A DNA stretch of 64,000 bases from Haloplanus sp. CK5-1 (GTDB lineage: Archaea > Halobacteriota > Halobacteria > Halobacteriales > Haloferacaceae). The notes beneath the pieces are model-generated. The model was not told where the DNA came from. It did no database searches and was given only the letters and a program-made list of their open reading frames with translations. Numbering within the stretch: position 1 is the first letter of the stretch; each line of letters opens with the position of its first letter. Location of the stretch: positions 186,001 through 250,000 of the forward strand of contig NZ_CP147505.1 in NCBI RefSeq assembly GCF_037201915.1, written 5' to 3'. The translations under genes and the position numbers were made by a program. Shown piece after piece: positions 1 through 64,000 of the stretch.

Positions 1-516
1 CTTTCGGCACTCTCTCCCGTGGCGTGACTGATCGGTGCCGACGATCTCGTGCTCACCGTCGGCGCAGGGGTCGCGAACATCGCCCCGTGACGCTTCGATA
101 TCGAGATCATCGCGAATACGCTCGGCAAGCAGTCGTCGATGGCAGTAGGTATCGTCAGCCTCCCAGCAAACAAACCAGATCGTACGCTCGGTCGCCCGAT
201 CTCGAAGTGTCTCGATGACCTGCTGAGGGCCTGCCGCGTCGAGATGATCGAGATACTGCTCCTCAAAGTCGACACTCTCCCACGCGACCCGCTGGGGCTC
301 GTCGTGGCCATCAGCTTCGGCCGCCTCTTCGATCTTCTTGTAGGCGTCGAGCAGGTGTTCGGGCGGCGCGAGCGTCTGGAGGTTCCGATCGACGACGTCG
401 TCGGTCCACTCTGCAGGATATCGAACGACGCCGAAGAGGTCGTCATCGGGTGCTGGCGTTGCCGATCCCTGCGACAGCGCAGTGAAATACGTCGTTCGGA
501 TCGGTAGGGCGGTCAC
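1..516 (-). CDS. DUF488 family protein, partial (3' end outside window)
   Basis: The first 172 codons are visible; the gene runs off the window edge. The start is GTG at 516, set by a strong GGAGGTG seven bases upstream, and it overlaps the stop of the preceding gene as GTGA. The call rests on a hydrophobic strand ending Phe-Val-Cys-Trp-Glu followed by Tyr-Cys-His-Arg-Arg (Cys117, Cys125, His126), the signature of DUF488, whose biochemical role is not established. It is the last visible gene of the cassette and should be co-translated with the two upstream genes. The protein is soluble, with no membrane segments. Confidence 0.7.
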   Translation of the reverse strand, partial: MTALPIRTTYFTALSQGSATPAPDDDLFGVVRYPAEWTDDVVDRNLQTLAPPEHLLDAYKKIEEAAEADGHDEPQRVAWESVDFEEQYLDHLDAAGPQQVIETLRDRATERTIWFVCWEADDTYCHRRLLAERIRDDLDIEASRGDVRDPCADGEHEIVGTDQSRHGRECRK

Positions 517-695
517 GCCGATCCACCTCCAGTAGAGACAGGTCCGTCGTCGAGATGGGTGGGGCGAAGAACACGCTCCGAAACCTGGTGCTCACAGGGG
601 AAGAGCTGAGCACTCGACCCGACACGAGTGGCCGCCCGAACCCGCGACCCGCACTGTGGGCACTCCGGAAGATCATCGGGGACAGTATAGATCAC
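513..695 (-). CDS. 60-residue zinc-knuckle protein
   Basis: This small ORF lies between the large HTH gene and the DUF488 gene. It overlaps both by four bases (GTGA at each junction). Its GTG start has GGAGGTG seven bases upstream, identical in spacing to its two neighbours. The protein has a CPQCG pair (Cys12, Cys15) and a later Cys34-Glu-His36, so it can bind one zinc in a C2-C-H arrangement, as do many haloarchaeal micro-proteins. It has no other recognisable domain. Coupling to both neighbours suggests it works with them, possibly as a nucleic-acid or protein adaptor, which is inference. Confidence 0.65.
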   Translation of the reverse strand: MIYTVPDDLPECPQCGSRVRAATRVGSSAQLFPCEHQVSERVLRPTHLDDGPVSTGGGSA

Positions 696-3325
696 ACCGA
701 CACACCTCCAGTAGACTGCTGGATACTGGTCTGGCCGTGATCGACTTCCGCACCGAAGCGCGCCGTCGCGACCGACGCAGAGGCGACGGCCTCTTGGTCC
801 GCCAGGGCCTGACACGTCGGGATCACCCACCAAGCCCACGCAACGTGGTCGCGGAGCGCGTCGATGTCGGGGACGCCATCGGGACCAAGGTCGATCCAGA
901 TATCCCACACCCGATCCGGGGGATCGTCGAGAGCGACGGCGTCGTAGAGGACGTCCCGAGCGAGGGTGAGGTCGTCCTCAACGAGACGAGGGAGGACATC
1001 CGCGTGGCGTTCGGCGTCAGTGCAGAACGACAGGCAGAGCCGATAACCCTGCCCAGTTGCCTCGATGAGCCCCAGTGCTTCGAGGCGAGGGAGATGGGTC
1101 CGGAGCGATCGCGTTGACCGTCCAGCCTGATCTGCCAGGGCAGATTGGGTAAGGGGTTGGTCGGCACGAAGTAGCGTCGCGACTACGTCTCGGATGGTGG
1201 GCGAAGCATTCGCGAGGAGTCCGTCGGACTGCAGAGCCTGTAGCGCCCGCCGGACTTCATCAGTCCGAATGTCCCGCTCGAAGGCTTCACGAGATAGTCC
1301 ACGACCGAGAGCGACCGCAGCGTCGTATGGTGTCGCTGCGAGACCGTGGAACAACGAAACAGCGTCACGGGTCGCCCGAAGCCGCTTCGTCGCTACCAGC
1401 GACCGGACGATTGCGGCGTAGGTCTTGCGACCGTGATCGTAGACGACCGGGACGTCAACGGCGATCTCGGGAGCGTCGTCGCGAAGGGCTTGCGGCTCGG
1501 CGAGTTCCTCCTGGAGGATCGTCGCGAGACCTTCGGGGGTGCCGCCACAGTCCCCGACGACGGAGACGGATGGGATGACCGCTCCGAGTGGATCGTCGTG
1601 ATCGATATCGAGGCCGGTCGTCCACTCGAGCTTCTCGTCCCGCGTCTCGAACAGTTGTCGGTAGCCGGTATGCTGACCATAACACGAGCAGATCGCGAGG
1701 CCGACCGCCAGGGATCGCGCCATGGTCCGTCGATGCTCGGTATCGAACTTCGGTAGCGAGGGAACGCGCACTTCGAAGGTGACGTCGACGTCGGCGAGGT
1801 CCAGGAGGTGGACCATCGTCCCGACGAGTCCGAGTGCTTCACGAGTGATCGTCGAGCGGAACGCATCCCGATCCTCGTAGTCGCCCTGGTGCCACTGCTT
1901 GGTAAGCTCGAGGAGGTCGTCCCGAGCGGTCTGCAGTCCGTCGATATAGTCGGCCGGCGTCTCATGATCATCCGGAAGATGACCGAGACATCGAGACCCG
2001 CGGAGGATCTGCCGATGATCGTCGAACAGATCGGCGAACTCGGGAGCCTCGAGCAGTCGGTCCTCGGTGAGGACGAACTCCCAGATACGCCAGTCGGTTA
2101 ACGCAGCTGCAGTACTCACCCAGTAAGGCATGGGGGAGTCGTACTCACAGGAGACACCGACCGCGTCTGCACTCTGATCGATCCAGATGTGGCCTTCGGC
2201 ACGATCATCACGCCCCTCAACAGAGTGATCGACTACCGAGACGCCGCCATCAGGGGTACATTCCCGGGCAGCGATGTACTCAGACCGGTTCCAGTCGGCC
2301 GGCGTATGGAGACTGGGGAGGCGTTCCCGGTGGAACCCGCGCTGGCCGGCCTCACCAGCCGCCGCGGCCCCCTCGTCTCCCCCCTCCCGTGCATGCGCGT
2401 GGTTACACGGCATATCTTGGAACGATTTTCCGGTCTCGCTAACGCGCTCAGACACCGCTTCGTCGAGCGACGCTTGTCTACCGTATTCCGCATCGAGCGC
2501 GTCCAAGACATCCGAACCAGTCTGGAGAATCTCGACAGCACTACCAGCAGCGGTCTCGAAGCGCTCGGAGATCAGACCGAACTCACGGAGTTCGCCGAGT
2601 AACTGGCGAACGCGAGCGGAGGAGACGTCAAGAGTGTTGTAGAGCCGTTCGTACGGAAGTGTCTCGGCGTTGGTCTGAGCGATCCGTCGAAGGAGTTCAA
2701 CAGCACGTCCATCGGGATCGAGATTCGCGAGCGCTGCCCTGGAGTCGCCTTCTATGCCCCATGCTCTGCACTGCTCCCTAACGCTATCCGGGAGCTGCCC
2801 GTGATGATCGTGCGCGAGGTGGACGAGATCGAGTCGGCGACCGACCACCTGCACATCGCAGGCACAGGCGAGCGTCGCGAGTATCTCGCAGACGCGGTCG
2901 CGCTGATCACGGCGGCGGTCGAACCAGTCCGGTTCGAGTCGAAACACTAGGGTCGGAGCATGATCTGCCAGCGTTAGCAGATCTGGAATCATCGATACGT
3001 CGTCTAGATCAGAGCGACCAGACCCGACCGAACGAAGAGTCCGTCGGAAGTCCCACATGGCACGCTCGTCGCCGGATGCAATGCGAATTAGGAGACCGAC
3101 CAGATCGCCGTCACGAATCTCAAGGTCGAGATCCTCGAGCTGGTCGATAGCGTCGGTGACCGTTGTGCCCTGGAGTCCGTCACGGACAGACTGGACGAGG
3201 TCCTCCTGGAGCGCAGCCGTCTCGAGTAACGAGCCGAGGAGGTCACCTGGTGGACGATCGTCGAGCGTGACCGTCGCGACTGCATCGACGGGTTGCTGCC
3301 GGGAGAGGGAAACACCCGGCGTCAC
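692..3325 (-). CDS. large haloarchaeal accessory protein with two winged-helix domains
   Basis: This 877-residue protein begins at GTG (3325), chosen because GGAGGTG lies seven bases upstream. An upstream ATG at about 3353 is out of frame. I see a winged helix around residues 205-255 (alternating hydrophobic helices ending in GLISE) and another around 710-765 (TQSALADQAGRSTRSL then GLIEATG). Between them is a Cys-His stretch, CNHAHAREG, near 307-315, and a Trp-rich middle region. It has no ATPase, nuclease or recombinase motif and no membrane segment. I do not recognise a named family. The two DNA-binding folds and element-like setting suggest a regulator or partition/replication protein. Its last codons overlap the next gene. 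Confidence 0.6.
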   Translation of the reverse strand: MTPGVSLSRQQPVDAVATVTLDDRPPGDLLGSLLETAALQEDLVQSVRDGLQGTTVTDAIDQLEDLDLEIRDGDLVGLLIRIASGDERAMWDFRRTLRSVGSGRSDLDDVSMIPDLLTLADHAPTLVFRLEPDWFDRRRDQRDRVCEILATLACACDVQVVGRRLDLVHLAHDHHGQLPDSVREQCRAWGIEGDSRAALANLDPDGRAVELLRRIAQTNAETLPYERLYNTLDVSSARVRQLLGELREFGLISERFETAAGSAVEILQTGSDVLDALDAEYGRQASLDEAVSERVSETGKSFQDMPCNHAHAREGGDEGAAAAGEAGQRGFHRERLPSLHTPADWNRSEYIAARECTPDGGVSVVDHSVEGRDDRAEGHIWIDQSADAVGVSCEYDSPMPYWVSTAAALTDWRIWEFVLTEDRLLEAPEFADLFDDHRQILRGSRCLGHLPDDHETPADYIDGLQTARDDLLELTKQWHQGDYEDRDAFRSTITREALGLVGTMVHLLDLADVDVTFEVRVPSLPKFDTEHRRTMARSLAVGLAICSCYGQHTGYRQLFETRDEKLEWTTGLDIDHDDPLGAVIPSVSVVGDCGGTPEGLATILQEELAEPQALRDDAPEIAVDVPVVYDHGRKTYAAIVRSLVATKRLRATRDAVSLFHGLAATPYDAAVALGRGLSREAFERDIRTDEVRRALQALQSDGLLANASPTIRDVVATLLRADQPLTQSALADQAGRSTRSLRTHLPRLEALGLIEATGQGYRLCLSFCTDAERHADVLPRLVEDDLTLARDVLYDAVALDDPPDRVWDIWIDLGPDGVPDIDALRDHVAWAWWVIPTCQALADQEAVASASVATARFGAEVDHGQTSIQQSTGGVSV

Positions 3326-3366
3326 GCTGCCACACCTCCCAGCGGGGCAGCATGGCCACTACCTGT

Positions 3367-3390
3367 TTGTACGGTCGAACAAGTATCTAG
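3367..3390 (-). promoter_or_regulatory. promoter and palindromic operator candidate of the cassette
   Basis: An A/T-rich box (CTAGATACTT, 3390-3381) is followed at once by the imperfect palindrome TTGTTCGACCGTACAA (3382-3367; 6 of 8 pairs match). The palindrome would sit between TATA box and transcription start, a position suited to repression, perhaps by the cassette's own winged-helix protein. This is inferred from sequence only. Confidence 0.4.
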
Positions 3391-3413
3391 AGATGAAGAA
3401 TGTGTAGTAGAAT

Positions 3414-3437
3414 CCCTCAGGTTTTGGATTCTGAGGG
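3414..3437 (-). terminator. hairpin downstream of tRNA-Cys
   Basis: CCCTCAG and CTGAGGG form a seven-pair stem with a ten-base loop, starting about ten bases past the tRNA 3' end. The following bases are only moderately U-rich, so it could terminate tRNA transcription or mark the junction with the cassette. Confidence 0.45.
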
Positions 3438-3447
3438 TTTGCGGCCA

Positions 3448-3523
3448 AGCCAAGGGCCGGATTTGAACCGGCGATGGGCGGCTCTGCAGGCCGCTGCGTT
3501 AGGCCGAACTCTGCCACCTTGGC
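3448..3523 (-). tRNA. tRNA-Cys (anticodon GCA)
   Basis: The acceptor stem GCCAAGG/CCTTGGC pairs fully, with discriminator U as is usual for cysteine tRNA. The anticodon stem is GCGGC/GCCGC around loop CTGCAGA, giving anticodon GCA, and the T-arm contains GGTTCAAATCC. The 3' CCA is not encoded. The tRNA is the last gene of the rRNA locus but follows the 5S terminator and has its own TATA-like box. Confidence 0.95.
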
Positions 3524-3548
3524 GCGTCGGATACTATCGGAGTCCGTC

Positions 3549-3557
3549 GCTTAAGCC
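3549..3557 (-). promoter_or_regulatory. TATA box for tRNA-Cys
   Basis: GGCTTAAGC lies about 29 bases ahead of the mature 5' end of tRNA-Cys and downstream of the rRNA terminator. This allows separate transcription of the tRNA. Confidence 0.5.
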
Positions 3558-3599
3558 TAGCGGTCGGCGTCGAAACCGGCGGCTCAACGATCGATATGC

Positions 3600-3634
3600 A
3601 AAAAGCCCCGCCGAGCTCGCAGCTCGACGAGGCT
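3600..3634 (-). terminator. rRNA operon terminator
   Basis: On the minus strand a 14-pair stem (AGCCTCGTCGAGCT against AGCTCGGCGGGGCT, two G-U pairs) with loop GCG is followed by five T residues. It begins 13 bases beyond the 5S gene. It has the stem plus U-run form of a strong intrinsic-type terminator. Confidence 0.8.
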
Positions 3635-3646
3635 GAGTATGAATGG

Positions 3647-3768
3647 TGAGGCGGCGAATCGAAACTCCCAGAGGGTCGCCCACTCCAGTACTGCTCGATA
3701 CGCAGGCGGGCTTAACGTCCGTGTTCGGGATGGGTACGGGTGTCTCCCCGCCGCTCTGGCCGCCTTCA
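3647..3768 (-). rRNA. 5S ribosomal RNA
   Basis: The minus strand reads TGAAGGCGGCC, then the conserved CCCGTACCCATCCCGAACACG loop region, then CAGTACTGGAGTG, and ends in GCCGCC, which pairs with the 5' end. Length is about 122 bases, normal for haloarchaea. The ends are estimated to within a few bases. The 5' end directly follows a tRNA-like element that fits known tRNase Z processing of 5S in Haloferax. Confidence 0.93.
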
Positions 3769-3815
3769 TGCCGACCGACGGAATCGAACCGCCGTCAAAC
3801 CACTGTCGGTAGGGT
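3769..3815 (-). other. t-element (T-arm plus acceptor) before 5S rRNA
   Basis: The minus strand holds GGCGG-TTCGATT-CCGTC, a five-pair T-arm with canonical loop, followed by seven bases GGTCGGC and A, then at once the 5S 5' end. An ACCGAC segment upstream can pair with GTCGGT. There is no D-arm or anticodon arm, so this is not a tRNA gene. In Haloferax volcanii such a mini-tRNA is reported to be cut by tRNase Z to form the 5S 5' end, and this copy fits that role. Confidence 0.7.
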
Positions 3816-3817
3816 CT

Positions 3818-3885
3818 CCAACCGTACGTACGTGCGATCCAGCTAGCGCCTGGACCCGACACTCAAATCGGGTCACAGTGCGACA
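3818..3885 (-). repeat. 23S rRNA processing stem, 3' half
   Basis: This segment is nearly complementary to 6806-6877 on the other side of 23S. Of 26 core bases around TGGACCCGAC, 23 match, and pairing continues through GTACGTGCGATCCAG. The pair forms the long helix that carries the bulge-helix-bulge cut by the splicing endonuclease to release 23S rRNA. Confidence 0.8.
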
Positions 3886-6802
<2,917 letters not shown>

Positions 6803-6805
6803 TTG

Positions 6806-6877
6806 ATGGATGTCACACTAGTGACCCGGTTTGACTGTCGGGTCCAGTGGACGCCTGGATCGCACGTACATACGGTT
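6806..6877 (-). repeat. 23S rRNA processing stem, 5' half
   Basis: This is the partner of 3818-3885. The two strands align over about 65 bases with few mismatches. It lies between tRNA-Ala and the 23S 5' end and would form the bulge-helix-bulge substrate for EndA, which is itself encoded at 18997-20064 in this window. Confidence 0.8.
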
Positions 6878-6970
6878 TCATCACCCTCCCGTGGATGCGG
6901 GAGCGTTCGACCCTTCCCATCCGCGCTTGCGCGGGATGGTGCATCGGTCTGGGATCAGTCGTACCGCCCT

Positions 6971-6990
6971 CGCCCACTTAAGGGGCGTGG
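6971..6990 (-). promoter_or_regulatory. possible internal promoter in the 16S-23S spacer
   Basis: CCACGCCCCTTAAGTGGGCG on the minus strand contains the TTAAG core seen in the main rRNA promoters, between tRNA-Ala and 23S. Internal spacer promoters are known in haloarchaeal rRNA operons. The upstream TCGACGG part is missing here, so confidence is limited. Confidence 0.4.
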
Positions 6991-7011
6991 TTTGGTTTTC
7001 CGATCCCGGCA

Positions 7012-7083
7012 TGGACCCACTGGGATTCGAACCCAGGGCATCCTCCTTGCAAAGGAGGCACTCTACCGCTGAGCTATGGGCCC
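7012..7083 (-). tRNA. tRNA-Ala (anticodon TGC)
   Basis: The acceptor GGGCCCA/TGGGTCC pairs fully and the discriminator is A. The anticodon arm is CTCCT/AGGAG around TTTGCAA, giving TGC. The T-arm has GGTTCGAATCC. Its position inside the 16S-23S spacer is typical of haloarchaea. Confidence 0.97.
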
Positions 7084-7117
7084 ACTCCCGGGCGATCCCG
7101 GGAGCGTGATGTGAAGC

Positions 7118-7180
7118 GTGAGCCTTGGTGGTTCTAAAGTGCCCGATCGGCGTGGTGATCGAACCGTGGACCGCAGTGGT
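7118..7180 (-). repeat. 16S rRNA processing stem, 3' half
   Basis: This is complementary to 8751-8816 upstream of 16S, including a perfect 17-base match (GTGAGCCTTGGTGGTTC on the plus strand here). The two halves form the precursor helix around 16S. Confidence 0.75.
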
Positions 7181-7190
7181 CGTCGGTGGG

Positions 7191-7213
7191 CTCTCCCGTG
7201 TGGGAGAGTCCCG
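7191..7213. other. hairpin just downstream of 16S
   Basis: GGGCTCTCCC and GGGAGAGTCCC surround a short loop within a few bases of the 16S 3' end. It may take part in 16S 3' processing. Confidence 0.4.
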
Positions 7214-7219
7214 GTCTGT

Positions 7220-8690
<1,471 letters not shown>

Positions 8691-8750
8691 GGTCTCACTC
8701 CATGGGGAGTGAGGGGTGGCGGGAAACGTAATGTTTCCGCGTCGTGTATA

Positions 8751-8816
8751 GACCACTGAGGTCCGTGGTTCGGGCCACCGCGTCGATCGGGTGACACCGA
8801 ACCACCAAGGCTCACA
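8751..8816 (-). repeat. 16S rRNA processing stem, 5' half
   Basis: This is the partner of 7118-7180. The aligned strands share GTGAGCCTTGGTGGTTC, CCCGATCG and GCAGTGGTC-like blocks with few differences. It forms the precursor helix processed by the bulge-helix-bulge endonuclease. Confidence 0.75.
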
Positions 8817-8893
8817 TCAGATTCCGTCTTACGGCGGACCGCAGAGGTGGAATCCTCATGTTTCGTCCGGACTTGAATCGAGTCGGGCGACCC

Positions 8894-8910
8894 ACATAAG
8901 CCCGTCGATC
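8894..8910 (-). promoter_or_regulatory. rRNA promoter, proximal
   Basis: ATCGACGGGCTTATGTGGG on the minus strand matches the motif of the two upstream rRNA promoters: TCGACGG followed by a TTA-rich TATA core. It is the copy nearest to 16S. Confidence 0.65.
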
Positions 8911-9000
8911 GGGCGTGGGGTGAGTCGGCCGGTCGGCGTATCAGTCCGAGTCGAAGGCGTTCGTGCCCTCGCCGCGCTTCGCATCACAACCGAACGCCCT

Positions 9001-9021
9001 TAATCACTTAAGGCCGTCGGA
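9001..9021 (-). promoter_or_regulatory. rRNA promoter, middle
   Basis: TCCGACGGCCTTAAGTGATT on the minus strand has the same CCGACGGCCTTA core as the distal promoter. It is a classical haloarchaeal rRNA promoter form. Confidence 0.75.
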
Positions 9022-9118
9022 AGCGTTCCGCCGCGGGCGGGCGATTATGTCGGCGACCGGATCGGTTCCGGCTGCCGGAATCACCACCGGCGACGTGCGT
9101 ACTACGACACATGCCGGT

Positions 9119-9141
9119 GGCATAAATAAGGCCGTCGAAGT
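9119..9141 (-). promoter_or_regulatory. rRNA promoter, distal
   Basis: CTTCGACGGCCTTATTTATG on the minus strand shares TCGACGGCCTTA with the middle copy. The three copies are spaced roughly 115 bases apart. Confidence 0.75.
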
Positions 9142-9334
9142 GGACCGCCTTCGTGGGACGGTTCCATGGGTCGGAGAATCATGGTCGAGAAAGCGGTGTT
9201 GCGCGGCTGGAGGCCGGTCGGTCATCCCCCGCTCGTACGGACGGTCCCGCCGGGGAGCGGCCGCGCGAGTGGACGGTGGTCGGCGCACGGGCAAAGCCCT
9301 GTCGACACTCACCACCTCGCCACCGCGGCCGGGG

Positions 9335-9682
9335 TTAGTCTTGGTGTTCGATACCCTTCTTCGAGACGTTGCCGTTCGTTATCTCGTCGACGTCGGAGAG
9401 CCAGACTTCGCCCTCGTCCTCGGCATCCCACTCGTCCATGTCGACGTCGGGGGGCGACTCGTTCCACGCCCACGCGTCGTAGACGTGTACCTTATCGGTC
9501 CCCTTCTCCCGGAGTCGGATCTCGGTCGGGTTCGCCTCCGCTTCCTCCTCGGAGTCGGCGGGGTTTTCGAGACGGCGGGCAGCCTTCAGCGCCGCCTGCC
9601 GGGGCATGTTGCCCGAGAACACGCTGTCCTCCTCCCCGTCATCCTGTAGCGCGAAGTTCCGCTTATCGTCCTCTCGTACCAT
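9335..9682 (-). CDS. MC1 family non-histone chromosomal protein
   Basis: This 115-residue protein is a DNA-bending chromatin protein of the MC1 family, common in haloarchaea and Methanosarcina. Diagnostic stretches are the N-terminal VREDDKRNFALQD, the FSGNMPRQAALKAARRL core and REKGTDKVHVYDAWAW. Basic and aromatic residues in the core contact DNA in known members. The tail is acidic, as expected for a halophile. A GAGGTG signal lies seven bases before the ATG and a TATA box (AATATAAATAT, 9719-9729) lies further upstream. It is divergent from the AbrB-type gene and sits just upstream of the rRNA promoters, on the same strand. Confidence 0.93.
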   Translation of the reverse strand: MVREDDKRNFALQDDGEEDSVFSGNMPRQAALKAARRLENPADSEEEAEANPTEIRLREKGTDKVHVYDAWAWNESPPDVDMDEWDAEDEGEVWLSDVDEITNGNVSKKGIEHQD

Positions 9683-9718
9683 GATTGTGCACCTCTATGC
9701 GAATCGAACACATGCCAC

Positions 9719-9729
9719 AATATAAATAT
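9719..9729 (-). promoter_or_regulatory. TATA box of the MC1 gene
   Basis: ATATTTATATT on the minus strand is the most A/T-rich site of the area and lies about 40 bases ahead of the MC1 ATG. It leaves a short leader that contains the GAGGTG ribosome-binding site. Confidence 0.6.
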
Positions 9730-9879
9730 GTCGGCAAATCGGGGGCTCAACGGGGGTGGAGGGATACCCGTCGGCCGGCACTCCTCGACCGACTCGTCGC
9801 GTCGGGTGTCAGGAGCGACGGTCGACGAGTAGACAACACTTATGTGTATCCTGCGGCGAAAGAGGGGTAGACACCCCCG

Positions 9880-10077
9880 ATGGTCCGGAAAAAGAAACTC
9901 AGTCCGAGCGGTGCCAAGGACGAGAACGGCGAGTACCACAACGTCCACGTGAACCTCCACGAAGACGAACTCGCCGTGGCCGGCATGGATATCGGCGACG
10001 AGGTGTTCGTGCGGGTACGCGACGGGAAGATCATCATCCAGAAGGCCGACCCGGACGACGTGGAACACGACTTCTGA
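9880..10077 (+). CDS. small AbrB/SpoVT-type protein
   Basis: The 65-residue protein has the swapped-hairpin AbrB pattern: a basic start (VRKKKLSPSG), strand VHVNLHEDELAVAGMDIGD, then EVFVRVRDGKIIIQKA. Such proteins form dimers that bind DNA or act as antitoxin-like regulators, but no toxin gene is adjacent. A TATA-like ACTTATGT (9838-9845) precedes it. It lies 60 bases before pyrD on the same strand and may be co-transcribed with it. The fold assignment is fairly secure, but the target is unknown. Confidence 0.75.
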   Translation: MVRKKKLSPSGAKDENGEYHNVHVNLHEDELAVAGMDIGDEVFVRVRDGKIIIQKADPDDVEHDF

Positions 10078-10137
10078 ACGGATGACCGCCCACGACCACG
10101 GCGGGAGCCGACCGTCGCCGCCGGGGGACGACGACAG

Positions 10138-11189
10138 ATGAACGGGTACGACGCGCTCAAGCCGCTGTTGTTCGCACTTCCGCCGGAGACGGCCCATCGG
10201 GTGACACACCGGGTACTCCGAGGGGTCCAGCACACGCCCGTCGAGAACTTCCTCCGGGAGCGGTACACGGTCGAGAACGACCGCCTGCGCACCGAGGCGT
10301 TCGGACTCGACTTCGAGAACCCGGTGGGCGTCGCCGCCGGCTTCGACAAGAACGGCGAGGTGCCGTCGGCGCTGGTCGCACTCGGCTTCGGTCACGTCGA
10401 AATCGGCGGCGTCACCGCCGAGCGACAGGCCGGCAACCCCCGACCCCGCCTCTTTCGGCTCCCCGAGGACGGCGCGCTGATCAACCGGATGGGGTTCAAC
10501 AACGAGGGAGCGGACCGGATCGGCGCGCGACTCGACGACGCCGACCTCCCGGACGCGCCCGTGGGCGTGAACATCGGGAAGTCGAAGGCGACGCCGCTCT
10601 ACGAGGCGGCCGACGACTACCGCTACACCTACGAGCGCGTGGCCGACGCCGGCGACTACTTCGTCGTGAACGTCTCGAGCCCCAACACGCCCGGCCTGCG
10701 CGACCTCCAGCACCGCGAGTCGCTCGAACGCATTCTCGGGGGACTGCTCGACGCCGGGGCGGACCCGCTGTTGGTGAAACTCTCGCCCGACCTCGCGGCC
10801 CCCGCCATCGACGAAGCCCTCGCCGTCGTCGACGACTTGGACCTGGACGGCGTCGTCGCCACCAACACGACCGTCGACCGCCCGCAGGGGCTGCGGAATC
10901 CGAACCGGGTCGAACGCGGTGGCCTCTCGGGGAAGCCGATCGAGGAACGGGCGACGGGGACGATCGAGTTCATCGCCGACCGAACCGACGTACCGATTGT
11001 CGGCGTCGGCGGCGTCACCGACGCCGAGGGTGCCTACCGAAAGATCCGTGCGGGAGCGAGCGTCGTCCAACTGTACACCGGACTGGTGTACGAGGGACCG
11101 GGGCTCGCACGCGACATCAACGAGGGGCTCCTCGACCTCCTAGAACGGGACGGCTTCGACTCGGTGGAAGACGCGGTCGGTGTCGGCCG

Positions 11190-11193
<4 letters not shown>
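10138..11193 (+). CDS. pyrD: dihydroorotate dehydrogenase, quinone-dependent class 2
   Basis: The 351-residue enzyme oxidises dihydroorotate to orotate in pyrimidine synthesis and passes electrons to the quinone pool. The N-terminal helix (YDALKPLLFALPPETAH) is the membrane-associating part typical of class 2. FMN and substrate motifs follow in order: GVAAGFDKNGE, INRMGFNNEG, NVSSPNTPGLR with the catalytic serine region, and VGVGGVTDAEGAY near the end. Length fits the family. Its stop overlaps the convergent valS stop at CTAG (11190-11193). Confidence 0.97.
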
Positions 11194-13793
<2,600 letters not shown>

Positions 13794-13877
13794 GGTATTG
13801 CTCGCGTGACGCTACCGGAGCGGCCGGTGTTAAACGCCTCGGTTGGGGGCTGTCGGGGCCGAAGAAGGGAACGGGGT

Positions 13878-15596
13878 TTACGCCAACGCGTCCAGCCGGA
13901 ACTCGAAGGCCGCGACCGGCAGTTCGAGGTCGTGTTCGACCAGAACCCGCGGGTGGACCTCGCCGATCACGCCGACCGACTCGCCGTCGATCACCACGTC
14001 GGCCGCACGGCCGTCGATGAACGTCGGGTGGTCGGTCGCCGGTGTCTCGAGGTCGACGCCGAAGCCCCGACACAGCGCCGCCAGACGGGACTTGGCGTCC
14101 TCGTAGGTCGCGTCGTGGCGGGCCAGCACGGCCGCGACGGTGCGGCGCTCCGCGACGCCCGTGTTCTCGTCGGCGTCGGCGCCCGCGGCGAGACCGATCT
14201 CCGCGAGGTCCTGTGGGTACGCCCGGTGGGTGTTGTTCTCCAACACCATCAGCAGGGAGGGGAGCGCCCACGTCCGGAGCATCGTGTAGTCCTCGCTGTA
14301 CGGTTCGGTGATGGTCACCGGCGGGTCGCCGCCGTAGGCGTCGCCGCCGGCTTCGACCCCCATCCGATCGTAGTTCTCGACTTCGGAGATCATGTGGAAG
14401 TTGAGCAGGTCCTCGAAGCCGAGGCCGACGAGCCGTGTCCGCGCGGCCGACTCCAGTTTCGACCGGTCGTGTCGACTCCCGACGGTCGCCACGTCCGGAT
14501 ACCGTGGGTCGAGTTCGTTGAAGCCGTAGGCCCGACCCACGTCGTCGATCAGGTCGAGTGGGTGGAGGACGTCCGTGCGGTACGGCGGGATCGACACCTC
14601 GTAGGTGCCCTCTGCCTCCTCGGGGGCCGCGTCCAGTCCCGACCGCTCGAAGAGGTCGACCGCCTCCTCGACGTCGAGGTCGATCCCGAGCATCGACTCG
14701 ATGCGGTCGTGGGCGACAGTCTTCGTCTCCACCTCGAAGTCGGGGCGGACCAGGCGGCCGTCCGGATACTCGACTGCCACCTCCTCTATCGTCGCACCCC
14801 GGGCGTCGAGCGCGTAACAGATCACGTTGCACATCCGGTCGATGGTCCACTGGTCGGTCCCCGTGAGTTCGACAAAGAGGTTCCGCGAGTCCGTCGACAC
14901 CTCCGTCCGGCGGCCGTTGATGACCGGCGGGAACGAGAACAGGCCGATCTCGTCGTAGATGGCGGGATAGCGGTCGTACCCCTCGACGATCGGCGCGTAC
15001 GTCTCGCCAGTGGGGTGATCGGTGAGCACCTCCGCGGGCGTCATCTCCCGGTCGGCGTCGAGGGGGACGAACCGGTCACCGTCGGGGTCGAGCCCGCGGT
15101 AGGTGATGGCGTTGCCGGCCGGTCCCTCGTCGTTGGGATCGTAGCCCGCCCCTTTCAGCATCGTCAGGTCGTGGATGCCGATGGCCCCCTTCGCGCGCTT
15201 GCGTCCCATCGTGGCGTGGAGTTTCTCCTGCAACTGGATCAGGGAGTCGAGCGCGGCGTCGTCCAGGTCGACGCCACGGATCACCGCGCCGGTGACACGG
15301 GGTCGCTCCTCGGGCACCGACTCGTCGACGACGATGGTCCAGTCGGCGTCGTTCGTGTTCGGGACGTAGACGCCGCGGTCGTCGCCGTACTGGTAGCGCA
15401 ACGAGCGGGCGACGCCCTCGACGGAGAGGCGATCCAGCCGGTCCGGGCCGAACTCCAGTTGCAACAGCCCGTCCTCGGTCTCGCCCTCGAACTCCAGACC
15501 GAGGGCGAACAGGTCCTCCTTCAACTCCTCGTCGCTCTTCTCGTCGTGCCCCGTCAACTCCCGGAGTGCGTCGGGATCGACGTCGACGACGGGCAT
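13878..15596 (-). CDS. pheT: phenylalanyl-tRNA synthetase beta subunit
   Basis: The 572-residue subunit is the archaeal type, beginning MPVVDVDPDALRELTG. It includes the B3/B4-like editing region and the later B5 and catalytic-like domains. It supports the alpha subunit in an alpha2-beta2 enzyme charging tRNA-Phe. Its ATG overlaps the pheS stop (ATGA at 15593-15596 region), so the two subunits are translationally coupled in fixed ratio. About 80 bases separate its end from valS. Confidence 0.96.
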   Translation of the reverse strand: MPVVDVDPDALRELTGHDEKSDEELKEDLFALGLEFEGETEDGLLQLEFGPDRLDRLSVEGVARSLRYQYGDDRGVYVPNTNDADWTIVVDESVPEERPRVTGAVIRGVDLDDAALDSLIQLQEKLHATMGRKRAKGAIGIHDLTMLKGAGYDPNDEGPAGNAITYRGLDPDGDRFVPLDADREMTPAEVLTDHPTGETYAPIVEGYDRYPAIYDEIGLFSFPPVINGRRTEVSTDSRNLFVELTGTDQWTIDRMCNVICYALDARGATIEEVAVEYPDGRLVRPDFEVETKTVAHDRIESMLGIDLDVEEAVDLFERSGLDAAPEEAEGTYEVSIPPYRTDVLHPLDLIDDVGRAYGFNELDPRYPDVATVGSRHDRSKLESAARTRLVGLGFEDLLNFHMISEVENYDRMGVEAGGDAYGGDPPVTITEPYSEDYTMLRTWALPSLLMVLENNTHRAYPQDLAEIGLAAGADADENTGVAERRTVAAVLARHDATYEDAKSRLAALCRGFGVDLETPATDHPTFIDGRAADVVIDGESVGVIGEVHPRVLVEHDLELPVAAFEFRLDALA

Positions 15597-17137
15597 CAGT
15601 GCAACACCTCCGTGGTCCGCAGGAGGTCCAGATCACAGAGCGTCCCGTGCACGTCGCGGATGTCGTCGAAGCCGTACATGAGCATCAGGAGTCGTTCGAG
15701 CGCCAGTCCCCACGCCATCACGTCGCACTCGACACCGAGCGGTCGCAACACCTCCTCGCGGAACATCCCGCTGTTGCCGATTTCGATGAGTTCCCCGGTT
15801 TCGGGGTGGGTGCCGAACAGTTCGAACGAGGGTTCGGTGTAGGGGTTGTAGTGGGGTTTGAACTCCAGATCGGTGATGCCGAACTGCCGGTAGAACTCCT
15901 CGAAGGTACCCATCAGGTCCCGGACCGAGAGGTTCTCCGCCATCACCCAGCCCTCGATCTGGAAGAACTCCAAGAGGTGCGTCGGATCGAGCGTGTCGTT
16001 GCGGTACACCTTCTCGACGCTGAAGAAGCGCTCGGGAGGTTCGAGGTCGCCGATTTCGGTGCCCGACAGGTAGCGCATCGACAGGGAGGTGGTGTGGCCC
16101 CGGAGGTCGACCGCGCGGGCCACCTCCTCGGTCCACGGCGAGTGGTACCCCTGCCCGTCCTCGCCGACGCCCTCGAGGTGGGCCGAACGGACCCGGTCCA
16201 GTAGGTCTTCGGGAATCGACTCCATCGGGGGCACGTCCAGCGCGAACTGGTCCCAGTGGGTCCGCGCCGGGTGGTCTTGGGGCATGAACAGACAGTCGTT
16301 GATCCAGAACTCCGAGTCGGCGTGGGGACCCTCCATCTCGCGAAAGCCCATGCCGACGAGCGTCTCCTTGACGCGTTCGGCGGTCTGACGGAGGATGTGG
16401 ACCGAGCCACCCCGCTCCTCGGGGGCGTCGGCCTCGACGTTGTACGCCGAGAACTCGGCGTCGCGCCACTCGCCGGAGGTGAGCATCTCGGGCGTGAGGC
16501 GGTCGACCGTCTCCGCCGTCTCGACACCCTCCATCAGCGCGGTCACACCCGCGTCGGTGAGCGTGACCGAGCGGACGGCCCGCTCCCGGCGGTCGACGAG
16601 GCCGCGCCGGACGAGTCCGTCGAGGGCGTCGGATTCCTCGACGGCCTGCGGCCGGCTTCCCGAGGAGTGTGGCTCCTCGCCGTCGCCGGAAGAAAGCGAC
16701 GCGAGCGCCGCCGCCTCCGGATCGGCGTCCGGGTCGGCGTCCGGGTCGGCGGTGATCTCACCCGAATCGACGTCGCCGTAGCTCTTGCGGGCGTAGTTCG
16801 CCAGCGCGATGTCGACTTCGGGACCGTCGAGGTCGGCCGCGCCGATGACCTGCCCCATCGGGACGGGGGTATCGTCGGCGCCGGCGGCGAGCGCGGCGCG
16901 GTAGAGGCGAACCTCGGGTAGTCCCGCCTCGGCGTAGGTCGCTCCCTCCTCGGTCACCTCGTGGGAGACCGATTCGGACGCCGAGACGGTCACCAACCCC
17001 TCGTCTTCGAGGTCGAACGCCGCGCCGGTCACCGTCGCCGGGTCGAGGTCCGTCGACTCGCTCAACTGTGCTATCGTCCGTTCGTCCGTCGCGCTCGCGG
17101 CTTCCAACACCGCGATCTGTGAGTCCGGAAGTCGCAT
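15596..17137 (-). CDS. pheS: phenylalanyl-tRNA synthetase alpha subunit
   Basis: The 513-residue catalytic subunit of PheRS has an N-terminal winged-helix region (about residues 1-90) and a class II catalytic core. Recognisable core stretches are GFREMEGPHADSEFW, MPQDHPARTHWDQF, RNDTLDPTHLLEFFQIEG and the C-terminal motif 3 region GLALERLLMLMYG. An acidic repeat of Asp-Ala-Asp-Pro occurs near residue 130. The mRNA leader is unusually long for a haloarchaeon and contains a Phe-rich mini-ORF with hairpins (17221-17336), which could control synthesis of this enzyme. Confidence 0.96.
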   Translation of the reverse strand: MRLPDSQIAVLEAASATDERTIAQLSESTDLDPATVTGAAFDLEDEGLVTVSASESVSHEVTEEGATYAEAGLPEVRLYRAALAAGADDTPVPMGQVIGAADLDGPEVDIALANYARKSYGDVDSGEITADPDADPDADPEAAALASLSSGDGEEPHSSGSRPQAVEESDALDGLVRRGLVDRRERAVRSVTLTDAGVTALMEGVETAETVDRLTPEMLTSGEWRDAEFSAYNVEADAPEERGGSVHILRQTAERVKETLVGMGFREMEGPHADSEFWINDCLFMPQDHPARTHWDQFALDVPPMESIPEDLLDRVRSAHLEGVGEDGQGYHSPWTEEVARAVDLRGHTTSLSMRYLSGTEIGDLEPPERFFSVEKVYRNDTLDPTHLLEFFQIEGWVMAENLSVRDLMGTFEEFYRQFGITDLEFKPHYNPYTEPSFELFGTHPETGELIEIGNSGMFREEVLRPLGVECDVMAWGLALERLLMLMYGFDDIRDVHGTLCDLDLLRTTEVLH

Positions 17138-17222
17138 TCTTGTTCGTATTCACCGAAGCCGGTCAGTTAGCAGTTCCGAAGGGGTCGCGTGGCCGGTCGA
17201 GCGGCCGAGCGAGCCGGTTTCG

Positions 17223-17248
17223 TCCGCCCGCCGCGGGCGGAGTCCGCC
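17223..17248 (-). promoter_or_regulatory. mutually exclusive hairpins before pheS
   Basis: Directly after the mini-ORF stop, GGCGG (17248-17244) can pair with CCGCC (17240-17236), or TCCGCCC (17241-17235) can pair with GGGCGGA (17229-17223). The middle segment is shared, so only one stem can form. The second stem (7 pairs, loop of 5) is stronger. No U-run follows it, so if it acts, it may act on translation or on a pausing polymerase. Confidence 0.45.
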
Positions 17249-17252
17249 GGCC

Positions 17253-17336
17253 TCAGACGGCGAGGAAAAAGAACCCGAACCCCGGCTCGGTCGCTTCGCG
17301 GGCGAGCGTGTCGGTCGTGGCGGGGTCGGTCGCCAT
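17253..17336 (-). CDS. 27-codon Phe-rich leader-type ORF upstream of pheST
   Basis: The ORF starts at ATG 17336 and ends at TGA 17255-17253. Phe codons occupy positions 20, 22, 23 and 24 of 27 (peptide end PGFGFFFLAV). A CGTTTTTG box (17361-17368) lies 25-30 bases before the ATG, the same form and spacing as upstream of lipA in this window, so the ORF would be translated from a leaderless transcript. It lies in the intergenic gap after trpS and before the gene for Phe-tRNA synthetase. This resembles the bacterial pheST leader peptide, which is inference. It could instead be an unrelated tiny protein, or the T-rich run could be a trpS terminator. Confidence 0.45.
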   Translation of the reverse strand: MATDPATTDTLAREATEPGFGFFFLAV

Positions 17337-17360
17337 ACCCGTTCGATTCGGGCCGCGAGA

Positions 17361-17370
17361 CAAAAACGTT
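17361..17370 (-). promoter_or_regulatory. TATA box of the pheS leader ORF
   Basis: AACGTTTTTG on the minus strand is centred 27 bases before ATG 17336, matching the haloarchaeal TTTWWW-type TATA position for leaderless transcripts. The same core precedes lipA at 27220-27228. Confidence 0.5.
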
Positions 17371-17378
17371 CCCCACCG

Positions 17379-18995
17379 TCAGTGGTCGTCGCCGGCGACG
17401 CCCCGCCGGTCCGAGTCGAGGTCGATGTCGACGTCCTCAAGGACCGCCTCCATCTCCTCGCGTTTCTCTTGGTGGTCTTCGAGGAACTCGCGCATGAGTT
17501 CGGCGGCCTGCTCTTTGCAGCCGCCACAGAGCCGCTCGCCGCCGACACACTCCTCGTACACCTCGGTCGCGAAGTCGTCGTCGTCGCCGGCCAGCAGGTA
17601 GGCGTACAGTTCGTAGACGGGGCAGTCGTCGGCCTCGCCGCCGAGTTCCCGCTGTTTCTCGGCCGTCTCGCGGCCACCCGTCGTCGCCGCCTTTACTTTG
17701 TCGTAGCCGTCCTCGGGGTCGTCGAGCAGGGAGATGTGACTCGCCGGCACGGAGGAGGACATCTTCCCGCCCGTCAGTCCGGTCATGAAGCGGTGGTAGA
17801 TCGAGGAGGGCGCACGGAAGCCGTAGCCGCCGTGGTCGAGTTCCACCTCGCGGGCGAGTTCCTCCGCGGCCGCCCGATCCATCCCGAAGGCGTCGACGTG
17901 TTCGTCGTACCGGCGTTTCTCGCCCGGTATCGCCTCGATCAGCGCGTCGAACGCCTCCTCGGTGGCGTTGCGGTCGAGGAAACGGACCCGAGGACGGAGC
18001 GGTTCCTTTCCGGCCGCCCGGAGTTTCTCGATGGCGGCGTCGCGGTCGGCGTCGGGAGTCATCTCCGTATCGAGCCAGTCGGCGGCGTCCGCACAGCGAA
18101 CCGGATCCCCGTCGTCGGAGGCGAGTGCGCCGTAGGCGGCCGCGAGGTGGTCGCGTTCCCCGGGATCGGCCGCGAAGGAGGCGTACGCCTCGGTCACTTT
18201 GAAGTAGCGCGTCCGCGCGGCCACGTCCCGCGCCAGCCGCATGTGGGGGTCCTGATCCGGGCCGACCGGGATGACCGTCGGCTTGGGCTCCTCCAGTTGG
18301 GGGTAGAGGATGTCGGCTATCTGCGTGACGACGGACTGCATGTGCGAGACTGAGGTCTCGCCGTCGAAGCCGTAGATGCCCTCGAACTCGGCGAATCTGG
18401 CCTTCGATCCGAGTTCGAACGCGAGGTCCTGCACCTCGCGGTTGGTCGACTGGCGGTAGAGTTCCCCCTCCTCGGGATCGAAGCCGAGGGCGAGCAGGGA
18501 GAGCAGGTAGTCGCGGGCGTGCTCGTCGATCTCGTCCCACGAGAGGCCACGGGCGCTGTGGGCTTCGAGGTCGGCGATCAGGCCGTAGGCGTCCGCGCCC
18601 CGCTCCTGGTGCCAGACGATCTCGTCGAAGACGAGTTTGTGACCGATGTGGGGGTCGCCGGTGGGCATAAAGCCCGAGAGGACGGCCGCGTCCTCGCCCT
18701 CGCGGAGGGCACGGGCGACGGGGCGGTAGTCGCGGTGGCCGAAGATGACCCCCCGGCGCATCAGGTAGTGGGGCTCCGGCACGTCGGGGAGAACCTCGTC
18801 GAAGGCCTCGATGCCGAACTCGTCGAACAGTTTGCGGTAGTCGGCGACGGTCGACGACCCCCAGGGGTCGAGCGCGACGTCGTCCGCGCCGGCGGCGGTG
18901 CCACCGTCGGTCGCGGCGTTGTCGGCGGCCGTCTCGTCGACGGCCGCGTCGCTCGGGGCCTCGCTGTCGGCGTCCTGCGGGGTGTCTCGTGTCAT
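17379..18995 (-). CDS. trpS: tryptophanyl-tRNA synthetase
   Basis: The 538-residue archaeal-type enzyme carries the HIGH box HIGH in TGDPHIGHKL and the KMSKS-like loop KMSSS in GGKMSSSVPAS. The first 45 or so residues are an Ala/Asp-rich, probably disordered extension typical of halophiles. A CPVYELYAYLL and a CCG-type cysteine region (ERLCGGCKEQ) occur near the end. The ATG follows the endA stop after a single base, so the pair is one operon. TrpS and EndA both concern tRNA-Trp, whose haloarchaeal precursor carries an intron. Confidence 0.97.
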   Translation of the reverse strand: MTRDTPQDADSEAPSDAAVDETAADNAATDGGTAAGADDVALDPWGSSTVADYRKLFDEFGIEAFDEVLPDVPEPHYLMRRGVIFGHRDYRPVARALREGEDAAVLSGFMPTGDPHIGHKLVFDEIVWHQERGADAYGLIADLEAHSARGLSWDEIDEHARDYLLSLLALGFDPEEGELYRQSTNREVQDLAFELGSKARFAEFEGIYGFDGETSVSHMQSVVTQIADILYPQLEEPKPTVIPVGPDQDPHMRLARDVAARTRYFKVTEAYASFAADPGERDHLAAAYGALASDDGDPVRCADAADWLDTEMTPDADRDAAIEKLRAAGKEPLRPRVRFLDRNATEEAFDALIEAIPGEKRRYDEHVDAFGMDRAAAEELAREVELDHGGYGFRAPSSIYHRFMTGLTGGKMSSSVPASHISLLDDPEDGYDKVKAATTGGRETAEKQRELGGEADDCPVYELYAYLLAGDDDDFATEVYEECVGGERLCGGCKEQAAELMREFLEDHQEKREEMEAVLEDVDIDLDSDRRGVAGDDH

Positions 18996-18996
18996 G

Positions 18997-20064
18997 TTAT
19001 GGCGTGAGTCGGTCGATCGAGAGCCAGTCTATCCCCTCGTTCACGTCGGTCAGCGCAAAAACCATTCGTTTCCGGACCCCACCGGCGAGGCGCACGTCGA
19101 GCGAGAGGTCCCGAGGGAGGAACGTGTGATCGGGCGCGACGACCCGGATCAGACGCGTCGAGTGGCCCATCTCGTCGACAGTCGTGAACCCGTCGTAGGT
19201 GCGGAAATCCGCGCCGAACTTGAACCCGCTCTTCGGGACGCTCCCCGCCGCCCGGAGCGCCGCGTACGCGCGGAGGCGCCGGTCGAACCGCTCTCCCTCG
19301 ACGGCACGGCCGCGCTCGACGACGCGGGGTTCGGCGATCGAGAGGGCGTCCCGCCGGGCGAGATACGCCGCCTCAACCAAGGACAGTTGCAGCGGCCCGC
19401 CGTCCGCGTCGCGGCCCCGGAGCCGCTGGCCGTAGAACCCACGGTCGTGGAGTGATTCCGGCGGCTCCCACACTACCGCCCGGTCGGCGAGGAGCGAGGC
19501 CGCCATCCCGGTCGGCGGGTCGTACCGCGACGTTTCGTCGTCCGCGCCGGCGTCGCCCTCGGGACCGGGGCGGCCCGTCTCGAAGTAGGTGAGTTCTCCC
19601 TCCTCGTCGACGACGGCGAGAGTCACGTCGCCGAGGCCGGCCGCGGCGATGGTCTCTCGCTCGCCGGCGACGCGGACGCAGTGGGCGACGGCGTCGTCCG
19701 CCGGTCCCTTTCCGCGTGGATACACCACGAAGTCCGCTCCGTGGGGGTCCTCAACCCAACCATCGCGGGCGGGCGAGAGGTAGAAGCCCCGGTCACGGAG
19801 GTCCTTGTAGACGACGAAGTGGAGGGCTGCGTCGGTGGCGACGAGGAAGGTCCGGAAATCGAGAGCGTCGGCGTCCCCACCGTCCGCAGGCGTGACCACG
19901 GTGTCGAGGTCGCCACGGAAGAGGAGGTGTGCAGCCTCCACCGGCGCGAGTTCGATCCGGTTGCCGTCGAGTGGACGGCCGTAGCCGCGGGCGTCGTAGA
20001 AGCGCTGGCGGGCGTCGCCGCCGACGCGGACCACGCCCTCCTCGACCTCGAAGGTCCCCTGCAT
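18997..20064 (-). CDS. endA: tRNA-splicing endonuclease EndA, tandem-repeat form
   Basis: The 355-residue protein has two related halves, the form found in haloarchaea where two subunits are fused. It cuts bulge-helix-bulge motifs in pre-tRNA and pre-rRNA. The catalytic half contains SGFKFGADFRTYDG, then GHSTRLIRVV with the active-site histidine region, and a conserved Lys follows in VRKRMVFALTD. The start at 20064 (MQGTFEVEEG) is chosen because CCCTTTACCC (20086-20095) lies about 26 bases upstream; longer frames extend into the neighbouring gene. One base separates it from trpS. Confidence 0.93.
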   Translation of the reverse strand: MQGTFEVEEGVVRVGGDARQRFYDARGYGRPLDGNRIELAPVEAAHLLFRGDLDTVVTPADGGDADALDFRTFLVATDAALHFVVYKDLRDRGFYLSPARDGWVEDPHGADFVVYPRGKGPADDAVAHCVRVAGERETIAAAGLGDVTLAVVDEEGELTYFETGRPGPEGDAGADDETSRYDPPTGMAASLLADRAVVWEPPESLHDRGFYGQRLRGRDADGGPLQLSLVEAAYLARRDALSIAEPRVVERGRAVEGERFDRRLRAYAALRAAGSVPKSGFKFGADFRTYDGFTTVDEMGHSTRLIRVVAPDHTFLPRDLSLDVRLAGGVRKRMVFALTDVNEGIDWLSIDRLTP

Positions 20065-20122
20065 ACCCGTGTGGCGGCGGGGCGCGGGTAAAGGGTCTGC
20101 GGTGGCTGCCGACGACCGCCGG

Positions 20123-20851
20123 TCAGCCGTCCCACCGGTCGCAGGTGCCGTCCAGACACCGCCTCCCCGTCGCCGTCTCGAAGACCGGGAGACCACACGG
20201 ACAGTCGTCGACGAAGACGCCCGCGGGAACGGTGAAGGCCGTCTCGCAGTCGGGGTAGCCGTCACAGCCCGCGAGCAGGCGACCCTTGCGCCGGATGATC
20301 CGGAGGTCGTCCCCGCAGTCCGGACACGTCCACGCGCGGTCGAACCGTTCGCGAACGACCCCGTCGAGTGGCTGGCAGGCGCGGTCGATACACACCTCGA
20401 ACGTCGCGCCGCGGTCGACGGACACGAGTGGCAGACCGCAGTCCGAACAGGCCGAATCGAGGACGGTCGCCCCGGCGACCAGCGGATACCGAGTGTCGGT
20501 ATCGGCGTCGACGACCGCACCGTCCGCCCTGATCAGGGCTCCCCCGGACTCGGGGTGGGTGCCGACGGGGACGCCCGCCGCCGACGCCCGGTACACCGAC
20601 TTTCGGATTCGGTCGGCGGTCACCCGGAGTCGGCGGTCGTCGAGACGGGCGGTGAGACCGACCCCCGGACCGTCCCGTTCGACGGTGACGCTGTCGGCAC
20701 GGGTGAGCCACGCCACCGGCTGGTACCCGCCTGCGTCGTGGACGAGGACGGTCCGGTCGGGCTTGACGAGGACGAGCACCCGCCCCCGGTAGGTCCGGTC
20801 GTCGGTCTCGACGGTACAGTCGCCGGCGAACGCGCGGATGGCGTCTGGCAT
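20123..20851 (-). CDS. NucS N-terminal-like domain with C4 zinc ribbons
   Basis: The 242-residue protein begins with a domain resembling the dimerisation/DNA-binding part of endonuclease NucS (GRVLVLVKPDRTVLVHDAGGYQPVAWL). It then has several zinc-binding sites: CSDCG, a CIDRAC, CPDCG plus a Cys in CDGYPDC like topoisomerase I C4 fingers, and CPCG with a final Cys. The nuclease half of NucS is absent. It probably binds single-stranded DNA or branched DNA. A GGTTTTCG box lies about 29 bases upstream. It is divergent from the HAD gene. Confidence 0.75.
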   Translation of the reverse strand: MPDAIRAFAGDCTVETDDRTYRGRVLVLVKPDRTVLVHDAGGYQPVAWLTRADSVTVERDGPGVGLTARLDDRRLRVTADRIRKSVYRASAAGVPVGTHPESGGALIRADGAVVDADTDTRYPLVAGATVLDSACSDCGLPLVSVDRGATFEVCIDRACQPLDGVVRERFDRAWTCPDCGDDLRIIRRKGRLLAGCDGYPDCETAFTVPAGVFVDDCPCGLPVFETATGRRCLDGTCDRWDG

Positions 20852-20926
20852 GGGAGCGGTGGGGCGCCCTCCCGCCCGAAAACCCTCGGACGAAGGTCTT
20901 TCAGCGATGGCCGATCGAAGGCGCGC

Positions 20927-21565
20927 ATGGACGCGGTGCTCTTCGACATGGACGGCGTGATCGTCGACACCGAGGAGTTCTGGCGCGAGCGCGAGGCGGA
21001 AGTGATCCTCCCCACGGCGGTCGCGGCGGGCGACCCGAAGCAGTCCGAGATACGGGGGATCAACTACCGCGAAACCTACGACTACCTGGCCGAGCGCTAC
21101 GAGGTGGCGATGGGGCGCGAGGCGTTTCTGGACCTCTACGAGTCGGCTGCGGCGGAGCTCTACGAGTCGGCCGACCTCATGCCGGGGTTCCGGGATCTAC
21201 TCGCGGCGCTCCACGACCGCGGCCTGCAGGTCGCGGTCGTCTCCTCCAGTCCCCCGTCGTGGATCGAACGGGTGGTCGAGCGGTTCGACCTCGACGTGGA
21301 CGCCACGGTGAGCACCGAGGACGTCGACGGTCCCGGCAAGCCGGAACCGGACGTGTACGCGGCCGCGGCAGCGCGACTGGGCGTCGATCCGGGCGACTGC
21401 GTCGCCGTCGAGGACTCCCCAAACGGCGTCCGGGCGGCGACGCGGGCCGGGATCGTAACTATCGCCTACGGCGGCGATCCCGAGGCGGCGACGTTGGCCG
21501 ACCACGAGGCGGCCGACGCCACGGCGTTGCGGGCGGCGTTCGTCGGTCTCGGCGTCCTATCGTAG
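20927..21565 (+). CDS. HAD superfamily hydrolase
   Basis: The 212-residue protein is a beta-phosphoglucomutase-like HAD phosphatase. Motif I is DMDGVIVDTEE at the N-terminus (nucleophile Asp8), motif II is VVSSSPPSW, motif III Lys is in GKPEPDVY, and motif IV is VEDSPNGVRAA. A helical cap lies between. ATG 20927 is chosen since it puts motif I at the start and GGTCTTTCAG (20895-20904) sits 28 bases before it. The substrate is not predictable from sequence alone. Confidence 0.9.
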   Translation: MDAVLFDMDGVIVDTEEFWREREAEVILPTAVAAGDPKQSEIRGINYRETYDYLAERYEVAMGREAFLDLYESAAAELYESADLMPGFRDLLAALHDRGLQVAVVSSSPPSWIERVVERFDLDVDATVSTEDVDGPGKPEPDVYAAAAARLGVDPGDCVAVEDSPNGVRAATRAGIVTIAYGGDPEAATLADHEAADATALRAAFVGLGVLS

Positions 21566-21616
21566 GGTACGGAGCCGACAGCGAGCACCGTGAGTGTGCG
21601 TACGTGGCGTCCCCGT

Positions 21617-21626
21617 GCTATATTAT
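21617..21626 (+). promoter_or_regulatory. TATA box of the histidine kinase gene
   Basis: GCTATATTAT is centred about 28 bases before ATG 21650, implying a leaderless transcript. Confidence 0.65.
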
Positions 21627-21649
21627 CGGGGATCACGTACCGCCCGTAA

Positions 21650-24613
21650 ATGACGGGATCGGGGGATCTCGAGCCGCGTCGGAGACTCGTCGAGGAGTTG
21701 AACGACATCGTCGCCGTCGTCGCGGTCGACGCGACGGTAACGTACGTGAACGCCGCGGTGCAGCAGGTGCTCGGGTACGCACCGACGGAGTTGATCGGCG
21801 ACGCTGGAACGGCGTACGTACACCCGGACGACCGGGATACCGTCACGGACGCGATCGAAGCGGTGGGAACCGATCGGGAGGCGTCCCGGACGGTCGACTG
21901 TCGACTCCGACGGGCCGACGGGTCATGGTGTTGGATCGAGGCGATCCTGCAGAACCGGACCGACGACGACGTGGTCGACAGCATTCTGGTGACGGGTCGT
22001 GACATCACCGACCGCAGGGAGCGCGAGGCGGAACTCGTCACGACCAAACGGCGCATGCAGCTGGCACTCGAAGGGGCGAACCTGGGGATCTGGGACTGGG
22101 ACATGCAGACCGGCGAAGTGTCACGCGACGAACTGTTGACGGAGATGCTCGGCTACACGCAAGCCGAGATGGGCGATCGGATGCGTGGCTGGGAACGGGT
22201 GGTGCATCCGGAGGACAGGGAGCGACACGACGAGGCGCTCGCCGAGCACATCTCGAAGCGGACGCCGTACTACTGGTGTGATCACCGGCTGAAGACGAAA
22301 TCGGGGAGCTGGAAGTGGGTGCGCACGATCGGAACGGTCGTCGAACGCGACGCGGACGGCGATCCGACACGGGCCGTGGGGATACACCAGGATATCGACG
22401 ACCGGAAGCGCGCCGAGTTGGCGCTGGAGGAGGAGCGGGACATGTTCAAAGAGGGTCCAGCGGTCGTCTTCAGATGGGAAGACGCGGCGGGCTGGCCCAT
22501 CGAGTACGTCTCGAAGAACGTCGAGGAAGTGCTCGGATACGCGCCGGACGAACTCCAGTCGGGAGAGTTCAGGTACATCGACATCGTCCACGAGGAAGAC
22601 CGGGAACGGGTCGTTCGAGAGGCGAGCGACCTCGAGTCCGGGGCGGTCGACAGCATCACCCTCACTCCGTATCGGGTGATCACGGCGTCGGGCGACGTTC
22701 GATGGGTGAAAGAGTACACCAGAACGGTCGAAAGCGGGGGCGAGACTCCCCATCTCGTCGGCTATCTCGTCGACGTGACGGAACGCAAGCGTCGGGAACG
22801 CGAGCTACGGCAGTTCAAATCGGCCGTCGAACGGAGCGCCCACGCCATCTACATCACCGACGCCGAGGGCCGGATCGAGTACGTCAACCCGGCCTTCGAG
22901 GAGATCACCGGATACAGCGAGCAAGCGGCCGTCGGGGAGACGCCACGCATCCTCAAATCGGGAGAGTACGACGACGACTTCTACGAGGAGTTCTGGGAGA
23001 CGATCACCTCCGGAGAGCAGTGGGAAGCGGAGATGATCGACGAGCGGTCGGACGACGAGCGGATCGTTCTCAACCAGACGGTCGCGCCGATTACCGACGA
23101 CGACGGCGACGTCCGAAAGTTCGTCGCCGTGGCCCGGGACATCACCGAGCGCAAGGACCGGGAACGGAAGCTCAGGGAGCGGGAGCAGAAATATCGGAGC
23201 CTCTTCGAGGGCACGCGCGACGCGCTCATGGTGTTCGACCGCGACGGCTACCTCGACTGTAACGAACGGGCACTCGAACTGTTCGGTATCGGCTCCGTCG
23301 AAGAGTTCCGAGAGTACACGCCCTGGGAACTCTCTCCTCCACGACAACCGAACGGGGAGGACTCGAAAGTGGCGGCGCTGGCGCACATCGAGACGGCCTT
23401 CGAGGAGGGGGAAGCGTTCTTCGAGTGGACCCACCAGCACAGCGACGGGGAGGAGTTCCCGTCAGAAGTGAAGCTCAGCCGGTTCGAATACCAAGGGACG
23501 CCGGCGATACACGCGCTCGTCCGGGACATTTCGGCGCGGAAGAAACGGGAGCGGGAACTCAAGGAGAGCGAGGAGAAATACCGCAGCCTGTTCGAGAACA
23601 CCCGCGACGCGCTCATGCTGCTCGACCGTGACGGGTTCATCGACTGCAACGAGCGGACGCTCGAGCTGTTCGGCGTCGATTCCGTGGACGCCTTCGTCGG
23701 TCGTGCGCCGTGGGAACTTTCCCCTCCACAGCAGCCGGACGGGACGGACTCGAAGGCGGCGGCGCTGGCACACGTCGAAACGGCCTTCGAGGAGGGGGAA
23801 GCGTTCTTCGAGTGGACACATCAACGCGTCGACGGCACGACGTTCCCTGCCGAGGTGAAGCTCAGCCGGTTCGAGTACGAGGGCGAGCCGGTGTTGCACG
23901 CGCTGGTTCGGGACGTGACCGCCCGAAAGGAGTACGAACGACGGTTGGAGGAGCAACGCGACAACCTCGACGTCCTCAACCGGGTACTTCGGCACGACAT
24001 TCGCAACGACCTCCAGGTGATAACGGGCTACGTTGAGATCCTCGCCGACGAGTGTGACGACGAGGAGGCGGACGCCCACTTCGAGACGATCGACGAGACC
24101 CTCGATCACGCGATTGGACTCACGAAGGTAGCCCGCGAGATGGCCGACGTGATGCTCTCGACCGACGAGGCGTCACGACCCGTCGACTTTCGAACCGTCC
24201 TCGAGAACGAACTCGGCGAGATACGGTCGACGTACTCGGAAGCGGTCGTCAGCACCGAGACGGCCGTGCCACGGGTCACGGTCGAAGCCGACGATATGCT
24301 GCACTCCGTCTTCAGGAACCTCCTGAAAAACGCGATCCAGCACAACGATGCGGAGACACCGAGAGTGACCGTGTCGGTGACGGAGCGTGACGACACCGCC
24401 GTCCTTCGGATCGCCGATAACGGTCCGGGAGTCCCCGAGAACCAGCGAGAGAACATCTTCGGCAAGGGGGAGAAGGGCCTCGACAGCCAGGGAACTGGCA
24501 TCGGCCTGTATCTGGTCGATACGCTCGTCGAGAACTACGGGGGCGAGGTCGGCGTCGAAGACAGCGCGGCCGGCGGAGCGGCGTTCGTCGTCGAACTACC
24601 GACAGCCGAGTGA
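21650..24613 (+). CDS. cytosolic multi-PAS sensor histidine kinase
   Basis: The 987-residue protein has six PAS/PAC units at about residues 15-122, 137-252, 263-378, 388-502, 514-632 and 645-761, several ending in the PAC motif DITxRKxRE. The kinase part follows: H-box LRHDIRNDLQ with His782, N-box NLLKNAIQHN near 890, G1 DNGPGVP and G2 GTGIGLYL. No membrane segment or receiver domain is seen, so it senses an internal signal (redox, light or ligand) and phosphorylates an unknown partner. PAS5 and PAS6 are near copies with a 129-residue period, a tandem duplication. No response regulator is adjacent. Confidence 0.92.
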   Translation: MTGSGDLEPRRRLVEELNDIVAVVAVDATVTYVNAAVQQVLGYAPTELIGDAGTAYVHPDDRDTVTDAIEAVGTDREASRTVDCRLRRADGSWCWIEAILQNRTDDDVVDSILVTGRDITDRREREAELVTTKRRMQLALEGANLGIWDWDMQTGEVSRDELLTEMLGYTQAEMGDRMRGWERVVHPEDRERHDEALAEHISKRTPYYWCDHRLKTKSGSWKWVRTIGTVVERDADGDPTRAVGIHQDIDDRKRAELALEEERDMFKEGPAVVFRWEDAAGWPIEYVSKNVEEVLGYAPDELQSGEFRYIDIVHEEDRERVVREASDLESGAVDSITLTPYRVITASGDVRWVKEYTRTVESGGETPHLVGYLVDVTERKRRERELRQFKSAVERSAHAIYITDAEGRIEYVNPAFEEITGYSEQAAVGETPRILKSGEYDDDFYEEFWETITSGEQWEAEMIDERSDDERIVLNQTVAPITDDDGDVRKFVAVARDITERKDRERKLREREQKYRSLFEGTRDALMVFDRDGYLDCNERALELFGIGSVEEFREYTPWELSPPRQPNGEDSKVAALAHIETAFEEGEAFFEWTHQHSDGEEFPSEVKLSRFEYQGTPAIHALVRDISARKKRERELKESEEKYRSLFENTRDALMLLDRDGFIDCNERTLELFGVDSVDAFVGRAPWELSPPQQPDGTDSKAAALAHVETAFEEGEAFFEWTHQRVDGTTFPAEVKLSRFEYEGEPVLHALVRDVTARKEYERRLEEQRDNLDVLNRVLRHDIRNDLQVITGYVEILADECDDEEADAHFETIDETLDHAIGLTKVAREMADVMLSTDEASRPVDFRTVLENELGEIRSTYSEAVVSTETAVPRVTVEADDMLHSVFRNLLKNAIQHNDAETPRVTVSVTERDDTAVLRIADNGPGVPENQRENIFGKGEKGLDSQGTGIGLYLVDTLVENYGGEVGVEDSAAGGAAFVVELPTAE

Positions 24614-24625
24614 GACGGCCGACGA

Positions 24626-27001
24626 CTACGCCACCCGAACCGTCCGCCCTCCCACGAACGGTTGCACCGGCAACTCCGGAAATGACACCTCCACCCGGAA
24701 GTCGAGTTCCTCGGCGTCCGCCCCGAACACACCCACCGGAACGGTCGTCACGTCCGAGAGGTAGGTCGTCTTCTCGTGCATCTCGACACCGTTGACGGTG
24801 ACGCGGACGCCGACACGCGCGCCGCCGCCCTCGTTGCGGATCCGGAGCTCGCACATCTCGCTGTCGCCGGTGGCGATCGAGTCGGGAAGGTCGTCCCACG
24901 ACACCCTGAGCGCCGGGAGGTCGGCGGCCGCCTCGACGATGCGCTCGGCGACGCCCTCGGAGAGCCCCGCTCCAGTCAGTTCGGTCGCGCCGGCGTCGAC
25001 CAAGTCCGCGGGGCGGGAGTGACCGCCGGTCGCGAGCGTGCTCGCGCGGCCGGCCCCGACGCCGTCGACGGCGGTGAGGGAGACGGCGTCGCGGCTGACG
25101 CCGTGTTCGATCCGGGCTTCGAGGCGGCGAGCGAGGTTGGCGGCCCGCGGACCGGAGAACCGGTCGAGGAACTCCCGAAGGGCGGCGAGCAGACGGAGCG
25201 CGTTCCGGCGGATGATCCACGCGTCGCTCCGCAGGTCCGCGGGGACGGAGTCGCTAGTGCTGGCCCGCAGGATGGCGAGAACTTTCCGCCCGCCGTCGTC
25301 GAGCTCCGGGCCGTCGGCGTCGCCGTCCTCCGGTGACGTCCCCGACGCCTCGCGCCCCAGAACGGCCTCGACCGCCTCGGCCTCGGACTGGCGAGCGGAG
25401 ACGGAGTCGAACTCGGCGGCAGCGGCGACGGTTTCGAGGACCGCAGCGGCGTCGATCCGGTCGCAGGCAGCCAAATCCCGGAAGGCCCGCGCGGTCGACA
25501 GGCGGAGGTAGTACTTCGAGGCGAGACGGCCGAGCGGTGTGGGATCGATGCCGAGGTCCTCGCGGGTCTCGACGAAGCCGCGGTCGACCAGCGACTCCAG
25601 CGTCTCGCGAACCCGGTCACGGAGGTTCTCGAAGTCGTAGGCCGCCGGCTCCGAGTCCGCGCGGACGTAGTAGAAGGTGGTCTCTAGCCACGAGAGCACG
25701 TCGTCGAGGTCGTCGACGGTGCCCATCGCTATCTCGGCGTTGAGGTGGGCGTCGAGATCCGAAGCGAGGTGGGACTCGATCTCGGTCCCCTCGCGCAGGA
25801 GGCGCCGATACCGGTCGGCGTCGGAGCGATCACACACCACCCAGCCGTAGCCCACGTCGTCGTACCCCGGACGGCCGGCCCGCCCGAGCATCTGCAGGAG
25901 GTCGAGGGGGCTGATGTCCACCTCACCCTCCAAGGGGTCGTGGTACTTGGTGTCGCGAACGATCACACACCGGGCGGGGAGGTTGACGCCCCACGCGAGC
26001 GTCGAGGTGGAGAAGAGGACGGCTATCTTCCCCTCGCGGAACCACGCCTCGATCCGGTCGCGGTCGGCCTTCGAGAGCCCGGCGTGGTGGAAGGCGACGC
26101 CGTCGAGGACGGCCTTGCGGAGGCTGTCGTCGCTCAGTTCTTTGGCGTCTTGGTGGAAGTCGTAGTCGCCCCGGGAGCCGACCGGCACGTCTCGCTCGGC
26201 GAGTTCGTCCCGGGTCTTGGCGGCGGCGCTGACGGCGTCCTGTCTGGAGGCGACGAAGACGAGTGCCTGCCCGTCCTCGCGGACGTGGGGTTCGGCCAGG
26301 TCGAGCGCGCGGTAGAGCCGGCGGTACTTGTCGGCGAAGGAGTTCTCGCCGTGGCTGTATGTCTTCACGCCCGTCTGGAGGTCGACGGGGCGGTAGTCGT
26401 CACCGAAGGCGAAGGTCGCCTCGGGCGGGGCGTCGAGCCACGCGGCCACGTCGGAGACGTTGGGCATCGTGGCCGAGAGTGCGACGAACCGTGGGTCACA
26501 GAGCCGGCGGAGTCGGGAGACGGTGACCTCGAGGACACCCCCGCGGCGCTCCGAGTCGAGGAGGTGGACCTCGTCGATCACACAGCAGTCCACGTCGGTG
26601 ACGAAGTCGTAGCGCCGGGAGTCGTGTTTGCGGGTCGCGGAGTCGACCTTCTCGGGCGTCATCACGAGGACGTCCGCGTGGCGGGCGCGCCGGGGGTTCA
26701 GGTCGCGCTCCCCGGTGACGACGTACACCGAGTAGCCCATCTCCTCGAAGCGCTCCCACTCGCTCTCCTTCTCGTTGGTGAGCGCGCGCATCGGGGCGAC
26801 GAAGAGTGCGGTCCCCCCCTCACTCAGCGTCTTGCAGATGGCGAGTTCCGCCAGTGCGGTCTTGCCGCTGGCGGTCGGTGCCGACGCGACGACGTTGTGG
26901 TCCGTCTCGACGAGGACCGGCAACGCCTCGCGTTGCATCGCGTTGAACTCCTCGAAGTCGAAGGCGTCGGCGAACTCCGGAACGGCGTCGGCGACCTTCA
27001 C
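24626..27001 (-). CDS. Hel308-type superfamily 2 DNA helicase
   Basis: The 791-residue ATP-dependent helicase starts at GTG 27001 (V-K-V-A-D-A), eight bases after GGGGGTG; the longer frame above it lacks family similarity. Motifs in order: Walker A SAPTASGKT, motif II DEVH, motif III SATMPN, motif IV/V region STSTLAWGVNLPARC, and motif VI QMLGRAGRPG. A winged helix, ratchet-like domain and helix-hairpin-helix (VDGVGAGRASTL) follow. The final about 100 residues form a beta-rich tail (MCELRIRNEGGGARVGVRVTV). It probably acts at stalled forks; it may be the second Hel308 paralogue of haloarchaea. Confidence 0.88.
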   Translation of the reverse strand: MKVADAVPEFADAFDFEEFNAMQREALPVLVETDHNVVASAPTASGKTALAELAICKTLSEGGTALFVAPMRALTNEKESEWERFEEMGYSVYVVTGERDLNPRRARHADVLVMTPEKVDSATRKHDSRRYDFVTDVDCCVIDEVHLLDSERRGGVLEVTVSRLRRLCDPRFVALSATMPNVSDVAAWLDAPPEATFAFGDDYRPVDLQTGVKTYSHGENSFADKYRRLYRALDLAEPHVREDGQALVFVASRQDAVSAAAKTRDELAERDVPVGSRGDYDFHQDAKELSDDSLRKAVLDGVAFHHAGLSKADRDRIEAWFREGKIAVLFSTSTLAWGVNLPARCVIVRDTKYHDPLEGEVDISPLDLLQMLGRAGRPGYDDVGYGWVVCDRSDADRYRRLLREGTEIESHLASDLDAHLNAEIAMGTVDDLDDVLSWLETTFYYVRADSEPAAYDFENLRDRVRETLESLVDRGFVETREDLGIDPTPLGRLASKYYLRLSTARAFRDLAACDRIDAAAVLETVAAAAEFDSVSARQSEAEAVEAVLGREASGTSPEDGDADGPELDDGGRKVLAILRASTSDSVPADLRSDAWIIRRNALRLLAALREFLDRFSGPRAANLARRLEARIEHGVSRDAVSLTAVDGVGAGRASTLATGGHSRPADLVDAGATELTGAGLSEGVAERIVEAAADLPALRVSWDDLPDSIATGDSEMCELRIRNEGGGARVGVRVTVNGVEMHEKTTYLSDVTTVPVGVFGADAEELDFRVEVSFPELPVQPFVGGRTVRVA

Positions 27002-27219
27002 GCGGCCGGCACCCCCGTGGCGACGCGAGCGGAGCCGTAGCGGGTCATACCCGTGTCGGGGGGACGGGACGGCAAAGGCGTTTCCGTCCGGTCGGGGGTC
27101 GACTCGGTCCGTGGACGCGGCGGCGACGGCCAGCGAGACGACGGCCGGTCGCTCACGACCGGCAGGCGTGGTCGTGACGGTCGTGGAAACGTATCCGCGG
27201 ACCGAGAGGTCGTCCCACA

Positions 27220-27229
27220 CGTTTTTGCT
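27220..27229 (+). promoter_or_regulatory. TATA box of lipA
   Basis: CGTTTTTGCT lies about 27 bases before ATG 27251. The core is identical to the box upstream of the pheS leader ORF. Confidence 0.6.
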
Positions 27230-27250
27230 CGGGGACCCGAACGGGAGGGT

Positions 27251-28177
27251 ATGGCACGCAGGCGAAAGCCCGACTGGTTGCGGATGCGGCCACCCTCGGG
27301 CGGGCGGTTCACGGAGATTCGGGAGACCCTGCGAGAACACGACCTCAACACGGTGTGTGAGGAGGCGAACTGCCCCAACCTGGGAGAGTGCTGGAGCGGC
27401 CGCGACGGTCCGGGGACGGCCACGTTCATGCTGATGGGCGACCGGTGTTCGCGGGGCTGTAACTTCTGTGACGTGGAGACCGGCGGGATGGAGCCACTCG
27501 ACCCCGACGAACCGTCGAACGTGGCCGACGCCGTCGCGGAGATCGGACTCGACTACGTCGTCCTGACGAGCGTGGACCGCGACGACCTGCCCGATCAGGG
27601 CGCGGGCCACTTCGCACGCACCATCGAGGCGATCAAGAGCCGGCACCCGGGCATCCTCGTCGAGGTGCTCATCCCCGACTTCCGGGGCGACCCGGACCTG
27701 GTCGATCTGATCGTCGACGCCGGGCCGGACGTGATCGCCCACAACGTCGAGACGGTCGAGCGCCTACAGTGGCCGGTCCGGGACCGACGCGCGGGCTACG
27801 AGCAGTCGCTGTCGGTGCTCGAACGCGCCGCCGCCGCCGACGTCTACACGAAGACGAGCCTCATGCTCGGGGTGGGGGAGTACGACCACGAGCTCTACCG
27901 CACCCTCTCCGACTGTCGCGAGGCCGGCGTGGACGTGATCACGCTCGGGCAGTATCTCCAGCCCTCGCGCTCGCACCTCGACGTCTACGAGTACGTCCAC
28001 CCGGACGCCTTCGAGACGTGGCGGCGGGTCGCCGAGGAGGAACTCGGCTTCCTCTACTGCGCCAGCGGGCCGATGGTCCGGTCGTCGTACCGGGCGGGCG
28101 AACTGTTCGTCGACGCCGTCCTCCGGGACGGACGGAGCGTCGACGAGGCACGCCGCGAGGCCCACGCGGCGACCTGA
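27251..28177 (+). CDS. lipA: lipoyl synthase
   Basis: The 308-residue radical SAM enzyme inserts two sulfurs into octanoyl groups on E2 and GcvH proteins. It has the auxiliary cluster cysteines [12 protein letters not shown] and the radical SAM triad in [12 protein letters not shown], plus the C-terminal conserved region [12 protein letters not shown]. Length is family-normal. ATG 27251 follows a purine-rich GGGAGGGT. It begins a plus-strand run leading to the pyruvate dehydrogenase E1-beta and E2 genes, whose lipoyl domain is its substrate. Confidence 0.96.
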
Positions 28178-28203
28178 GGGCCCCGGAGGGTCACACCGAT
28201 CCG

Positions 28204-28311
28204 ATGGTCGACCGCGTCCACGCGGTGACACCCACGGGGCGTCGCGAGCGGGGGGTGACGCTGGATCGACTGCGCGACCGACACGGCGACGATGCGGTCC
28301 ACGGCCGATGA
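28204..28311 (+). CDS. 35-codon ORF coupled to the E1-beta gene
   Basis: This short frame starts at ATG 28204 and its TGA overlaps the E1-beta start (ATGA). It occupies the place where haloarchaeal pyruvate dehydrogenase operons usually have the E1-alpha gene. The peptide is basic and Arg-rich, with no resemblance to E1-alpha that I can see. It may be a translational coupler, the remnant of a lost gene, or simply noise in a high-GC gap. Confidence 0.3.
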   Translation: MVDRVHAVTPTGRRERGVTLDRLRDRHGDDAVHGR

Positions 28312-29306
28312 GCACGAACACGGACACCCAGAATCTGACGCTGGTACAGGCGGTCCGGGACGGTCTCCGGACCGAGATGCAACGGAACGAGGACGTGATC
28401 GTCCTCGGGGAGGACGTGGGCAAGAACGGCGGCGTCTTCCGCGCGACGGAAGGGCTCTACGAGGAGTTCGGCGGGGACCGGGTGATCGACACGCCCCTCG
28501 CTGAGTCCGGCATCGTCGGGGCCTCGATCGGCATGGCGGCCTACGGACTCCGTCCCGTCCCCGAGATCCAGTTCATGGGGTTCATCTACCCGGCGTTCGA
28601 CCAGATCGTGAGTCACGCGGCACGCTTGCGGGCGCGAAGCCGGGGGCGGTTCACGTGCCCGATGGTGGTGCGCGCGCCGTACGGCGGCGGCATCCGAGCG
28701 CCGGAGCACCACTCGGAGTCGAAGGAGGCCTTCTTCGTCCACGAGCCGGGACTGAAGGTGGTCGTCCCGTCGACGCCCGCGGACACGAAGGGACTGCTCG
28801 CGTCGGCCGTCCGGGATCCGGACCCGGTGATCTTCCTCGAACCCAAACTCGTCTACCGGGCGTTCCGCGAGGAGGTGCCCACGGGCGACCACACGGTGCC
28901 GCTCGGCGAGGCGGCGGTCCGGCGCGAGGGGAGCGACGTCTCCGTGTTCACGTGGGGGGCGATGGCCCGACCGACGATGGACGCCGCCGAGACGCTCGCC
29001 GAGGAGGGGATCGACTGTGAGGTGGTCGACCTGCGGACGCTCTCGCCGCTGGACCGCGAGACCATCGTCGACTCGTTCGAGAAGACGGGGCGGGCGGCGG
29101 TCGTCCACGAAGCGCCCCGGACCGGCGGTCTGGGCGGCGAGATCACCGCCATCCTCCAAGAGGAGGCGCTGCTCTACCAGGAGGCACCGGTCGGACGGAT
29201 CACGGGCTTCGACACGCCAGTACCGCTGTACGCCTCGGAGGACTACTACCTCCCCTCGCCGACGCGGATCGAGGCGGGAATCCGGGAGGTCGTCGCGTTC
29301 CCGTGA
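28308..29306 (+). CDS. 2-oxoacid (pyruvate) dehydrogenase E1 beta subunit
   Basis: The 332-residue subunit contains the thiamine-diphosphate pyrimidine-binding domain: GEDVGKNGGVFRATEGL with the catalytic Glu region, IDTPLAESGIVGASIGMA, and RAPYGGGIRAPEHHSES. The C-terminal domain follows with the conserved EAPRTGGLGGEI. It normally pairs with an E1-alpha subunit to decarboxylate 2-oxoacids and pass the acyl group to E2 lipoate. The E2 gene overlaps it by four bases (GTGA). No E1-alpha gene lies in the window, so the partner is encoded elsewhere. The true substrate (pyruvate or a branched 2-oxoacid) is not settled by sequence. Confidence 0.92.
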   Translation: MSTNTDTQNLTLVQAVRDGLRTEMQRNEDVIVLGEDVGKNGGVFRATEGLYEEFGGDRVIDTPLAESGIVGASIGMAAYGLRPVPEIQFMGFIYPAFDQIVSHAARLRARSRGRFTCPMVVRAPYGGGIRAPEHHSESKEAFFVHEPGLKVVVPSTPADTKGLLASAVRDPDPVIFLEPKLVYRAFREEVPTGDHTVPLGEAAVRREGSDVSVFTWGAMARPTMDAAETLAEEGIDCEVVDLRTLSPLDRETIVDSFEKTGRAAVVHEAPRTGGLGGEITAILQEEALLYQEAPVGRITGFDTPVPLYASEDYYLPSPTRIEAGIREVVAFP

Positions 29307-30721
29307 CCGTCGAGACGTTCGCACTTCCGGACGTGGGCGAGGGGGTCACCGAGGGGGAGTTGCTCCGGTGGTTGGTGGAACCGGGCGACGAGGTGGGGAC
29401 GGACCAACCGCTCGCGGAAGTCGAGACCGACAAGGCAGTCGTCGACCTCCCCTCGCCGTACGAGGGGACGGTCGTGGAACTGCACGCCGAGGAGGGCGAG
29501 TTGGTGCCAGTCGGGAGCGTCGTCGTCTCGATCGAGACGAGCGACGACGGGGACGCGACGGGGGGCCCCGAGGAGGGAGGCGACGGACCCGCGTCGGCGG
29601 CCGACCGACGCGCCGTCGCGCCGCCGCGGACGCGACGGCTGGCGCGCGAACTCGGCGTCGACTTGGAGCGCGTCTCGGGATCGAGGCCGGGCGGGCGGGT
29701 CACCGACGCGGACGTGCGGGACGCGGCGGAGGGGAGCGACGACGCGACGGGACACCGGGAGTCGTCGGAGACGGTCGAGCGGGCGGCGGCCGTCGACGGG
29801 GAGAGATCGACCCGCGACCGGACGCTCGCGGCCCCGGCGACCCGTCGCCTCGCGGACGACCTCGGCGTCGATCTGGACGCGGTGCCGACCGACGAGCGCC
29901 GCGACGGGGTCGCCGTCGTCACGGCCGAACTGGTCCGGGAGTACGCGGCGAGCGAGCGGGACGACGGGAGCGAGGCGGACGGGGAGACTGGAACGACGGC
30001 GTCGACGCCGGCCGCCGACCCGAGTCCCGGCGACCGCATCCCCTACCGGGGGATCCGCCGCACCATCGGCGAGCGGATGGTCGAGTCGACGGCACGGGTG
30101 GCACACGTCACCCACACGGACGAGGTGGACGTGACGCGGCTGGTCGAGACCAAAGCCGAGCTGGAACCGTACGCCGCCGAGGAGGGGGTCGAGCTCACCT
30201 ACCTGCCGTTCGTGATGCGTGCGGTCGCCGGCGCACTCGCCGAGTTCCCGCGGGTCAACGCCTCACTGGACGAGGAACGCGAGGAGATCCGCTGTCACGA
30301 GACGTACGACATCGGCGTGGCGACGGCGACGGAGGCCGGCTTGCTCGTCCCGGTGATCGAGGACGTGGACCGGAAGGGGCTGCTCGACCTCGCCGCGGAG
30401 ACGGCGTCGAAGGTCGAACGCGCCCGCGACCGGCGCATCGACCGCGTGGAGATGCAGGGCGGGACGTTCACCGTCACGAACGTCGGGGTGATCGGCGGAA
30501 GATACGCCACACCCATCGTCAACCACCCGGAGGTGGCGATCCTTGCGCTGGGTCGGATCGAGGAGCAACCCCGGGTCGTCGACGGCGAGGTGGTCGCCCG
30601 GCACACGCTCCCGCTGTCGCTGTCGGTCGATCACCGCGTCGTCGACGGCGCGGTGGCCGCCCGGTTCACCAACCGCGTGATGGAACTGCTCGCGGCCCCA
30701 GCGCGGTTGCTCGTCGACTGA
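29303..30721 (+). CDS. 2-oxoacid dehydrogenase E2 acyltransferase
   Basis: The 472-residue E2 starts at GTG 29303 overlapping the E1-beta stop. The lipoyl domain spans residues 1-78, with lipoyl Lys44 in ETDKAVVDL. Two peripheral-subunit-binding domains follow (RTRRLARELGVDLERV near 108 and TRRLADDLGVDLDAV near 178), joined by acidic linkers. The catalytic domain starts at about 240 and ends with DHRVVDGAVAARF, which carries the active-site His-x3-Asp-Gly. Two subunit-binding domains in one chain are more than the usual single copy. LipA upstream supplies the cofactor and LpdA (36296) reoxidises it. Confidence 0.94.
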   Translation: MTVETFALPDVGEGVTEGELLRWLVEPGDEVGTDQPLAEVETDKAVVDLPSPYEGTVVELHAEEGELVPVGSVVVSIETSDDGDATGGPEEGGDGPASAADRRAVAPPRTRRLARELGVDLERVSGSRPGGRVTDADVRDAAEGSDDATGHRESSETVERAAAVDGERSTRDRTLAAPATRRLADDLGVDLDAVPTDERRDGVAVVTAELVREYAASERDDGSEADGETGTTASTPAADPSPGDRIPYRGIRRTIGERMVESTARVAHVTHTDEVDVTRLVETKAELEPYAAEEGVELTYLPFVMRAVAGALAEFPRVNASLDEEREEIRCHETYDIGVATATEAGLLVPVIEDVDRKGLLDLAAETASKVERARDRRIDRVEMQGGTFTVTNVGVIGGRYATPIVNHPEVAILALGRIEEQPRVVDGEVVARHTLPLSLSVDHRVVDGAVAARFTNRVMELLAAPARLLVD

Positions 30722-30752
30722 GTGGCTCGGGCAACCTTGCGGTAAACAAGCC

Positions 30753-30759
30753 CTTTATT
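30753..30759 (+). promoter_or_regulatory. TATA box of ilvA
   Basis: CTTTATT is centred 28 bases before ATG 30784 and just after the E2 stop, so ilvA has its own promoter. Confidence 0.6.
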
Positions 30760-30783
30760 CGGGCGTGTGTGAGAGGATAGTTC

Positions 30784-32001
30784 ATGACAGTCACACTCAC
30801 CGACATCGAGGCCGCGCGGGAGCGGTTCGACGACCCCGACATCGTCAGGCAGACACCGATCGAGACGAACCGTTCGCTGAGCGAGATGTCGGGTGGGTCG
30901 GTCCACCTGAAGATGGAGCACCTGCAGCGGACCGGCTCGTTCAAGACCCGCGGCGCGTACAACAAACTGAAACAGGAGGCCGAGTCGGAGGGCGACAAAC
31001 ACGTCGTCGCGGCGAGCGCGGGAAACCACGCCCAAGGGGTTGCGCTGGCGGCGACGACGGTCGGACTGGCGTCGACCATCGTGATGCCCGAGAACGCCCC
31101 GCAGGCGAAGGTGGACGCGACCCGGAGCTACGGGGCGACCGTAAAGCTTCACGGCGCGAACTTCGGCGAGGCGATGACCCACGCCCAAAAGATGGCCGAG
31201 GAACCGGGACGCCTGTTCGTCCACGCGTACGACGACCCCGACATCGTCGCCGGGCAGGGGACGCTGGGGCTGGAGATCCACGAACAGGTGCCCGACGCCG
31301 ACACGGTGATCGTCCCCATCGGTGGCGGCGGTCTGATCGGCGGGATCAGCACCGCGCTGAAGGCCTTGGACGGTTCGATCCGCGTGGTCGGCGTGCAGGC
31401 GGATCTGGCGGCGACGGTGCCCGACAGCCTCCAGAAGGGCGCCCCGGTCGACGAGGAGTCCCCGAAGACCATCGCGGACGGCATCGCCACCGGCGGGATC
31501 TCGGAGTTGACGCTCGGCCTGATCGAGGAGCACGTCGACGAGGTGGTGACGGTGAGCGACGACGAGATCGCCCGGAGCCTACTGACCGTCCTCGAACGCT
31601 CGAAGCAGTTGGTCGAGGGGGCGGGCGCGGCGTCGGTGGCGGCGCTGTTGAGCGACGAGGTGGACGTCGAGGGCGAGACGGTCGTCCCCCTCCTCTGTGG
31701 CGGCAACATCGACATGTCGATGCTGCAGACGGTGTTGACCCACGCGCTGACCGACCGGAGTCAACTCCTTCGTCTGCGCATCCGCATCCGGGACCAACCG
31801 GGCGAGATGGGACGGATCTCGGGCATCATCGGCGACAAGGGGGCGAACATCCGGACGGTGCGTCACGACCGGGCGGTCGGCGACTTGGACGTCGGCGACG
31901 CCTACCTCGTCTTCCAGGTGGTCGCGAGCGGCGAGAACCACGCCGAGAGCGTCACGACCGCCATCGAGGAGGCGGGCTACGAGGTGGAACGGGTGAACTG
32001 A
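30784..32001 (+). CDS. ilvA: threonine ammonia-lyase (threonine deaminase)
   Basis: The 405-residue PLP enzyme converts threonine to 2-oxobutanoate, the first step to isoleucine. PLP Lys54 is in GSFKTRGAYN. The glycine loop is in IGGGGLIGGIS and the SAGNHAQGVA phosphate-binding stretch is present. The last about 80 residues (RLRIRIRDQPGEMGRISGII) form one ACT regulatory domain, as in the shorter, catabolic or archaeal type rather than the double-ACT bacterial enzyme. Serine can also be a substrate in this family. Confidence 0.94.
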   Translation: MTVTLTDIEAARERFDDPDIVRQTPIETNRSLSEMSGGSVHLKMEHLQRTGSFKTRGAYNKLKQEAESEGDKHVVAASAGNHAQGVALAATTVGLASTIVMPENAPQAKVDATRSYGATVKLHGANFGEAMTHAQKMAEEPGRLFVHAYDDPDIVAGQGTLGLEIHEQVPDADTVIVPIGGGGLIGGISTALKALDGSIRVVGVQADLAATVPDSLQKGAPVDEESPKTIADGIATGGISELTLGLIEEHVDEVVTVSDDEIARSLLTVLERSKQLVEGAGAASVAALLSDEVDVEGETVVPLLCGGNIDMSMLQTVLTHALTDRSQLLRLRIRIRDQPGEMGRISGIIGDKGANIRTVRHDRAVGDLDVGDAYLVFQVVASGENHAESVTTAIEEAGYEVERVN

Positions 32002-32051
32002 CCGGATTCTACACGATCGATCCGGCAAAATCGGCGGCGGGCACGGCGTCG

Positions 32052-32059
32052 ATTATATA
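32052..32059 (+). promoter_or_regulatory. TATA box of the glycine dehydrogenase operon
   Basis: ATTATATA is centred about 30 bases before ATG 32086. The 84-base gap after ilvA is too short for a glycine riboswitch and shows no such fold. Confidence 0.65.
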
Positions 32060-32085
32060 CGTCGAGAGGCCCGAGGGTCAGTAAT

Positions 32086-33411
32086 ATGCCGTACGCGACC
32101 CACTCCGGAGAGGAACGCTCGGCGATGCTCGACACCGTCGGGGTAGCCGACCCCGACGACCTGTTCGACATCCCCGAGTCGGTTCGATTCGACGGTGACT
32201 ACGGGATCGAGGCCCACTCGGAGCGGGCGACCAAGGCGGCCGTCGAGGGCATCCTCGACGAATCACCCGCACTGAGCGAGTTCCTCGGTGGTGGCCACTA
32301 CGACCACTACGTTCCGTCGGTCGTCGACCACCTCTCGCTGCGGTCGGAGTTCCTCACGAGTTACACCCAGTACCAGCCCGAAGTCGACCAGGGGTTCCTT
32401 CAGGCGCTGTTCGAGTTCCAGTCGCTGGTGTCCGAGTTGACGGGGTTGGACGTGGCCAACTGCTCGATGTACGACCGGTCGACGGCGGTGGGCGAGGCCA
32501 TCCTGCTCGCCGACCGGGTGCGGGCGACGGACGGCGACGAAGTGCTCGTGCCGGAGAGCCTGCCCGACCGGGTCCGATCGGTGCTGGAGAACTACGCCGA
32601 CGGGCCGGATATCGTGATCGACACCTACCCCACGGCGGCGGGGACGGTCGACGTCGACGGCCTGGCCGACCGGATCGACGCCGATACGTCGATGGTGTAC
32701 GCCGCGACGCCGAACGCCCGCGGCCTGCTGGAACCGGACCTCGACGCCGTGGGCGACCTGGCCGACGACCACGACGCGCTCTTCTGTGTCGGCTCCGACG
32801 CCGTCGCGCTCGGACTCCTCGAACCGCCGGCGGCGTACGGCGCGGACGTCGTCGTCGGCGACGCGAGCGTGCTCGGCCTGCCGACGACGTACGGGATGGG
32901 ACTGGGTCTGTTCGCGTGTCGCGAGGAGTTCCTTCGGCAGGTGCCCGGCCGCCTCGTCGGCGCGGGGACGGACGACGCGGGCAAGCGTGCGTACACGCTG
33001 ACCCTGCAGACCCGCGAACAGCACATCCGCCGGGAGCGGGCGACCTCGAACATCTGTACCAACCAGGCGTGGCTGGCGCTCCGGGCGGCCATCCACGCGG
33101 CGTGGCTTGGCCCCGACGGGCTGGTCGACCTTGCCGAGGAGTGCGTGACGGGAATCGCCGAGGCCTGCGAGCGGATCGACGCCCTCGACGGCTTCGACGC
33201 CCCCGTCTACGACGGCCACCACTTCCGCGAGGCGTTGGTCGACGTCGACGACCCCGCGGGCGTGGTCGATCACTGTCGTCAGGCCGGTATCGCGCTCCGG
33301 ACCGTCGAGGACGGGAGCACGGAACGGCTGGCGGTCTGCGTGACCGACACCAACCGCGAGCAGGTCGAGGAGTTGGTCGACGCCCTCGCGGGCTACGGGG
33401 GTGGCGCATGA
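32086..33411 (+). CDS. gcvPA: glycine dehydrogenase (decarboxylating) subunit 1
   Basis: The 441-residue protein is the N-terminal half of the split P-protein of the glycine cleavage system. Family stretches include [14 protein letters not shown] at the start, [37 protein letters not shown] and [13 protein letters not shown]. It lacks the PLP lysine, which lies in subunit 2. The gcvPB ATG overlaps its stop (ATGA), so equal translation is expected. The H and T proteins are not encoded nearby. Confidence 0.95.
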
Positions 33412-34874
33412 GCCAAGAGGGCCGGGAGCGGACGGACGGCGACTCCGGCGAGTCGGCGACTGGCGGCGACGCGACCTACGAACAGGCGCGGTGGGCGGCG
33501 GGCGAGACGTACGAACCGCTGTTGATCGAGAAGGACGCGACCAGCGTGTCGGTCGACTCCTCGCTGCCCGACGAGTTGACGCGGGACGAACTCGAACTGC
33601 CCGACCTGCGGGAACCGGAGGTGGCGCGCCACTACACCCGGCTCTCGCAGATGAACTACGGCGTCGAGTCCGGGCCGATCCCGCTGGGGTCGTGTACGAT
33701 GAAGTACAACCCGAAGTTCACGGAGGACGTGGCTGCCCACCGGGGTAACCGGGTGCATCCGCTGCGGGCCGACGACGACAAGCAGGGAATCCTCCGCCTG
33801 CTGTACGAACTCCAAGAGACGCTCGCGACCATCGGCGGGATGGACGCGGTGACGCTCCAACCCCCGGCGGGCGCGGCCGGCGAGTTCACCGGCATCCAGG
33901 TGGCGAAGGCGTACCACGAGGCGAACGGTGAGGACCGGAGCGAGGTGATCGTCCCCGAGTCGGCTCACGGCACCAACTTCGCGAGCGCGGCAATGGCCGG
34001 CTACGACGTGGTCGAACTCCCGTCGAACGAGGATGGACGGGTCGAGGTCGACGCACTGGAGGCGGCCGTCGGTCCGGAGACTGCGCTCCTGATGCTCACC
34101 AACCCCAACACGCTGGGGCTGTTCGAGCGGTCGATCGAGGAGATTGCGGATATCGTCCACGACGCGGGCGGCCTGCTCTACTACGACGGCGCGAACCTCA
34201 ACTCCCTGCTCGGGAAGGCCCGCCCCGGCGACATGGGCTTCGACATCATGCACTTCAACCTGCACAAGACGTTCGCGACGCCCCACGGTGGGGGCGGCCC
34301 GGGACAGGGACCGATCGGCGTCCGGAGCGACCTCGCACCGTTCCTGCCGACGCCGCAGGTCCGTGAGGGGAAAGACGGGTACGATACCTACGGCCCCGAC
34401 CACAGCATCGGACGGGTCCACGAGTTCGTGGGCAACTGGCTCGTGTTGGTGAAGGCGTACGCCTACATCCTGCGCCACGGCGACGAGGGCCTGGAGAACG
34501 TGAGCGAGACGGCGGTGTTGAACGCCAACTACCTGGCCGAGCGGATCGAGTACGACGTTCCCTACGGCCCCTTCCACCACGAGTTCGTCGCGAGCGCCGA
34601 CGCCGACGCGGCCGACGTGGCAAAGGGGATGCTCGACCACGGCGTCCACCCGCCGACGACGAAGTGGCCCGAGATCGTCGACGAGGCGCTGATGACCGAA
34701 CCGACGGAGACGGAGTCGAAGGCGCGGCTGGACGACCTGGCGGCGGCGTTCAACGCCGTCGCCGCGACCGATCCCGAGGAGTTGGCCGAGACACCGACGA
34801 CGACGACCGCCCGACGGATCGACCAGGCGTCGGCGGCGCGGAACCCGGTGCTGTCGTGGCACGCGCTGGAGTAG
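33408..34874 (+). CDS. gcvPB: glycine dehydrogenase (decarboxylating) subunit 2
   Basis: The 488-residue subunit holds PLP Lys287 in [18 protein letters not shown]. Other conserved parts are [24 protein letters not shown] and [14 protein letters not shown]. With subunit 1 it decarboxylates glycine and loads the aminomethyl group onto lipoylated GcvH. ATG 33408 is set by the four-base overlap with gcvPA; longer frames run into the neighbour. The N-terminal 30 residues are acidic and probably disordered. The downstream glyA gene acts on the one-carbon unit produced. Confidence 0.95.
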
Positions 34875-34914
34875 GGAGCCCGAACCCGCGGGAAAGTTTG
34901 TGACGGACCACGCT

Positions 34915-34922
34915 ACTTATTG
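34915..34922 (+). promoter_or_regulatory. TATA box of glyA
   Basis: ACTTATTG is centred about 28 bases before the GTG at 34946, so the mRNA probably begins at or next to this GTG. This supports GTG as a leaderless start codon. Confidence 0.6.
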
Positions 34923-34945
34923 TGGTGTTTTCCGTGGCATAACAC

Positions 34946-36199
34946 GTGACGACCACCGATTCGCACCTTCGGGACACCGATCCGGCGGTCGCGGAGGCCA
35001 TCGCCGACGAGGAACGCAGGCAGGAGAACAACCTCGAGATGATCGCCTCGGAGAACCACGTCTCCGAGGCGGTCATGGAGGCCCAGGGGAGCGTGATGAC
35101 GAACAAGTACGCCGAGGGCTACCCCGGCGAGCGCTACTACGGCGGCTGTGAGCACATGGACACCGTCGAGACCCTCGCCATCGAGCGGGCGAAGGAGCTG
35201 TACGGGGCCGACCACGTCAACGTTCAGCCCCACAGCGGGACGCAGGCGAACATGGGTGTCTACTTCGCCACCCTGGAGCCCGGCGACCGCATCCTCTCGC
35301 TCGACCTGAACCACGGGGGACACCTGAGCCACGGCCACCACGTCAACTTCTCGGGCCAACTGTACGAGGTCGAGCAGTACGGCGTGGATCCGGAGACGGG
35401 CTACGTCGACTACGACGCGCTGGCCGAGCAGGCCGCCGAGTTCGACCCCGACGTGATCGTCAGTGGCTCCTCGGCCTACCCCCGCGAGTTCGAGTGGGAT
35501 CGCCTCGCCGCCGTCGCCGACGACGTCGACGCCCACCACCTCGCGGACATCGCCCACATCACAGGGCTGGTGGCGGCGGGCGTCCACTCTTCGCCCGTCG
35601 ACCACGCCGACTTCGTCACCGGGAGTACGCACAAGACCATCCGCGCCGGCCGCGGCGGGATGATCATGACGACCGACGAACACGCCGAGGCGGTCGACAA
35701 GGCCATCTTCCCCGGCGGGCAGGGCGGCCCGCTGATGCACAACATCGCGGGTAAGGCCGTCGGGTTCGGCGAGGCGCTCGAACCCGAGTTCGAGGAGTAC
35801 GCCGAGCGAACCGTCTCGAACGCGAAGACGCTCGCCGACGTGTTCACCGACGCGGGCATCCAGCCGGTGTCCGGCGGGACCGACAAACACCTCCTCCTGC
35901 TCGACCTGCGTGACTCCCACCCGGACCTCACGGGCGAGGACGCCGAGGACGCCCTCGACGACGTGGGGATCACCGTGAACAAGAACACCGTCCCCGGCGA
36001 GACGCGGTCGCCGTTCGTCACCAGCGGGATCAGGGTGGGAACGCCGGCGCTCACCACGCGTGGCTTCGACGAGGACGCCATGGAGACGGTGGGCGAACTG
36101 ATCGTCGAACGGCTGGACGACCCGGACGACCCGGACGTGGCCGCCGAGGTGCGCGACGAGGTCGACCGACTCTGTGCCGAGTTCCCGGTGTACGAGTAA
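34946..36199 (+). CDS. glyA: serine hydroxymethyltransferase
   Basis: The 417-residue PLP enzyme interconverts serine and glycine with tetrahydrofolate. PLP Lys230 is in TGSTHKTIRAGRGG. Other signatures are NLEMIASENHVSEAV, EGYPGERYYGGCEHMD and NVQPHSGTQANMGVYF. The GTG start is chosen since a TATA box is centred about 28 bases away; no closer ATG gives the conserved N-terminus. It follows the gcvP genes at a 71-base distance with its own promoter, matching a shared role in glycine/one-carbon metabolism. Confidence 0.96.
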   Translation: MTTTDSHLRDTDPAVAEAIADEERRQENNLEMIASENHVSEAVMEAQGSVMTNKYAEGYPGERYYGGCEHMDTVETLAIERAKELYGADHVNVQPHSGTQANMGVYFATLEPGDRILSLDLNHGGHLSHGHHVNFSGQLYEVEQYGVDPETGYVDYDALAEQAAEFDPDVIVSGSSAYPREFEWDRLAAVADDVDAHHLADIAHITGLVAAGVHSSPVDHADFVTGSTHKTIRAGRGGMIMTTDEHAEAVDKAIFPGGQGGPLMHNIAGKAVGFGEALEPEFEEYAERTVSNAKTLADVFTDAGIQPVSGGTDKHLLLLDLRDSHPDLTGEDAEDALDDVGITVNKNTVPGETRSPFVTSGIRVGTPALTTRGFDEDAMETVGELIVERLDDPDDPDVAAEVRDEVDRLCAEFPVYE

Positions 36200-36265
36200 C
36201 CACCGCGACGGCCGGGGCCACCGTCCGCGCGTCGTCGTCGGACCGCTCGGTTCGGGCCAGCCAGT

Positions 36266-36272
36266 CTTTATC
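36266..36272 (+). promoter_or_regulatory. TATA box of lpdA
   Basis: CTTTATC is centred 27 bases before ATG 36296. Confidence 0.6.
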
Positions 36273-36295
36273 ACCGGGCCGCCGCGAGGTGACGT

Positions 36296-37720
36296 ATGGT
36301 CGTCGGAGACGTGACTACCGGGACGGACGTACTGGTCATCGGGGCGGGGCCGGGCGGCTACGTCGCCGCCATCCGCGCCGCACAGCGCGACCTCGACGTG
36401 ACGCTCGTCGAACGCGACGCCTACGGTGGGGTGTGTCTCAACCGCGGCTGCATCCCCTCGAAGGCGTACATCACGGCGACGAACGTGGCCCACGACGCCG
36501 CGACGGCCGAAGAGATGGGGATCCACGCCGACCCCGCGGTCGACCTCGGGGCGATGCGCGGGTGGAAAGACGAGGTCGTCGACCGCCTGACCGGGGGCGT
36601 GGAGAAACTCTGCAAGGCGAACGGAGTGAGCCTGCTGGAGGGGACGGCCACGTTCGTCGACGAGGAGACGGTCCGCGTCGGACACGACGGCGACGGGCAG
36701 GGGGCCGAGACCGTCGCCTTCGAGCACTGCATCGTCGCGACGGGGAGCCGGCCGGTCGAACTGCCCGGCCTCCCCTTCGCGGACGATCCGATCCTCGACT
36801 CGGCGGCCGCCCTCGACCTCGAAACCGTCCCCGACCGCTTGGTCGTCGTCGGCGCGGGCTACATCGGGATGGAACTGTCGACGGTGTTCGCCAAACTGGG
36901 CAGCGACGTGACCGTCGTCGAGATGCTGGACGACGTCCTCCCGGGGTACGAGGACGACGTGGCGCGGATCGTCCGGAAGCGGGCCGAGGACCTGGGTGTC
37001 GACTTCGCCTTCGGCGAGGGAGCGACGGGGTGGCTCGACGGCGCGGACGGTGGCGTCGTCGTCACGACGGAGACCGAAGACGGCGAGGAGTCGACCTACG
37101 GCGCCGACCGGGTGCTGGTCGCGGTGGGCCGGGCCCCAGTGACCGACACGCTCGACGCCGAGAACGCGGGGTTGGAGGCGAACGACGACGGCTTCTTCGA
37201 GACCGACGATCGGTGCCGGACCGAGGTCGAGGGTATCTACGCCGTCGGCGACGTGGCTGGCGAACCGATGCTCGCACACACGGCGTCGGCGGAGGGAGTC
37301 GTCGCCGCCGAGACCATCGCGGGCGACCCCGCGGCGGTCGACGCCCGGGCGGTCCCGGCGGCGGTGTTCACGGACCCCGAGATAGCGACGGTCGGAGTGA
37401 CCGAGGCCGAGGCACGTTCGGCCGGGTTCGATCCGGTCATCGGGGAGATGCCCTTCAACGCCAGCGGGCGCGCGCTGACGACGGGCGAGACCGACGGCTT
37501 CGTCCGAGTGGTCGCGGACGCCGACGGCCTCGTCCGGGGGGCACAGATCGTCGGCCCGGAGGCCTCGGAACTGATCGCGGAACTCACCCTTGCCGTCGAG
37601 ATGGGGGCGACGCTGGAGGACGTGGCGGCGACGATCCACACCCACCCGACGCTGTCCGAGGCGGTGATGGAGGCCGCCGAGAACGCACGCGGGCAAGCCA
37701 TCCACACGCTGAACCGGTAG
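36296..37720 (+). CDS. lpdA: dihydrolipoamide dehydrogenase
   Basis: The 474-residue flavoprotein reoxidises dihydrolipoamide of E2 and GcvH using NAD. The FAD motif [15 protein letters not shown] is near the N-terminus. The redox pair Cys47-Cys52 is in [13 protein letters not shown]. The NAD-binding motif is [12 protein letters not shown], and the dimer-interface motif [10 protein letters not shown] gives the active-site His. It is transcribed from its own TATA box downstream of gcvP and glyA, and it serves both the 2-oxoacid dehydrogenase (28308-30721) and the glycine cleavage system. Confidence 0.96.
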
Positions 37721-37856
37721 TCGTCGCTCCGGCGACGACCACGACGGTGACCGCACAGTGTCTCGATTCCATCACGAAGGGATGCGAACGCGCCGTCGTC
37801 ACCGGAATCGAACACGTTCGTCGGCGGAAGAGAGGGGATGTTTCCCGGAACAGCAA

Positions 37857-37866
37857 AGTCTAATGG
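37857..37866 (+). promoter_or_regulatory. TATA-like box of the ferredoxin gene
   Basis: AGTCTAATGG is centred about 28 bases before ATG 37890. The 169-base gap after lpdA holds no other gene that I can support. Confidence 0.45.
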
Positions 37867-37889
37867 TGTGGCCACGCAAGCATCCCCTG

Positions 37890-38279
37890 ATGCCCACGGT
37901 AGAATACCTCAACTACGAAGTGATGGACGATCACGGCTGGGAGATGGAGGACGACGACCTCTTCGAGAAGGCGGCCGACGCCGGTCTCGACGACGTCGAC
38001 TACGGGACGCTGGAGGTCAACGAGGGCGAGTACGTCCTCGAAGCGGCCGAGGCCCAGGGCTACGACTGGCCCTTCTCGTGCCGTGCCGGCGCGTGTGCGA
38101 ACTGCGCGGCCATCGTCACGGAGGGCGACCTCGATATGGACATGCAGCAGATCCTGTCCGACGAGGAAGTCGAAGAGAAGAACGTCCGGCTGACCTGCAT
38201 CGGCAGCCCGACGGCAGACGAGGTGCAGCTCGTGTACAACGCGAAGCACCTCGACTACCTCCAGAACCGCGTCATCTAA
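37890..38279 (+). CDS. 2Fe-2S ferredoxin, halobacterial plant type
   Basis: The 129-residue electron carrier has the plant-type cluster binding pattern Cys-x4-Cys-x2-Cys in [14 protein letters not shown] and the fourth Cys in RLTCIGS. It has the characteristic halophilic N-terminal insertion ([20 protein letters not shown]). ATG 37890 ([11 protein letters not shown]) gives the standard N-terminus; longer in-frame extensions upstream are not family-like. In haloarchaea it takes electrons from 2-oxoacid:ferredoxin oxidoreductases and serves nitrite and other reductases. Confidence 0.95.
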
Positions 38280-38353
38280 CGCCGGTATCATCCCGGTCAG
38301 ACCTCCCGTTTTTTCGACGTCACCGTCCAGCGGCCGCGCCGCCGAGCCGGAAC

Positions 38354-38360
38354 CACTAAT
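38354..38360 (+). promoter_or_regulatory. TATA-like box of the prepilin peptidase gene
   Basis: CACTAAT is centred about 28 bases before ATG 38385. Confidence 0.45.
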
Positions 38361-38384
38361 CCCCGCCGCCACCCGTACCCGACA

Positions 38385-39377
38385 ATGCTCGCGGAGCCGA
38401 CCGACCTGTTGCGGTTGATCGCGGTGCCGGCCTTCGGCTGGGCCGCCTGGCGCGACGTTCGCACTCGCCGGCTACCGAACCGGCTGTGGTACCCGCTGCT
38501 CGCCGTCGGCGTACTCGCGCTCCTGTGGGACGTCCGGACTCACCTCCCAGTCGCGGGAATCGACGACCGCCTCTTCCTCGTCCGCGTCGGGGTGAGCCTG
38601 CTCGTCGTCGTCCCGCTGGCGTACGGACTGTGGTGGATGGGTGGGTTCGGCGGCGCCGACGCCAAGGCGCTGATGACGCTCGCCCTCCTCTTTCCGACCT
38701 ACCCCGTCTACTACCTCCCGTGGGGTGCCTACCCACGGGTCGAGACCACCCTCGGCGTGTTCTCGATGACGATTCTGACCAACGCCGTCCTCGTCGGCGT
38801 CGCTTATCCCGTCTATCTCGGCGTCCGCAACGCCCTCCGGGGTGACCTGTCGCGGCTCATGTGTTTCGGTCGCCGGGTCGACGTGGGGGCGCTCCCGACC
38901 GAACACGGTCGCCTGTTCGAGGACGAAGGAGGGTACACCCGGAACGGGCTGGATCTGGACGCCCTTCGGATGTACCTGCGGTGGCGCGGAACCACGCTCG
39001 CGGCGCTCCGGGCGGCCCCGACGACCCACCGCGACCCCGAGAGCGTCGGGGAGACGGGCGACCCGACGGACGGGGCGGTCGACGACGACGGCCGGGAGCG
39101 TGGCGACGCGTCGGACGACCCGACGGACGGGGCGGTCGACGACGCCGAGTTCGACGACCCGTGGGCCGCCGAACGGTTCCTCGACGAGATCGACGGAAGC
39201 GCCTACGGGACGACCCCGGAGAAACTCCGCGAGGGACTGGAGGTCGTGACGACCGAGGAGACGGTGTGGCTCTCGCCGGGCATCCCGTTCATCGTCCCGG
39301 TCTTCCTCGGCCTGTGTGTCGCACTGGCCTACGGCGACCTGCTCTTTGCCCTGCTTCGGGCGGTTGGGTTGGTGTGA
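38385..39377 (+). CDS. pibD: archaeal prepilin/preflagellin peptidase (A24 family)
   Basis: The 330-residue membrane aspartyl protease cleaves leader peptides of type IV pilins and archaellins. Catalytic Asp24 is in AWRDVRTRRLPNRLW, and Asp92 is in GFGGADAKALM, the GxGD-like site. Several transmembrane helices precede and surround these, and one more helix lies at the C-terminus (GIPFIVPVFLGLCVALAYG). Residues about 150-270 form a long soluble acidic loop with the repeat DPTDGAVDD twice (DNA copies near 39061 and 39118), which is longer than in most homologues. Confidence 0.88.
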   Translation: MLAEPTDLLRLIAVPAFGWAAWRDVRTRRLPNRLWYPLLAVGVLALLWDVRTHLPVAGIDDRLFLVRVGVSLLVVVPLAYGLWWMGGFGGADAKALMTLALLFPTYPVYYLPWGAYPRVETTLGVFSMTILTNAVLVGVAYPVYLGVRNALRGDLSRLMCFGRRVDVGALPTEHGRLFEDEGGYTRNGLDLDALRMYLRWRGTTLAALRAAPTTHRDPESVGETGDPTDGAVDDDGRERGDASDDPTDGAVDDAEFDDPWAAERFLDEIDGSAYGTTPEKLREGLEVVTTEETVWLSPGIPFIVPVFLGLCVALAYGDLLFALLRAVGLV

Positions 39378-39389
39378 CCGGGGGTGGGT

Positions 39390-40022
39390 TTAGTCGGTGT
39401 CGAGGTCCAGTCGGTCGAGACACGTCGAGAGCCGAGGGGTGGGGTCGACCGTCCGCTCGTCAGGATCGTACGCGACGAGTCCAACGTCGGCCAAGACCGG
39501 CAGGTCGACGTGGTGGAGGCCAGTTCGGAGCGTGCGGTCCCGGTCGTCGACACGATCGCGAAGTTCCGTCGCGAGTTCCGACACGGTGAGCCCGTCGGAC
39601 CGACCGGCGACGACCGACAGAACGTCTTGGCGGTGTGGCCGCGCCAGGAGAACGCTCGCGGCGTCCCACGACGGATGCTCCGGCTCCCGCAGGTCCGGGA
39701 GGGAGAGCCGCTCGGACTCCAGCGGGAGCGGATCGACGACGACGTACCCCTCCGGGCGCCGTTCGATCCACCCGGCCGCCACCAGTTTCGGGAGGCAGCG
39801 GTGAGCGAGGTCCGTCCGGAGCCCTCGGCGGTCAGCCTCGGTCGCGTCCGGCGACGCGTCGCTCCCGTCCGAGGCGAGACGAGCACGGAGTTCGTCGACC
39901 GTCGTCGGCCGGCCTCGATCCCGCAGGATCGAGAGGATCCGTCGCTGACGGGGAGCGCCGAGTATCGACGACTGCACCAGCCCGCGCCCGGCGGCCGGCA
40001 ACGAGTCCTGTTCGCCGTCCAT
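39390..40022 (-). CDS. DUF7344-type HTH protein
   Basis: The 210-residue protein has two similar halves (about residues 20-100 and 120-200), each with a winged-helix pattern ending HxCLPKLVAAGWIE or HHVDLPVLADVGLVAYD. This fits the haloarchaeal DUF7344 domain, found in many regulators of unknown target. TATA-like AACTATGG lies about 28 bases before the ATG. It is convergent with the prepilin peptidase gene and 55 bases from the next minus-strand gene, a Bat-type regulator. No effector or sensor domain is visible. Confidence 0.75.
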   Translation of the reverse strand: MDGEQDSLPAAGRGLVQSSILGAPRQRRILSILRDRGRPTTVDELRARLASDGSDASPDATEADRRGLRTDLAHRCLPKLVAAGWIERRPEGYVVVDPLPLESERLSLPDLREPEHPSWDAASVLLARPHRQDVLSVVAGRSDGLTVSELATELRDRVDDRDRTLRTGLHHVDLPVLADVGLVAYDPDERTVDPTPRLSTCLDRLDLDTD

Positions 40023-40077
40023 ACGTCTTCCAGCCGCCGAGGACCCATAGTTCGGTTACCCCAAATTTGTGACTGGG

Positions 40078-42681
40078 TCAGACGTCGGCGAACATCGCGT
40101 CGAGGAGTTTGTGTTGGGCCTTGCGGACGTGTTGGTGGAACGTCGACGCTCCGATGTCGAGCGACGCGGCCACCTCCTCGCCCGAACGGTGTCGCGGCCA
40201 GTCGAAATAGCCGCCGAAGTAGCCCGCTTCGAGCGCCGCTCGCTGCCGTTCGGTGAGGTCCTCGACGAGCGTCCCCGGGACGCGCTCCGAGGGCGGAGTC
40301 TCCCTGCCAACCTGTCGCTGCCCGTCGATCCGAACGTCCAGATACGTCTCCTGTAGCCTGTCGACGACCCGTCGGACGTTCGTCCCGGGCGGGAACCGAA
40401 TGGTCGCACTGTACGCCCCGTCTTCGATGGTCCCGGCGTCGACGCTCCCGCCGTAGTCCGCGACGATTGACGCCATCGGCGGATCCGAGAGTCGCTGTTC
40501 GAACCGGACCTCGCCGTCCCGGTCGTCGAACGTGCGGACCTCCTTCCACGCCGGACGCCGATCGCGGAGGGCGTTGATCGTCTCCATGGCCCCGTCGGTG
40601 GCCGTGCCGTACAGGAGGTACTCGCCGTCGCCCACCGGCGTCACCCGAGTGACGCTGATCGTGCCCTCGGTCGGAGGCGAGCCGTCCTGCGGGGGCAGGA
40701 GGTTCGGAACCTCGACGTCGAGTTCGACGACTTCGTCGCTCATGAGCGCCCGCTTGCGATCGATCGCGGCGATGGCGTGCCCGATCACGTCGCCCAGTTG
40801 ACCGACGACCGCTCGCTCCTTCTCGGCGAACGCGTCCGATCGCTCCGAGCAGACACACAGGACACCGTAGAACATCCCCTGGTGAACGACCGGAATCGCG
40901 GCGAGGGATCGGTAGCCGAACTCGCGGGCGTCGTCGCGCAACTGCTCTGGGGCGTCCCCCGCGAGGACGTTCCGGGCGATCCGCATCTCGCCGGTCCGAA
41001 CGGCGTCGCCGATCGGTCCCCAGTCGGCCGGATAGCCGGAGCGGTCGGGAACCGGCAGGTCGTCGATGTAGCCGCAGACACCCGCCTCGACGCGTGGCTC
41101 CAGTCGCTGCCCCGAATCGACCGCCCCCATCCAGGCCAGCCGGTAGGAATCCGAGTCGGCCAGTCGATCACACACCACGCGCTCGATCTCGTCGCGGGTG
41201 GACTGTCCGATGGCCGCCTCCGTGATGCCGCGGACGACGTCGTTGAGTTCGTCGAGGGCGGCGAGTTGCTCGCGCTGGCGCTCCAGTTCCCGCTCGTACT
41301 GTCTGCGCTCGGAGATGTCCGTCGCCATCAGGATCGCCCCGTCGAACTCCCCGTCCCGATACACCGGAACCGCACGACCAGTGAAGTACGCCTCTTTCCC
41401 GTAGATCGACTCGAACGGGAAGTCGAACTCGATCGTCTCCCCCTCCTTGAGGCGCTCGAACAACTCCGCCTGTCCCGTCTCGACGATCGACGGCAGTTCG
41501 GTGATGGCCACGCCGACCGCGTCCGACGACTCCATTCGCTCGGGCAGCCCGATTATCTCCTCGGCCCGCGGGTTCTCGTAGGTGATCCGCAACTCCTCGT
41601 CCAGCCGAAACATCCCGAACGGCGCGTTCTCCACCAACTCCTCGTTGAACCGTCGCGCGTCCCGGAGTTCCCGCTCGTACTGTCTGCGCTCGGAGATGTC
41701 CGTCGCCATCAGGATCGCCCCGTCGAACTCCCCGTCCCGATACACCGGAACCGCACGACCAGTGAAGTACGCCTCTTTCCCGTAGATCGACTCGAACGGG
41801 AAGTCGAACTCGATCGTCTCCCCCTCCTTGAGGCGCTCGAACAACTCCGCCTGTCCCGTCTCGACGATCGGCGGCAACTCGCTGATATCGACCCCGATCG
41901 CGCCCGATACGTCCTCACCTTCGGGGAGGCCGACTATCTCCTCGGCCCGCGAGTTCTCGTAGGTGATCCGTAACTCCTCGTCCAGTCGAAATATCCCGAA
42001 CGGCGCGTTCTCCACCAACTCCTCGTTGAACCGGCGGGCGTCCCGGAGTCGGCGTTCCCGCGCCTTCCGGTCCGTGATGTCCCGGACGACACAGACGATA
42101 CCGCCGTCGTCGGCGACGGTCAACGAGAGATCCTGCGGAAACGTCGTTCCGTCCTTCCGTCGACCGAGCGCTTCGCCACGCCACGACCCCGACTCGTAGA
42201 GCGACGGGATGATCTCGTCTTCGAACCGTTCGCGCTCCGCGTCACCGTAACACATCGTCCAGTGTTCACCGCGGAACGCCTCGGCGTCGTCGTATCCGTA
42301 CACGTCGGCGTGCGTCTCGTTGACGTAGGTGTACTCGCCGTCGTCGTCGGTGATGGCGATTCCGTCGATCGCCGACTCCATCACCCGAGCCCGTCGCTCC
42401 AGATCCCGGTCGTGCCGTTCGCCGTCGGTCCCGGTGTCGGGCGCCGCGTCCGTACCGCTCGACGACACATCGTCCGGGGAACGCCACCAGACCCTGGAGT
42501 TGGACCCGGTCGCCTTCGTCCGGAGTTCGCCACGGTCGGAAAGCGTTCGCAACCGCTCGTACACGGTCCGGCGACCGACGTCGAGGGCGTCGGCCACCTC
42601 CGGAGTCGTGAGGGGTTCGTACCGATCGTCGCGCCGGTCGAAGACGGCCAACGTGTCGGCGTAGACGTCCCGCCGAGCCAT
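40078..42681 (-). CDS. Bat-type regulator with PAS, GAF and HTH_10 domains
   Basis: The 867-residue protein begins with a winged helix (residues 1-70), then three PAS units (about 98-205, 214-335, 341-462), a GAF domain (about 480-640), the bacterio-opsin-activator association domain, and a C-terminal HTH_10 (LTERQRAALEAGYFGGYFDWPR). It is a one-component cytosolic regulator likely sensing redox, oxygen or light. PAS2 and PAS3 are tandem copies with a 127-residue period, nearly identical in DNA over about 210 bases. The AACTATGTG box lies about 25 bases upstream. Target genes are not evident from the neighbours. Confidence 0.88.
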   Translation of the reverse strand: MARRDVYADTLAVFDRRDDRYEPLTTPEVADALDVGRRTVYERLRTLSDRGELRTKATGSNSRVWWRSPDDVSSSGTDAAPDTGTDGERHDRDLERRARVMESAIDGIAITDDDGEYTYVNETHADVYGYDDAEAFRGEHWTMCYGDAERERFEDEIIPSLYESGSWRGEALGRRKDGTTFPQDLSLTVADDGGIVCVVRDITDRKARERRLRDARRFNEELVENAPFGIFRLDEELRITYENSRAEEIVGLPEGEDVSGAIGVDISELPPIVETGQAELFERLKEGETIEFDFPFESIYGKEAYFTGRAVPVYRDGEFDGAILMATDISERRQYERELRDARRFNEELVENAPFGMFRLDEELRITYENPRAEEIIGLPERMESSDAVGVAITELPSIVETGQAELFERLKEGETIEFDFPFESIYGKEAYFTGRAVPVYRDGEFDGAILMATDISERRQYERELERQREQLAALDELNDVVRGITEAAIGQSTRDEIERVVCDRLADSDSYRLAWMGAVDSGQRLEPRVEAGVCGYIDDLPVPDRSGYPADWGPIGDAVRTGEMRIARNVLAGDAPEQLRDDAREFGYRSLAAIPVVHQGMFYGVLCVCSERSDAFAEKERAVVGQLGDVIGHAIAAIDRKRALMSDEVVELDVEVPNLLPPQDGSPPTEGTISVTRVTPVGDGEYLLYGTATDGAMETINALRDRRPAWKEVRTFDDRDGEVRFEQRLSDPPMASIVADYGGSVDAGTIEDGAYSATIRFPPGTNVRRVVDRLQETYLDVRIDGQRQVGRETPPSERVPGTLVEDLTERQRAALEAGYFGGYFDWPRHRSGEEVAASLDIGASTFHQHVRKAQHKLLDAMFADV
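41285..41884 (-). repeat. near-identical tandem PAS repeat inside the Bat-type gene
   Basis: Segments 41285-41503 and 41666-41884 are almost the same base for base, offset by 381 bases (127 codons). The repeated unit encodes the second half of PAS2 and PAS3. The identity at silent positions points to recent duplication or gene conversion. Confidence 0.85.
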
Positions 42682-42819
42682 GCGTGTTCATGTTTGCTAT
42701 TACACATAGTTCCATCGACGGAACCACCGACCGTGGCACCCGGCGTCGGCGGCCGCGGCCGACCCGACTCGCACGGCGGCGACACAAGACCTATCGGCCG
42801 GTAACACCGAGGGGCGGGC

Positions 42820-43194
42820 ATGACCGTCGACGTGGATTTCGGGGATGACGGCCTCGTGCCCGCCGTCGCACAGGACGCCGACTCCGGCGATGTGCTGATG
42901 CTGGCGTACGTCTCGCCGGACGCGCTCGAGCGCACCCGCGAGACGGGGCGTGCACACTACTACTCGCGGAGCCGCGACGAACTCTGGGAGAAGGGGGCGA
43001 CGAGCGGCCACACCCAGTCGGTCCGGGAGGTGCGGGTCGACTGCGACGGCGACGCCTTGCTCTACCTGGTCGACCAAGAGGGCGGGGCGTGTCACACCGG
43101 CTACCGCTCCTGTTTCTACCGGACCACCGACGGCGAGACGGTCGGGGAACGGGTGTTCGACCCGGACGAGGTGTACGCGGACGGGGACGGATGA
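42820..43194 (+). CDS. hisI: phosphoribosyl-AMP cyclohydrolase
   Basis: The 124-residue metalloenzyme opens the purine ring of PR-AMP in histidine synthesis. Signatures are [30 protein letters not shown] and the metal-binding [28 protein letters not shown] with its cysteines and aspartates. It is the cyclohydrolase alone, not fused to HisE. A GACCTATC box lies about 28 bases ahead. The next gene overlaps its stop by ATGA. Confidence 0.95.
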
Positions 43195-44315
43195 AGGGAG
43201 CCGAGGCCGACGGCGACACCGACCCGGCGGCGGCGCTCCGGGCCGCGCGGTCGGACGTGGCCGACGCCCGCGCTGCCGTCGAGGACCACGGCGAGGAGCG
43301 CCTGCAGGCGGTGCGGACGGCGTACCGCGAGGCGACCGACCTGCTCGACCGATACGAGGGGCGGGCGACCGGCACCGGCGACTTCGCCGCGTTCGTCGAG
43401 TTCCAAGAGGCGTTCGTCGAACTGGTCGAAGGGTTGGACGACGACCTGCCGGCCCGTGACGCATTCGAAGCGGCCAACGACATCCTCGATCAGCGCCGAC
43501 TCGGCGAGGACGACTTCGAGCGCGCCCGCGAGGCACTCGACCCGGCGGCAGACCGGGTCGCCCTGCTCTCGGAGCGGGCGGCGGCCGAGGAGCGCCGGGA
43601 GGCGGCCCGCCGCGACGCCCGGCAACGGCTCCGCGACCTGACCGACCGGATCGAGTATCTGGAGCGACTGCGACGACTGGGCGAGGCCGACCTCGACGCG
43701 CCCGTCGAGCGCCTGCGCGATCCGGTCGAGTCGTACAACGAGGCGGTCGAGGCGGCGTGGACGACGTTCAAGCGGGAGGCGAGCGCCCGCGAGGTGTTCC
43801 GCGTCGTCGAGGCGAGCGAGGCGTACCCGCTCGCCGCGTTCCGCCGGCCGCCACCGGAGCTCCGCGAGTACGTGACGACGTACGCGGCCGGCGAGGAGTC
43901 GATCCCGACGCTCCTGACGTACGCCGACTACTCGTCGTCGAAGCTCTCACACTACGTCGACGACCCCGCGGCGCTCCGGACGCGCGTCGCGACCCACCGG
44001 ACGTATCTCGAACGGCTGGACGCCGACCCGTTGACGGTGGACTGGCCGCCGCCGGCGGCGGGGACGCTCCGGCACCGCGCCGGGGAACTCGTCTCGGTTA
44101 CGGCCCGGTTCGCCCCGGACGACGTCGTCGCCGCGGCGCGACGCCTCCGGACCCTGCCCGACGAGGTGGCGTACGGCCGCCTCCGGGAGACGGCGATGGC
44201 CCGCGACGAGTTGGACGACACGGAGCGCGAGCGATTGGCCGAGGGCGCGGTCGAGTCGGAACTGGAAGAGGCACGGGCGGAGCGCGAACGTCTCGAGGCG
44301 GCACTCGACGGTTAA
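43191..44315 (+). CDS. DUF7118-like coiled-coil protein
   Basis: The 374-residue protein is largely helical with heptad-like Leu/Ala spacing and very high Arg and Glu content, so long coiled coils are expected. It has no enzyme motif and no membrane segment. It resembles a family of haloarchaeal proteins usually found beside hisI (DUF7118), whose function is unknown. ATG 43191 is fixed by the overlap with hisI, and its stop overlaps that of the convergent glmM-like gene at TTAA. Coupled translation with hisI suggests co-expression, not necessarily a histidine role. Confidence 0.7.
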
Positions 44316-45670
44316 CGCGCCGCTTCGAGGTGGTCGCGGAGGTCGGCCGCGAGGTCGGCCGCGCGCGACTCGTCGCGGGCCTCGGCGTAGATTCGGACCT
44401 TCGGTTCGGTGCCACTGGGCCGGACGAGCACCCACGCGTCGCCGTAGTCGAGGCGGTAGCCGTCGGTCGTGTCCAGATCGGCGTCCGCATCGCGGGCGTA
44501 CGCCGCGGCGGCGTCGAGGAGGTCGTCGAGTTCGTCGCCGTCGTAGGCGATGTCCGCCCGGACGAGGTGGTAGTCGGTGTAGGGGGCGACCACCTCGCTC
44601 GTCGGCGCGTCGGCGCGGGCGAGGCGTTCGAGGAACTTCGCGGCGGTGTACGCGCCGTCGCGGGTCAGGCGGTAGTCGGGGAAGAAGACGCCGCCGTTGC
44701 CCTCGCCGGCGACGGGGACGTGGTCGCCGGCCCGACGGCGCTCGCGGATCCGCGTCACGATGTGCGCCGAGCCGATGGGGGTGAGGTCGAGGGTCGCACC
44801 GGCGGCGCCGACCACGTCGACCAACCGCTGTGAAACGTTGACCGCGGCGACGACGACGTCGTCCGCGGCGACGTGTGCGTCCACGAGCGCCGCGAGCGAG
44901 GCGTCGCCGTCGACGAACGCGCCACGCTCGTCCACGAAGATGGCGCGGTCGGCGTCGCCGTCGTGTGCGATCCCCACGTCGGCGTCGCTCGATCGGACGA
45001 GTCGCCGGAGTTCGTCGAGGTTCCCGGCGACGGGTTCCGGGTCGCGCCCGGGGAAGTGCCCATCCGGATCGGCGTTGACCGTACGGACCGCACAGCCGAG
45101 TTCGCGGAAGAAGTCGGGCGACACCAGCGCGCCAGCGCCGTGGCCGGGGTCGAGCGCGACGGTGAGGTCGGCGGCGGCGACGGCCTCGCGGTCGACGCCG
45201 TCGAGGAGGTCCGCGCGGTAGTCGGCGTTGATGCCGTCGACGCTCCGAACCGTCCCCACGTCGTCCCACCGCACGGTGGGGGCGACCCCGTCGTCGACGG
45301 CCGACTCGACGCGTTCGTACCCGTCGACCGAGAGTTCCGTGCCGTCGTCGCCGAGGAGTTTGATCCCGTTGTACTGCGGGGGGTTGTGGGAGGCGGTGAG
45401 GTGGATGGCGGGTACACCCTCGGCCTCGCAGTAGTAGGCGACGCCGGGCGTGGGGACGACGCCGAGGCGGTCCACGTCTACCCCGGCGCTCGCGGCGGTC
45501 CCCGCGACGACGTTCGCGAGGGGCTCGCCCGAGAGACGGGTGTCGCGCCCGATGGCGATCCGGTCGGCGTCCCAGACGGCCGTCGCTGCGCTCGCGATCC
45601 GGCGGACGAGGTCCGGAGTGAACTCCTCGCCGACGACCCCGCGCGTGCCGCTGGACCCGAACAGTTGCAT
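44312..45670 (-). CDS. glmM: phosphoglucosamine/phosphohexomutase, GlmM-like
   Basis: The 452-residue alpha-D-phosphohexomutase family enzyme has the phosphoserine loop [11 protein letters not shown], metal loop DGDADRAIF, sugar loop [11 protein letters not shown] and phosphate-binding loop [15 protein letters not shown]. The length and GSSGTRG start fit archaeal GlmM, which supplies glucosamine-1-phosphate for UDP-GlcNAc used in N-glycosylation. Glucose or mannose phosphate use cannot be ruled out. A TATA-like ATTTGTG lies 28 bases upstream. It is convergent with the coiled-coil gene. Confidence 0.85.
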
Positions 45671-45758
45671 CGACTGGGGGTCGTCGTGCGGGGCACAAAT
45701 CCGTTGCGACCGCGCGCCGTCGGCATCACCGCGGCGAGCCTGCGGCTCGCGGTCGGAG

Positions 45759-45766
45759 GCTTTAGG
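45759..45766 (+). promoter_or_regulatory. TATA-like box of hisA
   Basis: GCTTTAGG is centred 28 bases before ATG 45790. Confidence 0.5.
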
Positions 45767-45789
45767 CCGCCGCCCGACCCACGCCCGCT

Positions 45790-46512
45790 ATGACGCAGTT
45801 CCCGGAGTTCGAAGTCGTCCCCGCGGTCGACATGCAGGACGGCGAGGTGGTGCAGTTGGTGCAGGGCGAGCGGGGGACCGAGACGCGCTACGGCGACCCG
45901 GTCGACGCCGCGCGACGGTGGGTCGACGCCGGTGCGCGCACCCTCCACCTGGTCGACCTCGACGGGGCCTTCGAGGGGGAGCGAGCGAACGCGGCGGCAG
46001 TGGAGGCCGTCGTCGACGCGGTGGACGTCCCGATCCAACTCGGTGGCGGCATCCGCACCGCCGAGGACGCAGTGGGACTGCTCGACCGGGGCGTCGACCG
46101 CGTGATCCTCGGGACGGCCGCCGTCGAACGGCCGGAGATCGTCGCGGAGATCAGCGAGCAGCGACCGGGGAGCGTGGTCGTGAGCCTCGACGCGAAGGGC
46201 GACGAAGTGGTCGTCTCGGGGTGGACCGAGGGCACCGGCCTCGACCCCGTCGACGCCGCACGGCGGTACGCGGATCTGGGCGCGGCGGGCATCCTCTTCA
46301 CCGACGTCGACGTCGAGGGGAAGCTGTCGGGGGTGCGGGCCGAGCGCATCGAGCGACTCGCCGACGCCGTCGACGTGCCGGTGATCGCCAGCGGCGGCGT
46401 CGCGACGCTCGACGACGTGCGCGCGTGCCGCGAGGCGGGCGCGGCGGCGGTGGTCGTCGGCACCGCACTGTACGAGGGGGCCTTCACCCTCGACGCGGCG
46501 ATGGGCGTGTAG
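45790..46512 (+). CDS. hisA: ProFAR isomerase (HisA)
   Basis: The 240-residue TIM-barrel enzyme isomerises ProFAR in histidine synthesis. The two catalytic aspartates are in [15 protein letters not shown] and [11 protein letters not shown]. The phosphate-binding turns are LGGGIRT and [11 protein letters not shown]. Length is family-typical. It lies 41 bases before hisB on the same strand. Confidence 0.95.
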
Positions 46513-46553
46513 CCGGGCGCAACCGACTTAGGCACGCCGCGAGAGGGTCGGAC

Positions 46554-47138
46554 ATGGACCGCACCGCCGCGCGAAGCCGCGAGACAGCGGAGACGACCAT
46601 CGACCTGACACTCGACGTGGACGGCGAGGGCGACGCCCGCGTCGACACCGGTATCGGCTTCTACGACCACATGCTCGAATCGTTCGCCAAGCACGGCCTG
46701 TTCGACCTGACGGTGGAGTGTGACGGCGACCTGGACATCGACGACCACCACACCGTCGAGGACGTCGCCCTCGTCCTCGGCGGGGCGTTCGAGGAGGCGT
46801 TGGGCGACAAGCGAGGGATCCGCCGCTTCGCCGACCGTCGCGTCCCCCTCGACGAGGCCGTCGCCTCGGTGGTCGTCGACGTGAGCGGCCGACCCCTGTT
46901 CCGGTTCGACGGCGAGTTCTCCGAGGAACGCGTGGGCGACTTTACGAGCGTCATGGCACGCCACTTCGCACGCTCCCTGTCGACCGAGGCGGGACTCACC
47001 TGCCACGCCGAAGTGACGGGCGAGAACGCCCATCACGAGGTGGAGGCGCTGTTCAAGGCACTCGCGCGCTGTCTCGACGACGCCACGCGGATCGACGAGC
47101 GGCGATCCGACACGCCGAGCACGAAAGGCGAGCTCTGA
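46554..47138 (+). CDS. hisB: imidazoleglycerol-phosphate dehydratase
   Basis: The 194-residue Mn-dependent enzyme has [18 protein letters not shown] and [16 protein letters not shown], then the repeated His region [19 protein letters not shown]. It is the single-function archaeal form. ATG 46554 is chosen because ACTTAGG (46526-46532) lies about 26 bases ahead and the N-terminus then matches the family. Confidence 0.95.
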
Positions 47139-47221
47139 GCGGGACGGGAATACGATGCTTGTCGTATATTTGTTCGACGACCGTCGTTAGTTATTTGCCT
47201 TCGGGCGTGGAGCCGGCGGGT

Positions 47222-47497
47222 ATGCAGACGTTCGAAACGCTAGACAGCGACACCTCGAAGCTCGTCGTGTTGTACCTCCAGCGCGTCGGCGACGCGACGC
47301 CGGACCGGATCGCGGATAGGCTCCGACTCCCGCTGATGACCGTGTTGGCGACCGTCCGGTATCTGGAAAAGGAGGGGATCGTCCGGCGGCTGGCGGGGTC
47401 GGACCGGGTCGTACTGGCCGACCACGACGCCGCACACCCGGGTCGACGGGAGCGCGCCGGGGCGGCTTCGTCCCGACCGGCCTCGGTGCCGAGGTAG
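47222..47497 (+). CDS. small winged-helix protein
   Basis: The 91-residue protein has a clear winged-helix pattern: TSKLVVLYLQRVGDATPDRIADRLRLPLMTVLATVRYLEKEGIVRRL in two parts with the recognition helix at LMTVLATVRYLEK. The tail is basic and disordered. It resembles a common family of short haloarchaeal HTH proteins of unknown target. GTTATTTG lies about 29 bases before the ATG. It is convergent with the amine oxidase gene, so it could regulate the amine genes, but nothing in the sequence proves that. Confidence 0.65.
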   Translation: MQTFETLDSDTSKLVVLYLQRVGDATPDRIADRLRLPLMTVLATVRYLEKEGIVRRLAGSDRVVLADHDAAHPGRRERAGAASSRPASVPR

Positions 47498-47570
47498 TCG
47501 AGGGGGTCGCCCACTGCGACGGCCCGCGTTCGGTGTCGAGACCGGCGAACGTGTGGTCGGCGTGGACGAC

Positions 47571-49583
47571 TCAGTCGTCGGCCGCGACGTCGTCCGGGTC
47601 GTCGTACTTCTGCTCGCGGCGCTGCTGAACGTCCTTGATCGCGTGTTCCGGCGGCACGTCCATCGAGGGGTTCTCGTCGAAGAAGTTCACCGGCTCCAGC
47701 TTGAACCCGGAGATGCGGGCCGGGAGGATCGGCCAGTCCTCGGGTCGGGTGATGTGGTTGACGCCGAGGGTGTACCAGAGGACGAGGTCCTCGCCGTCGA
47801 GGGACCGATCGGCCTCGGTCCACGCGGGCAGGCCGTCACCGCCGGGGTTCTGGTTCGGATACTCGCCGGCGGGGAACCGTTCGTCCTCGTCGTACGGCGT
47901 CGCCCAGATGTGGTTGTCGATGAACGTCGACCGCTCGTGAACGCTCGATCCGGGCTGTGCACACGCCTCGACGTTCTCGCCGGGCATGAGTTTGTAGCCG
48001 GTCGGCTTGTCGAGTTTGTTCGTCTCGTTGGGGTTCACCACCTGCCAGTACCGGCCCTTGTGGGGGTCGGTGAGTTCCTGTGCCTCCTGTTCGCTCTTCA
48101 GTTGCGTCCGCTCGGCGTAGAAGGCCTGTCCCGCCGGATTCAGATCGGTGTCCTCGCCCGGCCACTCGTTTTGTACGCCGTCGGGACCCACCGGCACCGT
48201 CTGGTTCTCGACGCGGTAGAGTTCGTTCTCTCCGCCGTCGACGTCCATGTCCAGTCGGAAGTTGAAGAAGTGCTGGTGGATCATGCCCTTGACCCCGGGT
48301 GCCAGCATCTCCGCGAAGCCGGAGGCGTCCTCGCCGGGGGCGACCAGTCCGTTGCTGTCCACACCGGTCAGCCGGACCTGTCCCTCCATCGACCCGTCCT
48401 GGTAGAGATACCAGTTGAACTGGTAGTCGTAGTTGCCAACGGTGGCGACGAAGGAGATGACGAGTCGGCGGTTCCGACGCACTTCCGTGTTCTCGGTCCG
48501 CCAGTTGGTGTGTTTCCAGAGGGTACCGTAGTCCTCCTCGTGGAGACAGACCGCGTTGGGAATGGTGTTCACTTCGCCGTCGGTGTCGTTCATCACCGCG
48601 TCGAAGTAGTGCATGTACCCCAGGCAGTCACAGCCCTCGGTCAGCGAGTTCGCCAGCCGACCGATGTTGTACTCGCCGACGTCGAAGGCGTTTTTCCAGT
48701 TGTGGTTCGGATCCCGTTCGCCGTACGGGACGGCCATCTCCGCACACGACGCGCGGTTGATGATACTGCGGACCTCGCCGTCGTCCTCGTAGCCGACGTC
48801 GTGGAGGACCAGTCCTTCCCGTTGTGTCCAGCCGACGCGGAGGTGCCAGTTCTGCCACTCGACCTTCCGGCCCTCGATGGACCAGCTCGGCCCCTCGGGC
48901 TGGTCGACGTTGTAGGGTTTCAGATCCGTTCGCAGGTCGCGGTCCTCGGCCCGATACGGCGCGTCTTCGAGGTTGTCGACGACGTTCGACTCCGTCACGC
49001 CGTTGTCGACCACCTCGACGACCTCCATGTCGTCGAGGTCGACCCAAACGTGCACCCCGTCGATGGGTCGAGCGTAGCCGTTGTCCTCCTCGCTCGTCCG
49101 GATCCACGTCATCCCGTGGGCCAACCGTCGGTCGGTGTCGACCCCGTCCGGGACGAAGTGGTGACCGGCGGACCACGGGTCGACGATGGCGAGATCGAAG
49201 TTCTCGACGCCGCGTTTCGCGACGGCCTCCCGCCACTCCTCGTTCGCCTTCACCGTCTCCTCACACACGTCGAACTCCTCAAGGGTGATCGATGGCTGGG
49301 CGCCTTCGACCTCCTCCCACGAGATCAGTTCCGCGTCGTCGAGCGACACGACCGCCTCGTAGGTGGTCTTCTCGACCGGATCTCGGAGGATAGCGAAGGC
49401 GCGTCGGGCCACCGACGTGTCGTCGCCCCGCAGTTCGTCCTTCGACGGTTCGTCGAGGACGATCTTCACGTAGCGAGTCGGTTCGTCGACCCGTGTCTCC
49501 AGTATTTCGCGTGCAGCCTCGATTTCCTCGGGTGCGAGGGGATCGAGTGGGTGATCGACCGCGGATTCCATCTCTGTCGCCAT
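47571..49583 (-). CDS. copper/topaquinone amine oxidase (first)
   Basis: The 670-residue primary-amine oxidase turns amines into aldehydes with release of ammonia and peroxide. Tyr385 in GNYDY is the topaquinone precursor; His436, His438 and His610 are the copper ligands; Asp328 in YFDAVMND is the catalytic base. There is no signal peptide, so it is cytosolic. ATG 49583 is chosen because CTATTTGG (49611-49618) lies 30 bases ahead, while an earlier ATG would fall in that box. It is divergent from the ABC importer and about two-thirds identical by eye to the oxidase at 54335. Confidence 0.92.
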   Translation of the reverse strand: MATEMESAVDHPLDPLAPEEIEAAREILETRVDEPTRYVKIVLDEPSKDELRGDDTSVARRAFAILRDPVEKTTYEAVVSLDDAELISWEEVEGAQPSITLEEFDVCEETVKANEEWREAVAKRGVENFDLAIVDPWSAGHHFVPDGVDTDRRLAHGMTWIRTSEEDNGYARPIDGVHVWVDLDDMEVVEVVDNGVTESNVVDNLEDAPYRAEDRDLRTDLKPYNVDQPEGPSWSIEGRKVEWQNWHLRVGWTQREGLVLHDVGYEDDGEVRSIINRASCAEMAVPYGERDPNHNWKNAFDVGEYNIGRLANSLTEGCDCLGYMHYFDAVMNDTDGEVNTIPNAVCLHEEDYGTLWKHTNWRTENTEVRRNRRLVISFVATVGNYDYQFNWYLYQDGSMEGQVRLTGVDSNGLVAPGEDASGFAEMLAPGVKGMIHQHFFNFRLDMDVDGGENELYRVENQTVPVGPDGVQNEWPGEDTDLNPAGQAFYAERTQLKSEQEAQELTDPHKGRYWQVVNPNETNKLDKPTGYKLMPGENVEACAQPGSSVHERSTFIDNHIWATPYDEDERFPAGEYPNQNPGGDGLPAWTEADRSLDGEDLVLWYTLGVNHITRPEDWPILPARISGFKLEPVNFFDENPSMDVPPEHAIKDVQQRREQKYDDPDDVAADD

Positions 49584-49610
49584 TACAGTATCGTGTCTTA
49601 ACCCCCTGAC

Positions 49611-49618
49611 CAAATAGC
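49611..49618 (-). promoter_or_regulatory. TATA box of the first amine oxidase
   Basis: CTATTTGG lies about 30 bases before ATG 49583 and decides the start. The shared TCGTTCATACA and the palindrome lie just upstream of it. Confidence 0.65.
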
Positions 49619-49621
49619 TTT

Positions 49622-49632
49622 TCGTTCATACA
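49622..49632. promoter_or_regulatory. shared element, copy 1
   Basis: TCGTTCATACA occurs here and again at 54137-54147, in the two divergent promoter regions of the amine module. An exact 11-base match in two A/T-rich promoters of the same pathway suggests a common regulator site. Confidence 0.45.
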
Positions 49633-49640
49633 ATAGGTGT

Positions 49641-49664
49641 CCGAATGTGTGATCATACATTTGG
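49641..49664. promoter_or_regulatory. 24-base inverted repeat, operator candidate
   Basis: Half-sites CCGAATGTGTGA and TCATACATTTGG match at 10 of 12 positions as an inverted repeat with no spacer. The site lies between the oxidase promoter and the importer promoter and contains TCATACA, also present in the shared element. A dimeric regulator could bind here. Confidence 0.5.
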
Positions 49665-49808
49665 ATTTCGTCCGGAACAACTCCGAGTGACACAGTTCGT
49701 GGCGGGGGTGGTCCGCCGCGTCGGGGAGTGCTTCGTCGTCCCGGAGTGCGCAGTGACACCGCGTCCCCAGACGTTACGCCGGACGGGGGCACGTTGCGCC
49801 GTTCGGTA

Positions 49809-49816
49809 ACTATAAG
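49809..49816 (+). promoter_or_regulatory. TATA-like box of the importer operon
   Basis: ACTATAAG lies about 76 bases before ATG 49888, so a leader of some 50 bases is implied. The other A/T-rich site nearer the start gives poorer spacing. Confidence 0.4.
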
Positions 49817-49887
49817 TGCGGAACGGAAATACACCCAGCCGACTCGGACAACAAACACCTAACTATCGTCCAAATTAGTTAAGAACT

Positions 49888-50940
49888 ATGCTTACATTAC
49901 AGAGTATAAGTAAAGACTTCGGAGAATTGACCGCCGTAGATGACGTGAGTGTCGAAATAGAGTCCGGCGAGCTCGTCACGCTCGTCGGCCCGAGCGGATC
50001 GGGGAAATCGACGGTGTTGAACATGATCGCGGGCCACCTGGAGCCCAGCGCCGGTTCGATCATGATCAACGGCACGGACGTCACCCCCCTGTCACCGCAG
50101 AACCGACCCACGAGCATGGTGTTCCAGTCGTGGGCACTGTTCCCACACATGACCGTTCGGGAGAACATCGAGTTCCCCATCGAGGCCAACGGCGAGGACG
50201 TCGACGGGCGGGTCGAGGAGCTACTACGGCAGGTACAACTCGATCCGTCGGAGTACGCCGAAAAGAACGCGGACGAGTTGAGTGGTGGCGAACAACAGCG
50301 GGTCGCACTCGCTCGCGCCATCGCCTACGATCCCGAGATCCTGCTTCTCGACGAGCCGCTGGGGTCGCTCGACTACGTGCTTCAACAGGAGCTACGTCGG
50401 GAGTTGAGCGACCTGAACGAGGAACTGGACATGACGTTCGTCTACGTCACCCACTCGCTGGAGTCCGCGCTGATCATCAGCGACCGCATCTTCGTCCTCG
50501 ATCAGAGCCGCCTGGTGCAGGCCGGAACGCCCCGAGAGATCTACCAGGAGCCGAAAAACCGGTTCATCGCCGAGTTCATGGGCGACGCGAACGTCTTCCC
50601 GATCGACGCGACGCTACAGAGCGGCGAGGCGGTGCAGCGCGCCGACGCCGACGTGGACGACCTCGTGATCGCGGACGGCCGTGAGGAGGAGGCGAGCTAC
50701 CTCATCGTCCGGTACGACAGGGCGACGGTGGCACCCGATCTGGAACGAGATATGGGTGTCGAAGGGACGGTGTTCAAGAAACTGATGAAGGGGAACACCG
50801 TCCTCGTCGAAGTGGTCGGCGAGGAGACCGAGGAGCAGTACTTCGCCGAGGTGGACTACGCGGAAGCCGAGCGGTTGGACCGGGGGGACTCCGTGTACGT
50901 ACAGTGGAACGAAGCCGACACGGTGGCCGTTCCGGAGTAG
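49888..50940 (+). CDS. ABC transporter ATPase, spermidine/putrescine type
   Basis: The 350-residue importer ATPase has Walker A GPSGSGKST, Q-loop MVFQSWALFPHMTV, signature LSGGEQQRVALARA, Walker B ILLLDEP and the H-loop THSLE. A C-terminal regulatory region of about 110 residues follows, as in PotA. The D-loop GSLDYVL is normal. The permease gene begins three bases after its stop. The neighbours (double permease, lipoprotein, two amine oxidases) point to import of an amine or polyamine for oxidation. Confidence 0.92.
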   Translation: MLTLQSISKDFGELTAVDDVSVEIESGELVTLVGPSGSGKSTVLNMIAGHLEPSAGSIMINGTDVTPLSPQNRPTSMVFQSWALFPHMTVRENIEFPIEANGEDVDGRVEELLRQVQLDPSEYAEKNADELSGGEQQRVALARAIAYDPEILLLDEPLGSLDYVLQQELRRELSDLNEELDMTFVYVTHSLESALIISDRIFVLDQSRLVQAGTPREIYQEPKNRFIAEFMGDANVFPIDATLQSGEAVQRADADVDDLVIADGREEEASYLIVRYDRATVAPDLERDMGVEGTVFKKLMKGNTVLVEVVGEETEEQYFAEVDYAEAERLDRGDSVYVQWNEADTVAVPE

Positions 50941-50943
50941 ATC

Positions 50944-52674
50944 ATGTCGGTACTAGACCAACTACGTCGCGACGTCGGATCGGGATCGAAGGTCGCACCC
51001 CTCTCGCGCTACGTCGACCTCCCGCACGTCCTCATCGCACCCATCGTGGCGGTGCTGCTGGTGATGTTCGTCGGACCGATGGCGATTCTGGCGCTGTTCT
51101 CGGTGCAGTCCGGAAACGAACTGATGTTGAACCCGACGACGTGGACGCTCGCGAGTTACGAGGAGTTCGTCGTCGGCATGGTCACGGGGTCCGGCGTCTA
51201 CGGACAGGTGCTCTCGACGACGACGCTGATCAGCGTCGCGACGGTGCTGTTGACCCTCGCCATCTCGTTTCCGGCGGCGTACGCGCTGGCGCGGAAGATA
51301 CGCCGGTTCAAAACGGCGCTCCTGGTCGCGTTGATCCTCCCCCTGCTCACGAGCGTGACGATGCGCGTGCTGGGCTGGGTGATGTTCCTGATGAAAGGCG
51401 GCGTGCTCGCGGGGTTGCTCGATCTGTTGGGGATCACGGTCGAGTCGATCCTCTACCAGGAGGCCGCGATCATACTGGGAACGACCTACGTCTACTTGCC
51501 GTACATGCTGTTTCCGATCTACCTCTCGATGCTGTCGATCCCCGAGTCGCTGTACACCGCGGCATCCGACCTCGGCGCGAGTCGGACGAAAGTGTTCAGG
51601 GACGTCGTCCTCCCCTTGAGCAAGCCCGGCGTCGTTATCGGCTGTCTGTTCGTGTTCGTGCTGTCGCTCGGTGCCTCCGTCGAATCGGAGCTACTGGGCG
51701 GAGGAAGCGCGTTCACGATGGCCAGCAACATTCAGTACTCGTTCGGCATCGCACAGAACTTCCCGCTGGGATCCGTCCAAGCGACCTCGCTGTTGGCCAT
51801 CGCCGGTGGGACCGGCGTCTACATCCTGAGCAACCTTGATCTCGCCGACATCGCGGACCGGAGCGGCACAGCCGGCGGCCACACCGCGAACGCGAACTCC
51901 GACGTCGAGAACGCCATCTGGTACGGCTACGTCCTCCTGGTGGTCCTGTTTCTCATGATCCCCATCGTCGCGATCATCGTCGCGTCGACCCACGAGGCTC
52001 GGGTGTTCGTACTTCCCTACGAGTTCACCCTCGACTGGTACAGGGAGGTGCTCGGCAACGGAACCATCAGGACGGCCATCGTCAACACGCTGAAAATCGC
52101 GATTCCGGTGACGATCATCAGCACCGTGATCGGCACCGCCGGGGCGATCGGCTACACTCGGTACACGTTCGCCAGACGGGAACTGTTCAAGATCTTCGTC
52201 CTCCTCCCGATATTCTTCCCGCTGATCCTCATCGGACTGGGGATGTCCATATGGACGAGTACCATCGGATTCGGCTACGGCATCGTCCAGACCATCGTCG
52301 GCGAGGTGGTCTGGATCGCTCCGATCGTCATGTTCGTCGTCTCGATCACCGCCCTCGGCATCGATCCGGACATGGAGCGGGCGGCACGGGATCTGGGTGC
52401 CGACACGACCAAACTGTACAGGGATATCGTCCTGCCGCTCATCGCGGACGGCGTGATCTCGGGGGCCATCTTCGCGTTCGTCCTCGCGTGGAACAACTAC
52501 TACATCGCGTCGTACATGTCGGGATCGAACATCCTCGTGACGACGTGGATTCACAGCCGCCTAACACAGGGGTTCTCGGCGCTCGTCCCGGGCGTCGCCG
52601 CGATCCTGTTCTACATCTCACTCGCCGGTGTCATCGCCGCCTTCGGAGCGAAACGGCTGCTGTCGAAGGGCTGA
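50944..52674 (+). CDS. fused double ABC permease, PotB-PotC type
   Basis: The 576-residue membrane protein joins two permease halves that are separate proteins in most spermidine/putrescine importers. Each half has about six transmembrane helices and its own EAA loop: YTAASDLGASRTKVFRDVVL and ERAARDLGADTTKLYRDIVL. A polar linker lies near residues 300-325. It pairs with the upstream ATPase and the lipoprotein at 52833. It starts three bases after the ATPase stop. Confidence 0.92.
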   Translation: MSVLDQLRRDVGSGSKVAPLSRYVDLPHVLIAPIVAVLLVMFVGPMAILALFSVQSGNELMLNPTTWTLASYEEFVVGMVTGSGVYGQVLSTTTLISVATVLLTLAISFPAAYALARKIRRFKTALLVALILPLLTSVTMRVLGWVMFLMKGGVLAGLLDLLGITVESILYQEAAIILGTTYVYLPYMLFPIYLSMLSIPESLYTAASDLGASRTKVFRDVVLPLSKPGVVIGCLFVFVLSLGASVESELLGGGSAFTMASNIQYSFGIAQNFPLGSVQATSLLAIAGGTGVYILSNLDLADIADRSGTAGGHTANANSDVENAIWYGYVLLVVLFLMIPIVAIIVASTHEARVFVLPYEFTLDWYREVLGNGTIRTAIVNTLKIAIPVTIISTVIGTAGAIGYTRYTFARRELFKIFVLLPIFFPLILIGLGMSIWTSTIGFGYGIVQTIVGEVVWIAPIVMFVVSITALGIDPDMERAARDLGADTTKLYRDIVLPLIADGVISGAIFAFVLAWNNYYIASYMSGSNILVTTWIHSRLTQGFSALVPGVAAILFYISLAGVIAAFGAKRLLSKG

Positions 52675-52813
52675 GTGACGCCGGCGTCGCCCGCCATCCA
52701 CAGTGGACGACGACCACCGCGCCGTCGGCGGTCACACGCGACCCGCGTCGTGTCGGGTGACGTCGGGTCGGATCGAGACCGTCTCGGGCGCGTGTCGCGT
52801 CGACGAGTCGGTG

Positions 52814-52822
52814 AAAAAAAAA
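52814..52822 (-). terminator. T9 run after the binding-protein gene
   Basis: Nine T residues on the minus strand begin 11 bases past the lipoprotein stop. U-runs of this length act as archaeal terminators. It lies in the convergent gap with the permease gene. Confidence 0.6.
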
Positions 52823-52832
52823 GCGCGTGGGG

Positions 52833-54077
52833 TTACATCCGGGCCTTCGCTTCCCGCCAGATGGGCTGGAAGCTCTCCAGATCGGGCACCACGTCGAAGA
52901 AGACGGAGTTCGCGAGGATGTCGTCCAGGTCCTCGGTTCGGAGGACCGCCTTCTGCTCGTCGCTGTACTGGTCGAACGAGGAGGCGTGCGGGACGACGTT
53001 CACGCTGCTCGCGCCCTCGGGCCACGAGAGGTTGTACGCGGCCTCCGGGGACTGCAGGTACGCGACGTAGTTGTCGGCCAGCGGCGAGAGTTCGCCCTTG
53101 AGGAAGGAGTCCTGTTCGACCCAGATGATCCCCCCTTCCTCGTCGGGGATGACGTTCTTGAACTCCATCCGGCCGTCGCGCCGGAGCGTCCCCTGCCCGA
53201 AGTTGCTCGACATGATGAGGATGTCGATCTCGCCGGAGCTGAGCGCCTGATTCTGGGAGGCCACGTCGGGGTAGATCGCCTCCGCGTTGTCGAACAGGTC
53301 GAAGGTCGCCTGCCGGACCTGTTCGCGCTCCTCGTCCGAGTGTTCCTTGTACGGGTCGATCCCCTCGCGGAGCATGATGATCTGGATCATCCAGAAGAAC
53401 CAGTCCGAGAGGCCGACGTTGTACTCGTCGTCCCACGCGATGTCGTAGGTCTGCCAGTCGGACTCCGCGACGGTATCCTGATTGACGCACATCGAAACCC
53501 ATCCCCACCGCTGAGGGAGCGCGTACAGTTGGCCGTCCGTGTCGAACTCGCCGTCCTCGTTGACGTGGGCGTACTTGTACCCGTTCTCCGGTTTGAACAG
53601 GTCGAGATAGTTGTCGAACGTGTACGGTCGCCACGCCTCCTCGTCGATGGGTCGAAGCAGATCCTCGTCGACCGCGTTGGCGATGAAGGCGTTGTTCGGC
53701 GTGAAGATGTCGAACTGACTCCACTCGCCCGAGCTGAGACGGTTGATCGCCTGCGGGTCCTCGGTGAACAGGTCCAGCGACGTGTCTGTGTCGAACTGGT
53801 CCCGGAACGGGCCTTGGACGTTCTCCCCGTCGTAGCCCGCCCACGTCAGGTGGGAGACGGTCGTGCTCAGTTCCAGTTCTTCGTCGGTCGGTTCGAGCAG
53901 TTCGGGGTGGGGCTTGCCCTGAACGGTCGCCATCTCCTCGGCCTCCCAGTCCATCTGGACGCCGTTACCGCCACTGCCTCCGCCACCACCACCACCGGTA
54001 CAGCCGGCGAGTGCCGCGCTACTCGCCCCGACGGCGATACCTTTGAGATACTGTCTTCGCTTGAGATGTTCTCTCAT
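52833..54077 (-). CDS. ABC substrate-binding lipoprotein, PotD-like
   Basis: The 414-residue protein captures the substrate outside the cell. The N-terminus has a twin-arginine motif (KRRQYLK, Arg7-Arg8) then a hydrophobic stretch and lipobox LAGC with Cys26, so it is likely exported folded by Tat and lipid-anchored. A Gly-rich linker follows. The mature part fits the PotD/PotF fold, with acidic and aromatic residues typical of amine binding. A TATA-like region (54102-54115) precedes it. It is divergent from the second amine oxidase, away from its own permease operon. Confidence 0.88.
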   Translation of the reverse strand: MREHLKRRQYLKGIAVGASSAALAGCTGGGGGGGSGGNGVQMDWEAEEMATVQGKPHPELLEPTDEELELSTTVSHLTWAGYDGENVQGPFRDQFDTDTSLDLFTEDPQAINRLSSGEWSQFDIFTPNNAFIANAVDEDLLRPIDEEAWRPYTFDNYLDLFKPENGYKYAHVNEDGEFDTDGQLYALPQRWGWVSMCVNQDTVAESDWQTYDIAWDDEYNVGLSDWFFWMIQIIMLREGIDPYKEHSDEEREQVRQATFDLFDNAEAIYPDVASQNQALSSGEIDILIMSSNFGQGTLRRDGRMEFKNVIPDEEGGIIWVEQDSFLKGELSPLADNYVAYLQSPEAAYNLSWPEGASSVNVVPHASSFDQYSDEQKAVLRTEDLDDILANSVFFDVVPDLESFQPIWREAKARM

Positions 54078-54101
54078 GTAACCACTGCACCGGAGACCCC
54101 A

Positions 54102-54115
54102 TTAACATTTAATAT
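54102..54115 (-). promoter_or_regulatory. TATA region of the binding-protein gene
   Basis: ATATTAAATGTTAAT on the minus strand contains two possible TATA cores, 28 and 34 bases before ATG 54077. Confidence 0.55.
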
Positions 54116-54164
54116 CTGTGGTTAAGGCAATTTGAATCGTTCATACATTCATAATACACAGATA
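54113..54164. promoter_or_regulatory. widely spaced inverted repeat enclosing the shared element
   Basis: TATCTGTG (54113-54120) and CACAGATA (54157-54164) form a perfect eight-base inverted repeat, 36 bases apart. The shared TCGTTCATACA (54137-54147) lies between them. This sits midway between the divergent lipoprotein and oxidase promoters. Confidence 0.4.
54137..54147. promoter_or_regulatory. shared element, copy 2
   Basis: TCGTTCATACA, identical to 49622-49632, followed by a further TTCATA. The pair suggests joint control of the amine module. Confidence 0.45.
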
Positions 54165-54334
54165 AAAATAAATTATCACGCCCTATATTTGCTATTTGGA
54201 CAATGATTCGCCAACGAATACGTTCGAAACGGCCTTGGAGCGGACATTCGTTTCGTTTCGTCTCGTTTGGTGTTCAGATGCCGAGATTCACCGTCACAAA
54301 AACTAATATGTCTCGTATTTATCGGTCGGGTAGC

Positions 54335-56362
54335 ATGGGATCAGAGACGGAGTATCCTGTCGGTCATCCGATGGATCCGCTGGCTCCAAAGGAGATCGAC
54401 CAGGCACGCGAGACGCTCGAATCGGCCAAAGACCTCTCGGAGCGGACCCGATACATCGAGATCGTGCTCGACGAACCGCGCAAGGCGGAGCGTCGGGGCG
54501 AAACGACGCCGGAGCGGCGGGCGAAGATCGTCGTCCGGGACAAAAGCGAGGGCGAGACCTACGAGGGGATCGTCTCCCTCGACGAAGGGGCCGTCCTGTC
54601 GTGGGACCACCTTCCCGACGCACAACCGCGGATGGTCGGCGAGGAGTTCGTGGGAGTGGAGGAGGCGGTGACTGCCGACGAGGAGTTCCGGGAGGCGGTC
54701 AGAAAGCGCGGTGCGGATCCGGATCTGGCGATCGTGACGGCTTGGTCGGCGGGCTACGACTTCGTTCCCGGGGACATCGACCGGAGCCGTCGTCTGGCCC
54801 ACGGCGTCACCTGGGTGAAAGGCGACGAAGACGAACAGGGAGCGAACGCGTACAACCGGCCGCTATCGGGGATCCACGCGTGGGTCGACCTCGACGACAT
54901 GGAGGTGCTCAAAGTCATCGACACCGGGGTGACGAACCCGGACGTGGTCGGGAACATGGACACCTACCACTATCGGGCGGAGAATCGGGAGCTTCGCGAC
55001 GACCTGACGCCGTACAACGTCGTGCAGCCCGAGGGGCCGAGCTGGGAGGTGGACGGTCGCGAGATCAGCTGGCAGAAGTGGAACCTGCGCGTCGGCTTCA
55101 ACCACCGCGAAGGACTGGTCCTCCACGACGTCGGCTACGAGGACGACGGTGAGGTCCGCAGTATCATCAAGCGCGCGTCGTTCCCGGAGGTCGCGGCCGT
55201 CTACAACGACCCCGATCCGGACCACTACTGGAAGACGCCGTTCGACGTGGGCGAGTACGGGCTCGGTCGGCTGGCGAACTCGCTGACCGAGGGCTGTGAC
55301 TGCCTGGGCTACATGCACTACTTCGACGCGGTGATGAACGATCCCGAAGGCAATCCGTCGGTGATCGAGAACGCGATCTGTGTCCACGAGGAGGATTACG
55401 GTCTGCTGTGGAAACACCACGACTGGCGCGTCGGCGACGACGAGGTCCGCCGGAACCGACGGCTCGTCGTCTCGTTCATTTCGACCATCGGCAACTACGA
55501 CTTCGGCTTCTACTGGTACTTCTACCAGGACGGCGGTATCGAGGCACAGGTCCGACTGACCGGGTGTAACGCGACCGGACCGATGCCGCCGGGGGAGACC
55601 GAGTCGGGGTACGCGGAGATGGTCGGTCCGGACCACAAGTCGATGATCCACCAGCACGTGTTCACGGCACGGCTGGACATGGCCGTCGACGGGACGCAGA
55701 ACTCCGTGCGGCAGGTCGACCTCGAAACCGTGCCGTACGGCCCGGAGGGGTACGATACGGACGCACACCGGGAACCCGACCGCCAGCACCCCAACCGATA
55801 CGGACAGGCAGCGTACGCGAGCCGCGAGAAATACCGGACGGAGACGGAGGCGAACGCGCGGTCGAACCCACAGAGCGGCCGATACTGGGAGATAATCAAC
55901 GAAAACGAGCTCAACGACGCGACCGGACAACCGATCGGCTACCGCCTGCGGCACAAAAACGGGGACAACACGGCGTTCGCGCCACAGGCCGGGTCGTCGG
56001 ACATGAACCGGCTCGGGCTGGCGGACAAGCATCTCTGGGTCACACAGCACGACGAGGACGAACGGTTCCCCGCCGGCGAGTATCCGAACCAACACCCCGG
56101 TGGCGACGGCCTCCCGGAGTGGGTCGAGCAGGATCGGTCGGTCGAGAACGAGGACGTCGTCGTCTGGTACAACCTGACCCAGACTCACGTCTCGGTCCCG
56201 GAGGACTGGCCCATCCTCCCGGCGAAGATGATGTCGTTCAAACTCGAACCGGCCCACTTCTTCGAGGAGAACCCGGCCATCGACGTACCGCCGGAACACG
56301 AGATCAAGGACGTCGAACGGTGGACGACCGACAAACAGGAGTCGATCGACCCCGACGACTGA
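54335..56362 (+). CDS. copper/topaquinone amine oxidase (second)
   Basis: The 675-residue amine oxidase has topaquinone precursor Tyr388 in GNYDFGF, copper ligands His439, His441 and His618, and catalytic Asp331 in YFDAVMND. ATG 54335 (MGSETEYPVGHPMDPLAPKE) aligns with the start of the first oxidase. A box AAAACTAATA (54298-54308) lies about 31 bases ahead. Residues around the active-site entrance and the middle (about 470-560) differ between the two, so they may favour different amines. No signal peptide is seen. It closes the amine module. Confidence 0.92.
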   Translation: MGSETEYPVGHPMDPLAPKEIDQARETLESAKDLSERTRYIEIVLDEPRKAERRGETTPERRAKIVVRDKSEGETYEGIVSLDEGAVLSWDHLPDAQPRMVGEEFVGVEEAVTADEEFREAVRKRGADPDLAIVTAWSAGYDFVPGDIDRSRRLAHGVTWVKGDEDEQGANAYNRPLSGIHAWVDLDDMEVLKVIDTGVTNPDVVGNMDTYHYRAENRELRDDLTPYNVVQPEGPSWEVDGREISWQKWNLRVGFNHREGLVLHDVGYEDDGEVRSIIKRASFPEVAAVYNDPDPDHYWKTPFDVGEYGLGRLANSLTEGCDCLGYMHYFDAVMNDPEGNPSVIENAICVHEEDYGLLWKHHDWRVGDDEVRRNRRLVVSFISTIGNYDFGFYWYFYQDGGIEAQVRLTGCNATGPMPPGETESGYAEMVGPDHKSMIHQHVFTARLDMAVDGTQNSVRQVDLETVPYGPEGYDTDAHREPDRQHPNRYGQAAYASREKYRTETEANARSNPQSGRYWEIINENELNDATGQPIGYRLRHKNGDNTAFAPQAGSSDMNRLGLADKHLWVTQHDEDERFPAGEYPNQHPGGDGLPEWVEQDRSVENEDVVVWYNLTQTHVSVPEDWPILPAKMMSFKLEPAHFFEENPAIDVPPEHEIKDVERWTTDKQESIDPDD

Positions 56363-56442
56363 CGGGACTCCCCGGGTCGTCCGCCGGCCGGGACGGGCGG
56401 ACGCCGTTCCGATCACGAGCGGATCGTCGCCGAACCGGACGG

Positions 56443-57549
56443 CTACAGCACCGACGCCACGTCCTCGCGGACGGCCGCGTGGAACCGATCGCTCGCGTAG
56501 CGGTCCCGGGGGAGCGTCGGCCGGTCGTCCGCGTCGACGGCGGCCGCTATCGTGTCGACGGCGTCGGCGGTCGAGTCGAAGAGGCGGTCGGCCCGGCCGT
56601 CGAGCACCTCGCGTTGCCCCCCCGAATCGGGGGCGAACGCCACCATCCCGGCGGCGACGTACTCCGCAACGGCCATCCCGAAGTGTTCCGACGGTTTGCA
56701 GTTCAGGCCGTAGCGGTGGGTCTCCAGCAGGCGGTCGACGCGCTCTCTGGAGGCGTCGCGTTCGAGGTGGACGTAAGAGCGGTCGGCGGCCGCGGCCGCG
56801 ACCCGCCGGGCGTAGTCGGCGTACATCGACGAGGACGACCCGACGAGGTGGAGGTGGAGGTCGTGACCCCGGTCGCGGACGCCGTCGACGACGCGGATCG
56901 CCCGCAGTGGTCGCTTATCCGGTGCGAGACGACCGAGGACGACGACGCCGTCCTCGCGGGCCGCCCACGGTCGGGGGTCGGGCGGTGGGTCGATCGGCGG
57001 GTGGCGAACGGTCGGCCGGCGGCCGTAGACGGCGTCGACGACGTCGGCCGTCCACGCGGAGTTGGCGAGGAGGGTGGCGTCGGCCGGGAGCGTCCGGTCG
57101 CCGACACCGGCCAGCCGACTCCACAGCGGATCGAGGCGGACCCCCGCCCCGTCCGGGGCGTGACGACGGTTGAACTGCGGGTAGTGGACGTACTGCAGGG
57201 AGGGGATCGGGAGGTCGAACTCGTTTGCGGTGCTGACGGCGGCGTCGAATCGATACGCGAGTCGGTCGAACACCCACCGAAGCAGGACGCTACGGGGGGC
57301 GAGCGCCGGACCGAACCGGTCGGGGAGGGCGTCGAACGCCCGCGAGACGGCCCGCGTTCCGGTGGGTCGGTGGACCGGGACGGCGGCCGCGGTGTCGAAC
57401 AGGTCGTTGAGGTCGGCGAGCGACGACCGCGAGAGGGTGACGAGCGTCACGTCGTGGACGGACTGGAGCGCCTCGCAGACGTGGAGGCAGACGGCGTCGG
57501 CCCCGCCGCGGCCGTCGAGCGTGTTGTGGAGGACGGCGACCCGCGCCAT
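56443..57549 (-). CDS. GT4 family glycosyltransferase
   Basis: The 368-residue protein has the GT-B fold of family 4: N-terminal VLHNTLDGRGGADAVC, nucleotide-binding VVLGRLAPDKRP, and the E-x7-E signature EHFGMAVAEYVAAGM. There are no membrane helices. The sugar donor and acceptor are unknown. It is divergent from the fused oxidoreductase, with overlapping promoters (57571-57604), so the two are likely co-regulated. It belongs to the cluster described in the findings. Confidence 0.85.
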   Translation of the reverse strand: MARVAVLHNTLDGRGGADAVCLHVCEALQSVHDVTLVTLSRSSLADLNDLFDTAAAVPVHRPTGTRAVSRAFDALPDRFGPALAPRSVLLRWVFDRLAYRFDAAVSTANEFDLPIPSLQYVHYPQFNRRHAPDGAGVRLDPLWSRLAGVGDRTLPADATLLANSAWTADVVDAVYGRRPTVRHPPIDPPPDPRPWAAREDGVVVLGRLAPDKRPLRAIRVVDGVRDRGHDLHLHLVGSSSSMYADYARRVAAAAADRSYVHLERDASRERVDRLLETHRYGLNCKPSEHFGMAVAEYVAAGMVAFAPDSGGQREVLDGRADRLFDSTADAVDTIAAAVDADDRPTLPRDRYASDRFHAAVREDVASVL

Positions 57550-57570
57550 GGACGGGAGAGGGGGGCGACG

Positions 57571-57604
57571 GTCTTATACCCCACACCGGCGGGGGACTTT
57601 TCAC
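57571..57604. promoter_or_regulatory. overlapping divergent promoters of the cluster
   Basis: GGTATAAGAC on the minus strand (57571-57580) lies about 27 bases before the glycosyltransferase ATG. GACTTTTCAC on the plus strand (57595-57604) lies about 28 bases before ATG 57627. Only some 15 bases separate the boxes. Confidence 0.65.
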
Positions 57605-57626
57605 GACCGCCGCCCGCCGGGAGGGC

Positions 57627-59603
57627 ATGGAGTGTGTGTTCGTGGGGTGTGGCGCGGTCGCCCGGAAGTACGCCGCCGACCTCGATGGCTCGGCCCTCTC
57701 CGTCGCGGCCGTCTGTGACCTCGACGCCGACCGTGCCGCGTCGCTTTCGACGACGGTCGACGCGACGGCGCACACGTCCCTGGATTCGGTCCTCGGCGCG
57801 ACGGACGCCCCCCTCGTCGTCAACCTCACGAGCCACGGGGCCCACGCCGACGTGACCGAGCGGGCGCTCCGCGCGGACCGGCACGTCTGGTCGGAGAAAC
57901 CGCTCGCGCTCGACGCCGACCGGGCGGCAGACCTCGTGTCGTTGGCCGAACGGCGGGGGCTGGCGCTCGGCTGTGCGCCCATCAACGACCGCTGTGAGAC
58001 CCAGCGCCTCGCGCGGCGGGCGGTCGTCGACGGTCGTCTCGGCCGGGTTCGGTTGGCGTACGCCCACGCCCACGTCGGCCGGGTGACGGCGTGGCACGAC
58101 GACCCCGAGTCGTTCCTCCGGGTCGGCCCGCTGTACGACGGGGCGGTCTACCCCCTGACCCTGTTGGTCGCGTGGTTCGGCCCCGTCGGACGGGTCCGGA
58201 GCGCCGACGCCGCCGACCCCTGGCCCGACCGCGAGTCGCGGTCACCCGACCGACCGAGCCACGTCGAGGCGACGCTGGATATGGCCGACGGACCGCTCGT
58301 CCGCCTGACGGCGAGTTTCTACGCCCCCCACCGGAGCCGGGAGTTCACGAGCCTCGAACTCCACGGCGACGACGGTTCGTGTTACCTCGACGACGCCGGC
58401 GACCTGGGTGGTGAGCGGGACGGCCACGCCGTCTCCGTCGGCCGCGAGGGACGGCCGTACACCCCGAACCCCCTCGACCACCCGCCGCGGCGGACGCCCT
58501 ACCTCGCGGGGCCGGAGCGACTGGCCGCGGGCGTCCGCCGAGGGGCACCCGAACGCCGGTCGGCCCGCCGGGGGGCCCACCTCGTCGCCGTCTGCAACGC
58601 CGTCGAACGGGCCGCCGACGGGGGCGGGAGCGTCGCCGTCGACGCCCGCGGCGTCCCGGCGCCGGACCGGAGCCGGATCGTCCCCGGGCGTACCGGCACG
58701 GACGGCGTCGTCGGCCCGCCCGACGCCGCCGTCCGCCTCCCGCCGGTCGGCTTCGGCTGTTCGCGCTACCGCGACGGGACGTACGTCGACCGTCGCGACT
58801 CGATTCGGACGGCGCTGGACGCCGGCTACCGCTTCCTCGACTCGGCGGAACTGTACGGCAACGAGGCGCGGATCGGAGCGGTGCTCGACGAACCGGGGAG
58901 CCCCGACCGGGACGCCCTCTTCCTCGCGAGCAAGGTGTGGAACACCAACCACGGCCACGTCGTCGAGGCCTGCGAGACGACGCTCGCGGACCTCGGGGTC
59001 GACACGCTTGACTGCTACATGGTTCACTGGCCGGAGTCGTGGGCGTACACCGGTCCCCTGCGCCGACTCGCCGAGTTGCCCGTCGAGACACAGGAGGCGC
59101 TCACCTTCCCGGAGACCGACGACGGCGACCGGGCGACGGGGGACGTGAGCCTCGAGTCGACGTGGCGGGGGATGGAGGCAGTCTACGACCGGGGACTGGC
59201 CGCGTCGCTCGGACTCTGTAACGTCGACCGGGAGACGCTGTCGCGGGTCGTCGAGTTCGCTCGGGTCCCGCCGACGGTGGTACAGGTGGAGTGTCACCCC
59301 TATCGTCCCCGGACCGAGTTGGTCGATTGGTGTCACGAGCGGGGGATTCGGGTGGTCGCCCACTCGCCGCTGTCGGCCCCGGGCCTCCTCGACGACCCGG
59401 TCGTCCGGGAGGTGGCCGCCGGTGTGGGTATCTCGCCCGCGACGGCCGTACTCGCGTGGACCGTCGGCCGCGGCGTCGTCCCCATCCCGTCGAGCACCGA
59501 CCCCGACCACGTCGTCGAGAACCTCGCTGCCGTGGGCCACCGTCTCGACGACGACGCCCGGGAGCGACTGACCGCACTCGAGGACCCCGAGTTCGAGCGA
59601 TGA
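57627..59603 (+). CDS. fused Gfo/Idh/MocA oxidoreductase and aldo/keto reductase
   Basis: The 658-residue protein joins two enzymes. Residues 1 to about 345 are a Gfo/Idh/MocA dehydrogenase with Rossmann start VFVGCGAVARKYA and the conserved VWSEKPLALD. Residues about 365-658 are an aldo/keto reductase: VGFGCSRYRDG, catalytic Asp/Tyr in FLDSAELYGNE, Lys in FLASKVWN, His in YMVHWPES, and the NADP-binding IPSSTDPDHVVENL. Such a fusion suggests two successive redox steps on a sugar-like or polyol substrate. The next gene overlaps its stop by ATGA. Confidence 0.88.
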   Translation: MECVFVGCGAVARKYAADLDGSALSVAAVCDLDADRAASLSTTVDATAHTSLDSVLGATDAPLVVNLTSHGAHADVTERALRADRHVWSEKPLALDADRAADLVSLAERRGLALGCAPINDRCETQRLARRAVVDGRLGRVRLAYAHAHVGRVTAWHDDPESFLRVGPLYDGAVYPLTLLVAWFGPVGRVRSADAADPWPDRESRSPDRPSHVEATLDMADGPLVRLTASFYAPHRSREFTSLELHGDDGSCYLDDAGDLGGERDGHAVSVGREGRPYTPNPLDHPPRRTPYLAGPERLAAGVRRGAPERRSARRGAHLVAVCNAVERAADGGGSVAVDARGVPAPDRSRIVPGRTGTDGVVGPPDAAVRLPPVGFGCSRYRDGTYVDRRDSIRTALDAGYRFLDSAELYGNEARIGAVLDEPGSPDRDALFLASKVWNTNHGHVVEACETTLADLGVDTLDCYMVHWPESWAYTGPLRRLAELPVETQEALTFPETDDGDRATGDVSLESTWRGMEAVYDRGLAASLGLCNVDRETLSRVVEFARVPPTVVQVECHPYRPRTELVDWCHERGIRVVAHSPLSAPGLLDDPVVREVAAGVGISPATAVLAWTVGRGVVPIPSSTDPDHVVENLAAVGHRLDDDARERLTALEDPEFER

Positions 59604-60391
59604 GCAAGGGGCGAGTCCACCGGCGGCGGCGAGTCGTCTCGGTCGCGACCCTCGCCGCGGTCGGTCTGGGTGCGGCGGTCGGGGGGCGCGCGCTCGTGGC
59701 GGGGGCGACGGACCACGCCACGGCGACCCGGTGGCTCCTCGTCGCCGGTGCGGTGTTCGTGGCCGAAGTCGGCTTCCTGGCCGCCCACCTCGACCCCGGG
59801 CGAGCGACGGCGGCGTTCGCGCCGCCGAACCTCGTCACGCTGGCCCGCGGTGGCCTGTACGCCGCGACCGCGGGCTTTCTGGTCGTCCCGCCGACGACCC
59901 CGGCGGTGCGGTGGGCGCCCGCGGCGTGTTACGGGACGGGGGTCGCCCTCGACGTCGTCGACGGTCGCCTCGCCCGGGCGACGGGGCGGACGACCGACCT
60001 CGGGGCGCGGCTCGACCGGGGATTCGACACACTGGGCTTTCTGGTCGCACCCCTCGTCGGCGTCGTCTGGGGGCGACTGCCGGTCGTCTACCTCTCGCTG
60101 TCGGCCGCGCGGTACGTCTACCGCGCCGGACTCGCGTGGCGGGAGCGACGCGGCCGCCCGGTCGGTGAGTTACCGGACAGCCGGGTCCGGCGCCCGCTGG
60201 CGGCGCTCCAGATGGGCTTCATCGCCGTCGCGCTCGCCCCCGTCCTTCCCACGACGGTGGTCCACCCGGCGAGCGTCCTCGTCGTCGTCCCGTCGCTCGC
60301 GACGTTCGTCCGCGACTACCTGTCGGTCACGGGGCGGTTGGATCGGACGGGAAGCGGGACGGGGCCACCGGACGGCGGTAGTATGAAGTGA
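59600..60391 (+). CDS. CDP-alcohol phosphatidyltransferase family protein
   Basis: The 263-residue membrane protein contains the complete family signature DG-x2-AR-x8-G-x3-D-x3-D in the region after VALDVV, beginning at Asp115 or so. The metal-binding aspartates are therefore all present. About six hydrophobic helices span the protein. Such enzymes transfer a CDP-linked lipid or polyol phosphate to an alcohol. ATG 59600 is fixed by the overlap with the upstream fusion gene. The partner alcohol is unknown. Confidence 0.88.
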   Translation: MSKGRVHRRRRVVSVATLAAVGLGAAVGGRALVAGATDHATATRWLLVAGAVFVAEVGFLAAHLDPGRATAAFAPPNLVTLARGGLYAATAGFLVVPPTTPAVRWAPAACYGTGVALDVVDGRLARATGRTTDLGARLDRGFDTLGFLVAPLVGVVWGRLPVVYLSLSAARYVYRAGLAWRERRGRPVGELPDSRVRRPLAALQMGFIAVALAPVLPTTVVHPASVLVVVPSLATFVRDYLSVTGRLDRTGSGTGPPDGGSMK

Positions 60392-61479
60392 GCGGCGACG
60401 CTACGGGGGACGTGACAGAGCGCGTCGAGGACGCCGACTGCGGCGACGCCGAGGCCGACACCGACCGACGGGCGGTGCGGCGGTCACTCCACTTCACCGC
60501 CCCCCGAACGGTCAGTATCGAACGCGAGCGTCGCCCGGACCTCGACCCCGAGGAGGTGCTCGTCGAGTCGACCGTCTCGGCGGTGAGTTCGGGCACCGAA
60601 CTGCTGATCTACCGGGGGGAGATGCCGCGCGGCATCCCGACCGACGAGACCATCGACGCCCTCGCAGGCGACCTCACCTACCCCCTGAAGTACGGCTACG
60701 CGACGGTCGGGGAGGTCACCACGCTCGGGACGGGCGTCGACGACCGGTGGCGCGGCCGGCGGGTCTTCGCCTTTACCCCCCACGAGAGCCACTTCACGGC
60801 GACACCGGACGAACTGGTGCCGGTTCCCGACGGGATGGCCTCCGAGACGGCGGCACTCCTCCCGACCGCCGAGACGGCGACGAACCTCGTGCTCGACGGG
60901 CGACCACGGATCGGCGAGCGAGTCGTCGTCCTCGGGGCGGGGACGATCGGACTCCTCACGACGAGCGCCCTCGCGTCGTTCCCGCTGGAGCGACTCACGG
61001 TCGTCGAACCCGTCGCGCGTCGCCGTCGGATCGCCGACCGCCTCGGCGCCGACGAGACGATCCACCCCGATCGGGCGGCGGGTCTCGGCGACCGGGGGGA
61101 CCCGCCCGGGGCGGATCTGGCGTACGAACTGTCGGGCGCGCCCGAGACACTCGACGACGCACTCGACGTCGTGGGGTACGACGGCCGGATCGTCGTCGGG
61201 TCGTGGTACGGGCGCAAGCGTGCCGAGACCGACCTCGGTGGCTTCTTCCACCGGAACCGGATCGACGTCTCCTCGAGCCAGGTGAGCACGCTCGCGCCGG
61301 ACCTCCGGGGGCGGTGGACGAAAGAGCGTCGCCTCGACGTGGCGTGGGAGCGTCTCCGCGACGTCGACGTCGACGAACTCGTCACCCACCGCGTGGCGTT
61401 CGAGAACGCGCCGGAGGCCTACCGCCTGCTCGACGACGGCCCGGAGAACGCGGTGCAGGTGGTGCTCACACACGAGTAG
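60388..61479 (+). CDS. zinc-type medium-chain dehydrogenase
   Basis: The 363-residue protein fits the MDR/alcohol dehydrogenase superfamily: SAVSSGTELLIYRGEMP, KYGYATVGEV, and the NAD(P) motif VVLGAGTIGLLTTSAL. The usual catalytic Cys-His zinc ligands are not evident, so the metal site may be lost. It starts at GTG 60388, overlapping the previous stop as GTGA. It has an acidic N-terminal extension of about 25 residues. It resembles the bacteriochlorophyllide-type and other unassigned zinc-binding dehydrogenases found beside PTPS-like genes. Confidence 0.8.
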   Translation: MSGDATGDVTERVEDADCGDAEADTDRRAVRRSLHFTAPRTVSIERERRPDLDPEEVLVESTVSAVSSGTELLIYRGEMPRGIPTDETIDALAGDLTYPLKYGYATVGEVTTLGTGVDDRWRGRRVFAFTPHESHFTATPDELVPVPDGMASETAALLPTAETATNLVLDGRPRIGERVVVLGAGTIGLLTTSALASFPLERLTVVEPVARRRRIADRLGADETIHPDRAAGLGDRGDPPGADLAYELSGAPETLDDALDVVGYDGRIVVGSWYGRKRAETDLGGFFHRNRIDVSSSQVSTLAPDLRGRWTKERRLDVAWERLRDVDVDELVTHRVAFENAPEAYRLLDDGPENAVQVVLTHE

Positions 61480-61491
61480 CGGCGGCCGAGC

Positions 61492-61499
61492 ATATAAAC
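61492..61499 (+). promoter_or_regulatory. TATA box of the PTPS-like gene
   Basis: ATATAAAC is centred about 27 bases before ATG 61522. This separates the last two genes of the cluster from the upstream operon. Confidence 0.65.
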
Positions 61500-61521
61500 C
61501 GATCCGCGGCTAGCGGCGGAT

Positions 61522-61902
61522 ATGTACCGACTCTCGGTCTCCCGGACGTTCGTCGCCCAGCACTTCCTCACCGTCCCCGACCCCGGTCCGGAGGGCGAGG
61601 TCCACAGCCACCGGTTCACGGTCGACGTACGCCTCGCCGCCCCGGAACTGAACGCGTACGGCTACGTGGTCGATATCGACGCCGTCCACGCGGCGCTCGA
61701 CGACCTGGAGGCGCGATACCGGGACGCGCTGTTGAACGACCTGCCGGAGTTCGAGGGACTGAACCCGAGCGTCGAACACTTCGCGCGGCTGTTCGGCGAT
61801 CGGTTCGTCGAGGCGGTACCCACGGAGCGGGCGACGTCGCTGACCGTCCGGATCCACGAGGACGACGACGCCTGGGCCAGCCACGAGCGGTCGCTTCGAT
61901 GA
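61522..61902 (+). CDS. PTPS/QueD-like protein lacking the catalytic cysteine
   Basis: The 126-residue T-fold protein matches 6-pyruvoyl/6-carboxytetrahydropterin synthases. The zinc triad is kept (His14, and His28/His30 in VHSHRF), and a Glu at the C-terminal end (IHEDDDAWASHE) could bind a pterin-like ring. The nucleophilic Cys that precedes the HxH motif is absent, as is the His dyad partner near LLND. It is therefore unlikely to perform the canonical reaction. It overlaps the methyltransferase start by ATGA. This variant type seems to accompany the neighbouring dehydrogenase and glycosyltransferase families in other genomes, from memory. Confidence 0.8.
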   Translation: MYRLSVSRTFVAQHFLTVPDPGPEGEVHSHRFTVDVRLAAPELNAYGYVVDIDAVHAALDDLEARYRDALLNDLPEFEGLNPSVEHFARLFGDRFVEAVPTERATSLTVRIHEDDDAWASHERSLR

Positions 61903-62717
61903 CCCACGCGGACGAGCGGTATCTGGAGGCGAAACGCACCGTCGACGACCGGGCGCTGAACCGCCGGGTCAGGGACCACCTCGTCGAGGAACTGCCCGAG
62001 GCGCCCCGCGTGTTGGAGGCCGGTGCCGGCACCGGCGTGACGGTCCCGCGCCTGCTCGACTGGGGCGTGACCGCCGGCCACTACCGCGGCGTCGACCGCG
62101 ACGCGGGCGTCCTCGACGTCGCGCGCGAGCGTCGGTGCGCCGAACTCGACGGGGATCGGACCGAGAGCGGGTTCCGGGTCGACGACCTGACCGTCCGCTT
62201 CGACCGGGGGGACGCACTCGACGCCCTCTCGACCGACCGCGGCGACGTGGTCGTCGCACAGTCGTTTCTCGACCTCGTTCCGATCGACGAGGCCCTCGAC
62301 GCCTTCGAGGCGGCGCTCGACCCCGGCGGACTGGTGTACGCGCCGCTCACCTTCGACGGCGAGACGGTCTTCCAGCCCGACCACCCGGCCGACGACCGCG
62401 TCGTCGCGGCGTACCACGACGACATCGACGCCCGGCCGGGGCGGGACACCCACGCCGGTCGACAGTTGCTCGACCGCTGTCGCGGGCGCGAGGGCGACGT
62501 GCTCGCGGTCGGGGCGTCGGACTGGATCGTTCGCCCCCGAGGGGGTGAGTACCCCGCCGACGAGCGGTACTTCCTCGCGACGATCCTGGCGTTCGTCGAG
62601 TCGGCCGTCGACGTACCGGGGATCGACGCGTGGCTCCGAACGCGCCGCCGTCAACTGGACGAGGGGACGCTGATCTACGTCGCCCACGGGTACGACGTGT
62701 GTTATCGTGCTCCGTGA
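61899..62717 (+). CDS. class I SAM-dependent methyltransferase
   Basis: The 272-residue protein has motif I RVLEAGAGTGVTVPRLL and the acidic loop YRGVDRDAGVLDVA, then VVVAQSFLDLVPIDEALDAF (motif IV/V region). No membrane helix is seen. It is translationally coupled to the PTPS-like gene. The substrate is unknown; the cluster context suggests methylation of the product or of a precursor. Its stop directly abuts the convergent stop of the next gene. Confidence 0.85.
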   Translation: MTHADERYLEAKRTVDDRALNRRVRDHLVEELPEAPRVLEAGAGTGVTVPRLLDWGVTAGHYRGVDRDAGVLDVARERRCAELDGDRTESGFRVDDLTVRFDRGDALDALSTDRGDVVVAQSFLDLVPIDEALDAFEAALDPGGLVYAPLTFDGETVFQPDHPADDRVVAAYHDDIDARPGRDTHAGRQLLDRCRGREGDVLAVGASDWIVRPRGGEYPADERYFLATILAFVESAVDVPGIDAWLRTRRRQLDEGTLIYVAHGYDVCYRAP

Positions 62718-63077
62718 CTACGACGCCCGCCGGTAGAGGACGATCAGGACGGCGACCAGTGCCACTTGTACCGCCTTGTCGCCGAGGCCGACGGGACTGA
62801 CCACGTCCGGCCAGTTCAAGGGGAAATAGAGAACGACCTGAATCGCGGTGAAGGGGATCCCGACCAGATACAGCAGTCGCCGGCGGTAGTCGACTAGGAG
62901 GAGGAGGACGGCGACGAGGAAGGCGACGCCCGCGAGGAGGAAACTAATTCCGAGCGGGGAGTCGAGAAATCGGACGCCGAGGACGAGGTGGATCACCCCC
63001 GTGACGACGGCGAGGGCGGTGCCGACCCAGTCGAGGGTCGTGAGCGACGCCGTCTCGAAGGTGGAGTTGGACGACAT
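62718..63077 (-). CDS. DUF7475-like four-helix membrane protein
   Basis: The 119-residue protein has about four hydrophobic helices (VGTALAVVTGVIHLVLGV, GISFLLAGVAFLVAVLLLL, YLVGIPFTAIQVVLYF, VQVALVAVLIVLY). It resembles a family of short haloarchaeal membrane proteins of unknown role. A box CTTTAGG lies about 30 bases before its ATG. Confidence 0.7.
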   Translation of the reverse strand: MSSNSTFETASLTTLDWVGTALAVVTGVIHLVLGVRFLDSPLGISFLLAGVAFLVAVLLLLVDYRRRLLYLVGIPFTAIQVVLYFPLNWPDVVSPVGLGDKAVQVALVAVLIVLYRRAS

Positions 63078-63149
63078 TGTGTCACACGTTGTCGGACCAG
63101 CGTCCTAAAGTCATCGGGACCGGGTCAGACGGGCGGTCGGTACGACGGG

Positions 63150-63395
63150 TTACGGCTGGCCCGGTTCGAAGACGGTGTAGGGCGTGATGGAGGTTCGGAG
63201 GACGGCGACGACCAGTAAGGGAATCATCGCAGTCAGGAGTTTGCCGGCGAGTTCCGGCGTGAGGTACCGTATCGCGACGACGGGAATCAGCGCCGTGACG
63301 AACATGACGACGCCGAGGGTTACCCGAGGTTCCGGGGGCGTACCGTCCGGCGTCGAGTCGACGGAGACGTCACCGGGGTCGTACGAGGTAGCCAT
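63150..63395 (-). CDS. small membrane protein, unknown function
   Basis: The 81-residue protein has an acidic N-terminus and two hydrophobic helices (LGVVMFVTALIPVVAI and KLLTAMIPLLVVAVL). I recognise no family. ATG 63395 is given as start, though an in-frame TTG at 63407 has GGAGGT six bases before it and may be used instead. It faces the DUF7475-like gene on the same strand. Confidence 0.55.
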   Translation of the reverse strand: MATSYDPGDVSVDSTPDGTPPEPRVTLGVVMFVTALIPVVAIRYLTPELAGKLLTAMIPLLVVAVLRTSITPYTVFEPGQP

Positions 63396-63524
63396 TGTTA
63401 TCGGCAAACGTACGACCTCCGAGAAGTTATGTTTGTCGCAATATTTTCCTCATCCTAAATGATAATTCCGGATAGAATAGCGTCGCGACTCGGCGGGGTA
63501 GCGATCCGGGGGAGGGTGTGGCGG

Positions 63525-63731
63525 TCAGCCGAGGTCGGCCATGTAGGACTTGTGGAGACGGTAGAACAGCCACATCCCCACGAGCCAACTGAGGACGCCG
63601 TAGCCGGCGTACGCGACGGTCGGCAGGTCCATGTAGAAGTACATGTACGACCCGATCAGGAGATACACGAGGACGAACGCTCCCAAGACGCGGATGCCAC
63701 GCCCGGAGACTTGCTGTTTCGGATTGACCAT
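63525..63731 (-). CDS. small two-helix membrane protein
   Basis: The 68-residue protein has two hydrophobic segments (GAFVLVYLLIGSYMYFYM and YAGYGVLSWLVGMWLFY). Basic residues flank the first helix. It resembles short membrane proteins that sit beside transporters in haloarchaea, but no transporter gene follows in the window. Function unknown. Confidence 0.55.
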   Translation of the reverse strand: MVNPKQQVSGRGIRVLGAFVLVYLLIGSYMYFYMDLPTVAYAGYGVLSWLVGMWLFYRLHKSYMADLG

Positions 63732-63829
63732 GGATGGGGAACTACGGCTGACGGCGAGTCCGATATCGTCCCTCGGTCGCGACGGAGGTTAAGGACGAAA
63801 GTTAATGCAAAACCTGCGAAACCCGCTGG

Positions 63830-63838
63830 GATTATATG
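63830..63838 (+). promoter_or_regulatory. TATA box of the GAPDH gene
   Basis: GATTATATG is centred about 26 bases before ATG 63860. Confidence 0.65.
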
Positions 63839-63859
63839 AAGGAGCGGTCAATTGGCTGT

Positions 63860-64000
63860 ATGATACGTGTAGGCGTCAACGGCTACGGTACCATCGGCAA
63901 GCGGGTTGCCGACGCAGTGAACTCGATGCCCGACATGGAACTGGTCGGCATCGGCAAGGCGAGTCCGAACCACACGGCCGACGCGGCGGCCGAGCGAGGC
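63860..64000 (+). CDS. gap: type II glyceraldehyde-3-phosphate dehydrogenase, 5' part
   Basis: The first 47 codons are visible; the gene continues beyond the window. The start [20 protein letters not shown] is the archaeal type II GAPDH Rossmann motif, followed by [18 protein letters not shown]. It serves gluconeogenesis in most haloarchaea. The catalytic cysteine lies outside the window. Confidence 0.92.

Follow-up and report, generated by a model that had tools for sequence, protein, structure and literature searches.

The phenylalanyl-tRNA synthetase operon of Haloplanus sp. CK5-1 is preceded by a short ORF with four Phe codons close to its stop, and the same kind of ORF, with one covarying RNA helix inside it and a second element beginning at its stop codon, is found ahead of pheS across the Halobacteria. 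This is very probably a conserved archaeal leader of pheST through which the ribosome senses Phe. That the leader is functional we regard as practically certain, and we are confident that it senses Phe; the explanation as a whole, a Phe-tRNA-sensing leader of an archaeal pheST operon, we hold to be likely. For the ORF ahead of the operon we suggest the name pheL.

The window, the whole stretch of 64,000 nucleotides that was analysed, carries trpS (18995-17379), the leader region, pheS (17137-15596) and pheT (15596-13878) in that order on its minus strand, according to the ORF list. The identity of pheS is given by its sequence and by the annotation, in H. volcanii, of the gene that follows a matching uORF (PMC4983044). 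A sequence-only reading had placed between trpS and pheS a 27-codon ORF with Phe at codons 20, 22, 23 and 24, and direct inspection confirmed both coordinates and codons. The pheS gene begins 115 nt 3' of the leader ORF. The features referred to below, in window coordinates, are the following:

17361 to 17370, minus strand: P1, a BRE/TATA-like promoter box, AACGTTTTTG, which begins 34 nt ahead of the leader ATG.
17253 to 17336, minus strand: leader ORF of 27 codons, with ATG at 17336 and TGA ending at 17253, encoding the peptide MATDPATTDTLAREATEPGFGFFFLAV followed by the stop.
17321 to 17330, minus strand: RNA strand I, ACCGACCCCG, codons 3-6, pairing with strand II.
17274 to 17283, minus strand: RNA strand II, GGGGTTCGGG, which includes the first Phe control codon and pairs with strand I.
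17265 to 17279, minus strand: Phe control codons F20, F22, F23 and F24 (TTC GGG TTC TTT TTC), the only U-rich tract from the leader ATG to pheS.
17209 to 17255, minus strand: RNA element III:IV, made up of the stop codon, an outer helix, a YGGA/GAAA internal loop and an inner hairpin; it matches covariance model R1 with 52.5 bits.
17164 to 17177, minus strand: conserved promoter-like box P2, GGAACTGCTAACTG, about 27-40 nt ahead of pheS. Across most loci the corresponding box (CGGAACNGCTAACTG) is located 27-75 nt ahead of the gene, and GGAACNGCTAACTG-like forms of it about 30-50 nt.
15596 to 17137, minus strand: pheS, phenylalanyl-tRNA synthetase alpha subunit and proposed regulated gene, with ATG at 17137.
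13878 to 15596, minus strand: ORF overlapping the pheS stop, which we take to be pheT (beta subunit) from the known pheST gene order.

The window's twelve closest relatives make up one genus, whose named members include Haloplanus, and the leader is present in all 12 of these genomes, in one of them (L012) as a shortened form with a GTG start and 2 Phe codons. Among 80 named haloarchaeal pheS loci, picked by pheS similarity alone and including two (L041, L056) on the same contigs as the genus members L011 and L012, an ORF of the type MxSEP...GFGFFFA-stop lies ahead of pheS in 65, at a distance of about 85-330 nt, and about a fifth of the named loci are without the leader system. The conservation of ORF and Phe codons in relatives, which had been proposed as a check on the initial reading, is therefore found both within the genus and well beyond it. 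In a set of 117 distinct pheS upstream regions, selected partly via the GFGFFF pattern, the leader is in frame in 102. The pattern GGNTTYGGNTTYTTYTTY has matches in 121 of 292 class genomes, as against only about a dozen for the same pattern read backwards, and 26 of the 30 pattern loci that were fetched lie at pheS.

Both termini of the leader peptide (MxSEP and GFGFFFA) are conserved and its middle is not. The leaders average 3.8 Phe codons, situated in the 3' part of the ORF, and in the alignment Phe codons 2-4 change mostly between C and T at the third base (TTC/TTT), with variable flanking codons. The rare codon TTT accounts for 25% of leader Phe codons compared with 5.9% in pheS of the same loci, an enrichment of about four times, and is seen mostly at the second and third control codons. 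The conserved frame, taken with the third-base variation at the Phe codons, indicates that the leader is a translated sequence. One metagenome copy (L052, about 190 nt upstream of pheS) has the P1 box, helix I:II and the post-stop element intact and its Phe codons one base out of frame; this could be a leader in decay or a mistake of the assembly.

Of 102 haloarchaeal leaders, 78 have a P1-like box that begins exactly at -34; no control segment has one in this register. Differential RNA-seq of H. volcanii lists a TSS upstream of a 26-aa pheS uORF in the 5'UTR (Babski et al., 2016, Table 2; PMC4983044), and that table marks no pheS-proximal TSS. The H. volcanii uORFs (26 and 23 aa) match the orthologs analysed here by length, the comparison being of lengths and not of sequences. 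The earlier suggestion that a TATA box places the ORF at the start of a leaderless transcript gains from both the -34 register and the listed upstream TSS. Because a long-5'UTR TSS is listed there without a proximal one, leader and pheS are probably on one mRNA in H. volcanii. The P2-like box, of which there is one copy per genome where it is found, is kept in 91 of 102 loci with a leader and in 13 of 15 without; it could be a proximal promoter of pheS, yet Table 2 of PMC4983044 marks no start site there in H. volcanii.

Conservation at the two ends of the ORF is partly a matter of RNA. The first Phe/Gly codons (GGGTTCGG) and the N-terminal SEP codons (YCCGAAYCCC) are reverse complements of each other, and across 78 sequences of this helix, I:II, 89.2% of cells are paired, with double changes in 7 of 10 pairs. 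It can be seen that the 56 double-change cells exceed both the 21.7 ± 3.4 of shuffled alignments and the 17 at most obtained when the strands are slid. The window copy has one internal C.U mismatch. Pairing is kept in lineages with divergent peptides, Halorubrum (CTCGAACGCG:CGCGTTCGAG) and L009 (CCGAACTC:GAGTTCGG, also given as CCGAACTCG:CGAGTTCGG), where both sides have changed, as they have in L102 (CCGAACACG:CGTGTTCGG) and L051 (GCGAACCCCG:CGGGGTTCGC). In a Halobellus locus (L053) the paired GAA/TTC has become GGA/TCC, so that the Phe codon is lost and the pairing retained. Since the GGGTTCGG segment both codes and pairs, conservation of its codons is in part conservation of the RNA. Two Haloglomus loci (L084, L089) have peptides without SEP/GFG (MSVGRRRRRAAPRPPAASDPFFLA), and an equivalent I:II helix (GTCGGACG:CGTCCGAC) is apparently kept there beside the Phe codons.

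The second structure, element III:IV, begins at the stop codon and has the form GCGGYGGA-hairpin-GAAACCGC, with a variable inner hairpin. In 77 sequences 87.3% of the cells of helix III:IV are paired, 11 of 12 pairs show double changes, and 179 double-change cells are counted against 61.1 ± 5.7 in shuffles; the YGGA/GAAA internal loop is nearly invariant and the helices that flank it covary. Under strict filters the covariance model finds exactly one element per genome in 167 of 391 class genomes, and in a phylum sample of 295 genomes all 18 element matches fall inside this order. The element is absent from 14 of 15 loci without a leader, the exception being the out-of-frame L052. No Rfam family reached its gathering score in 8 leader loci.

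The stems described earlier fared differently. Directly after the leader stop the sequence-only reading had seen two stems with a strand in common (GGCGG:CCGCC versus CCGCCCG:CGGGCGG); these are specific to the genus and are not conserved outside it, where the one nested element covaries instead. The expectation that stem pairings would covary in relatives is thus borne out class-wide by III:IV and by the ORF-internal I:II, which the stems of that reading did not include, and fails for the stems themselves. Two other foldings were rejected. The YGGA/GAAA loop, judged by eye, is without the three-base bulge geometry of a kink-turn, and an alternative helix II:IV, in which strand II would pair with the 3' arm (GAAACC), is perfect only with CGAACCC (e.g. 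L014), most genomes having CGAAACC. In Halogranum rubrum (L057) 71 nt separate the leader stop from the element, the extra ~60 nt having an inverted-repeat character and being absent from the congener L045.

The GYGGA motif lies 19.0 ± 2.0 nt downstream of the last Phe codon and 6.5 ± 2.2 nt downstream of the stop. We folded 98 leaders with an assumed ribosome mask of 28 nt, scoring for each helix the mean probability of at least one pair. Without a ribosome the values for I:II and outer III:IV are 0.78 and 0.67. An A-site at the first Phe codon leaves I:II at 0.00 and outer III:IV at 0.59, and a ribosome at the stop gives the reverse, with I:II at 0.66 and outer III:IV at 0.01. The computed fold therefore differs between a ribosome stalled at the Phe codons and one that has reached the stop, and the model predicts mutually exclusive states that depend on ribosome position. 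Against so clean a switch, pairing of the outer helix is already impaired when the A-site is at the last Phe codon (I:II 0.01, outer III:IV 0.28).

From leader ATG to pheS no hairpin with a U-run that could serve as a terminator was found, and at least 5 U in 7 nt occur only at the Phe codons in 86 of 88 loci; the absence of a U-run after the stem, conceded as a weak point by the sequence-only reading, holds class-wide over these 88 loci. Nor is any feature conserved in the stretch from the element to the P2-like box. FttA/aCPSF1, the nuclease of archaeal transcription termination, prefers U-rich RNA (PMC11616081), and an association of RNA polymerase with the ribosome is described in H. volcanii (PMC8576121).

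We propose that the leaderless mRNA would begin at the leader ATG and that a ribosome would translate the leader behind RNA polymerase. Were Phe-tRNA scarce, it would stall on the GFGFFF codons, keeping helix I:II open, covering the U-rich Phe-codon tract and leaving the post-stop element free to fold; were Phe-tRNA plentiful, it would reach the stop, with I:II closing behind it and the 5' arm of the element covered. The stalled state should increase pheST expression, and a rise on starvation is what we would expect with good likelihood. The likeliest level of control would be transcription termination by FttA/aCPSF1 in the untranslated spacer, where a stalled ribosome would hide the U-rich tract, III:IV would fold and transcription into pheST would be allowed. 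This proposal of a hidden tract is drawn from the lack of a U-run hairpin, the U-rich Phe codons and the association of polymerase and ribosome (PMC8576121); against it, Phe codons are UUY, which trivially explains the U-rich tract. Control at the level of transcription we consider an even chance, and attenuation in the strict sense, that is, terminated transcription, is plausible. Extended to the whole class, with the control codons as a U-rich loading site for FttA that the stalled ribosome masks and with a parallel Trp system at auxiliary trpS, the idea is tentative and on present evidence doubtful. If true, it would be an attenuation mechanism without a terminator hairpin, in another domain of life than the classical one.

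How else might these features be explained? The ORF could have arisen by chance within a T-rich terminator of trpS, given that the Phe codons are the region's only T-rich stretch, and the sequence-only reading had itself raised both chance Phe codons and such a terminator. However, 50 of the 62 named leader loci have no trpS within 800 nt upstream, from which it follows that the leader goes with pheS and that the T-rich run does not serve to terminate trpS, and frame, Phe content and RNA pairing are all conserved. ORF and element are kept in the close relatives, where their loss had been named as grounds for rejection, and we discard the chance explanation as having next to no probability. That the ORF codes for a small protein with a function of its own, located before pheS by coincidence, is also very improbable. 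The conserved MxSEP and GFGFFFA motifs might suggest one, but both motifs are encoded by the pairing strands of helix I:II, which covaries, and residues there are exchanged in ways that preserve the base pairs (G to D/A/S/E, S to L), the middle of the peptide is not conserved, and the linkage to pheS is class-wide. An unlikely alternative takes the post-stop element to be a site for protein binding or a sensor of the riboswitch kind (PheRS autoregulation would be an example), which the ORF only remodels or accompanies incidentally. A near-invariant YGGA/GAAA loop amid covarying helices is what a ligand or protein site would have; this alternative does not account for Phe codons that are kept, mostly with synonymous changes, next to the cognate gene, nor for the joint loss of ORF and element, and the Rfam search gave no match.

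The serious rival is translational control, in which the leader would always be part of the pheS mRNA and the position of the ribosome on the Phe codons would refold the RNA, raising pheS translation at low Phe-tRNA. The long-5'UTR TSS of H. volcanii pheS, with no proximal TSS marked in Table 2 of PMC4983044, and the lack of a terminator in the spacer are both consistent with this. The spacer from element to pheS, however, ranges from about 10 to 150 nt and has no conserved structure able to mask the pheS start, and we give translational control a real but minor probability.

Leaders with Trp codons before auxiliary trpS genes form an independent second case that supports the reading of the Phe leader. 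Table 2 of PMC4983044 lists a 23-aa uORF with an upstream TSS before HVO_A0127 (tryptophan--tRNA ligase). Orthologs of this gene on plasmids and chromosomes have 23-aa leaders such as MVSTSHANCWRWHAFREVDSIAV (then stop), and other genera have leaders beginning MQSAPDCRCWRWWPHVSGADSLVV and MNAAPWRWWSPASGADSP. These are leaderless ORFs of ~23-31 aa with a CWRWH/WRWW core (L209:1000-1176, L213, L214, L191, L192, L194, L197, L201). A conserved helix of roughly 10 bp (TCCACTTCCC:GGGAAGTGGA) has their Trp codons in its loop, and in L213 it shows a compensatory change. Between leader and auxiliary trpS there is a pyrimidine-rich stretch, GCTCACTCGCTTTCTC, which is conserved as well; element III:IV is not present at these leaders. 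When 30 Trp/Tyr synthetase loci were scanned under the same rule, the hits were the auxiliary-trpS leaders of that set, all five of them, together with two Phe leaders and a single stray ORF. No leaders of a similar kind were found ahead of trpC or of genes of the anthranilate-synthase type, and in 6 genomes none were found at the synthetase families for Ile/Leu/Val and Thr/Pro/Ser.

For the uORFs, PMC4983044 gives length, mass and pI, and the section concerned says nothing on amino-acid bias, structure, conservation or attenuation. The Phe and Trp leaders would give a meaning to two uORFs already in published Haloferax transcript maps. A search of the open-access literature, subscription papers being outside its scope, found no report of leader-peptide attenuation in archaea. 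To our knowledge, a ribosome-operated leader switch has not been shown in archaea. With a class-wide leader in Halobacteria, its presence in the genetically tractable Haloferax and a second case for Trp, transcription-translation coupling as an archaeal regulatory device becomes directly testable.

In bacteria, ribosome stalling on a leader peptide is a textbook means of gene control, and ribosome-mediated attenuators are found at enterobacterial pheST, with the leader pheM, and at pheA, with the leader pheL. There too a short Phe-rich leader ORF lies just upstream of the cognate gene and folding is set by where the ribosome stops. As in an attenuator, the haloarchaeal ORF is short, has several cognate codons near its end, and is upstream of and conserved with the cognate pheS. 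It differs from the enterobacterial leaders in that the host is an archaeon, the start is leaderless, the control codons sit within a helix at the extreme 3' end, the sequence of the post-stop element is conserved, and an intrinsic terminator with a U-run is lacking. The initial description as an attenuator-like Phe leader accordingly stands as regards the leader ORF, the Phe control codons and the cognate synthetase, to which two covarying helices are added, and falls as regards competing stems; "exactly as in bacterial pheST attenuation" went too far, there being neither a U-run terminator hairpin nor conserved competing stems. Since a terminator hairpin with a U-run was sought and not found, we do not assign the haloarchaeal leader to the bacterial attenuator type. 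T-box riboswitches of bacterial aminoacyl-tRNA synthetase genes are likewise RNA leaders of synthetase genes that sense tRNA charging, and they bind the tRNA directly, without translation; no Rfam match to a T-box (specifier loop, antiterminator bulge) was obtained in 8 leader loci. An auxiliary TrpRS gene of Streptomyces is reportedly controlled by ribosome-mediated attenuation, with a Trp-codon leader before a second TrpRS gene just as at the haloarchaeal auxiliary trpS; the Streptomyces system uses a bacterial terminator and antiterminator, whereas the haloarchaeal one has its Trp codons in a helix loop followed by a pyrimidine-rich stretch downstream.
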